37,241 nt of DNA from Dehalococcoidia bacterium. GTDB taxonomy: Bacteria > Chloroflexota > Dehalococcoidia > CAUJGQ01. The stretch spans positions 1 through 37,241 of the forward strand of contig DATGEL010000101.1 of NCBI GenBank assembly GCA_035310145.1. The letters are read 5' to 3'. Made by a program: the position numbers and the translations under genes. This document shows, one piece after another, positions 1 to 37,241 of the stretch (within the stretch, counting starts at the first letter, position 1; each line of letters opens with the position of its first letter). The notes below the pieces were generated by a model, which ran no database searches, was not told the origin of the DNA, and worked only from the letters and a program-made list of their open reading frames with translations.

Positions 1-1
1 C

Positions 2-610
<609 letters not shown>

Positions 611-619
611 TGCAGGGCG

Positions 620-862
620 GTCGGCCCTTACCCCCTCTCCCTCTCCCAATCCTGGGAGAGGGAGAGGGGCGATCCTGGGGAGGAAGTTCCGCTGCGGTGT
701 CGGGTTGGCAAGGGGTGGTAGGGGCGCACGGCGTGCGCCCTTCGCGCCGCAAGGCGCGAGCAGCAACGATCGGCCAGTCCAACACCATTCCGGATCGCCC
801 GTCGCCGGATTGCCCCTCTCTCCCAATCCTGGGAGAGAGGGGAAGGGGGAGTGAGGGCCGAC
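620..862. repeat. Composite palindromic element, type A copy 1
   Basis: This element fills most of the 368-base gap between dnaK and dnaJ, where I see no gene. The ends are imperfect terminal inverted repeats of about 50 bases (GTCGGCCCTTACC on the left; GTGAGGGCCGAC on the right). Each end holds its own hairpin: 17-bp perfect arms at 632-648/653-669 with loop ATCC, and 13-bp arms at 813-825/830-842 with the same loop. Two GC stems lie between them: 722-729/733-740 and 742-748/753-759 (loop GCAA). Copies with the same order of parts lie at 7804-8072 and, reversed, at 27492-27755. It resembles a non-autonomous MITE or REP-type element. It could also attenuate transcription between dnaK and dnaJ, but no T-tract follows. 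Confidence 0.8.
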
Positions 863-978
863 AACCCCCGATCCGACACTGATCAGGGCGGACCCGGTAG
901 AATGGAAGCAGCGGCCTCCCGCGGGCCGTTCTTTGCGCAGGACTCGCAGCGCGCAGCGGCAGGGCAGACAGGACGCAG

Positions 979-2097
979 ATGGCCACACAGCAGCAGGACT
1001 ACTACGACGTGCTCGGCGTGCCGCGCACGGCCAGCCCGGAAGAGATCAAGAAGGCCTTCCGCAAGCTGGCGATGCAGTACCATCCCGACCGCAATAAGGA
1101 TCACGGGGCGGAGGAGCGCTTCAAAGAGGTCAACGAGGCGTTCGAGATCCTCTCCGATCCGGAGAAGCGCGCCGCCTACGACCGCTTCGGCCGGGCCGGC
1201 GTGGGCCAGCAGCCGGGCGGCGGCTTCGAGGGCTTCAGCAATTTCGGCGGCTTCGGCGACATCTTCGACGCCTTCTTCGGCGGCGCCACCCGCCAGCGGC
1301 GCGGCCCGCAGCGCGGCGCCGACCTGCGCTACAACTTGACCCTGACCTTCGAAGAGGCGATCTTCGGCGCGGAGAAGGAGATCGAGGTCAGCCGCACCGA
1401 GCAGTGCGCCTTCTGCGGCGGCATCGGCGCCGAACCGGGCAGCAAGCCCGAACGCTGCCCCAGCTGCAACGGCAGCGGCGAGGTGCGCCGCGTGCAGCAG
1501 AGCATCTTCGGCCAGTTCGTCAACGTCACCGCCTGCGACCGCTGCCACGGCGAGGGGCGCGTGGTCACCAACCCCTGCCAGAAGTGCCGCGGCACGGGCC
1601 GCGAGCGCAAGTCGCGCAAGCTGCAGGTGCGCGTGCCCCCGGGCGTGGACAACGGCCAGCAGCTGCGTCTCTCCGGCGAGGGTGAGGCGGGCGCGCAGGG
1701 CGGCCCGGCCGGCAATCTCTACGTGCTGATGCAGGTGCAGCCGCACGAGATCTTCAAGCGCGACGAGGACGATATCATCCTCGACCTGCCGATCAACGTC
1801 GCCCAGGCGGCGCTGGGCGACGAGTTGACGATTCCCACAATCGACGGTACGACGCCACTGAGGGTTCCCGCCGGCACGCAGTCGGGCCGCATCTTCGAGC
1901 TGAAGGACAGAGGCGTGCCGCATCTGCGCGGCGGCGGCCGCGGCAGCCAGGTGGTGCGTGTGCGCGTGGTCACGCCCACCAACCTCAGCAGAGAGCAGCA
2001 GCGGCTCTTCCGCGAGCTGGCCCAAAGCCTGGGCGAAGCGACGATGCCGCACGAAGAGAAGGGCTTCTTCGACCGCATCAAGGACGCCTTCGGCTGA
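979..2097 (+). CDS. dnaJ: Chaperone DnaJ (Hsp40, class A)
   Basis: The 372-residue protein is the J-domain co-chaperone that delivers clients to DnaK and stimulates its ATPase. The J domain (residues 6-75) carries the HPD motif in YHPDRNKD. A Gly/Phe-rich linker follows (about 75-110: [15 protein letters not shown]). The zinc-binding region has four CxxCxGxG repeats, [24 protein letters not shown] and CQKCRGTG, with all eight cysteines present. The C-terminal substrate-binding domains complete a normal length for class A DnaJ. The ATG at 979 begins [14 protein letters not shown], the usual DnaJ start. The order dnaK-dnaJ-prmA on one strand points to a heat-shock operon, though the gap before dnaJ holds a large palindromic element. 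Confidence 0.98.
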
Positions 2098-2098
2098 T

Positions 2099-2288
2099 CG
2101 GCCCGCATCCCCTTCCCCTTCTCCCAATCGTTCACATCGCGCGGAGCGCGATATCGGATGGAGAAGGGGCGATCCGGTGCCCGGTGCTCCGGCCGGTTTG
2201 CGGTTAACCGAACGTTCCCCCGATTCAGAAGTCCAGAACTCCCCTCGCCCAGGATTGGGACCGTGAGATTGACCGGGGGTGAGGGCCG
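2099..2288 (+). repeat. Palindromic intergenic element ending at the prmA start codon
   Basis: The dnaJ-prmA gap is occupied by a relative of the C/T-rich palindromic elements. The outer arms CCCCTTCTCC (2115-2124) and GGAGAAGGGG (2160-2169) enclose a 7-bp stem ATCGCGC-GGA-GCGCGAT (2136-2152). The right edge reads GGGGGTGAGGGCCG and runs directly into the ATG of prmA at 2289. The same TGAGGGCCGA edge is seen in the copies at 620-862 and 27492-27755. The purine tract is the only plausible ribosome binding site for prmA, so the repeat seems to provide it. Confidence 0.7.
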
Positions 2289-3194
2289 ATGGACTGGCTC
2301 GAACTCTCCGCCGAGGCCGCCACTGAGCAGGTCGAGGCGTTGTACACGGCTCTGGGCGACATCGCGGGCGGCGCCAGCATCGAAGAGCCGATCGTGCCGC
2401 TGGGACCGGAAGAGGGCGTGCGCCGCGAGCCGTGGCGGCCCACTATTGTGCGCATCTATCTGCCCCGCGACGCGCACCTCGAGGAACGCCGCGCCGCTGC
2501 CGGTGCCGCCGTCGCGGCGCTGCCCTTCGCGGTCGAGCTGCGCGAGCGCACAGTCCATGAAGAGGACTGGGCCAACGCCTGGAAAGAGTTCTTCCAGGTC
2601 GAGCGCATCGGCCGGCGGCTGGTGGTGCGGCCGTCGTGGCGCGCGTACGCGGCGCAGCCCGGCGACGTCGTGCTCGATCTCGATCCGGGCATGGCCTTCG
2701 GCACCGGCCAGCACGAGACGACGCGCATGTGCCTGCTCGCCGTCGAAGAGCTGACGCGGCCCGTCATGCATGTGCTGGACGTGGGCTGCGGCTCCGGCAT
2801 CCTCGGCATCGCTGCCGCGCTGCTCGGCGCCGGCGATGTCGTGGCCGTCGACACGGAGCCGGTCGCGGTCGAGGCGACGGCAGAGAACGCCCGGCGCAAC
2901 GGCGTGCAGGACCGCCTGCGCGTGGCCGAAGGCAGCCTGGACGAACGCTGGCCCTTCGTGGGGGGGCCGTCTGCCGACTTCGACCTCGCGCTCGCCAACA
3001 TCCACGCCGCGGCGGCGATCGCGCTGGCGCCCAACCTGTTCGCGGCGCTGCGCCCGAGCGGCGCGCTCGTCGCCTCCGGCATCATCGCCGAGCGGCTGGA
3101 CGCCGTGCTCGTGGCGCTTGCTGCCGCCGGCTTCGCGTCGCCCGACGTTCGCGCCGCCGGCGACTGGCGTACAGTAGTCGCGCGGCGGCCGTGA
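2289..3194 (+). CDS. prmA: Ribosomal protein L11 methyltransferase PrmA
   Basis: The 301-residue SAM-dependent methyltransferase is predicted to trimethylate ribosomal protein L11. An N-terminal substrate-recognition domain (about 1-95) ends with the family signature EEDWANAWKEFF. The segment DPGMAFGTGQHETT is the PrmA linker signature (usually DPGLAFGTGTHxTT). The Rossmann-fold SAM site LDVGCGSGILGIAA follows, and LALANIHA corresponds to the ANILA motif of the catalytic pocket. Length is normal. Position after dnaK-dnaJ matches a gene order common in Gram-positive bacteria and Chloroflexota. The start codon sits at the edge of a palindromic repeat that carries the candidate ribosome binding site. 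Confidence 0.95.
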   Translation: MDWLELSAEAATEQVEALYTALGDIAGGASIEEPIVPLGPEEGVRREPWRPTIVRIYLPRDAHLEERRAAAGAAVAALPFAVELRERTVHEEDWANAWKEFFQVERIGRRLVVRPSWRAYAAQPGDVVLDLDPGMAFGTGQHETTRMCLLAVEELTRPVMHVLDVGCGSGILGIAAALLGAGDVVAVDTEPVAVEATAENARRNGVQDRLRVAEGSLDERWPFVGGPSADFDLALANIHAAAAIALAPNLFAALRPSGALVASGIIAERLDAVLVALAAAGFASPDVRAAGDWRTVVARRP

Positions 3195-3224
3195 TCGGTC
3201 GCCCCTCCCGCAGCGGAGCCGCGA

Positions 3225-3929
3225 GTGAACGACGACGAACTGCTGCGCATCGGCGCGGACACGAGCTTCACCTACGACACCCGCGGCCGCATGTTGCTCA
3301 GCAACGAGCCCCGCGTGCAGGAGCGCCGTCCCGCGCCGCGTCTCGTCCTCGGCTGGACAACGACCGCGTACGTGCTGCGCCTCAGCGCCACCGTGCCTGA
3401 CGATCTGGCGCAGCGGCTGAGCGAGATCATTGAGCGCCAGCCGCCTGCGGGCGATCTGCGCACCACGCCGGCCGCCTCGGTGGCGCTTCGAGCGGCGCTG
3501 GAAGCGCACGCGCCGATCACCGGCGAGAGGCGCGGCCCTGCTTATCGCTTCCCCGCGTCTATCGGGCCGTTGGGGGATGCTATCCGCATCACGGCGTCTA
3601 ATCGCCAAATTGCGCGCGACACGTTCCCCTGGCTCTACGACGAGTACGCCGGCTGGCGGCCGTGTTTCGCCGTGGTGCGCGATGGGGCGGCGGTCTCGGT
3701 CTGCTTCAGCTCACGCATCGGCACGCGGGCGTGCGCAGCCGGCGTTGAAACCCTGCCGGAGTTCCGCGGCCACGGCTACGCCGCCGCCGTCACCGCCGCC
3801 TGGGGAACCGCCGTGCGGCAGGCGGGGCTGCTCCCGCTCTACAGCACGGCGTGGGACAACCTCGCCTCGCAGGCCGTCGCCGGGAAGCTGGGGCTGACCA
3901 TGTTCGCGGCAAACGTGAGTTGGGCGTGA
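3225..3929 (+). CDS. GNAT-family N-acetyltransferase
   Basis: The protein has 234 residues and uses a GTG start at 3225, preceded by CGGAG about 8 bases upstream. The C-terminal half is a GNAT domain: ETLPEFRGHGYAAAV is the acetyl-CoA pyrophosphate-binding motif A (R/Q-x-x-G-x-G/A type), followed by STAWDNLASQAVAGKLGL, the motif-B helix region seen in FR47-like members. The N-terminal 120 residues match no family I recognise. Such enzymes move an acetyl group from acetyl-CoA to an amine; the substrate cannot be inferred. The stop lies 7 bases before the next ATG, so it is probably co-transcribed with the APH-fold gene. Confidence 0.82.
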   Translation: MNDDELLRIGADTSFTYDTRGRMLLSNEPRVQERRPAPRLVLGWTTTAYVLRLSATVPDDLAQRLSEIIERQPPAGDLRTTPAASVALRAALEAHAPITGERRGPAYRFPASIGPLGDAIRITASNRQIARDTFPWLYDEYAGWRPCFAVVRDGAAVSVCFSSRIGTRACAAGVETLPEFRGHGYAAAVTAAWGTAVRQAGLLPLYSTAWDNLASQAVAGKLGLTMFAANVSWA

Positions 3930-3936
3930 GCCTCGC

Positions 3937-5082
3937 ATGGTGAATGTGCCCGAGCCCGCCAGAGAACTCCTCTCCGCCCGGCTGCCGGCAGCCGTCCGGG
4001 ACGCGCTCGGGGAGCCAACCGCGGCGTTGGGCACGTGGGACGTGGTGCCGCTGAAGGGCAGCCTCGCGACCCTCACAAGCGCACGGTCGGTATTCCGCGT
4101 ACGCGGGACCGCCCGCACAGGCTCTACGACGCGGCCTTGGAGCCTGGTGCTCAAGGTGCTTGCCCCGACGCCGAGTCAGGATGACCCGGCCCGCGCCGAC
4201 TACTGGCGTCGGGAACAGGCTCTGTACGGCAAGGATGTCCTCACCGCCCTTCCCGCAGGACTGCGAGCACCCCGGTGTTACCGGTGTGATGATCTGAATG
4301 GGGTCGTCTGGCTGTGGCTGGAGCCTGTCCATGACAGCTCCGAGCGTCCGTGGAACCTCGCGCGCTGGGCAGGAGTGGCGCGGCAACTCGGACAGTTCAA
4401 CGGCGCCTATCTCGCCGGCTGGCCCCTCCCGCAGGCGCCGTCGCTCGGGGGCCGGCGGCTGCGCACCTGGTTAGAACGGCATCGCCCGCTGGTCGCCCGG
4501 ATTGCTGCTGCCCCCGACAACCCTGCCGTTCGTCGCTGGTGGCCCCGCTCAGTGGTGACCGGCCTGCTCCAGCTGTGGGAAGAACGCAACGTGTTCTGCG
4601 ACGCGTTGGAGCGCCTGCCCCAGACGTTCTGCCATGGCGACGCGATTCCGCGGAATCTCCTCACCCGGCGCGCCACGGACGGCTCGGCCGAGACGGTCGC
4701 CATCGACTGGGAGTACGCCGGCTGCTACGCGGCCGGAGAAGAGATCGGGCAGTCGCTCTCAGTCGCCGCGGCGTTCTTCGACGTGGAGCCGGCCGACCTG
4801 CCGATGCTCGATGAAACGCTCCTTATCAACTATCTCCAGGGATTGCGCGACGCCGGCTGGCGCGGCAACACGTTACACGTGCAGTTCGCGTACAAAGCCC
4901 ATGCAGCCCTTCGCAATGCCTTCAATGCCGTGGGCACAACCGTCCCAAACAGTGCAGCGCAGGCAGCGGCGCGTCATGTCTACGGCCGAAGTTGGGAGGA
5001 GCTGGCAGAGCGTCGCGCCGCGGTACGTCCATTTCTGCTCGAGTGCGCGGCGTCGGCCCGGCGCTGCCTGCAATCGTTGTGA
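3937..5082 (+). CDS. APH-fold phosphotransferase family protein
   Basis: The 381-residue protein has the aminoglycoside phosphotransferase/choline-kinase fold. The catalytic loop HGDAIPRN contains H233, D235 (catalytic Asp) and N240, and IDWEYAG supplies the metal-binding D257. An N-lobe lysine candidate is in LVLKVL. These residues indicate an ATP-dependent small-molecule kinase. The fold covers antibiotic, choline, homoserine, ecdysteroid and sugar kinases, so a resistance role is not implied. The start is 7 bases after the GNAT stop. Its 3' end faces the oxidoreductase gene on the other strand across 131 bases, where I see no clear terminator. Confidence 0.82.
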   Translation: MVNVPEPARELLSARLPAAVRDALGEPTAALGTWDVVPLKGSLATLTSARSVFRVRGTARTGSTTRPWSLVLKVLAPTPSQDDPARADYWRREQALYGKDVLTALPAGLRAPRCYRCDDLNGVVWLWLEPVHDSSERPWNLARWAGVARQLGQFNGAYLAGWPLPQAPSLGGRRLRTWLERHRPLVARIAAAPDNPAVRRWWPRSVVTGLLQLWEERNVFCDALERLPQTFCHGDAIPRNLLTRRATDGSAETVAIDWEYAGCYAAGEEIGQSLSVAAAFFDVEPADLPMLDETLLINYLQGLRDAGWRGNTLHVQFAYKAHAALRNAFNAVGTTVPNSAAQAAARHVYGRSWEELAERRAAVRPFLLECAASARRCLQSL

Positions 5083-5213
5083 AGCGCGAAGCTCCGAGGC
5101 GCTAAAGCGGTACGAGCCGGTCGCGCCGAGTCTCGCAGGCAGGCGTGGCGGACCACTACGCCTCCAACACCCGTTCACGAGGGTGGCCGCCGTGCGGTCA
5201 CGCCACGGCTGGC

Positions 5214-6470
5214 TCAGTCCGCCGGCGCCGCCGCAAGCCCTGCCGCACGCTCGGCGGCGGCGACGCGCTGCTGGCTGACCTGCGGCGTCCAGTGGTCGGG
5301 GTACTCGGCCCAGACGTCGCGCAGGTGCGGAATCACCTCTTTGGCGAAGAGATAGGTGTTCTTGCGCGCCGTCTCCTCGCTCAGGTTGCCAATGTGCGGC
5401 GTGGCGATGATCTGACCCACGCGCAGCTCTTTCACCATTTCGCGCATGCGCTGGCGCACGGTGGCCGGGCTGCCGGCGATGATGAAGCCCTTCTCGTCGT
5501 ACTCTTTAAAACTCAGCTCGCCCTTGTACGCCCTCTCGCGGTCGGGGTTCGCCTGCGCCCGCTCCAGCTCCCAGGCCATCGACTTCGGGCTGCGATAGCC
5601 CGGCGCGCTGGTGAAGCCGCGCGAGACGCGGTTGGTGAAGCGGTAGAAGTAGCGCACCGCATCGTAATAGTCCTGCTCCGCCTGCGCGTCCGTTTCAGAG
5701 ACGCAGACGATCTGGGTGAAGGCCATGCGATGCGGGTTCATGTTGCCGTTGTGATCGGCGACGTAGTTCCAGTACTCGTCCACCACGGGCTTGGCCGAGC
5801 GCATGCCGGAGAAGGAGAGATGGCCGTAGCAGTAGTCGTGCTCCAGGACCAGGTCCCAGGTCTCGATGCTGCCGCTGCACGGCACCCAGATCGGCGGCAG
5901 CGGCTTCTGCACCGGCCGCGGCCAGGGGTTCACGTAGCGCAGCTTGGTGTACTTGCCGTTGAAGGCGAACGGCTGCTCCGCCTGCCAGGCCCGCAGGATC
6001 AGCTCGCGCGCCTCGGCGAAGCGCGGGCGCAGCTCGGCCGGCGGCACGCCGTAGGAGTAGACCGAGTCCATCGCCGTGCCGTAGACGAAGCCGGCGATCA
6101 GCCTGCCTTCCGAGAGGCAGTCGAGGTACGCCATCTCCTCGGCCACGCGCGTGGGCGGGTTGTAGAGCGCCAGGCTGTCGCCGATCACGAGGATCGCCGC
6201 GTTCTTCGTGTTCTTGGCAAGCGAGGCGGCGAGCAAATTTGGCGAAGGCGTCATCGCGCCCGCCGTCTGGTGGTGCTCGTTCACGGCCAGCCCGTCGAAG
6301 CCGACCTCGTCGGCGTACTCCATCAAGTCCAAAAACATGCGGTACATCTGCCCGGCCTTGCGTCCGTCAAGCAGTTGCGGCGGCGGCGTCACCCAGGCCG
6401 TCGGGTAGCTGCGGTCGAAGTCGGCGGGCAGGTGGGGATAGGTGACCTCGGCAAACCAGTGGAACTTCAT
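5214..6470 (-). CDS. LLM-class (luciferase-like) flavin-dependent oxidoreductase
   Basis: The 418-residue protein is in the bacterial luciferase-like family (PF00296), TIM-barrel monooxygenases using reduced FMN or F420. Family marks are the start MKFHWFAEVTYPHLP, AVNEHHQT, the strand AAILVIGDSLAL and SEGRLIAGFVYGTA. The frame stays open to 6566, but the ATG at 6470 has the sequence CAGGGGC just upstream and gives the standard N-terminus, so I chose it. The C-terminal part (about 290-400) includes the helical insertion typical of the family. It is divergent from a second family member starting at 6715, and both probably act in the same oxidative pathway. The substrate is unknown. Confidence 0.9.
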   Translation of the reverse strand: MKFHWFAEVTYPHLPADFDRSYPTAWVTPPPQLLDGRKAGQMYRMFLDLMEYADEVGFDGLAVNEHHQTAGAMTPSPNLLAASLAKNTKNAAILVIGDSLALYNPPTRVAEEMAYLDCLSEGRLIAGFVYGTAMDSVYSYGVPPAELRPRFAEARELILRAWQAEQPFAFNGKYTKLRYVNPWPRPVQKPLPPIWVPCSGSIETWDLVLEHDYCYGHLSFSGMRSAKPVVDEYWNYVADHNGNMNPHRMAFTQIVCVSETDAQAEQDYYDAVRYFYRFTNRVSRGFTSAPGYRSPKSMAWELERAQANPDRERAYKGELSFKEYDEKGFIIAGSPATVRQRMREMVKELRVGQIIATPHIGNLSEETARKNTYLFAKEVIPHLRDVWAEYPDHWTPQVSQQRVAAAERAAGLAAAPAD

Positions 6471-6634
6471 GCTGCGCCCCTGTACGCGGCAGGCACTCGG
6501 CAGCCGGCCGTTTCGGCTCGTTCTCGCTGCGATGATACCGGTCGGGCGCCGCAAATGTACAGGCACGGCTGTTGTGATTCAGTGCTTCTCACGGCCCACC
6601 ATTTGCGAATCTCAGCGAATTACCCCCTGATGAA

Positions 6635-6663
6635 TTGACTTTCTCTCGCGTCGTGGGTAGGCT
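6635..6663 (+). promoter_or_regulatory. Candidate sigma70-type promoter for the 6715 gene
   Basis: In the 244-base divergent region, TTGACT (6635-6640) and TAGGCT (6658-6663) are separated by 17 bases and lie about 50 bases before the ATG at 6715. The stretch around 6600-6640 is richer in A/T than the flanking genes. A ribosome binding site, GAGAGGA, precedes the ATG. The call rests on sequence match alone. Confidence 0.5.
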
Positions 6664-6714
6664 ACGGCTGGTTTCACGGCGACGCCCGGCGCCGGCCGGC
6701 GAGAGAGGACCGCC

Positions 6715-7839
6715 ATGAAGTTCGGCCTGTTCTACGAGCTGATCGCCCTGCGCCCGCACGACGAGGAGGCGGTGCAACGCGCCTACTGGCAGGCGCTCGA
6801 GCAGATCCAGTACGCCGAGCAGATGGGCTTCGAGTACGTCTGGGAGACCGAGCACCACTTCACCGAGAAGTTCTCCTACTCTTCCGCGCCCGAGCTGTTC
6901 CTCACCGCCGCCGCGGCTCGCACCTCGAAGATCCGCCTGGGCCACGGCGTGGTGCTGCTGACGATGAACCACCCCGTGCGCGCGGCCGAACGCGCCGCCG
7001 TGCTCGATCTGCTCTCCAACGGCCGGCTGGAGTTCGGCACCGGCCGCGGCACCTCTGAGGCGGAGCTGGGCGGCTTCAACATCGACCCCGAGATCTCGCG
7101 CGACATGTGGGAAGAGGCGCTGCACATCATTCCCAGGATGTGGACACAGGACAGCTTCGAGCACCACGGCCGCTTCTGGGAGGTGCCGCCGCGCAACGTG
7201 CTGCCCAAGCCCGTGCAGAAGCCGCACCCGCCGCTCTGGGTCTCGGGCGTCAGCCCGCAGACCTTCGAGATCGCCGCCGACAAGGGGCTGGGCGTACTCT
7301 CCTTCTCGCTCAGCGCGCCGGGACAGTCGGAGAAGGCGGTGGCGATGTACAAGCAGCGGATCAAGAACGCCGAGCCGGCCGGCAGCTTCGTCAACAACAA
7401 CGTCGCCGCCTTCACCGTCACGCTCTGCCTGGAAGACGACGCCGAGGCGAAGCAGGTGGGCGGCTTCGCGGCCGGCGCCTACAAGATGGGGGCGCAGTCG
7501 CTTTACGGCAAGTGGGCGAAGGCCGAGGGCGCCTGGCGCGCCTGGTACGGCCGCGACTACTTTACCGAGGTGGAGACGCCGGCCGACGAGATCGACGCGA
7601 TGGTGAACGACGCCGTCGTCTGCATCGGCGACCCCCAGCGCTGCATCAACGTGATCAAGCACTGGGAAGAGATCGGCGTGGACCAGATCATGTGCCTGAT
7701 GCAGGCGGGCCGCATTCCGCACGAGAAGGTGATGGAGTCGCTGCGCCTCTTCGGCGAGCACATCATCCCCTACTTCAAGAAGCGGGCCGGCGAGGAGGGT
7801 GGCCCTCATAGCCCCCTTCCCCTTCTCTCCCATACATAA
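6715..7839 (+). CDS. LLM-class (luciferase-like) flavin-dependent oxidoreductase
   Basis: The 374-residue luciferase-like monooxygenase starts MKFGLFYELIALRPHDEE. It contains ETEHHFTEKFSYSSAPE, the strand IRLGHGVVLLTMNHPVRAAE, and the family segment LLSNGRLEFGTGRGTSEAE, where the flavin phosphate is usually bound. The reaction is likely oxygenation of an organic substrate using reduced flavin from a partner reductase. No reductase gene is visible nearby. The last 17 residues or so (GGPHSPLPLLSHT at the end) are encoded by the palindromic element that begins at about 7804, so the original stop may have been lost. It is divergent from the family member at 5214-6470. Confidence 0.9.
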   Translation: MKFGLFYELIALRPHDEEAVQRAYWQALEQIQYAEQMGFEYVWETEHHFTEKFSYSSAPELFLTAAAARTSKIRLGHGVVLLTMNHPVRAAERAAVLDLLSNGRLEFGTGRGTSEAELGGFNIDPEISRDMWEEALHIIPRMWTQDSFEHHGRFWEVPPRNVLPKPVQKPHPPLWVSGVSPQTFEIAADKGLGVLSFSLSAPGQSEKAVAMYKQRIKNAEPAGSFVNNNVAAFTVTLCLEDDAEAKQVGGFAAGAYKMGAQSLYGKWAKAEGAWRAWYGRDYFTEVETPADEIDAMVNDAVVCIGDPQRCINVIKHWEEIGVDQIMCLMQAGRIPHEKVMESLRLFGEHIIPYFKKRAGEEGGPHSPLPLLSHT

Positions 7840-8072
7840 CCGGGTTGAGACCGCGACGGGCTGAGTGCTGAAGGGGAGAGAAGGGGCGATCGTGGGGTGT
7901 TGGCGCTGAGTTGGGTTGGGCTCCCAAAGATTGGCAGGGGCGGTTCGTGAACCGCCCGTCGCGGCACAGCCGCGACCAGTAGCGCGCCGCTGCATCGGAA
8001 TCGCCTGAATCCTCCAACCCAGGATCGCCCCTTTCTCCCATCGCGATGGGAGAAAGGGGAAGGGGATAGGGG
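7804..8072. repeat. Composite palindromic element, type A copy 2
   Basis: This element lies between the LLM oxidoreductase and the acyl-CoA dehydrogenase. Its left hairpin has perfect 12-bp arms at 7819-7830/7875-7886. The right end is a perfect 32-base palindrome at 8028-8059 with no loop. Two GC stems lie between: 7938-7946/7949-7957 and 7958-7965/7969-7976. The order of parts equals that of the copy at 620-862, although the stem sequences differ. The left end lies inside the upstream coding sequence (stop at 7839). The right edge, GGGAAGGGGATAGGGGCC, ends 7 bases before the ATG at 8080 and includes its candidate ribosome binding site. Confidence 0.8.
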
Positions 8073-8079
8073 CCAGCTC

Positions 8080-9273
8080 ATGGACTTCCACTTCTCCGCC
8101 GAGCAGGAGCAGATCCGCGCCGACATTCGCGCCTTTCTGCGCGACAATCTGCCGGCCGAGAATGAAGAGTCGCCGGTCGGCACGGAGTGGAGCGGCGATC
8201 CGGACGAGTGGGCGGCGGCGCTCGCCTTCAACAAGAAGCTGGCCGCGCGCGGCTGGCTCACGGCGCACTGGCCCAAGGAGTACGGCGGCCTCGGCCTCGG
8301 CATCATGGAGCAGGTGGTGCTGCGCGAGGAGATCTCCTACCGCCGCGCGCCGGTGCTCAACGCCAACGGCCTCAACATGCTTGGCCCGGTGCTGATGCTC
8401 TACGGCACGGAAGAGCAGAAGCGGCAGCACCTGCCCGGTATTGCCAGGGCGGAAGTGATGTGGGCGCAGGGCTACTCCGAGCCGAACGCCGGCTCAGACC
8501 TCGCGTCTTTGCAGACGCGCGCCGTGCGCGAGGGCGACGAATACGTGCTTAATGGCAGCAAGATCTGGACGGGCCACGGCGCCACGGCCGACTGGATCTT
8601 CGTGCTCGCCCGCACCGACCCGCAGGCGCCCAAGCACAAGGGCATCTCCTTCTTCCTGCTGCCGATCGACTCGCCCGGCCTCAAGGTCATCAAGCTCCAG
8701 TCGATGACGAACTACGTCCACTTCTGCCAGGAGTACTTCGAGGACGTGCGCGTGCCGCGGCAGAACCTGGTGGGCGAGGAGAACCAGGGCTGGTACATCG
8801 GCGCCGCGTTGCTCGACTTCGAGCGCTCCGGCATCGGCAGTGCCGCCGGCATGCGCCGCACGCTGGAAGACCTGATCGCCTTCGTCAAGGAAAACGCCGC
8901 GGTCGGCCGGCCCGCCACGGCGGAACGGCGCGAGCAGATCCGCCGCAAGATCGCCGACCGCTGGATCGAGACGGCGATCGGCCGCAACCTCTCGTATCGC
9001 ATCGCCTCGGTTCAGGCCGCGGGCAAGATCCCGAACTACGAGGCCTCGATGGGCAAAGTCTTCTCGTCGGAGCTGGGCGCGCGCCTCGCCTGGACCGGCT
9101 TCGAGGTGCTCGGCCTCTACGGCCACCTGCGCGAGACGGACAGGTACGCGAAGCTGCGCGGCCGCTTCGGCCTGGGCACGCAGACCTACCTGACCTCGAC
9201 GATCGGCGGCGGCACCAGCGAGATCCAGCGCAACATCATCGCCACGCGCGGGCTGGGGCTGCCGCGGGGATAG
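8080..9273 (+). CDS. Acyl-CoA dehydrogenase family protein
   Basis: The 397-residue flavoprotein is predicted to introduce a double bond into an acyl-CoA, passing electrons to electron-transfer flavoprotein. The N-terminal helical domain starts MDFHFSAEQEQIRADIRAFL. The middle beta domain holds QGYSEPNAGSDLASLQTRA (FAD and substrate contact), and the C-terminal domain ends GGGTSEIQRNIIATRGLGLP. In MCAD-type enzymes the catalytic Glu sits just before the GTS; here that place is Gly, so the base must lie elsewhere or a partner subunit is needed. No adjacent second ACAD gene is present. The ribosome binding region comes from the repeat upstream. Confidence 0.92.
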   Translation: MDFHFSAEQEQIRADIRAFLRDNLPAENEESPVGTEWSGDPDEWAAALAFNKKLAARGWLTAHWPKEYGGLGLGIMEQVVLREEISYRRAPVLNANGLNMLGPVLMLYGTEEQKRQHLPGIARAEVMWAQGYSEPNAGSDLASLQTRAVREGDEYVLNGSKIWTGHGATADWIFVLARTDPQAPKHKGISFFLLPIDSPGLKVIKLQSMTNYVHFCQEYFEDVRVPRQNLVGEENQGWYIGAALLDFERSGIGSAAGMRRTLEDLIAFVKENAAVGRPATAERREQIRRKIADRWIETAIGRNLSYRIASVQAAGKIPNYEASMGKVFSSELGARLAWTGFEVLGLYGHLRETDRYAKLRGRFGLGTQTYLTSTIGGGTSEIQRNIIATRGLGLPRG

Positions 9274-9381
9274 GGACGAGGAAATAGAACGGAGGAAAAA
9301 CGGAGGACATAGGGAATACGGGAAGTGCAATCCTCGTTCCTATTTTCTATTTTCTATCTCCTATTTCCTCCGGAGGAGCAC
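9274..9381 (+). repeat. A/T-rich inverted-repeat element (GGAAATAG family), copy 1
   Basis: This gap between the acyl-CoA dehydrogenase and SDR genes is much richer in A/T than its surroundings. It begins with GAGGAAATAGAACGGAGG and ends with a run of CTATTTTC-type motifs and CTATTTCCTCCGGAGG, forming a long imperfect inverted repeat around GGGAAGTGC. The same arrangement occurs on the minus strand at 17303-17416. TCCTCCGGAGGA at its right end is itself a palindrome and contains the strong ribosome binding site CGGAGGAG (9371-9378) used by the ATG at 9382. Confidence 0.65.
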
Positions 9382-10125
9382 ATGCCCGATCGGCTCGCTG
9401 GCAAGGTCTGCATGGTCACGGGCGCCGGCTCCGGCATCGGCGCCGCTATCGCCCGCCGCTTCGCCGCCGAGGGTGGGCGCGTCTTCCTGCTCGACCGCGC
9501 GATCGAGAACGCGCAAACGGTCGCGGCCGAGATCGGCGGCACGGCCGAGGCGCGGCAGCTCGACGTGCGCGACGCGGCGCAGGTGAAGAGCACGGTCGCC
9601 GGCGTGAACGCGGCTGCGGGGCGCATCGACGTGCTGGTGAACGTCGCCGGCATCACCCTGCTCGACGACACGCGCATCGTGGACATCCCCGAGGAGACGT
9701 GGGACAGCGTGATCGCCGTGAATCTGCGCGGGCCGTTCCTGGTGTGCAAGTACGCGCTGCCCGTGATGATCGCCCAGCGCGGCGGCGTGATCATCAACAT
9801 GTCCTCGCAGGCGGGCTTCGGCGGCGGCACGGCCTACGCCTCGGCCAAGGCGGGCCTCAACGCAATCACCAGAGGCATCGCCCGCCAGCACGCCGGCGAC
9901 GGCATCCGCTGTTGCACGATCGCGCCCGGCGCGGTGCAGACGCCGATGCTGGAACAATCGAAGCGGAAGCTGGGCGAGGGGATCGTGGCGCCGCGGCCGG
10001 GCGTGCTGAAGCCGGTGGGCACGCCGGAAGAGGTCGCCGCGCTTGCCGCCTTCCTCGCCTCGGACGAGGCCGCCTACATCAGCGGCACGATCTACGCGAT
10101 CGACGGCGGCGCCAGCCAGCACTGA
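9382..10125 (+). CDS. Short-chain dehydrogenase/reductase (SDR)
   Basis: The 247-residue classical SDR is an NAD(P)-dependent oxidoreductase acting on an alcohol or ketone group. TGAGSGIG (residues 13-20) is the cofactor-binding loop, NVAG the structural motif, NMSSQ carries the catalytic Ser, and Y152-x3-K156 is the active site. The C-terminus AIDGGASQH is usual for the family. An upstream in-frame ATG at 9325 exists, but the ATG at 9382 has CGGAGGAG 3 bases before it and gives the standard N-terminus. It lies in a co-directional run with the acyl-CoA dehydrogenase and the amidohydrolase, suggesting a hydroxyacyl or cyclic alcohol intermediate as substrate. Confidence 0.92.
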   Translation: MPDRLAGKVCMVTGAGSGIGAAIARRFAAEGGRVFLLDRAIENAQTVAAEIGGTAEARQLDVRDAAQVKSTVAGVNAAAGRIDVLVNVAGITLLDDTRIVDIPEETWDSVIAVNLRGPFLVCKYALPVMIAQRGGVIINMSSQAGFGGGTAYASAKAGLNAITRGIARQHAGDGIRCCTIAPGAVQTPMLEQSKRKLGEGIVAPRPGVLKPVGTPEEVAALAAFLASDEAAYISGTIYAIDGGASQH

Positions 10126-10181
10126 AGCAAGGCGCAGGTTGAAGGGCGTAGGGCATGGGAATCCCAAGCCGATCGACGTAT

Positions 10182-10220
10182 CCCTCTCCATGGAATGGAG
10201 AGGGGCAGGGGTGAGGTGAC
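10182..10220 (+). repeat. Palindromic element abutting the 10221 start codon
   Basis: A hairpin with 10-bp perfect arms, CCCTCTCCAT (10182-10191) and ATGGAGAGGG (10195-10204), with loop GGA, is followed by GGGGTGAGGTGAC and the ATG at 10221. It belongs to the same family as 11154-11222 and 26220-26261. The upstream part of this 95-base gap holds GGGCGTAGGG-type low-complexity sequence. Confidence 0.7.
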
Positions 10221-11099
10221 ATGGCCGAGATCTCGCCGGGGGAATACATCGACGTCTGGGTGAACATGCCCTCCGCCGAGCGCCGCGAGGAGATGGACCC
10301 CAACATCATGCGCTGGTTCGCCAAAAGCTCGCCGGATGTGCTGGGCGGCGTCACGCCGGCGCAGATGTTCGCCAAGATGGACGCGGCCGGCGTGCAGACC
10401 GGCCTGCTCACCAGCGGCATCGGCCCGGTCTACAAGAACCCCTATCTCGGCGGCTTCGAGGACTTCACCATCGCGAAGTTCCGCGAGATCTGCCAGAAGA
10501 TCGCCGACGTCTGCAAGCAGTTCCCCGGCCGCTTCTACGGCGCCTGCATGCTCGACCCCACGCAGGGCATGGACGCCGTGCGCATGCTGGAGATCGCGGT
10601 CAAGGAGTACGACTTCCGCGCCGGCCGCCTGTTCGGCGCGCTCACCAACACGCCGCCCAACCACCCGCTTTGTTACCCAATCTACTGCAAGGCGATCGAG
10701 CTGGACGTGCCGATCACGGTGAACGTGGGCGTGCCCGGCCCGCTGCGCTTCGCCAAATTCCAGCGGCCGATGGACCTGGACGACGTGCTGGTGAGCCTGC
10801 CCGAGGCGAAGGTCGTGATGACGCACGTCGGCCACCCCTGGCATTTGGAGACCGTGGCGCTCCTGCAAAAGCACGCCAACGCCTACCTGATGACCTCCGG
10901 CTGGGCGCCGAAGCACGTGCCGGCGGAGATCGTCCACCTGATGAACACGCGCGGTCAGCACAAGGTCATGTGGTCGGCCGACTACCCGATCCAGACCTTC
11001 GACCGCTGCATCAAGGAGGCGCACGAGATGCCGCTGCGCGACGGCATGCTGCGCAAGTACATGCGGGAGAACGCGCTCAACGTCTTCAAGCTTGGATAG
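10221..11099 (+). CDS. Amidohydrolase-related (PF04909-type) protein, metal motif altered
   Basis: The 292-residue protein resembles amidohydrolase-2 family hydrolases and decarboxylases (ACMSD-like TIM barrels). Visible marks are VMTHVGHPWHLE, containing the conserved barrel histidines, and MWSADYPIQTFD, matching the W-G/S-S/A-DYP motif with the conserved Asp near the C-terminus. The usual N-terminal D-x-H-x-H metal site is replaced by YIDVWVNMPS, which has no histidine. The protein may bind one metal differently or none. It follows the SDR and precedes a small EthD-like gene, in an apparent catabolic operon; ring cleavage, hydrolysis or decarboxylation are all possible. The purine tract ahead of the ATG comes from a palindromic repeat. 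Confidence 0.82.
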   Translation: MAEISPGEYIDVWVNMPSAERREEMDPNIMRWFAKSSPDVLGGVTPAQMFAKMDAAGVQTGLLTSGIGPVYKNPYLGGFEDFTIAKFREICQKIADVCKQFPGRFYGACMLDPTQGMDAVRMLEIAVKEYDFRAGRLFGALTNTPPNHPLCYPIYCKAIELDVPITVNVGVPGPLRFAKFQRPMDLDDVLVSLPEAKVVMTHVGHPWHLETVALLQKHANAYLMTSGWAPKHVPAEIVHLMNTRGQHKVMWSADYPIQTFDRCIKEAHEMPLRDGMLRKYMRENALNVFKLG

Positions 11100-11148
11100 G
11101 GCGCAGTGCGCAGTGCGCAGAGCGTAGCTTGGAGTCCTAACGGTCCAC

Positions 11149-11222
11149 AGTTCCCCCCTCTCCATCTGAGATCGCGCTCCGCGCGATGGAAAGCCCTGGA
11201 GAGGGGGCCAGGGGGTGAGGCC
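11149..11222 (+). repeat. Palindromic element abutting the 11223 start codon
   Basis: Arms CCCCCTCTCCA (11154-11164) and TGGAGAGGGGG (11197-11207) pair over 11 bases and enclose the stem ATCGCGC-TCC-GCGCGAT (11171-11187). The right edge GGGGGTGAGGCC touches the ATG at 11223. The same edge and the CAGTTCCCCC left edge recur at 26216-26261. Just upstream, 11101-11120 is a short tandem repeat of GCGCAGT. Confidence 0.75.
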
Positions 11223-11597
11223 ATGGCAAAGCACCTGTTCGTCGTGCTCAGCAACGCGGTGGCAGGACAGGACGAGGCCTTCAACACGTGGTACACCGAA
11301 CGGCATCTCGGAGACATTCTCAAGATACCCGGCTACGTGGCCGCGCAGCGCTTCAAGCTCTCCGAGACGCAGCTCAGCGAGGATCCGCCGCCGTATGGCT
11401 ATCTGGCGCTCTACGAGGTCGAGGCGGACAACGTCGAAGAAGCCCGCCGCGCCATGGCGGAGAACGTTGGTGGAGGGCTGTACATCGACCCTTCGATAGA
11501 CCTCACCCCCGGGCGCACCGTCGCCTGGTTCTATTCGCCGATCACCGAGCGGTTGACAACCGCGACGGCGCAGCGATCAGAGCAAACCGTCCCATAG
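11223..11597 (+). CDS. Small EthD/DUF4286-like dimeric alpha/beta-barrel protein
   Basis: The 124-residue protein begins MAKHLFVVLSNAVAGQDEAF, followed by NTWYTERHLGDILKIPGYVAAQRFKL. The pattern W-Y-x-x-x-H-L-x-D-x-L-x-x-P-G-x-x-x-A-x-R-F is characteristic of ferredoxin-like dimeric alpha/beta-barrel proteins (EthD, DUF4286 and similar). These often sit in degradation operons and may bind or convert small hydrophobic intermediates. The frame is open from 11106, but the ATG at 11223 has the GGGGGTGAGG tract before it and gives the family N-terminus. Its 3' end overlaps the convergent esterase gene by 21 bases. Confidence 0.8.
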   Translation: MAKHLFVVLSNAVAGQDEAFNTWYTERHLGDILKIPGYVAAQRFKLSETQLSEDPPPYGYLALYEVEADNVEEARRAMAENVGGGLYIDPSIDLTPGRTVAWFYSPITERLTTATAQRSEQTVP

Positions 11598-13091
11598 CCG
11601 CCGCTCGGCGCCGTCCGGGTCGTTCTCCACGCGGCAGTCGACGTCGAAGATCAGCGTTGCGCGGCTGCCGCTCTCGTAGGCCGGCCACGAGGGCAGGCCG
11701 GCCGCGTTCGGGTTGCCGCCGCGGGCGAAAGCGATCCAGGCGGCCTGCATGCGGTCGGCCAGCGGCTGGCGATCCGGGCGCTCGCCGGTGAAGGTCGTGC
11801 TGCCCGGCGCATTCAGGTTGTTCCAGACGAACGGAATCTCCAGCGCGTGGCAGGCGCCGAGCTTGCCGTCGAGCGCCGGCGACTGGTAGTCGAAGCGGTA
11901 CATCCACACCGGCGCGCCCTGTTTCTCCTGTGTCTCCGCCAGGCGGACCGCCGGGATGCGGAAGACGCGGTCGCTGAGCAGGTGCGTCCACGCCTCGACC
12001 TTCGACTCATTCGGCCGGCCGGCGGCGTAGGCGTCGGCCAGCTTCACAAACGTTGCTTCGCCCGCCTGCGCGGCGCCGCGCTTGCGGAAGCCATCCTCCG
12101 TGCCCATGCCTGGGTCCAGCGCCGAGAACAGCTTCATCTCGTCGAGGTTCGTGCCGATCAGCAGCGGCACGCCGGCCGCCGAGCCGCTCGCCACCGCCGC
12201 CAGCGGCTGCCGCGGCAGCGCCGTGCCGTCCACCACGGGCTGCGCGAAGAGGCCACCACCGCTCGCCGCGGAGCTGATTGCCAGCTTCGCCTGCCCGGCG
12301 AGGATCTGCTCGACCGACAGCTCGCGCAGCGCCGCGACGTTTCTCGCCTCGACTTCGAGCGTCTTCAGCGCCTCGCGGGCGATCTGCGTGGCCGCCTCTG
12401 CGCCGCGCACGTTGTGCGCCGCACCGGATTGCAGGATCGCCTTGTGGAAGAGGCCCTTGGCGCTCGGCGTGCCCAGTAGCGTGCCGACGCTCATGCCGCC
12501 GGCCGACTCGCCGAAGACCGTGACGTTGTCCGGGTCGCCGCCGAAGGCCGCGATGTTCTCGTGCACCCAGCGCAGGGCCGCCACCTGGTCGAGGATGCCG
12601 AGGTTGCCGGTCGAGGCGAACGACTCGCCGCCCAGTTCGGCCAGATGCAGAAACCCGAGCAGCCCGAGCCGGTAGTTGATCGTGACCACGACCACATCGC
12701 CGTTGCGGGCGAAGGCGGCGCCGTCGTACCAGGGCGTCGAGCCGGAGCCGCCGGTGAAGGCGCCCCCGTGAATCCAGACGAGCACCGGCCGCGTGGCGCC
12801 GTCCGCCGCGGGCGACCAGACGTTGAGGTAGAGGCAGTCCTCCGAGCTGGGCTGCTGCTCGCGGCCGAAGAGGTTGTTGAGCGGCGAGGGCAGCTGCGGC
12901 GCGGTGGGGCTGAAGGCGGTGGCCTGGCGCACGCCGCTCCAGGCCGCGGGTGGCTGCGGCGGCCGGTAGCGCAGCGCGCCCACCGGCGCGGCGGCGAAGG
13001 GCACGCCCTTCCATACCTGCACGCCGTTCTCTTCGTTGCCTTGCAGCCTGCCGTACTTCGTCTCTACCAGCGTCGATCGCGTCGTCGTCAT
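11577..13091 (-). CDS. Type B carboxylesterase (para-nitrobenzyl esterase family)
   Basis: The 504-residue serine hydrolase belongs to the carboxylesterase/cholinesterase family. Motifs are the N-terminal GRLQGNEENGVQVWKGVPFA, the disulfide-region signature EDCLYLNVW, the oxyanion-hole segment HGGAFTGGSG, the nucleophile elbow FGESAGGMS with S196, and GACHALEIPFVWNN with the probable catalytic His. It should hydrolyse carboxyl esters or lactone-like substrates. No signal peptide is visible, so it is likely cytoplasmic. GAGGGG precedes the ATG at 13091. It runs opposite to the oxidation operon but fits the same catabolic theme. Confidence 0.93.
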   Translation of the reverse strand: MTTTRSTLVETKYGRLQGNEENGVQVWKGVPFAAAPVGALRYRPPQPPAAWSGVRQATAFSPTAPQLPSPLNNLFGREQQPSSEDCLYLNVWSPAADGATRPVLVWIHGGAFTGGSGSTPWYDGAAFARNGDVVVVTINYRLGLLGFLHLAELGGESFASTGNLGILDQVAALRWVHENIAAFGGDPDNVTVFGESAGGMSVGTLLGTPSAKGLFHKAILQSGAAHNVRGAEAATQIAREALKTLEVEARNVAALRELSVEQILAGQAKLAISSAASGGGLFAQPVVDGTALPRQPLAAVASGSAAGVPLLIGTNLDEMKLFSALDPGMGTEDGFRKRGAAQAGEATFVKLADAYAAGRPNESKVEAWTHLLSDRVFRIPAVRLAETQEKQGAPVWMYRFDYQSPALDGKLGACHALEIPFVWNNLNAPGSTTFTGERPDRQPLADRMQAAWIAFARGGNPNAAGLPSWPAYESGSRATLIFDVDCRVENDPDGAERRLWDGLL

Positions 13092-13164
13092 CGAAGCATC
13101 CCCTCATTCGCCAGCGTTTCGGTGCCAGCGTACTGCTTCGGGGTGAGCGCCGCCAATCTCTGCC

Positions 13165-13776
13165 CTATCGAGGTCCGACCACTTCCGCTTGCGCGAATTG
13201 CTGCAGGCCGCGGTTGACGGCGGCGAGATCGAAGGCCTCGGGGTCAAGCGGCCGCTCATTGGTCCATTCCATGGTCCATTCGAGCAGCTCTTCATGGTCC
13301 GGATGAGCGGGATCAGCCACGGCTTCGATGAGGTTCGCCCAGCCCCACACGCCGCCGCAGTCCTCCAGCGGGCAGCGACGGCGGCCGGTCAGGCAGGTTG
13401 GATACTGCTTGCCCTCTTCGGCCGGCAGAATCTTCTCCAACAGAACCTCGTGGTCCCAGCTATCGCCGAAGTCATACTGATACTGCAGCTTTGTGCCTTC
13501 GCGCGGGAGCACCTTGTTCAGGCGTGCCTTCTCCTCGTCCTTCATCTCTCCCCAATCGTCCCATTCCGGGTCCGGTACGCCATATTCGGTGCGACCGATG
13601 CGGAAGGCGTGCAAATGCGAGTCGTACCAGCCCATCACGACCTGCAGCACGTCATGCAGTTCTCCGAGGCTGATCTCTTTGCGCACCTGGAAACGACGCC
13701 AGATCGGGGGCCGTATCCCCTTCAACGTGACCTTTAGCTGGTAGATCGCGGGCTGCGAACGCGTCGTGCGAGGCAT
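13165..13776 (-). CDS. Plasmid pRiA4b ORF-3-like family protein
   Basis: The 203-residue protein matches the pRiA4b ORF-3 domain: IYQLKVTLKGIRPPIWRRFQV at its start (residues 10-30), then LHDVLQVVMGWYDSHLHAFRIG, YQYDFGDSWDHEVLLEKI and CLTGRRRCPLEDCGGVWG. The function is unknown; the domain occurs on plasmids, near IS1096-type transposons and on chromosomes. The frame is open far upstream (to 14199), but the ATG at 13776 gives the family N-terminus and the upstream part is antisense to another gene. It sits next to the toxin-antitoxin module, suggesting this 1.7-kb segment arrived separately from the catabolic genes. Confidence 0.85.
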   Translation of the reverse strand: MPRTTRSQPAIYQLKVTLKGIRPPIWRRFQVRKEISLGELHDVLQVVMGWYDSHLHAFRIGRTEYGVPDPEWDDWGEMKDEEKARLNKVLPREGTKLQYQYDFGDSWDHEVLLEKILPAEEGKQYPTCLTGRRRCPLEDCGGVWGWANLIEAVADPAHPDHEELLEWTMEWTNERPLDPEAFDLAAVNRGLQQFAQAEVVGPR

Positions 13777-13903
13777 GGCCGGCCTCCAGTGAACCAAGGA
13801 CTGAGCAAGCACGGGGCACTGCCAGTGTACGCCGGCCATACCGCTCCCCGGCCATGCGACAAGGGGCGTAGATGCGGGTTGCAACGTGCGAGGAGCCGGG
13901 GGC

Positions 13904-14368
13904 ATGACGCCGGACGAGATCCGCGAGATCGAGCAGTACGCCGCCAGCGGCCAGCCGGTGACGGCCGAAGCCGCCCAGGGCGTGATCCGCCTCTTCGATC
14001 TGCTGGCCCGACACCGATCTACTGCCTCGTTCGTGCCGCTTGACCCGAACGAGCGGTTGGCGCTCGCCTGCCGGGCGGCGCAGTGGCCCGAGGAACGGCT
14101 CGCCGGCATGCTGCGCGCCGCCGAGCCAGCGGTGCGGCCGTTGCTGCTCGGCACGCTGGGCAAGCTCGCGCACAACCTCGGCCCCGGCGGTGGCGACAAC
14201 CGCAGTGGCGACCGCGCGCCCGGCCCCAGGCCACGCGGCGGCCCGCCCAGCTTGGCCGTGACGAAGCCCCTACCGCGAGACGATCAAACCGAAGCGCGGC
14301 AGCGCGGCGAATGGCTGGTCCGCGTGGTGCCGGTAGACTGGAACGGCGAAGGGAGCGAGGCGTCGTGA
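13904..14368 (+). CDS. Hypothetical protein coupled to antitoxin gene
   Basis: I do not recognise this 154-residue protein. The ATG at 13904 is preceded by GAGGAG at 13889-13894. The first 95 residues look helical and folded (MTPDEIREIEQYAASGQPVT, later LACRAAQWPEERLAGML); the rest is Gly/Pro/Arg-rich and ends WLVRVVPVDWNGEGSEAS. Its TGA overlaps the GTG of the antitoxin-like gene (GTGA, 14365-14368), so the two are probably translationally coupled. It could be a third part of the toxin-antitoxin unit. The tail coding is less typical, so the exact extent is less certain than its existence. Confidence 0.6.
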   Translation: MTPDEIREIEQYAASGQPVTAEAAQGVIRLFDLLARHRSTASFVPLDPNERLALACRAAQWPEERLAGMLRAAEPAVRPLLLGTLGKLAHNLGPGGGDNRSGDRAPGPRPRGGPPSLAVTKPLPRDDQTEARQRGEWLVRVVPVDWNGEGSEAS

Positions 14369-14607
14369 CTACTATGGCTGAACTGCACCGCCTGATCGAC
14401 GAACTGCCGGACAACGCCACGGCCCAGGCTGCCCGACTGCTGCGCACGCTCCGCGACCCGCTAATGCAGGTGCTGCTCGATGCGCCGGAGGACGACGAGC
14501 CCACGATGCCGGAAGAGGACGCCGGCGCCGCCGAGGCGCGCGAGCAGTACCGCCGTGGCGAGGGACGCCCTTGGGGAGACGTACTTCGCGAGCTGCTTGG
14601 TGAGTGA
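14365..14607 (+). CDS. Antitoxin-like small protein of a RelE-type module
   Basis: The 80-residue acidic protein runs from a GTG at 14365 (GGGAG 9 bases upstream) to 14607; an ATG at 14374 is an alternative start. The N-terminal half is helical (AELHRLIDELPDNATAQAARLLRTL). The C-terminus, AREQYRRGEGRPWGDVLRELL, is the form seen in antitoxins encoded just before RelE/ParE toxins, where this region wraps the toxin. The toxin reading frame starts inside its last codons (GTG at 14600). I infer the antitoxin role from this pattern and position. Confidence 0.7.
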   Translation: MTTMAELHRLIDELPDNATAQAARLLRTLRDPLMQVLLDAPEDDEPTMPEEDAGAAEAREQYRRGEGRPWGDVLRELLGE

Positions 14608-14863
14608 GGAGCAGCGCTGGCCGGTAATCGTCTCGCCGCGCGCAGAACGGGATCTGCGGAGCATTCCCAGATCGGAGGTTGTCAGACTTTCGACTGCAAT
14701 CGACAGGCTTCGCGACGGGCCGTTCCGTGGCGACGTTCGCAAGCTTGCGGGCCATACGAACGAATGGCGGCTTCGGGTCGGCGATTCGCGTATCCGCTTC
14801 GAACCAGATGCAGCATGACGAACGCTCGTTGTTCTGCGCGTCATTCCCCGCTCCCGCGCATAG
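14600..14863 (+). pseudogene. RelE/ParE-type toxin interrupted by an in-frame stop
   Basis: The frame starts with GTG at 14600, overlapping the antitoxin end by 8 bases. It encodes VIVSPRAERDLRSIP, then FRGDVRKLAGHTNEWRLRVGDSRIRFEPDAA, the core of a RelE-type mRNA interferase. A TGA at 14816-14818 ends it after 72 residues. Reading on in the same frame gives RTLVVLRVIPRSRA and then TAG at 14861-14863. RTLVVLRV matches the final beta strand expected in this family (usually followed by HR and Tyr). So a nonsense change appears to have removed the last strand, and further decay follows. The toxin is probably inactive; a sequencing error at 14816 is the main alternative. Confidence 0.7.
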
Positions 14864-14881
14864 CGCAATTCAGGCGGAGCC

Positions 14882-17302
14882 TCAGTACAGCACCCGCGCC
14901 GCCAGCAGCCGCTCGTACTCGGCGCGGGAGCGGCCCAGGAGCTGCATCACGACGTACTCGTTGTCTTCGCCCATGCAGGGCGCCGGCTTGCGCACGGAAA
15001 GCGGCGTGCCGTGCAGTTGCCAGGGGATGCCGGCGTGCTGCTGGCGGCCGGCTTCGGGATGCTCCAGCCGCACGTAGAAGCCGCGTGCGTTCAGGTGCGG
15101 GTCTTCGGCCACCTCGCGCATGTCCATCACCGGCGCGGCGGGGACGCCCAACGCCTGCAACTGCTCCGTGATCGCCCAGGCGTCGCGCTCGCGTGTCCAG
15201 GCAGTGACGATCGCTTCCAGGTCGTCCTCGTGCGCCTTGCGGCCGGCCCGCGTGGCGAAGCGTGGGTCCGCCGCCGCCTCGCCCAGCAACGGGGCCAGCC
15301 GCGCCCACTCGGCCTCGTTGCGCACGACGATGCTCACCCAGCGGTCGTCGCATTTCGCGCGGAAGATACCGTGCGGCGCCAGCCACTCGTCGCGGTTGCC
15401 GCGCCGCGCCGGCTGCTCGCCGCGCATCGTCCAGGGCAGAATCCCTTCCGGCAGAATGCTGAGCATCGCCTCCCACTGCGAGACGTCGATGTACCGCCCA
15501 CGGCCCGTTTCGTGCCGCTTCCACAGCGCCGCCAGGATCGCCACGGCCGCGTGCAGGCCGCCGTTCGGGTCGCCGTAGGAGATGCCCACTTCCGCCGGCC
15601 CGCGCCCGGCGTAGCCCGTAAGCTGGCCGAGGCCGCTGATCATCGTTAATGGCGTACCGAAGGCGACGCGATCCTTGTACGGCCCGGTCAGGCCGTAGCC
15701 GCTGAGCGAGGCCATGACCAGGCCGGGATTGATGCGTGAGAGCGCGTCCCAGCCGAGGCCGAGCCGGTCGACCACGCCCACGGCGTAGTTCTCGACGAAG
15801 ACATCGGCCGTGGCGGCCAGCTCGCGCGCCAGTTGCATCGCCTCCGGCTGCTTGAGATCCAAGAGCACGCTGCCCTTGCCCTGGTTCCACTGGTTGAAGC
15901 TGCCGCCACGGTTCAAGCCCGGCTCGTCGTTCGCGTAGGGCGGCACGCGCCGGTTCATGCAGGGCCGGAGATTCGATTCGATGCGTATCACCTCGGCGCC
16001 CAGGTGCGCGAGCTGCAACGTGCAGTACGGCCCCGCCCACATCCAGGACATATCGATCACGCGCAGGCCGGCGAGGGGGGGCGTTGAGGGCGTGGGGCGT
16101 GGGGTGTAGGGCGCAGGGGGCGCGACCGGCTGCCAGTGGACGGATCCCGCCCCACTGTCACCTGTCACCTGTAACCTGTCACCTGCAGCCGGCGCCCAGG
16201 GCGTCTCGGAGAGGAGGTACGGCGCGCCCGGTATGGTGATCGCGCCGGCGACCGGATCGCGCAGGGTGACGAAGTAGCCGCGCTCCTGCAGATGCGGCGA
16301 GTGCACGATGTCCGCGATCGTGGAAACGGGCGCGAAGGGCAGCCGCGCCTGCGCCGCCAGGTCGAAGACCTCCTGCACCGTGCGCTCTTGCAGCCACTCC
16401 TCGATCAGCGGCGTGAGCGCGTCGTGGTGCTCGCCGCGCTTGAAGCGATCGCCGAAGATCTCCCAGCTCGCCCACTCGGGGTCGCCCATCACGTGCACGA
16501 GGGCGTCCCACTGGTGCGGGTCGGTGGTCATTACGAAGATCAGGCCGTCTTTGCAGCGCATGATGCCCATCGGCGCGCTGGTACGAATCCCGAGGCGGCT
16601 GGCGACGCGGCCGGTGTAGGTGTAGGTCACCAGCGCCAGCTCCAGCGCCGCGGCGATGCACTCCTGGCCGGAGACTTCGACCAGCTGGCCGCGGCCGTCA
16701 CGGCGGCGGGCGTGCAGGGCGCCCAGCGACGCGACAGCCGCGTGGACGGCCGCCTGGAATTCGGCCTGCTGCCCGAAGGCGGCAAGCGGCGGCTCATCGG
16801 TGAGCGGACTGTTGCCCGGCGTAATCGAGGCCCAGCCGCCTGCGGAGACGACGGTGAGATTGGCGCCCTGCCAGCGCGCGTGCGGCCCGCTCAACCCGAA
16901 GGGCGTGATCGAGGTAACGACCAGGCGAGGAAAGCGCGCGGCGAGCGCGTCGTAACGCAGCCCCAGCCGCTCGATCTCCTCGACGCTGAAGTTGTGGATG
17001 AAGACGTCGGCTCCGGCAAGCGTGTCATGCAGCGCGGCGTGTCCGGCGTCGGCCGCGAGGTCAAGTGTGACAAGCCGCTTCCCCGCGTTGAGGTAGAGGA
17101 AGAGGCCGCTCGCCTCCGGGTTGCCTTCCAGGCCGCGCGGAAAGGGTCCGCGCCGCCGCGTCTCGTCACCGTCCGGCGGCTCGACCTTGACCGCCTCGGC
17201 GCCGAGGTCGGCCAGCAGCTTCGCCGCGTAGGCCGCGGAGACGCCGCTGCCCGCTTCGACCACGCGTAGGCCGGCGAGCGCGGACCCGGTTTGTGCTTCC
17301 AT
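14882..17302 (-). CDS. Double-length class III CoA transferase (CaiB/BaiF), fused tandem domains
   Basis: The 806-residue protein contains two complete CaiB/BaiF (formyl-CoA transferase fold) domains: about 1-366 (LAGLRVVEAGSGVSAAYAAKLLADLGAEAVKVE) and 411-806 (LAGLRVIDMSWMWAGPY, then LAHLGAEVIRIE). The family moves CoA from one acyl-CoA to another carboxylate. The nucleophilic Asp position is kept in domain 2 as D578 (SYGDPNGGLHAAVAILAAL) but aligns with E181 in domain 1 (QAEFQAAVHAAVASLGAL). The linker, about 367-410, is Pro-rich and encoded by repetitive DNA (16080-16190). The frame is open to 17383, but the ATG at 17302 gives the family start. It lies downstream of the cyclase gene on the same strand and probably activates an acid for beta-oxidation. 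Confidence 0.9.
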   Translation of the reverse strand: MEAQTGSALAGLRVVEAGSGVSAAYAAKLLADLGAEAVKVEPPDGDETRRRGPFPRGLEGNPEASGLFLYLNAGKRLVTLDLAADAGHAALHDTLAGADVFIHNFSVEEIERLGLRYDALAARFPRLVVTSITPFGLSGPHARWQGANLTVVSAGGWASITPGNSPLTDEPPLAAFGQQAEFQAAVHAAVASLGALHARRRDGRGQLVEVSGQECIAAALELALVTYTYTGRVASRLGIRTSAPMGIMRCKDGLIFVMTTDPHQWDALVHVMGDPEWASWEIFGDRFKRGEHHDALTPLIEEWLQERTVQEVFDLAAQARLPFAPVSTIADIVHSPHLQERGYFVTLRDPVAGAITIPGAPYLLSETPWAPAAGDRLQVTGDSGAGSVHWQPVAPPAPYTPRPTPSTPPLAGLRVIDMSWMWAGPYCTLQLAHLGAEVIRIESNLRPCMNRRVPPYANDEPGLNRGGSFNQWNQGKGSVLLDLKQPEAMQLARELAATADVFVENYAVGVVDRLGLGWDALSRINPGLVMASLSGYGLTGPYKDRVAFGTPLTMISGLGQLTGYAGRGPAEVGISYGDPNGGLHAAVAILAALWKRHETGRGRYIDVSQWEAMLSILPEGILPWTMRGEQPARRGNRDEWLAPHGIFRAKCDDRWVSIVVRNEAEWARLAPLLGEAAADPRFATRAGRKAHEDDLEAIVTAWTRERDAWAITEQLQALGVPAAPVMDMREVAEDPHLNARGFYVRLEHPEAGRQQHAGIPWQLHGTPLSVRKPAPCMGEDNEYVVMQLLGRSRAEYERLLAARVLY

Positions 17303-17416
17303 GTTTCTACGAACAACCTTCGTGAGCAGGAAATAGTCTTGAACAGGAAATAGAATGAAGAAAATAGGAAATAGGGACGGCACTCCCCTATTTCCTGGTT
17401 TCTATTTCCTCACCTC
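17303..17416 (-). repeat. A/T-rich inverted-repeat element (GGAAATAG family), copy 2
   Basis: The whole gap between the cyclase and CoA transferase genes is A/T-rich. On the minus strand it reads GAGGAAATAGAAACCAGG, then AATAGGGGAGTGCCGTCCCTATT (a compact hairpin around GGGAGTGC), followed by CTATTTCCTG units. The order of motifs equals that at 9274-9381. As there, it lies between two same-strand genes. The ATG at 17302 has only a weak ribosome binding site (AAGG, 14 bases upstream). Confidence 0.65.
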
Positions 17417-18433
17417 TCACTTCAGCGCGATCGGATTAATCGGCGAGCCGACGGCGCCGGTGACGCGCAGCGGCGGCGCCACAAGCTGGAACTCGTAGAC
17501 GCCGTCCCGGGCGCAGTCGGCGCCGAGCGGGTCTAAGCGCCACAACTCGCCGAACATCAGGCCCATGTCGCGGATGCAGAGCAGGTGCAGCGGCAACACG
17601 CCGACGCCTTCCACCTGCGAGGGCGCAACCTCCACGGCGATATTGTCGCAGGCGACGGCGGCGATCTCGTGCTCGTGCAGCCACTCGGCGCAGCGCCAGC
17701 TCAGGCCGGGCGAGCCCATCATCCACTCCGTGGCGTTGCTCGTCTGCTCAAACAAGCTGTACCAGCCCGTGCGCACGAGGACGATGTCTCCGGACGAGAC
17801 GGCGACGCCCTCGGCCTGCGCCACGGCGTCCAGCTCTTCTGGCTCGATCGGCGTGTTGGGCGGCAGGTGCGGCAGCTTGCGATACTGAGCCACGTCCAGC
17901 AGCACGCCGCGGCTGACGATGCCCTTCACGTCCACCTGGTCGATGCTGTCCTTCGTCGCGCCGAAGCTGGTGACGGCGGCCGCCGGAAAGCCGTTGTACA
18001 TCTGGTCGTCGTAGTAGACGTGCGAGAGTGCATCCCACTGCGTGCTGCCCTGCAGCGCCATGATCACGAAGTCGTCGTTCCAGCGCAGCGGCCCGGCCTC
18101 CCAGGCGTGGACCATGCCCGCCTCGACGGGGCCGCCCCAGCCCTTCAAATGCTCGCTGAGCGTATTGGCGTCGCCGCCGTCGACGTACATCAGGTGAATG
18201 GCGTTGCGGCGGAAGCCGTCGCCGCCCCAGGGTCCGTAGCGATCGATGTTCAGGCCCAGCGCAAAGGTCTTGCCCTGCTTCACCAGCCCGGCGGCGCGTG
18301 TGATCACCTCCGGCGTAATGAAGTTGAGCGTGCCGAGCTGGTCGTCCTTGCCCCAGCGGCCCCAGTTGCGCACGCGCTCCGCCACGGCGCGCCACTCGTC
18401 CATCGTCGCCAGCCGTCCAGCAGTCGTGGTCAT
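17417..18433 (-). CDS. Cyclase-family (kynurenine formamidase-like) hydrolase
   Basis: The 338-residue protein belongs to the putative cyclase family (COG1878 type), metal-dependent hydrolases that open amides or lactone-like rings. The family start WGKDDQLGTLNFITPE and the segment GSTQWDALSHVYYDDQMYNG are visible. In kynurenine formamidases this region is HxGTHxDxPxH; here the two first histidines are Gln, while the Asp and last His remain. The C-terminal part, GVGVLPLHLLCIRDMGLMFGELW, is typical of the long subfamily. The ATG at 18433 touches the GGGGGGTGAGGCC edge of a palindromic repeat. It likely shares a transcript with the CoA transferase and the SDR upstream. Confidence 0.87.
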   Translation of the reverse strand: MTTTAGRLATMDEWRAVAERVRNWGRWGKDDQLGTLNFITPEVITRAAGLVKQGKTFALGLNIDRYGPWGGDGFRRNAIHLMYVDGGDANTLSEHLKGWGGPVEAGMVHAWEAGPLRWNDDFVIMALQGSTQWDALSHVYYDDQMYNGFPAAAVTSFGATKDSIDQVDVKGIVSRGVLLDVAQYRKLPHLPPNTPIEPEELDAVAQAEGVAVSSGDIVLVRTGWYSLFEQTSNATEWMMGSPGLSWRCAEWLHEHEIAAVACDNIAVEVAPSQVEGVGVLPLHLLCIRDMGLMFGELWRLDPLGADCARDGVYEFQLVAPPLRVTGAVGSPINPIALK

Positions 18434-18499
18434 GGCCTCACCCCCCGGCCCCCTCTCCAGTTTCCCATCGCGCGGGGCGCGATCTCGGATGGAGAGGGG
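18434..18499 (-). repeat. Palindromic element abutting the 18433 start codon (minus strand)
   Basis: Outer arms CCCCTCTCC (18450-18458) and GGAGAGGGG (18491-18499) enclose the stem ATCGCGC-GGG-GCGCGAT (18467-18483). On the minus strand the element ends GGGGGGTGAGGCC directly before the ATG of the cyclase gene. It is the minus-strand counterpart of 11149-11222. Confidence 0.75.
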
Positions 18500-18519
18500 A
18501 GGCTATGGTACTTGGTTTC

Positions 18520-19281
18520 TTAATGGCCGGTGGCGCCGCCGTCGATCGTGTAGGTGGCGGCGGTGATGAAGGCGGCTTCGTCGGAGCACAGAAAGGTCAC
18601 GAGCGCGGCGACCTCCTCGGGCCGGCCGATGCGCGGCACGCGACCGGGTGCGATCGGCAGGTTGGTCATGCCCAGCTTCTCGAAGCTGCGGTGCATCATC
18701 GGCGTGTCGATCGGGCCGGGGCAGATGGCGTTGCAGCGGATGTTCTTCGCCGCGAACTGGTAGGCGACCGCGCGGGTCAGCGCGTTGACGCCGCCCTTAC
18801 TCGCCGTGTAGGCCGTGCCGCCGCCGCCGCCCAGCGCCGCGCCGGAGGACATGTTCACGATCGCGCCGCCGCCGCTCCGCTCCAGCTCGGGCAACGCCGC
18901 CTTGCAGAGCAGGAAGAGCGCCTTGACGTTCACCTCCCAGGTGCGGGTGAAGACCTCTTCCGAGACGCCGAGGATGTTCGTGTCGGAGAACTCGGAGACG
19001 CCGTGCATGTTGGCGAGCAGGTGCACCGCGCCGAAATCCTGCATCGCCTGCGCCACGACGCCGCGGGCATCGTCCCCGCGAGAGACGTCGGCCACGGCGC
19101 CGTGCAGCGTGCCGCCGGCGGCTTTGACCATGCCGATCGTCTCCTCCAGCCCCGCGCCGTTGACATCGACGGCCAGCACACGGGCGCCTTCGGCGACGAA
19201 GCGCTGCGCCACAGCCCGGCCGATGCCCGAGGCGCCGCCCGTCACGATCGCCGCCTTGCCGGCCAGCCGTCCGTCAGCCAT
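18520..19281 (-). CDS. Short-chain dehydrogenase/reductase (SDR)
   Basis: The 253-residue classical SDR carries TGGASGIG (residues 14-21), ANMHG in place of the usual NNAG, NMSSGAALG with the catalytic Ser, and YTASK with the catalytic Tyr and Lys. PGPIDTPM and the end TIDGGATGH are family features. It should oxidise or reduce an alcohol/ketone with NAD(P). AAGGAGG lies 12 bases before the ATG at 19281. It is the first gene of a minus-strand run with the cyclase and the CoA transferase; its paralogue at 9382 stands in the plus-strand run. Confidence 0.92.
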   Translation of the reverse strand: MADGRLAGKAAIVTGGASGIGRAVAQRFVAEGARVLAVDVNGAGLEETIGMVKAAGGTLHGAVADVSRGDDARGVVAQAMQDFGAVHLLANMHGVSEFSDTNILGVSEEVFTRTWEVNVKALFLLCKAALPELERSGGGAIVNMSSGAALGGGGGTAYTASKGGVNALTRAVAYQFAAKNIRCNAICPGPIDTPMMHRSFEKLGMTNLPIAPGRVPRIGRPEEVAALVTFLCSDEAAFITAATYTIDGGATGH

Positions 19282-19502
19282 GGCTTCTGCCTCCTTGCCC
19301 GCCGCGCGCCACGGACCACGCCGGGGCTGCCGCCGTGGTGCGCCGTCGCATTATAGAAATAGCGAAGCGGATCGGCGCAAGATCTTGTGATCCGCAATCG
19401 TTTTGCCCGGTGTACTATCGATCCGGCGCAGCGGGCTGCATGCCGCCCGCGGGCGCCGCGCCCGTCCGGCCCGACCGAGACGCCGCGGGCACGAGGCTCT
19501 CG

Positions 19503-20291
19503 ATGGCGACGCTCACGTCCGTTTCCCTGGCAAACGCGGCCTTCACCATCCGCGTCTGGAGCGAAGGCGCCGGCCGCGCGCTGCTGTACCTGCACGGCTT
19601 TGAGGGTCACCCCGGCGACGCGCCCTTCCTGCAACGGCTGGCGCAGGGCCGGCGGGTGATCGCGCCCGAGGCGCCGGGCTTCGGCGCATCGGCCGACATC
19701 GAGCAGATCGACGACGTGCTCGACCTGGCGCTGTTCTATCGCCAGCTGATCGAAGCGCTGGGGCTTGGCGAGGTCGATCTGATCGGGCACTCGCTCGGCG
19801 GCATGTTCGCCGCCGAGATCGCGGCGATCTGCCCGCAGCACGTGCGGCGGCTCGTGCTGGTTTCGCCCTTCGGCCTCTGGCTGGAAGAGGCCGAGATCCC
19901 GGACTTCCTGGCGATGAGCGCCGGCCAGCTCGCCCGCGCCGCCTGGCACGACCCGGAGTCGGTGGCGGCGCAGACTACGCTCGGAGGCGGCACAAACGGC
20001 GCCTCGCCCGTGGCCACCGCGGTGCAGCGCGCCAGCAACCTCTCGGCCGCCGGCAAGTTCCTCTGGCCGATCCCCGACCGCGGCCTGCACAAGCGGCTGC
20101 CGCTGATCGCCGCGCCGGCGCTGGTGGTGCGCGGCGCCTCGGACAAGCTGATCCCGGCGCCGTACGGCAAGGCCTTCGCGGGGCTGATCCCGCATGCCCG
20201 CCTGGTGACGATTGCCGACGCCGGCCACACGCCCCAGGCCGAGCAGCCCGACGCCTTCCTCAGCGTCGTCGAGCCGTTTCTGGCGGGCTGA
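19503..20291 (+). CDS. Alpha/beta-fold hydrolase
   Basis: The 262-residue hydrolase shows a full catalytic triad: S97 in IGHSLGGMFAAE, D214 in GASDKLIP and H242 in AGHTPQAEQP. LLYLHGFEGHPGD gives the oxyanion-hole HG motif. Length and order match C-C bond hydrolases, epoxide hydrolases and esterases of this superfamily; I cannot choose among them. The frame is open from 19335, but the ATG at 19503 (MATLTSVSLANAAF) gives the usual start; an ATG at 19440 is an alternative. The 221-base gap to the divergent SDR would hold promoters for both. It fits a late hydrolytic step of the neighbouring catabolic cluster. Confidence 0.88.
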   Translation: MATLTSVSLANAAFTIRVWSEGAGRALLYLHGFEGHPGDAPFLQRLAQGRRVIAPEAPGFGASADIEQIDDVLDLALFYRQLIEALGLGEVDLIGHSLGGMFAAEIAAICPQHVRRLVLVSPFGLWLEEAEIPDFLAMSAGQLARAAWHDPESVAAQTTLGGGTNGASPVATAVQRASNLSAAGKFLWPIPDRGLHKRLPLIAAPALVVRGASDKLIPAPYGKAFAGLIPHARLVTIADAGHTPQAEQPDAFLSVVEPFLAG

Positions 20292-20775
20292 CGGCCGCGA
20301 GCCATCGCGCCGGTACGGCCGATGCGGCCGAGTTCAAGCTGCCGGCGGTTACATTCTGATATCACGCTTTCCGATACGGTGTGCGGGGCGCCCTGCCCCG
20401 TCGAAATACCACCCCCGCGATCTCCATAGCCCCACGCCTGCGATCCATCGAACCGCCGAGCCGGCCTTTCCCTGGACCGTGCCTGGAAACCACGACCAGG
20501 CTCGGCCCGGTCGATTCCCGGGCCGCGGCGCGCCGTCTGCTCGCCGTGCCGCAGCGGCGCCAGCGCGGAACCCGATGCTGAGCACCGCCGATATCGCGGC
20601 CTCGGCGCCCTGGCTGTTGCCCGGGCTGTGGGTGAGGGTGCATGTGCTCGAGCGCCTGCGCTGAAGTCCGGCTGCCTGCTCCTGCAGGCGAAACGCGCCG
20701 CGCCGCGGACGGCTCGCTGTCGCGGGCGCACAACGATGCCGACGATACCAGAGAGCATCGCAGCCGGAGAGCCGT
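20292..20775. other. Intergenic region without a recognised gene
   Basis: Open frames here are short or look like shadows with no family features. I see only a small GC hairpin (GGGGC-GCCCT-GCCCC, about 20385-20400) and the motif GGTTACATTCTGATATCACG (about 20346-20365), a short A/T-richer stretch that might hold a promoter. A ribosome binding site, GGAGA, at 20765-20769 belongs to the next gene. Confidence 0.5.
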
Positions 20776-21180
20776 GTGACGCCAACCCCGGAAGATTGCG
20801 CCGTGCTGCGCCGCTGGATCGAGCGGATTCTTGCCGACGTCGCCGATCTCGACGGCCGCGGCCGCGGCGCGCCGGAGACCGCTCACGGCGGCGAGCCGCC
20901 GGCGCCAGCGTTCGACTGGGCGCCGCTGCTGCGCGAGGCCGTGACCGCCTACGCGGAGCGCGATCCGCTCGCCTTCCTTGCCGCCCTGATTCGCGCCATC
21001 CCGCGCGGGCAGGCCGTCGATCTCGGCCCGCTCTCAACCGAGCTGCTCGTGGCCCTGCGGGCCCGGCTGCGCGCCGCCGACGAGCAGGCGGCAACGGTGA
21101 TCGATCCCGAGGCGCTGGCGGCGCTGCGCGCGGTCGAACAGATCCTGCGCGGGGATGATCATAATCCTCGCGCCGGCTGA
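20776..21180 (+). CDS. Hypothetical helical protein
   Basis: I do not recognise this 134-residue protein. It starts with GTG at 20776, 6 bases after GGAGA. The sequence predicts helices (PEDCAVLRRWIERILADVAD, later FDWAPLLREAVTAYAERDPL and EALAALRAVEQIL) with no signal peptide, membrane segment or cysteine motif. Codon positions look like those of neighbouring real genes. The fragment DPLAFLAALIRAIPRG is regular enough to suggest a folded protein. It stands with two other small uncharacterised genes (21253 and 22243) and gives no clue to function. Confidence 0.6.
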   Translation: MTPTPEDCAVLRRWIERILADVADLDGRGRGAPETAHGGEPPAPAFDWAPLLREAVTAYAERDPLAFLAALIRAIPRGQAVDLGPLSTELLVALRARLRAADEQAATVIDPEALAALRAVEQILRGDDHNPRAG

Positions 21181-21252
21181 CCTCTCCGCACGGTACGGTT
21201 TCTCTCAGATGTGCAGTGCGTAGCCGGCGGGACGGCTGGTGTGCGGCCATTC

Positions 21253-21522
21253 ATGTTCAGGCATCGCGCGAAGCCCCGTCACGTCGAGGTCGAAGACGAG
21301 GCGATTGTGGCCGAGACTGCGGATGACGCGCTGCTGATCGCGGACTGGCAAGGCCGGCTCTACAGGATACCGCGCGCCATGCTGGCGCGGTACGAGGTCG
21401 AATCCGCGGAGGGACTCGGCGGCCACGCCGCGAGCGCGGCGGCGCTCCCCCTGCTGGGAACCGCGCTGGAACAGCGCCGCGGCCAGCGCAACCATCCGCA
21501 CGACGACGGCCGCGATCGCTAG
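21253..21522 (+). CDS. Small hypothetical protein
   Basis: This 89-residue frame starts MFRHRAKPRHVEVEDEAIV and contains DDALLIADWQGRLYRIPRAML, a beta-rich segment that looks like a real small domain; the C-terminus is low in complexity. The frame is open from a GTG at 21211, but neither start has a convincing ribosome binding site, so the start is uncertain. No family is recognised. Confidence 0.45.
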   Translation: MFRHRAKPRHVEVEDEAIVAETADDALLIADWQGRLYRIPRAMLARYEVESAEGLGGHAASAAALPLLGTALEQRRGQRNHPHDDGRDR

Positions 21523-21609
21523 TCGCCGCGGGCCGGCGCAGTAGCGCAGCGTGCGCCTGGCCCGCACCTCCGTGACGGGCCGTTGCCGCGGGCCGCGCGG
21601 CGCCCGCCG

Positions 21610-22107
21610 TCAGCGTGCCGCCCCACCCCGTCCCGCGCCGATCGCTGCCGCCGCCAGTCGCCGGCCAAGCGCCGCGACCTCCGCTTGCAACCGGGTGAAT
21701 GTCGCCTCGGTGATCGCCATGATGCGGCGCTCGTCGTCGGACGCCGCCTGCTGCTCGGGGAAGCGCGTGTCGCCAACATCGGGCACGTCCCAGACCTCGC
21801 ACGCCCCGCCGGGCAGAAGAAGGCTCGCCGCGCACGCCTCCCGCACAGCCGCTTCCATGAACATGACCAGATCGGCCGCAGCGAGCAGATCGGGCGTCGT
21901 CTGTGTCCACACGGGTGACATGAAGGGAATCAGGCCGCCGCGCTTCAGCAGGCGCAGGGCATACCAGCTGATCGGCCCGTTGAGGTTCTCCGCCGCGCGG
22001 ATGCCGCTGGAGCTGGCCCGCACCCCGACGAGCCTCTGGCTGTTGAGCAACGCCTCAGCCAGCCGGCTGCGGTAGACATTGCCCATACAGACGAAGTGGA
22101 CATGCAT
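21610..22107 (-). CDS. Low-molecular-weight phosphotyrosine phosphatase family protein
   Basis: The 165-residue protein has the LMW-PTP fold. The P-loop VCMGNVYRSRLAEALL provides the nucleophilic Cys and the Arg (C-x5-R), close to the normal VCxGNxCRSP. The segment TTPDLLAAADLVMFME follows the family pattern, and WDVPDVGD contains the likely general-acid Asp. Members remove phosphate from tyrosine or arginine residues or reduce arsenate; the second P-loop Cys is Tyr, so an arsenate-reductase role is unlikely. GAGG stands 6 bases before the ATG, and a 16-base palindrome (22117-22132) lies just upstream. It is divergent from the exported protein at 22243. Confidence 0.85.
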   Translation of the reverse strand: MHVHFVCMGNVYRSRLAEALLNSQRLVGVRASSSGIRAAENLNGPISWYALRLLKRGGLIPFMSPVWTQTTPDLLAAADLVMFMEAAVREACAASLLLPGGACEVWDVPDVGDTRFPEQQAASDDERRIMAITEATFTRLQAEVAALGRRLAAAAIGAGRGGAAR

Positions 22108-22116
22108 GCGTTACCT

Positions 22117-22215
22117 CGGCGGTGCACCGCCGACGCACCGGGCGGGCGCCGGCGCCTGCGGCCAGTATAGCGGCCCGGATCGCATGGCAGATCTGTGCCC
22201 CCGTGCTGCTATACT
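22117..22215. promoter_or_regulatory. Divergent promoter region with 16-base palindrome
   Basis: Two back-to-back copies of GCTATACTGGC are present: on the minus strand with TATACT at 22164-22169, reading toward the phosphatase gene, and on the plus strand with TATACT at 22210-22215 preceded by TGC (extended -10), reading toward the gene at 22243. No good -35 is visible for either. The perfect palindrome CGGCGGTGCACCGCCG (22117-22132) lies between the minus -10 and the phosphatase start, where a repressor could bind or an mRNA hairpin could form. Confidence 0.5.
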
Positions 22216-22242
22216 GGCGCCGGGTTTCCCGTGGAGGCTGCG

Positions 22243-22842
22243 GTGTCCCGGCGGCGCATGCTGCTCATCGTCGTCGTGCTCGGAGCGCTCGCGGTGACTT
22301 GCAGCGCAGCCGCCCACCTGACCCTTGCCGGCGACCGCGACAGCAGCGGCTTCGATGCGTATCTGCATCGCTCGAGCGGTGCGCTCGCCGACCCGGTGAA
22401 CCTGATCTTCCGTGGCAGCCTCAGCGAGGCCGAGGCCGCGGTGCCGCGTGTGCTCGGCTGGCAGCCCGTACGGGGCAGCATGATGGTCTTCTATGACCGC
22501 GGCGAGCACCGGCGCACGGCGGCGCAGTTCGGCATGGGGCTGCCCGGCGGCTCGCGCTATCACCTGCGGCTCGAAGCCGCCAGGAACGCGCGCGGGCAGG
22601 CGTACGTGCTGGCCGGCGTGCACCGCGACGATCCGGCCGCCTGCGGTCACGTCGGGCGTGCCTTCGATGCCGCGCGCGATCTGGTCGCGGGCCAGTTCCG
22701 GCAGGCCGGCTATACCGTGGGCAGCCTGGAGCCGGGCAACACGCGGCCGGGCCGCCAGTGCGACGGCAGCCTGAGCGCGGGCGACGGCCGCATCGCGGTG
22801 ATCGATCTCTCATCCGCGCCGGCGGCAACCACGACGCCGTGA
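22243..22842 (+). CDS. Exported or membrane-anchored hypothetical protein
   Basis: The 199-residue protein begins at GTG 22243, 5 bases after GGAGG. MSRRRMLLIVVVLGALAVTC is an N-terminal signal or anchor helix; the Cys in VTCSAAA is not in a clean lipobox. The rest (DPVNLIFRGSLSEAEAAVPR, then VLGWQPVRGSMMVFYD and RYHLRLEAAR) loosely resembles the LssY C-terminal-like domain, in which a DPxNLxFxG start and a GW motif recur. That likeness is from memory of the pattern and is weak. The function is unknown. It has its own extended -10 promoter at 22210. Confidence 0.65.
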   Translation: MSRRRMLLIVVVLGALAVTCSAAAHLTLAGDRDSSGFDAYLHRSSGALADPVNLIFRGSLSEAEAAVPRVLGWQPVRGSMMVFYDRGEHRRTAAQFGMGLPGGSRYHLRLEAARNARGQAYVLAGVHRDDPAACGHVGRAFDAARDLVAGQFRQAGYTVGSLEPGNTRPGRQCDGSLSAGDGRIAVIDLSSAPAATTTP

Positions 22843-22940
22843 TCAACGCCCCGCGAGGCGCGGCGCCTGTCGGGCCGGTATCGCCCGCATCGTGTCCGCC
22901 CACGTTGCCCCGCCTTGCGCACGATTCGCGGGCAAACGGG

Positions 22941-23012
22941 TGAGCCGGGTGGGATTCGAACCCACGATCAACGGATTAAAAGTCCGCTGCACTGCCGCTG
23001 TGCTACCGGCCC
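22941..23012 (-). tRNA. tRNA-Lys (anticodon UUU)
   Basis: The minus strand folds into a complete cloverleaf: acceptor GGGCCGG/CCGGCTC (one G-U pair), D arm GCAC/GTGC, anticodon arm GCGGA/TCCGT with loop CTTTTAA, variable loop TGATC, and T arm GTGGG/CCCAC with loop TTCGAAT. The anticodon TTT is at 22978-22980. The discriminator is A, and CCA is not encoded (CCC follows). The gene lies between the exported protein and signal peptidase I. Confidence 0.96.
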
Positions 23013-23090
23013 CAGGCGAGAAGGGAAGGCGCCCGCCGCGCACTTGCGCCGAGCGCTATCAGTGTACGCCGTGTGCGACGTAGACGCCTG

Positions 23091-24056
23091 CTACTGGCCG
23101 TCGGCTTTGGGCGCGAGCTTCGTGGCGTGGTTCGGCGCGAGGCCGATGTTGTCCCAGCCGTGCTGGCACTGGGCGCCGCCGCACCAGTAGATCAGCAGCG
23201 CCTTGCCGATGATCTTGTTCGCCTGCACCGGTCCCCAGAAGCGCGAGTCGCTGCTGTTGCCGCGATTGTCGCCCATCACAAAGAACTGATCCGGCCCCAG
23301 CACCACGTGGCAGTACTGGCCCTGGCACTCGGTGCGCTGCTTGATGTACGGCTCGTCCACGGCCTGGCCGTTCACCGTCACCGTGTTGTCGTGCACGTCT
23401 ACCGTGTCGCCCGGCCGGCCGATCACGCGCTTGATGAAGTCCTTCGAGTCGCCGCCAACCTGCGGCGGCGGATGAAAGACGATCACGTCGCCGCGCTGCG
23501 GGCCGTGGAAGATGTAGTGCATCGGATCGTTGCCCGCGGAGACGAACGGCAAGAACTTGTGCACGGTGCGCAGGTCGATGCGCGCATACACGGCCTTGTT
23601 CACCAACATGTATTCGCCGTCGATGAAGCTCGGCACCATGCTGGAGCCTTCGACCTTGAAGTTCTGCACCACCGCCCGCACGGCAAGGAAGATCAGCACC
23701 GCGAGGACGATGGTCTCCACCACCTCGCGCACGATCGCCAGCGTCGAGCGGCCGCGGCGCTTCGGCTCCGGCGCCGGAGGGCCCTCGTCCACCGGCGCTT
23801 CGTCCGCCGCGATCACCGAGCCGAGCTGCGATGCAGGGTAGCCGATCTCGTCCGCCGGCGGCGGCTCCAGGCCACCCGCCATGTCCGGAAAGCGCGACAC
23901 TAACCGCGACGGCTGCCCCGGCAGGGGCGGGGCGCCTACCAGCCCATCGTCGGATTCCGTTTCGATCTGCGAGGTGACGGGCGCGGCGGAAAGAGGGAGA
24001 TACCTCCGATCGCCGGAAGCGCCGTTTTCGGAGGGCGGAGGGTAATTGCTGCTCAA
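23091..24056 (-). CDS. lepB: Signal peptidase I
   Basis: The 321-residue membrane protease removes signal peptides from exported proteins. After a cytoplasmic, Pro/Asp-rich extension of about 100 residues there is one membrane helix (about 107-130), then FKVEGSSMVPSF with nucleophile S139, KDFIKRVIGRPGDTVDV with general base K209, and GDNRGNSSDSRFWGPV, the family's box E. The usual Ser/Lys dyad is therefore complete. The long N-terminal extension is unusual in length; it could be partly non-coding if an internal start is used, but no better start with a ribosome binding site is evident. An extended -10 (TGCTATACT) lies about 95 bases upstream. Confidence 0.95.
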   Translation of the reverse strand: MSSNYPPPSENGASGDRRYLPLSAAPVTSQIETESDDGLVGAPPLPGQPSRLVSRFPDMAGGLEPPPADEIGYPASQLGSVIAADEAPVDEGPPAPEPKRRGRSTLAIVREVVETIVLAVLIFLAVRAVVQNFKVEGSSMVPSFIDGEYMLVNKAVYARIDLRTVHKFLPFVSAGNDPMHYIFHGPQRGDVIVFHPPPQVGGDSKDFIKRVIGRPGDTVDVHDNTVTVNGQAVDEPYIKQRTECQGQYCHVVLGPDQFFVMGDNRGNSSDSRFWGPVQANKIIGKALLIYWCGGAQCQHGWDNIGLAPNHATKLAPKADGQ

Positions 24057-24150
24057 GGCGTCCGATCCACTCCGCCACGCGCGGCGGAGATCCTCCGCGG
24101 GCGCCGGCGGGCCGCGCGCCGAAACGGCAAGAGTTCACGCGCGTGCTTTG

Positions 24151-24159
24151 AGTATAGCA
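24151..24159 (-). promoter_or_regulatory. Extended -10 promoter for signal peptidase gene
   Basis: On the minus strand the sequence TGCTATACT is an extended -10 element, 95-103 bases before the ATG at 24056. The same TGCTATACT is seen before the gene at 22243. A -35 is weak (TTCGGT, 18 bases upstream of TATACT). Confidence 0.45.
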
Positions 24160-24217
24160 TCGGCTCACGCACGCACCGAATAGAGGATTTCGCCGCGAAC
24201 CAGCCGCAATGCTCATT

Positions 24218-24303
24218 GTTAGACATGGTTTCAATACCGGCTCGCGTTCCCCCTTGCAGGTGCGCGATCGCACGTGAACGCGGTTTTGAAACCATCTGTT
24301 AAC
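24218..24303. other. Long nested inverted repeat, possible structured RNA or cruciform
   Basis: Three concentric stems lie in one 86-base stretch: ATGGTTTCAA (24225-24234) with TTGAAACCAT (24286-24295), 10 bp perfect; CGCGTTC (24243-24249) with GAACGCG (24276-24282); and GTGCG (24260-24264) with CGCAC (24269-24273), loop CGAT. GTTA/TAAC can extend the base. It lies in the 561-base divergent region between the signal peptidase and DUF1800 genes, where no gene is recognised. It has no terminal T-tract, so a terminator is not obvious. Confidence 0.6.
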
Positions 24304-24364
24304 CCCCTGCGCGGTGTACGCGACGCCGGGCCGGCTCGACACGCCCTCATCGGATTCTCATCGC

Positions 24365-24408
24365 CCGCGGCCACGCTGCATCTGCGGCAACGTGATCGGT
24401 GGCCGCGG
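24365..24408. other. Second inverted repeat upstream of the DUF1800 gene
   Basis: CCGCGGCCAC (24365-24374) and GTGGCCGCGG (24399-24408) pair perfectly over 10 bases around a 24-base loop. A smaller hairpin GACCC-TTCC-GGGTC follows at 24545-24558, next to a tandem repeat. Between 24410 and 24540 I see nothing else of note. Confidence 0.55.
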
Positions 24409-24557
24409 CAGTTCGGAGCGGCGCCGGGCCGCAGGCTTCCAGGAAGAGCAACAATCCGCTGACGGCTGAAACGCGGTCGCCGTGGTCGTCGTGCTCTACG
24501 GCGATAGGCGTCGCGCCGGCTCCGCGGAGCTTGCCGGTCGAGCAGACCCTTCCGGGT

Positions 24558-24604
24558 CGTGAAGCATTTTCGTCGTGAAGCATTTTCGTCGTGAAGCATT
24601 TTCA
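24558..24604 (+). repeat. 16-base tandem repeat (about 2.9 copies) at the DUF1800 ribosome binding site
   Basis: The unit CGTGAAGCATTTTCGT is repeated at 24558, 24574 and 24590, the last copy ending TTTTCAA and running into AAGGAGG (24604-24610). The copies are identical apart from that end. The A/T content is higher than in the surroundings. Copy number could change the distance between a promoter and the start codon at 24618. Confidence 0.85.
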
Positions 24605-24617
24605 AGGAGGTCGGGAA

Positions 24618-26165
24618 GTGGACGGGCAGGGACGATCCGAGCGCCGGCCTGGCGGCATCGCCTCGCGCCGCGCCTTTCTGCGAGGGGCCGCGACCGCCGG
24701 CGTGGGCGCGGCGCTCGTCACGCTCTGGGAGCCGGCGAACCTGGGGCGGGTGCGCAGCGCACAGGCCGCCATGGCGCTGGATGGCGCCGCGCGCCGTTCG
24801 CGATCGCATAACGCCTGGATCGCCGAGGGCGGCGACGGCGGCCGCAATCAGACCGCGGACGATCGCGCACAGATGGCGCACCTGCTGCGCCGCGCCGGCT
24901 TCTCCGCAACACCGGCCGAGGTCGACGCGCTGCTGCCGCTCGGCATCGCCGGCGCCGTCGATTTCCTGCTGAACTACGACCAGGTCGCGGACCCGGCGCT
25001 CGACTACGCCAACGGCGTCGGCCTGGACCTGAGCAAGACCACCGACGCGATTCGCTGGTGGTTGCTGCGCATGATCTACACCACCCGCCCCTTGCAGGAG
25101 AAGCTGACGCTCTTCTGGCACGGCATTCTCACCTCGGCCGTGTCCAAGGTCGGCCAGCGCTACCTGAACACGCTGCTGGCGCAGAACGAGTTCCTGCGCG
25201 CCAACGCCACCAGCACATACGACGTGCTGCTCAAGGGCATCTCCCGCGACCCGGCGATGATGGTCTGGCTCGATCTGCAAACCAGCACGAAAGCGCACCC
25301 AAACGAGAACTTCGCCCGCGAGCTGCAAGAGCTGTTCTCGCTTGGTATCGGCAACTACAGCGAAGACGACGTACGCGAGGCGGCCCGCGCCCTTACCGGC
25401 TACCAGCTCGATAAGGATCGCAACTTCGTCTACAACGCCAAACAGCACGACGACGGCGCGAAGACCTATCTGGGCCAAACGGGCAACTGGGGCGGCGACG
25501 ACATCATCGACATCATCCTGCAGCAACGCGCCGCCGCCGAGTACATCGTGAAGCGCCTGTGGAGCTTCTTCGCCTATCCGAACCCCGAGGCCGAAGTCAT
25601 CGCCGCCCTGGCCGACACCTTCCAGTCGTCGAGCTACAGCATCAAGGCGGTGCTGCGGCAACTGTTCACCACGCCGCAGTTCTACAGCGACACGGCGATG
25701 GGCGCGCTGATCAAGAGCCCCACCGAGTTCGTGGTCGGCGCCGTGCGCAGCCTCGGCCTGCAAACCGACGCCTCGACCTTCCCGCAGCAGATGGCGCTGA
25801 TGAATCAGTTGCTCTTCGATCCGCCGAACGTGGCGGGCTGGCCCGGTGGCGCAGCCTGGCTGAGCAGCAGCACCTTCTTTGCCCGCATGAACTTCCTGAA
25901 CGGCCTGATCTACGCGAAGGCCGGCGGCCCGACCAGCCAGCCGGACGCGACGCAGCTGCTGGGCGACTACGCCGGCCTCTCGCCCGACGATGCGATCGGC
26001 ACGGCCGCGGCCACGCTGCTGAGCACACAGCTCGGCGGTTCCAGCCAGCAGGTGATCACGCAGTTCCTCAGCGACACGAACGGCGGCACGGCGCAGGTCA
26101 CGGACAAGAACGTCAAGTCGTTCCTCTACCTCGTGCTGGCAACGCCCGAGGGCCAGCTCGTGTAA
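24618..26165 (+). CDS. DUF1800 family protein, Tat-exported
   Basis: The 515-residue protein starts with GTG at 24618, 7 bases after AAGGAGG; upstream in-frame codons fall in a tandem repeat. ASRRAFLRGAATAGVGAALV (residues 14-33) is a twin-arginine signal. The DUF1800 pattern follows: ADDRAQMAHLLRRAGFSATPAEVD near the start, LTLFWHGILTSAVSKVG, NENFARELQELFSLGIGNY, YTEDDV-like YSEDDVREAARALTGYQ, and the C-terminal LFDPPNVAGWPGG. The family has no established activity; it is found next to DUF1501 genes in many bacteria, and both products are predicted to be exported folded. It probably forms an operon with the DUF1501 gene 96 bases downstream. Confidence 0.93.
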   Translation: MDGQGRSERRPGGIASRRAFLRGAATAGVGAALVTLWEPANLGRVRSAQAAMALDGAARRSRSHNAWIAEGGDGGRNQTADDRAQMAHLLRRAGFSATPAEVDALLPLGIAGAVDFLLNYDQVADPALDYANGVGLDLSKTTDAIRWWLLRMIYTTRPLQEKLTLFWHGILTSAVSKVGQRYLNTLLAQNEFLRANATSTYDVLLKGISRDPAMMVWLDLQTSTKAHPNENFARELQELFSLGIGNYSEDDVREAARALTGYQLDKDRNFVYNAKQHDDGAKTYLGQTGNWGGDDIIDIILQQRAAAEYIVKRLWSFFAYPNPEAEVIAALADTFQSSSYSIKAVLRQLFTTPQFYSDTAMGALIKSPTEFVVGAVRSLGLQTDASTFPQQMALMNQLLFDPPNVAGWPGGAAWLSSSTFFARMNFLNGLIYAKAGGPTSQPDATQLLGDYAGLSPDDAIGTAAATLLSTQLGGSSQQVITQFLSDTNGGTAQVTDKNVKSFLYLVLATPEGQLV

Positions 26166-26166
26166 G

Positions 26167-26261
26167 GGTTAAGGAATGGTGGACTGTGGCACCGCCTTAA
26201 CCAATACAACACCGCAGTTCCCCCTCTCCATTTCATGGAGAGGGGGCCAGGGGGTGAGGCC
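26167..26261 (+). repeat. Palindromic element abutting the DUF1501 start codon
   Basis: A first inverted repeat GGTTAAGG (26167-26174)/CCTTAACC (26195-26202) is followed by a hairpin with 12-bp perfect arms, CCCCCTCTCCAT (26220-26231) and ATGGAGAGGGGG (26235-26246), loop TTC. The end CCAGGGGGTGAGGCC touches the ATG at 26262. Left and right edges match the element at 11149-11222 almost exactly. Confidence 0.78.
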
Positions 26262-27491
26262 ATGTTTACACGGCGCGACTTCATCAAGACCGGCGCGGCG
26301 CTGGTTTCGCTCGGCGCCGGCGTACCCAGGATCTTCCGCCAGGGGCTGGCGCTGGCCGACTACGACGCCTCGGACCAGCCGGAGCGCACGCTGGTCGTGC
26401 TGCAGCTCGCCGGCGGCAACGACGGCCTCAACACCGTGATCCCCTACGCCGACGGCAACTATCACACGCTGCGCCCCGCGCTCGGTATCGCGCCGGAGAA
26501 GGTCATCCGCCTGAACGACACACTGGGCCTGCATCCGGCGATGACCGGGCTCAAAGCCCTCTGGGACCAGAAGATGGTCGCGATCGTCAACGGCGTGGGC
26601 TACCCGAACCCGAACTACTCGCACTTCCGTGCGATGGAGATCTGGCAGTCGGCCCACCCGGAGACGGTCCCCGGCGAGGGCTGGGTCGGCACGTACCTCG
26701 ACGCGCAGGCAGCCGAGCACAACTCGCTGATCGGCCTCAACATCGGTGCCTCGACGCCGCCGGAGTTTTACTCGGCGCTGCCGCCCGTGCCCTCGTTCCA
26801 GCGGCCGCAGGACTACCAGTTGCGCCCCGGCTCCGATCCGGCAGCGCAGAACAAGCAGCGCGACACCTCGGTGCTGCAACTCTACGAGCTGCTGCCGGGC
26901 GAGGCGAAGTACGGCGCCCTCCTGCAGGGCACGGTCGAAGACTCGTTCGACAGCTCGCAGAAGCTGACCGGCATCGTCAACGACTATAAGACGACGGTGC
27001 AGTATCCGCAGTCGGGCCTCGCCAACGGCCTGAAGATGATCGCTGCGGTGCTCGCCGCGAACGTCGGCTTGCGCGTGGCGCACGTCACGATCGGCGGCTT
27101 CGACACGCACTCGCGCCAGGCGAACACGCAGGAGACGCTGTTGCAGCAGCTCTCGGACGGGCTGGCGGCCTTCTACCAGGACCTGGCGCAGCACAACCGC
27201 GCCCAGAACACGGTGACGATGACCTGGTCGGAGTTCGGCCGCCGCGCCGGCCAGAACGCGTCGGACGGCACCGACCACGGCTCGGCCGCGCCGCTGTTCG
27301 TCGTCGGCGGGCCGGTGAAGGGCGGCTTCTACGGCGACTATCCCTCGCTCGCCAACCTGGACGCCGGCAACCTGCGCTTCACCACGGATTTTCGCGCGGT
27401 CTACGCCACGCTGCTCGACCGCTGGCTGCAGGCCGACGCCGACGCCCTGCTCGGCGCCCACTTCGACCGGCTGGGCTTTCTGGCAGCGTGA
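26262..27491 (+). CDS. DUF1501 family protein, Tat-exported
   Basis: The 409-residue protein begins MFTRRDFIKTGAALVSLGAG, a twin-arginine signal. DUF1501 features are TLVVLQLAGGNDGLNTVIPYAD, LNDTLGLHPAMTGLKALW, VAIVNGVGYPNPNYSHFRAMEIWQ, GGFDTHSRQANTQ, WSEFGRRAGQNASDGTDHGSAAP and a C-terminal FRAVYATLLDRWL. The GTDHG motif and the preceding GGNDG are those of the alkaline phosphatase/sulfatase-like metal-binding fold to which the family is related. The activity is unknown. It is the partner of the DUF1800 gene before it. The ribosome binding region lies in the palindromic repeat. Confidence 0.94.
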   Translation: MFTRRDFIKTGAALVSLGAGVPRIFRQGLALADYDASDQPERTLVVLQLAGGNDGLNTVIPYADGNYHTLRPALGIAPEKVIRLNDTLGLHPAMTGLKALWDQKMVAIVNGVGYPNPNYSHFRAMEIWQSAHPETVPGEGWVGTYLDAQAAEHNSLIGLNIGASTPPEFYSALPPVPSFQRPQDYQLRPGSDPAAQNKQRDTSVLQLYELLPGEAKYGALLQGTVEDSFDSSQKLTGIVNDYKTTVQYPQSGLANGLKMIAAVLAANVGLRVAHVTIGGFDTHSRQANTQETLLQQLSDGLAAFYQDLAQHNRAQNTVTMTWSEFGRRAGQNASDGTDHGSAAPLFVVGGPVKGGFYGDYPSLANLDAGNLRFTTDFRAVYATLLDRWLQADADALLGAHFDRLGFLAA

Positions 27492-27755
27492 GCTGCCCTT
27501 ACTCCCATACACAGGCGATAGGAGATCCACCACGCTCAACGAGCGTATGGGCGAGAGAAGCGGACCGAGCCGAGCTGCGGCTTTCCGGTGCGCCGTAGGT
27601 CGCGCCACGCGGCGCGAAGGGCGCACAAGTCGCGCACCCACAATCGACAGCTAACCCGACGCCCCCGGTACTTCTCCAGCCGGATCGCCCCACTCCCTCT
27701 CCCAGGATTGGGAGAGGGACCAGTAGAAGATCACGGGGGTGAGGATGAGGGCCGA
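27492..27755. repeat. Composite palindromic element, type A copy 3 (reversed)
   Basis: This fills the gap between the convergent DUF1501 and ABC permease genes. Its right hairpin has 10-bp arms (27695-27704/27709-27718, loop GGAT); the inner stems are TCGCGCC-ACGC-GGCGCGA (27600-27617), itself enclosed by GTGCGCC/GGCGCAC (27588-27594/27620-27626); the left part pairs CCCATAC with GTATGGG. The stretch AACCCGAC to CGGATCGCCCC matches the reverse complement of the copy at 620-862. The right edge is GATGAGGGCCGA. Because it sits between converging genes, a ribosome-binding role does not apply here. Confidence 0.75.
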
Positions 27756-27761
27756 AAGCCT

Positions 27762-28637
27762 TCAGTGCTCCTCGACGCTCAGCGCCAGGCGCGAGCTGAC
27801 GATGCCGCGCTGCAGGCGGAGGCGGGCGCGGAAGATCACGAAGGCCAGCACGACGACGAACAGGGCGGCCGAGAAGAGCACGATCGTCGCGCCGGAGGCC
27901 ACGTCGGTGTAATAGCTGGTGTAGATGCCGGCGAAGCCCGTCAGCGCGCCCAGCAGCGTGGCGAGAATCAGCATCTTCGCGAAGCTGTCGGTGAACAGCC
28001 GCGCGATCACGGGCGGAATCACCAGCGCCGCCGCGATCAGCGTCACGCCCATCACGTTGATCGAGACGATGATCGCCGCCGCCAGCACGAGGGCAAACAA
28101 CGCGTCGACCGCGCCCGTGGGCACGCCGTAGATGCCGGCGACCTCGGGGTCGAAAGTCAGGAACAGTAACTGCTTGTAGGCGAAGAAGATCACGAGCAGC
28201 GTGGCGGCCGAGACGCCGGCGATCACGGCCAGGTCCGTGTTGGTCACGCCGAGCAGGTTGCCGAACAGCGCCGCGTCGAAGTTGCGCGTGAAGGAGTGGG
28301 CGCGCGAGATCAGCGCCACACCGAAGGCGAAGCTGGCCGTGGTCACGATGCCGATCGCCGCGTCGGCGCCGATCTGCCGCCGCTTCGTCGTCTGGTTGAT
28401 CAGCAGCGCCGCCACGAAGCCCCAGGCGCCGGCGATCAGGTAGAAGTTCCAGCCGAGCACGTAGCCGACGACGGCGCCGCCGAACACCGCGTGCGACATG
28501 CCGTGGCCGATGTAGCTCATCTTCCGCAGCACGACGAAGGCGCCGACCAGGCCGCACAAGCCGCCCACCAGCGTGGCGGCCAGCAGCCCATGGCGGAAGA
28601 ACTCGTAGTCGAACGGGGCGAAGAGGTCGAGAAACAT
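27762..28637 (-). CDS. Metal (Zn/Mn-type) ABC transporter permease
   Basis: The 291-residue integral membrane protein belongs to the ABC-3 family (ZnuB/TroC/SitC type). It shows about eight hydrophobic helices and the family segments FVVLRKMSYIGHGMSHAVFGGA near the N-terminus, FDPEVAGIYGVPTGAVDAL in the middle, and VMGVTLIAAALVIPPVIARL, where the ATPase-contacting region lies. It should form the channel importing a divalent metal. The ATPase gene ends 5 bases upstream of its start, so the three genes form an operon. Confidence 0.93.
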   Translation of the reverse strand: MFLDLFAPFDYEFFRHGLLAATLVGGLCGLVGAFVVLRKMSYIGHGMSHAVFGGAVVGYVLGWNFYLIAGAWGFVAALLINQTTKRRQIGADAAIGIVTTASFAFGVALISRAHSFTRNFDAALFGNLLGVTNTDLAVIAGVSAATLLVIFFAYKQLLFLTFDPEVAGIYGVPTGAVDALFALVLAAAIIVSINVMGVTLIAAALVIPPVIARLFTDSFAKMLILATLLGALTGFAGIYTSYYTDVASGATIVLFSAALFVVVLAFVIFRARLRLQRGIVSSRLALSVEEH

Positions 28638-28642
28638 CGTCT

Positions 28643-29638
28643 CTATCCGTCGTGGCTGTGCCCGTCGACGTGGCCCGCAGCGCCGGCGTGGACGTGCTCG
28701 TGCGAGTGACTGTGCTCGTGTTCATGCACGTGGCCCTGGCCCCGCGCCAGCGCCTCCTTGAGGAAGTGCGGCATGTCCGAGACGAGCGTCAGGCCGTCCT
28801 GCTTGAGCACGAAGATCGGCGCCTTATACGTGCGGCTGAGCACCTCCGGCGTAAACACGTCGTCGGGATGGCCCTGCGCCACGATGGCGCCGTTGACGCA
28901 GACCACGAAGGGCAGGTGCGCGGCCACGGCGTTGATCTCGTGCGTGGCCATGATCACGGTCACGCCCTCGGCGTTCAGGTCGGCCAGGATGTGCAGGATG
29001 TCGTCGCGCGTGCGGATATCCACGCCGCTGGTGGGCTCGTCCAGCAACAGCAGCTTCGGGCTGCGGATCAGCGCCCGCGCCAGGAAGACGCGCTGCTGCT
29101 GGCCGCCGGAAAGGTTGCGGATGTGGCGATTGTGCAGATCCGCCAGCCCCAGCCGTTCGAGGATGCCGAACATGCGCTCGCGGTCGCGCCGCCGCGCCCA
29201 GGGCCAGGGGCCGGACTCCATCGTCCGCCCCATCAGCACGACTTCCGCCACGGTCACCGGGAAGTTCCAGTCCACGGTTTCGAGCTGCGGCACGTAGCCG
29301 ACGTGCGCCCGCCGCCGGCCGGAGACGCGCTTGCCGTCCACCAGCACCTCGCCGCGGTAGACCTCGACGGCGCCCAGCATGGCGCGCAGCAGCGAGGTCT
29401 TGCCGGAGCCGCTGGGTCCGACGATGCCGGCGAACTGGCCGGGCGCGATCGCCAGGTTCACATCGCTGAGCACGGGCGTGCCCTGGTAGCCGATAGAGAC
29501 GCCGCACAGCTCGACCAGCGGCCGCGCGGCCGCCTCGACGGGCAGCGCGCGCGATTGGCCGGGAGTGACAGCCTGCGGCAGCGGCTTGGCGAGTGCCATA
29601 GAACCTCGATCCGGGGCAGCAGACCCCGGCGCCATCAT
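28643..29638 (-). CDS. Metal ABC transporter ATP-binding protein with His-rich tail
   Basis: The 331-residue ATPase has Walker A GPSGSGKTS, Q-loop YVPQ, signature LSGGQQQR, Walker B LLLLDEPTSG and the switch histidine in MATHE. It powers the adjacent Zn/Mn-type importer. The last 35 residues are an unusual His-rich tail (HVHEHEHSHSHEHVHAG, GHVDGHSHDG) that could bind zinc or buffer it at the membrane. Two starts are possible: the ATG at 29638 overlaps the stop of the binding-protein gene (ATGA), implying coupling, while the ATG at 29599 has GAGG 4 bases upstream. I chose the longer form; the shorter has 318 residues and loses no domain. Confidence 0.9.
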   Translation of the reverse strand: MMAPGSAAPDRGSMALAKPLPQAVTPGQSRALPVEAAARPLVELCGVSIGYQGTPVLSDVNLAIAPGQFAGIVGPSGSGKTSLLRAMLGAVEVYRGEVLVDGKRVSGRRRAHVGYVPQLETVDWNFPVTVAEVVLMGRTMESGPWPWARRRDRERMFGILERLGLADLHNRHIRNLSGGQQQRVFLARALIRSPKLLLLDEPTSGVDIRTRDDILHILADLNAEGVTVIMATHEINAVAAHLPFVVCVNGAIVAQGHPDDVFTPEVLSRTYKAPIFVLKQDGLTLVSDMPHFLKEALARGQGHVHEHEHSHSHEHVHAGAAGHVDGHSHDG

Positions 29639-30699
29639 TTGACGAAGGTGTTGTCCGGCGCAATGCCGTTGAGCGCGTCGGTGTTGCCGCCCATCGCCGG
29701 GAGCATGATGCGCATGTCGTCCAGCAGCATGCCGACGTAGGTGTGCTGCGCCGAGTCCCTGGCGCCCGGCGGCTCGTCGTCGCGCAGCTTGTCGATGAAC
29801 CTGGCGTGGCCCTCGCGCGCGATCTGCTCCAGCACCTTGCTGGGGAAGACCTCGGAGCCGAACACGGCCGGCACCTGCTGCCGCTTGATCTGGTCGATCA
29901 GCGCCGCGACTTCTTGTGCGCTCGGTTCTTTGAAGTCGGAGGGCTGGGCGGCGCCGATCACGGTCCAGCCGTAGCGCCGCGCCCAGTAGGCCCAGGAGTC
30001 GTGGTAGGTCAGCAGCTTGCGCTGGTTCGCGGGCACGGTCTGTGTCGCCTGGGCGATGGCGCCGTCGAGCCTGGTCAGCAGCGCCGTGTAGCGATCGAGG
30101 TTGCCCTTGTAGTAGTCCGCGTTGGCCGCGTCGTTCTGCGCCAGCCAGCCCTCGACCAACTGCGCGTACTTGAGCGCGTACTGCGGGTTCATCCACAGGT
30201 GCGGGTTCGGATCACCTTTGGCGCGCGGGAAGGAGAAATCGTAGAGGAAGCAGGTGTCACAGTTCTCGGCGTCGCCGGCGAGCGTATTGTCGGCCAGGTG
30301 GTAGATCTTGCTCTTGTCCTTGAGATTCTGCTGCGCGACCTTCTCCGTCGAGCCTTCGAGATGGGCGCCGTTCATGATCAGCATCGAGGCGCGCGAGAGC
30401 ACCTCGGCGTCGGACGGCTTCGGCTCGAACGTATGCGAGTCCACGCCGTCGGGAATCAGGCCGTGGACGTGAATGCGGTCGCCGCCGATGTTGAGCACGA
30501 TGTTGGTGAGCGGCGCGACCGTCGTCGCAACCTTGAGCCTGCCGTCGTGGGCGGTGAAGTTGTCGTCCGTCCCTGCCTCGCCGGCGCCGGGCCTGGCCGA
30601 GCTGGATGAGCAGCTCGTCAGCACCCAGAGCGCCAGCAGAACGGGCAACGCCAGCAGCCACGCGGTGCGGCGGGGCCGTCGAAGGAGCGCAGCAGACAT
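29635..30699 (-). CDS. Metal ABC transporter substrate-binding lipoprotein (ZnuA/TroA type)
   Basis: The 354-residue protein begins with a lipoprotein signal ending VLTSC (C30), so it should be anchored outside the membrane. Family features are LKVATTVAPLTNIVLNIGGD, LIPDGVDSHTFEPKPSD (first metal His), GDPNPHLWMNPQYALKYAQ (second His), TYHDSWAYWARRYG (third His region) and VFGSEVFPSKVLEQIA near the end. These residues bind a divalent metal, probably Zn or Mn. It lacks the long His/Asp-rich loop of many ZnuA proteins, so specificity is unclear. It is the first gene of the operon and has a promoter about 55 bases upstream. Confidence 0.93.
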   Translation of the reverse strand: MSAALLRRPRRTAWLLALPVLLALWVLTSCSSSSARPGAGEAGTDDNFTAHDGRLKVATTVAPLTNIVLNIGGDRIHVHGLIPDGVDSHTFEPKPSDAEVLSRASMLIMNGAHLEGSTEKVAQQNLKDKSKIYHLADNTLAGDAENCDTCFLYDFSFPRAKGDPNPHLWMNPQYALKYAQLVEGWLAQNDAANADYYKGNLDRYTALLTRLDGAIAQATQTVPANQRKLLTYHDSWAYWARRYGWTVIGAAQPSDFKEPSAQEVAALIDQIKRQQVPAVFGSEVFPSKVLEQIAREGHARFIDKLRDDEPPGARDSAQHTYVGMLLDDMRIMLPAMGGNTDALNGIAPDNTFVK

Positions 30700-30752
30700 C
30701 GGTGGCCACCGTACAGGCAGGAGTGCGCTCGCGGCCGCGGCGCGCCACTCCC

Positions 30753-30784
30753 ACTATACGGTCTAATTGCAAGCAGCCGCAATT
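30753..30784 (-). promoter_or_regulatory. Promoter with overlapping inverted repeat for metal transporter operon
   Basis: On the minus strand, TTGCGG (30777-30782) and TATAGT (30753-30758) are 18 bases apart and about 55 bases before the ATG at 30699. The inverted repeat AATTGC (30765-30770)/GCAATT (30779-30784) covers the -35 and half the spacer, a usual place for a repressor operator. A Zur- or MntR-like metal sensor would be expected, but none is encoded in the window. Confidence 0.5.
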
Positions 30785-30929
30785 GCGTCTGTATGTGAGT
30801 AGCGTGATTGCCATGACACTGGCAGACGCCCGCGCACCGGGCCCGCGGCGGCGAGCGCGCGGCTTCCGGCGCGTCAACGGTCGGAGCGCGCCGGTGTAAT
30901 CTCGCCGCGCCGCGCGGAGCCGGTGCGGG

Positions 30930-32360
30930 CTAGCCGTCAAACGGCGGGCGCTGCATGCCCTCGGGTATCGCCAGCTCGAAGGCGCGGGCCGCCTGCAGCA
31001 CCAGCAGATCGTCGCCGAAGCGGCCGGCGATCTGCACGGCCACCGGCAGGCCGTCCGGCGTGAAGCCACAGGGCATGCTGGCCACCGGCTGGCCGGTGCC
31101 ATTGAACGGCGCGGTGAAGGCGATCAGGCCGAAGGTGTTGGGTTGCTCTTCACCGTTGATCGTGAAGGTGCGGGCGCCGATCGGGATCGCGGCGTTGGGC
31201 AGCGCCGGCGTGAGCAGCAGATCGTGCTGATCGAAGAAGGTCGCCGCTCGCCGCCGCCACTGCCGCAGCGCGATCAGGGCGTCGAAGTACTGCAGGAGTG
31301 AGGTCTTCTCCAGCTCCTGCAGGCCGTGGCGCACGACGGGTGTGAGGTCTTCGGCGTGTTCGCGCTGCAGCGCCGCGCGCTCGGCGCTGAAGTTGCCTGC
31401 GGCCCCGGCCACGCGCCAGGCCTCAAGCCCCTCGCCGGCGCCTTCGGGCGCGGCCTGCGCGATCGTGCCGACCGCGCCCTCGAAGCGCCGCACGGCCCGC
31501 TCGCAGACTTCGAGATAGATGCCGTCGCAGCGGGCGTAGCCGAGGTCCGGCGTCCAGGCGACGCGTAGGTTCCGCGGCAGCGCATCGACGTTTTCGGCAA
31601 ACGCGGCGGCGGGGCCGATCTGGGAGAAGGGATCGCGCACATCCGGCCCGGCGCAGCCATCCATGTACAGCGCCAGGTCGTGCACACTTCGCGCCAGCGG
31701 CCCCTCGTGCGAGAAGAACTCGCCGGTGAGGTTGAACGACGTGTCGCGGGCGATGCGGCCCAGCGAGGGCTTGAACCCCGGCACGCCGCACATCGCCGCG
31801 GGGATGCGGATCGAGCCGCCGAAGTCGGTGCCCAGCGCCAGCGGGCCGAGGCCGGCCGCGACCGCCGCGCCGGCGCCACCGCTGGAGCCGCCGGGCGTGC
31901 ATCCCAGGTTCCAGGGGTTGCGGGCCGATTCGCCCAGGCGGTTCTCATTGGTGGGCAACGAGCCGAACTCGGGTGTGTTGGTCTTGCCCAGCAGCACGGC
32001 GCCGGCCGCGCGCAGCCGCGCCACACTCCAGGCGTCGGCCTCTGGTACGTAGTCCTTGTACAACAGCGAGCCGTAGGTCATCGGCATGCCGCGCACCTGG
32101 ACCAGGTCCTTGATCGAGGTCGGCACGCCCGCGAGCGCGCCGGCGTTGCCGGCGCGGTAGGCCGCCTCGGCGGCGCGGGCGGCGCGCAGGGCGCCGTCGG
32201 CATCGACGTACAGAAAGGCGTGCAGCGCCGGGTTCAGCCGTCCAATCCGGGCAAGCACGGCCTCGGTGACTTCGACCGGGCTGAGCGTGCCGGCGCGGAA
32301 GCCGGCCAGCAACTCGGCGGCGCTGGTGAAGCAGAGATCGGTCGTCGTCGCGGTCGTCAT
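30930..32360 (-). CDS. Amidase signature family protein
   Basis: The 476-residue protein has the amidase signature (GatA/AtzF-like) and should hydrolyse an amide. The triad Lys is K84 in GVPTSIKDLVQV; the GGSSGG loop (residues 157-162) gives the cis-Ser; S183 in TDFGGSIRIPA is the nucleophile. AAMCGVPGFKPSLGRI follows as usual. The frame is open to 32432, but the ATG at 32360 has AGGAGG 7 bases upstream. It is a monocistron or the second gene after the Tat-exported protein at 32495. No gatB or gatC gene is near, so a GatCAB subunit is unlikely. Confidence 0.92.
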   Translation of the reverse strand: MTTATTTDLCFTSAAELLAGFRAGTLSPVEVTEAVLARIGRLNPALHAFLYVDADGALRAARAAEAAYRAGNAGALAGVPTSIKDLVQVRGMPMTYGSLLYKDYVPEADAWSVARLRAAGAVLLGKTNTPEFGSLPTNENRLGESARNPWNLGCTPGGSSGGAGAAVAAGLGPLALGTDFGGSIRIPAAMCGVPGFKPSLGRIARDTSFNLTGEFFSHEGPLARSVHDLALYMDGCAGPDVRDPFSQIGPAAAFAENVDALPRNLRVAWTPDLGYARCDGIYLEVCERAVRRFEGAVGTIAQAAPEGAGEGLEAWRVAGAAGNFSAERAALQREHAEDLTPVVRHGLQELEKTSLLQYFDALIALRQWRRRAATFFDQHDLLLTPALPNAAIPIGARTFTINGEEQPNTFGLIAFTAPFNGTGQPVASMPCGFTPDGLPVAVQIAGRFGDDLLVLQAARAFELAIPEGMQRPPFDG

Positions 32361-32494
32361 AGCGATCCTCCTGCGCTGCCGGCGGGCGTGGGGCGGGGCC
32401 AGTCTAGCATAGGCCAGCGGCCGCCACGGCACGGCCGCGCTGCAAGCCGCACGTCCCAGCGCCTTCGCCGATGGGCACGGCGCCGCGGTTAGGA

Positions 32495-33250
32495 TCAGGC
32501 GAACGACACGGTCCAGGCAGACTGGTTTTGGATGTCGTTGGTGACGTAGAACACGTACGGCCCGTCGTCCGGCAGGCCGATCGCATAGCTGTTCGGGTTG
32601 TCGGGGATGCTGAAATCGAAGATGCGCCCGTCATAGCTCATGGCGCCGGCCTGCACGGCGGAGCCGCCCAGGTCGTCCACGTGGTAGAGATAGCCGAGCA
32701 ACGGCGCGCCCTGCGGCGCGTCCAGCGAGATCTGCGAGATGCCGTCCGGCAGCATGAAGTAGGGCGTCACGTCCTGGCCCTTGCCGGAGAAGCTCGTCTG
32801 CTGCACGGGGCTGATGTTCTCGGGCAGCGGCTGCTCGACGGCGACCTGCCAGGCGCCGCTCGCGGTCACGGCGAGGTAGTAATCGGCGTTCTGCGCGGCC
32901 ATGGCCGCGGCGCCGCCCTTGTAGGCGCCGATGATGTCGTAAACCAGCGAGTTGTCCGTGGTCTGCGCCATGTCGAAGGCGTCCTGCGGGCTGTAGCCGC
33001 CGTTCGGCACCGCCAGGTTGACGACGAAGTTGCCTGTGCCGTTGTGCTGTGCCCGCAGCACGGTGACGCCGGCGAGCAGCGTGACCGGTCCCACCACCGA
33101 TTTTCCGGAGGCGCCGCGGAAGCTGGGTGCGCCGGGAATCGCCTGTGCCCGTGCGGGCGCCGCGCCCAGGCGCAGCAGACGCGGCGCCGCCAGCAGACTC
33201 GCTCCGACACCGCCCGACAGAGCCAGGAACCGCCGCCGCGTGGTGCGCAT
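32495..33250 (-). CDS. Tat-exported hypothetical protein
   Basis: The 251-residue protein starts MRTTRRRFLALSGGVGASLL, a twin-arginine signal with likely cleavage after ARAQA. The mature part (NGTGNFVVNLAVPNGGYSPQ, later YFMLPDGISQISLDAPQGAP and DGPYVFYVTNDIQNQSAW) is beta-rich and contains no motif I can name. I infer a secreted, possibly adhesive or ligand-binding domain. GAGG lies upstream of the ATG at 33250. It is divergent from the MFS gene and 134 bases upstream of the amidase on the same strand. The presence of a Tat signal links it with the DUF1800/DUF1501 pair only in the export route. Confidence 0.75.
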   Translation of the reverse strand: MRTTRRRFLALSGGVGASLLAAPRLLRLGAAPARAQAIPGAPSFRGASGKSVVGPVTLLAGVTVLRAQHNGTGNFVVNLAVPNGGYSPQDAFDMAQTTDNSLVYDIIGAYKGGAAAMAAQNADYYLAVTASGAWQVAVEQPLPENISPVQQTSFSGKGQDVTPYFMLPDGISQISLDAPQGAPLLGYLYHVDDLGGSAVQAGAMSYDGRIFDFSIPDNPNSYAIGLPDDGPYVFYVTNDIQNQSAWTVSFA

Positions 33251-33482
33251 CGAATGCCTCCCCCCTTCCGTGCCCGCCCGACCGCCGGCCATACTCCGCG
33301 AATTGTACGCTACTTCCCAAGCATACCGGCTACGGACAGCCACCTTACCGTTGCGTAGACCCCATTCCGTTAATTTCTAGACGCACGGCCGCGGCCATCC
33401 GTTCCGCCCCTCGCAGGATGACCGGCTCCGGCGCCCTGCCGCATACTGACACGGGCCGGCGCATGGCGCTGTTCTGCGCGCG

Positions 33483-34844
33483 ATGCCGGCCGCGGACGCG
33501 GGTGCGGAGGCGGGCGTGGAGACGGTGGAGCAGTCGTCCGCCCCGCCGCGGCACGGGCTCGCCGGCCGGCTGCTGGCGCGGCAGTTCTCCTCGCTGGCGA
33601 GCTACAACTACCGGCTTTTCTTCTGCGGCCAGGTTATCTCGCTGATCGGCAGCTATATGCAGTCCACCGGCCAGGCCTGGCTGGTGCTGAAACTGACCGG
33701 CTCGCCCGCCGCGCTCGGCCTCGTCGTCACCTTGCAGTACCTGCCGGTGACGTTGCTGTCGTTGCTGGGCGGGGCCCTGGCCGATCGCCTGCCGAAGCGG
33801 CCGGCGATCATGGCCCTGCTGGCGCTGGAGACGGTGCAGGCCACGCTGCTCAGCCTTGTCGTAGTCACGGGCGTGGTACAGCTCTGGCAGATCTACGCGC
33901 TGGCGGCGTTCCTCGGCGTGATGAACGCGCTGGAGCGGCCGGTGCGGCAGACCTTCTTTGTCGAGCTGGTGGGGCGCGAGCGGCTGGTCAACGCCGTGGC
34001 GCTCAACTCGACGATCCTCAACGCCTCGCAAGTGATCGGCCCGGCGATCGGCGGCTTTGTCATCGCCGTCTTCGGCATCGCCGCGACCTTCGAGGTCAAC
34101 GCGGTCAGCTTCCTCGCCGTGCTGGCGGGCTACGCCCTGATGCGCCCCGCCGAGTTCTACGAAGCGAAGGGACGGCCGCAGTCACGCGGGGTGCTGCGCG
34201 ACATCCGCGACGGTCTGCGCTACTCGTTCGGCACCCCCGGCGTCCTCTTCATCCTGCTGCTCGTCGGCTGCACCAGCCTGTTCGCCTACAACTTCAGCGT
34301 GATGATTCCGCTGATCGCCCGCTTCGTGCTGCACACGGGCGCGGCCGGCTTCGGCTTCCTCACGGCCAGCCTCGGCGCCGGCTCGCTGTTCGCCGCCTTC
34401 GCGATCGCGGGCATGCCCCTGCGCTCGGCGCGGGTTCTGGTGGTCAGCGGCGCCGCGGTGGCGGCGCTCACGGCGCTGCTGGCGCTGTCGCACGCCTATC
34501 TGCTCACGGCCGCGCTGCTGGTTGCGCTCGGCGTGGCCACGATGGCGCTCTACACCACGGCAAACACGACGCTGCAGCTCACCGCGCCGCCCGCGCTGCG
34601 CGGCCGCGTGATCAGCATCTACGTGTTGCTGCAGACGGGCACGATCCCGTTCGGCGGCGCCGCCAGCGGCTACCTGGCCGATCGCCTGGGCGTTTCGCCC
34701 ACGCTCGCCGTGCAGGCGCTCTTATGTGCCGCGGGACTCGGGCTGGCGCTGGCCTACCGCCTGCGACGGCCGGAGGCTACGCCCCCCGTGCCGTACGTGA
34801 CCGCCGGAGCGGCGCCGGGGCAGCCACGCCGCCCCGGCGCCTGA
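33483..34844 (+). CDS. MFS transporter (EntS-like, MFS_3 type)
   Basis: The 453-residue protein has about 12 membrane helices in two halves. The MFS signatures are LASYNYRLFFCGQVISLIGSY at the first helix, the loop 2-3 motif GGALADRLPKR, NSTILNASQVIGPAIGGFVI between helices 5 and 6, and PPALRGRVISIYVL near helix 10, typical of the EntS/MFS_3 exporters. It probably exports a small molecule in exchange for protons; the substrate is unknown. The ATG at 33483 is used. Its end faces chorismate synthase (34878, minus) across 33 bases. Confidence 0.92.
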   Translation: MPAADAGAEAGVETVEQSSAPPRHGLAGRLLARQFSSLASYNYRLFFCGQVISLIGSYMQSTGQAWLVLKLTGSPAALGLVVTLQYLPVTLLSLLGGALADRLPKRPAIMALLALETVQATLLSLVVVTGVVQLWQIYALAAFLGVMNALERPVRQTFFVELVGRERLVNAVALNSTILNASQVIGPAIGGFVIAVFGIAATFEVNAVSFLAVLAGYALMRPAEFYEAKGRPQSRGVLRDIRDGLRYSFGTPGVLFILLLVGCTSLFAYNFSVMIPLIARFVLHTGAAGFGFLTASLGAGSLFAAFAIAGMPLRSARVLVVSGAAVAALTALLALSHAYLLTAALLVALGVATMALYTTANTTLQLTAPPALRGRVISIYVLLQTGTIPFGGAASGYLADRLGVSPTLAVQALLCAAGLGLALAYRLRRPEATPPVPYVTAGAAPGQPRRPGA

Positions 34845-34877
34845 TCGTCTGTTGCTGGAGTGCGCGAGCACGGCCGC

Positions 34878-35960
34878 TCAGCCGGCGCCGCGGATCGCCT
34901 GCTGGCGCAGCATGTGGTCGGCGAGCACGAGCGCGGCCATCGCCTCGACCATGGGCACGGCGCGCGGCAGCACGCAGGGATCGTGCCGGCCGCGGCCCTG
35001 GATCGTCGTCTCTTCATGGGCGCGGCTCACCGTGGCCTGCTCGCGCATGATCGTGGCCGTGGGCTTGAAGGCGACGCGGAAGTAGACCGTCTCACCGTTG
35101 CTGATGCCGCCCTGCACGCCGCCGCTGCGGTTCGTGCGCGTGCGCACGCGCCCGCCTTCCATGTAGAAGGCGTCGTTGTGCTCGCTGCCGCTGAGGTCCG
35201 TGCCGCCGAAGCCGGAGCCGATCTCGAAACCCTTGCTCGCCGGCAGGCTGAGCATCCCCTTCGCCAGGTCGGCTTCGAGGCGATCGAAGACCGGCTCGCC
35301 CCAGCCCGGCGGCACGCCGCGCACCGCGCAGGTGACGACGCCGCCCAGCGAGTTGCCGTCCTTGCGCGCCGCCTCGACCGCCGCGATCATACGCGCGGCC
35401 GTGGCCGGGTCGGGGCAGCGGATCGGCGTGCGCTCGACGTCGTCGCGCGTCACCGCTTCGACGTCGCACTCGACGCTGATCCGCGCGACCTTCGACACCC
35501 AGGCGACGATCTCCACGCCGGCCCCGCAGAGCAGCTTGCGCGCCACGGCGCCGGCAGCCACGCGGCCGGCAGTCTCGCGGGCGCTGGTGCGGCCGCCGCC
35601 GCGCCAGTCGCGGGCGCCGAACTTGGCGTCGTAGGTGTAATCGGCGTGGCTGGGACGGTACTTCTCCTGCACCTCGCGGTAGTCGCCGGGGCGCATGTCC
35701 TCGTTGCGGATCAGCAGGCTGATCGGCGTGCCCAGGGTCTGGCCATCGAACACGCCGCTCATAATCTGTACCGTGTCCGACTCTTTGCGCTGCGTGACGA
35801 GAGCGCTCTGGCCCGGGGCGCGGCGGTCCAGATCGGGCTGGATATCGGCCTCCGAGAGCGGCAGCAGCGGCGGGCAGCCGTCGATGATCGCGCCGATCGC
35901 CGCGCCGTGCGACTCGCCCCACGTCGTCACCCGGAACAGTTGGCCGAAGCTATTACCCAC
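34878..35960 (-). CDS. aroC: Chorismate synthase
   Basis: The 360-residue enzyme converts 5-enolpyruvylshikimate 3-phosphate to chorismate, the last step of the shikimate pathway, using reduced FMN. Signatures are [17 protein letters not shown] at residues 15-31, [32 protein letters not shown] (begin about 102), [15 protein letters not shown], and [16 protein letters not shown] with the flavin-binding residues. Length is normal. The start is GTG at 35960, with GGAG 7 bases upstream. Other aro genes are not in the window. It lies downstream of a LysR gene on the same strand, separated by 65 bases. Confidence 0.97.
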
Positions 35961-36025
35961 ACCGCACTCCGTGCTCCAGTGCCTGCAGATCGTCCGCCTT
36001 CTGGCTCGCCGTCAACGCTTCTCTG

Positions 36026-37012
36026 TCACGGCGTGCGCCGTGCGCCTGCCCCCGCCACAACCGGCTCTGCCTCAGGCTCGCCGCCGGCGAGGATCGCGCC
36101 CAGCCCGTCCACCGCCTCGTAGAGAAAGCGCACGAAGCGCTCGCATTCCGGCGGGCGCTCGCCCGCGCCCGACTCGCTGACCCAGACGTGGCCGGTGATC
36201 GCGCCGGCCAGTCCTTCGACCTCGCGCAGCAAGCCGGCGCGGCGTTCGAGGATCGTGGCGCGGCGCGGCAGCAACGCGAAGCCAAGCCCGGCGGCGCAGG
36301 CGCCTTTCACCGCGTCGGCCGAGCTGAGAAAGCGCGTTTCCAGCCGCATGATGCCGCGCTCGGCCAGGCATTCGCGCAGCCGCTTCAGCGGGCCGTTGGC
36401 CTGGGCCATGTTGTAGACCACCGGCGTGCCGCTCAGCTCCTGCCGCGCCTCGCCGCCGGTATGCAGCGAGAAGGGCTCGTCCAGCCAGAAGCGTACGGAG
36501 ACGCCCTCCGGCAGCTGAAACTGGTCGAGGCTGCCGGAGACGCCGACATCGGCCGCGCCCGTGGCCACGAGGTCGAGGATCTCGCTCGCCGGCGCCGTGA
36601 TCAGCTCGACCAGGATGTCCGGCTCGCCCCGTGCGAAGTGCCGCACCAGCGGCGGCAGCAGGTACGAGCCCGTGACCGGCCCGGCGGCGATCACGATGCG
36701 CCGCGAGCGCAGCACATGCTGCGCGGCGTTGTCCAGCCGGTCGATCTCCGCCAGCGCCGCCTGGCAGGGGGAGAGCAGCGCCCGCCCCTCGGCCGTGAGG
36801 CGCACGCGCCGGCCGGAGCGCTCGAACAGGCGCAGGCCGAGCATCGCCTCCAGCCGCTTGATCTGCGCGTGCACGGCCGGCTCGGTGTAGTGCAGGCGTT
36901 CGGCCGCCTCCGCGTACGAGTTGCTGTCCGCCACGGTGACGAACGCCCGCAACTGGCGCACGGAGAGATCAACCAGTAACGATCCGTGAGTTCTCACGAA
37001 CGGATTGTACAT
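36026..37012 (-). CDS. LysR-family transcriptional regulator
   Basis: The 328-residue regulator has the LysR N-terminal winged helix: LSVRQLRAFVTVADSNSYAEAAERLHYTEPAVHAQIKRLEAMLGLRLFER (begins residue 15), followed by a periplasmic-binding-protein-like effector domain (about 105-310) with ITAPASEILDLVATGAADVG. It should bind DNA as a tetramer and respond to a small molecule. The ATG at 37012 lacks a ribosome binding site, and a palindrome lies in its first codons, so a start nearer residue 15 cannot be excluded. It is divergent from the RidA-like gene at 37167, its most likely target. Confidence 0.93.
   Translation of the reverse strand: MYNPFVRTHGSLLVDLSVRQLRAFVTVADSNSYAEAAERLHYTEPAVHAQIKRLEAMLGLRLFERSGRRVRLTAEGRALLSPCQAALAEIDRLDNAAQHVLRSRRIVIAAGPVTGSYLLPPLVRHFARGEPDILVELITAPASEILDLVATGAADVGVSGSLDQFQLPEGVSVRFWLDEPFSLHTGGEARQELSGTPVVYNMAQANGPLKRLRECLAERGIMRLETRFLSSADAVKGACAAGLGFALLPRRATILERRAGLLREVEGLAGAITGHVWVSESGAGERPPECERFVRFLYEAVDGLGAILAGGEPEAEPVVAGAGARRTP
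36985..36998. promoter_or_regulatory. Perfect 14-base inverted repeat near the lysR start
   Basis: CGTGAG-TT-CTCACG lies within the first codons of the LysR gene as annotated from 37012. If translation starts further in, it would lie in the leader and could be an autoregulatory operator. A possible plus-strand -10, TATGAT, is at 37114-37119, 48 bases before the ATG at 37167. Confidence 0.4.
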
Positions 37013-37166
37013 TGATACGCCACGATCGCGGCGCTACGCTGGCCGCGCCGCGCCGCCGGACGCTTGCCGTCGCGGTAATGCTTTCGCAAGCGCCGCAACG
37101 CGACGCAACGCCGTATGATGCGATGCGGAACACGAGCCGTCCGGCGGCGGACACGCGGAGGGGACG

Positions 37167-37241
37167 ATGGGCAAACGCCAGATCCTCGAAGTGCCGGGGG
37201 TGACGCACGGCGCCGCACCGATCCCGATGGGCGTACGCGCG
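37167..37241 (+). CDS. RidA-like protein, N-terminal fragment, cut by window end
   Basis: ATG at 37167, preceded by GCGGAGGGG, starts MGKRQILEVPGVTHGAAPIP and remains open to the window edge (25 codons). The pattern of a short strand followed by G-x-x-H-G-x-x-P-I-P is common at the N-terminus of RidA/YjgF-family proteins (enamine/imine deaminases and related). With so few residues the family call is tentative. The divergent LysR gene suggests it is a regulated metabolic gene. Confidence 0.5.
   Translation, partial: MGKRQILEVPGVTHGAAPIPMGVRA

Follow-up and report, generated by a model that had tools for sequence, protein, structure and literature searches.

Results

Repeats of the window and their plan

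Three elements of similar construction recur in a contig of a Dehalococcoidia bacterium, which raises the questions of what these elements are and how their copies spread. The window, that is, the whole stretch of 37,241 nucleotides that was analyzed, is one whole contig of a 5.3 Mb genome in 148 contigs. The original prediction described the three as composites of outer hairpins, conserved segments, and two inner stems. Elements with this plan do exist, at positions 621–861, 7800–8075, and 27494–27755, and the stem sequences quoted for them were correct on re-reading. The CGATC(C/G)(T/G)GGG and GTCGGGTTGGC segments are also present, but they are not separate parts of the plan; they belong to a long imperfect terminal inverted repeat, and their reverse complement lies on the other side of the element (GCTAACCCGAC...GGATCGCCCC). 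Read alongside its relatives, each window element is simpler than first described and forms one long imperfect palindrome. In each arm, a box of the GGCCCTCACCCTCACCCCC type at the terminus is followed by a pyrimidine/purine hairpin (CCCCTCTCCCTCTCCCAATCCTGGGAGAGGGAGAGGGG) and then by CGATCCTGGGGAGGAAGTTCCGG...GTCGGGTTAGC; the far side is the reverse complement, and the middle is occupied by variable hairpins.

Copy 1 (type 1; 621–861) is gene-less and has terminal inverted repeats with two outer and two inner hairpins. The left outer hairpin (632–669; CCCCTCTCCCTCTCCCA/TGGGAGAGGGAGAGGGG) has a degenerate outer box of its own. Inner hairpin 1 (722–740; GGGCGCAC/GTGCGCCC) is not conserved across copies, and inner hairpin 2 lies at 742–759 (TCGCGCC/GGCGCGA). 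The right outer hairpin and its mirror box (813–859; arm CCCCTCTCTCCC, box CCCTCACTCCCC on the minus strand) constitute a triplex-type end. Copy 2 has a left arm of type 2, whose hairpin (CTTCTCTCCCATAC) is also found at the DUF559 locus L032, and the right limit of this copy is 4 nt before an ATG at 8080. Two convergent reading frames end on either side of copy 3. The window contains at least three more related pieces. An element at 2100–2289 has its right end, GGGGGTGAGGGCCG, directly before an ATG. A type 3 arm at 18434–18512 (GGCCTCACCCCCCGGCCCCCTCTCCA...GGAGAGGGGAGGCT) resembles the ends of the L033 DUF559 element and abuts a minus-strand start codon, and another type 3 arm, at 26211–26261 on the minus strand, is 90% identical to an end of the same element and abuts the following ATG.

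Element ends are often situated 0 to 5 nt from a start codon (2289, 8080, 18434, and 26262 in the window; loci L271, L272, L276, L279, and L138). There the purine box, as in GGGGGTGAGGCC-ATG, might also serve as a ribosome-binding site. A stop codon immediately precedes many of the other ends. The window also has a second, A-rich inverted repeat at 17345–17410 (GGAAATAGG...CCTATTTCC), apparently of a different family, and a stretch similar to it occurs near an element end at L276. Another inverted repeat is found at 24225–24295 (ATGGTTTCAATACCG/CGGTTTTGAAACCAT, with 41 nt between the arms).

Copies in the rest of the genome were gathered by searches and from short stretches around the matches. 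The pattern CTCTCCC-N4-12-GGGAGAG had 81 exact matches in the genome versus 0 for the reversed control pattern, so the type 1 family is far beyond chance. Forty copies of the window-type element were scored among 253 candidates. Sorted by end type, the repeat families comprised 81 pattern matches for type 1, 10 for type 2, and 40 scored among 95 candidates for type 3. These short palindromes occur as many intergenic copies and also flank DUF559 genes, in the manner of REP/REPIN repeats.

Pairing of the inner stems

According to the original prediction, both inner stems change in sequence between copies yet stay paired, a sign of a conserved RNA or cruciform fold. This is true of copies 1 and 2, but no excess over shuffles was detected in 13 full-length cores: stem 1 was paired in 63% of cells (shuffle mean 60%, maximum 68%) and stem 2 in 84% (mean 78%, maximum 85%). 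Within stem 2, a single base pair alternates between C-G and G-C. The inner cores are mosaic between copies, and some copies have unrelated hairpins, or none, at this place. When the window was searched with Rfam at the gathering threshold, only a tRNA was matched, with no family match for the elements. The wider idea, that the fold matters in these mobile-element-like palindromic repeats, is nevertheless upheld, with its support coming from the ends of the elements, where the hairpin and the third strand covary.

Triplex-type ends

Each end consists of a hairpin and a box that mirrors the hairpin arm, which is the BoxC/PIT/TM intrastrand-triplex motif. The terminal box is a mirror image of the arm in which A replaces some T, and the spacing between the hairpin and the mirror box is usually 3 nt. 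Arm and box change together: CCCCTCTCCCTCTCCC occurs with CCCTCACCCTCACCCC, CCCCTCTCCTTCTCCC with CCCTCATCCTCACCCC, and CCCCTTCTCTCCC with CCCTCACAACCCC, and further such pairs are CCCCTCTCTCCC with CCCTCACTCCCC and CCCCTCCCTCTCCC with CCCTCACCCTCCCC. Within the genome, the box-arm score was 0.748 compared with 0.574 ± 0.014 after boxes were swapped between copies (300 permutations). For 33 arm variants with one entry each, the score was 0.869 versus 0.628 ± 0.030, a value matched by 0 of 2000 permutations, and this figure is optimistic because the best-fitting box was used for each arm. Mirror order was better than direct order by 77 to 8 in the same test. At DUF559 loci across phyla, the score was 0.571 versus 0.427 ± 0.009. 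The p-values of these permutations are optimistic because the copies are related by descent, and the range of distinct matched arm/box variants is a firmer argument than the permutation numbers.

These features indicate that a single strand of each end can, by its predicted pairing, fold into an intrastrand triplex. Triplex formation in solution was shown for the E. coli motif (PMC4666352). RNA has been reported not to form purine-motif triplexes (PMC4666352), and the covariation at the ends therefore points to a DNA triplex and not to an RNA fold.

DUF559 genes adjoin the ends in this genome

The original prediction also compared the elements with REP/MITE repeats whose enzyme is encoded elsewhere in the genome. 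The resemblance in plan stands, whereas the tyrosine transposase (RAYT) does not: a search for Y1 tyrosine transposase/RAYT (PF01797) gave 0 matches in the genome, and control genomes gave matches. We then tested whether genes for DUF559 nucleases, as suspected, commonly have repeats of this kind on their borders. The DUF559 (PF04480) matches in this genome are above the curated cut-off with the catalytic residues present, and all four genes adjoin triplex-type ends. At L033 the order is box-hairpin-gene-hairpin-box; at L031 and L032 the genes lie between full elements; and at L034 the gene is broken and a single arm adjoins it. The three intact genes bear the ends of the three repeat families of the genome (types 1, 2, and 3). 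At L032 (approximately 1150–1390), one full element beside the gene seems to be interrupted by a small inverted-repeat element (AAGGCGTGTCCGACAATTG...TTATCGGACACGCCCTAA).

DUF559 loci across bacteria

A scan of bacterial genomes yielded 80 DUF559 loci, found by their similarity to the genes of this genome, a route that under-samples remote DUF559 groups. The two flanks of each locus were compared for an inverted repeat. With the score threshold fixed, flanking inverted repeats were detected for 50 of 79 DUF559 genes, from many phyla, versus 1 of 193 other ORFs at the same loci (Fisher p = 1e-32); the sole control ORF that passed itself sits between BoxC-like hairpins. Approximately one-third of the DUF559 loci fell under the score cut-off, which counts against the mobile-element reading. 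In the class of the window, inverted repeats bracket DUF559 in 14 of 20 readable loci. The element is typically 420 to 560 bp in size, and no gene other than DUF559 was found inside such ends. In Sphingomonas PAMC 26605 there are ten DUF559 genes, which are divergent copies, and each of those read had its own distinct ends, the left like the right. Within a genome, the elements occupy many distinct sites.

A strong DUF559 match was present in 37 of 119 genomes of the class of the window. The median number of hairpins per genome was 22 with DUF559 versus 2 without it (p = 3e-6); 9 of the 82 genomes without a strong match nonetheless have 20 or more hairpins, a further point against the element reading. 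In phages, only two weak DUF559 matches were found. At a Neisseria gonorrhoeae locus (L132), the DUF559 gene with a solved structure (3HRL) lies between similar hairpin motifs in direct, not inverted, orientation. At E. coli sapF-ycjD-fabI (L140 and L204), the last part of the ycjD frame runs into a BoxC-like motif, with another such motif downstream.

Presence and absence between related species

In Sphingomonas, DUF559 elements occur at several sites, including pntAA-pntAB, and are missing from the same sites in sister species. One intergenic gap was followed through one genus of the class of the window: genome G230 has a 445-bp DUF559 element there, G260 a 135-bp gene-less element, G274 a near-identical gene-less one, and G245 and G212 hairpin remnants only. 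Compared with a DUF559 element located elsewhere in G260, the 135-bp element matches at 44 of 45 aligned positions in the left end and 51 of 60 in the right end. Its own two ends match at 36 of 45, and because they differ in this way, it looks like a deletion derivative. At one intergenic site common to G230 and G274 (L299 and L314), the DUF559 elements of the two congeners differ in their ends, which looks like replacement of one element by the other. In the comparisons for target-site duplications (Sphingomonas, the Chloroflexota class, and Azospirillum), neither a duplication nor an exact junction was legible, as the flanks were too diverged or all sites were filled. The ycjD gene is missing from many E. 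coli strains; such strains were considered as a clean empty site and ruled out, with an efflux operon beside fabI in the two strains read.

The DUF559 protein

Judged from its sequence, DUF559 is a small single-domain Vsr-like PD-(D/E)XK nuclease. Across 97 loci there is virtually no variation at the residues E, W, FRRQ, D-F, E-x-D-G, H, D, and R. A structure predicted from an alignment without database sequences had a pLDDT of 91.9, and its fold is nearest to 3HRL (the N. gonorrhoeae endonuclease-like protein), followed by the homing endonuclease I-Bth0305I and, after it, Vsr. The relation to I-Bth0305I (3R3P) was found by sequence (E 5e-5) and by Foldseek (E 2e-4). The Caulobacter DUF559 protein VsrA has been reported to trigger an SOS response when a methyltransferase is missing (PMC12907096); thus, at least one DUF559 member appears to act on DNA in cells.

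Discussion

We consider it probable that the window repeats are non-autonomous copies of a minimal mobile element composed of a DUF559 gene between triplex-forming inverted ends. This reading draws on the observed architecture, the association with DUF559, the three-strand covariation, the presence and absence between species, and the matching of genes to repeat families. We infer that DUF559 is the mobilizing enzyme and that mobilization has cleavage and joining steps. Against such a role, Vsr, a known relative of DUF559, is a repair enzyme, and, to our knowledge, hydrolytic PD-(D/E)XK nucleases do not join strands. A complete element of approximately 420 to 560 bp would carry one DUF559 gene and inverted ends, each with a hairpin and a purine mirror box. 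The end would fold when single-stranded, for example, in replication, and the element's own nuclease would recognize the folded end and nick or cut beside it. Host repair could then copy or join the freed element into a new intergenic gap, and gene-less copies would be moved in trans by a nuclease that shares the same ends. The broader proposition, for which we hold the chances to be even, is that DUF559 elements constitute a new class of transposable element, with three-stranded ends cut by a Vsr-like nuclease and no known transposase chemistry, and that this class is the source of BoxC/PIT/TM repeats in bacteria at large, E. coli included. That DUF559 elements gave rise to the long-known BoxC triplex repeats is plausible.

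DUF559 could instead be a passenger or homing-type rider, with the repeats spreading by host processes such as replication slippage, template switching, and recombination and DUF559 spreading by cutting at or near them. The homing endonuclease domain that is nearest in fold and sequence, the genomes with many hairpins and no DUF559, and the directly oriented Neisseria motifs all agree with such a rider. We regard it as rather unlikely, because every DUF559 gene has its own pair of ends, left like right and differing between genes within a genome, and because gene-less copies retain both distinct ends of a DUF559 element. A Vsr-like repair or control protein that keeps damage at unstable triplex repeats in check, and hence stays beside them, would account for the Vsr-like fold; triplex repeats have been linked to genome instability (PMC4666352), and the Caulobacter protein has been proposed to repair mismatches (PMC12907096). 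However, a control protein that acts in trans has no need of inverted repeats on both sides, a genome can have as many as ten divergent copies, and presence varies by site between related species, which makes this role improbable.

Strong predicted folds and the position of elements next to stop and start codons would suit a structured RNA or a transcription terminator whose hairpins act in the transcript. We think this very improbable given the lack of an Rfam match, inner-stem covariation not above shuffle, and a mirror-box relation in keeping with purine-motif triplexes, which reportedly do not arise in RNA (PMC4666352); moreover, tests in E. coli found neither promoter nor terminator activity (PMC4666352). 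That a RAYT or DDE transposase moves these repeats as classical MITEs or REPs is hardly credible: the repeats are palindromic, intergenic, and multi-copy with terminal inverted repeats, as such elements are, but the genome is without Y1_Tnp, and the gene found between such ends is DUF559.

If the mobile-element reading is true, it adds a class of mobile element with a non-transposase enzyme and DNA-triplex ends, explains a large share of the GC-rich palindromes in many genomes, and turns many genes annotated as DUF559 "endonuclease domain," including solitary Vsr-like repair genes, into element genes. The link between DUF559 and BoxC/PIT lends itself to a direct test in a simple host.

Comparison with known systems

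BoxC/PIT repeats have been known from E. coli since the 1990s, and over 260 genomes were later reported to have them; their spread was without explanation, and no mobility gene was found near BoxC/PIT/TM repeats in earlier work (PMC4666352). The window repeats share with them (Holder et al. 2015, PMC4666352) the hairpin with a mirror purine box, the intergenic location, the frequent inverted pairs, and the wide distribution in bacteria; they differ in that the motifs here bound DUF559 elements, occur in sequence variants that covary, and belong to a longer composite body. The REP/REPIN-RAYT system (PMC3733652) likewise combines many short palindromic gene-less copies with one enzyme gene flanked by the same palindromes, whereas the enzyme here is a PD-(D/E)XK Vsr-like nuclease instead of an HUH Y1 enzyme, and the ends are triplex motifs. 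The present system is akin in its working to a REPIN/RAYT pair; it lacks the Y1 enzyme that defines such pairs and so does not count as one. I-Bth0305I (3R3P) is similar in being a small selfish gene with a related nuclease domain; it is intron-borne and site-specific, whereas DUF559 elements have inverted hairpin ends and gene-less derivatives. E. coli YcjD, N. gonorrhoeae NGO0050 (3HRL), and Caulobacter VsrA (PMC12907096) have the DUF559 domain and, unlike the DUF559 elements here, are not described as element-borne. The YcjD and Neisseria genes lie beside BoxC-like motifs, as do the DUF559 genes of this genome, although at sapF-fabI, in the strains read, such motifs are on one side only. 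In the searchable literature, which excluded bioRxiv and most subscription journals, DUF559 was absent from titles and abstracts and had no link to these repeats. The window repeats taken alone are of the BoxC/TM kind, and we rate the combination of the DUF559 enzyme with triplex ends as the novelty of the system.
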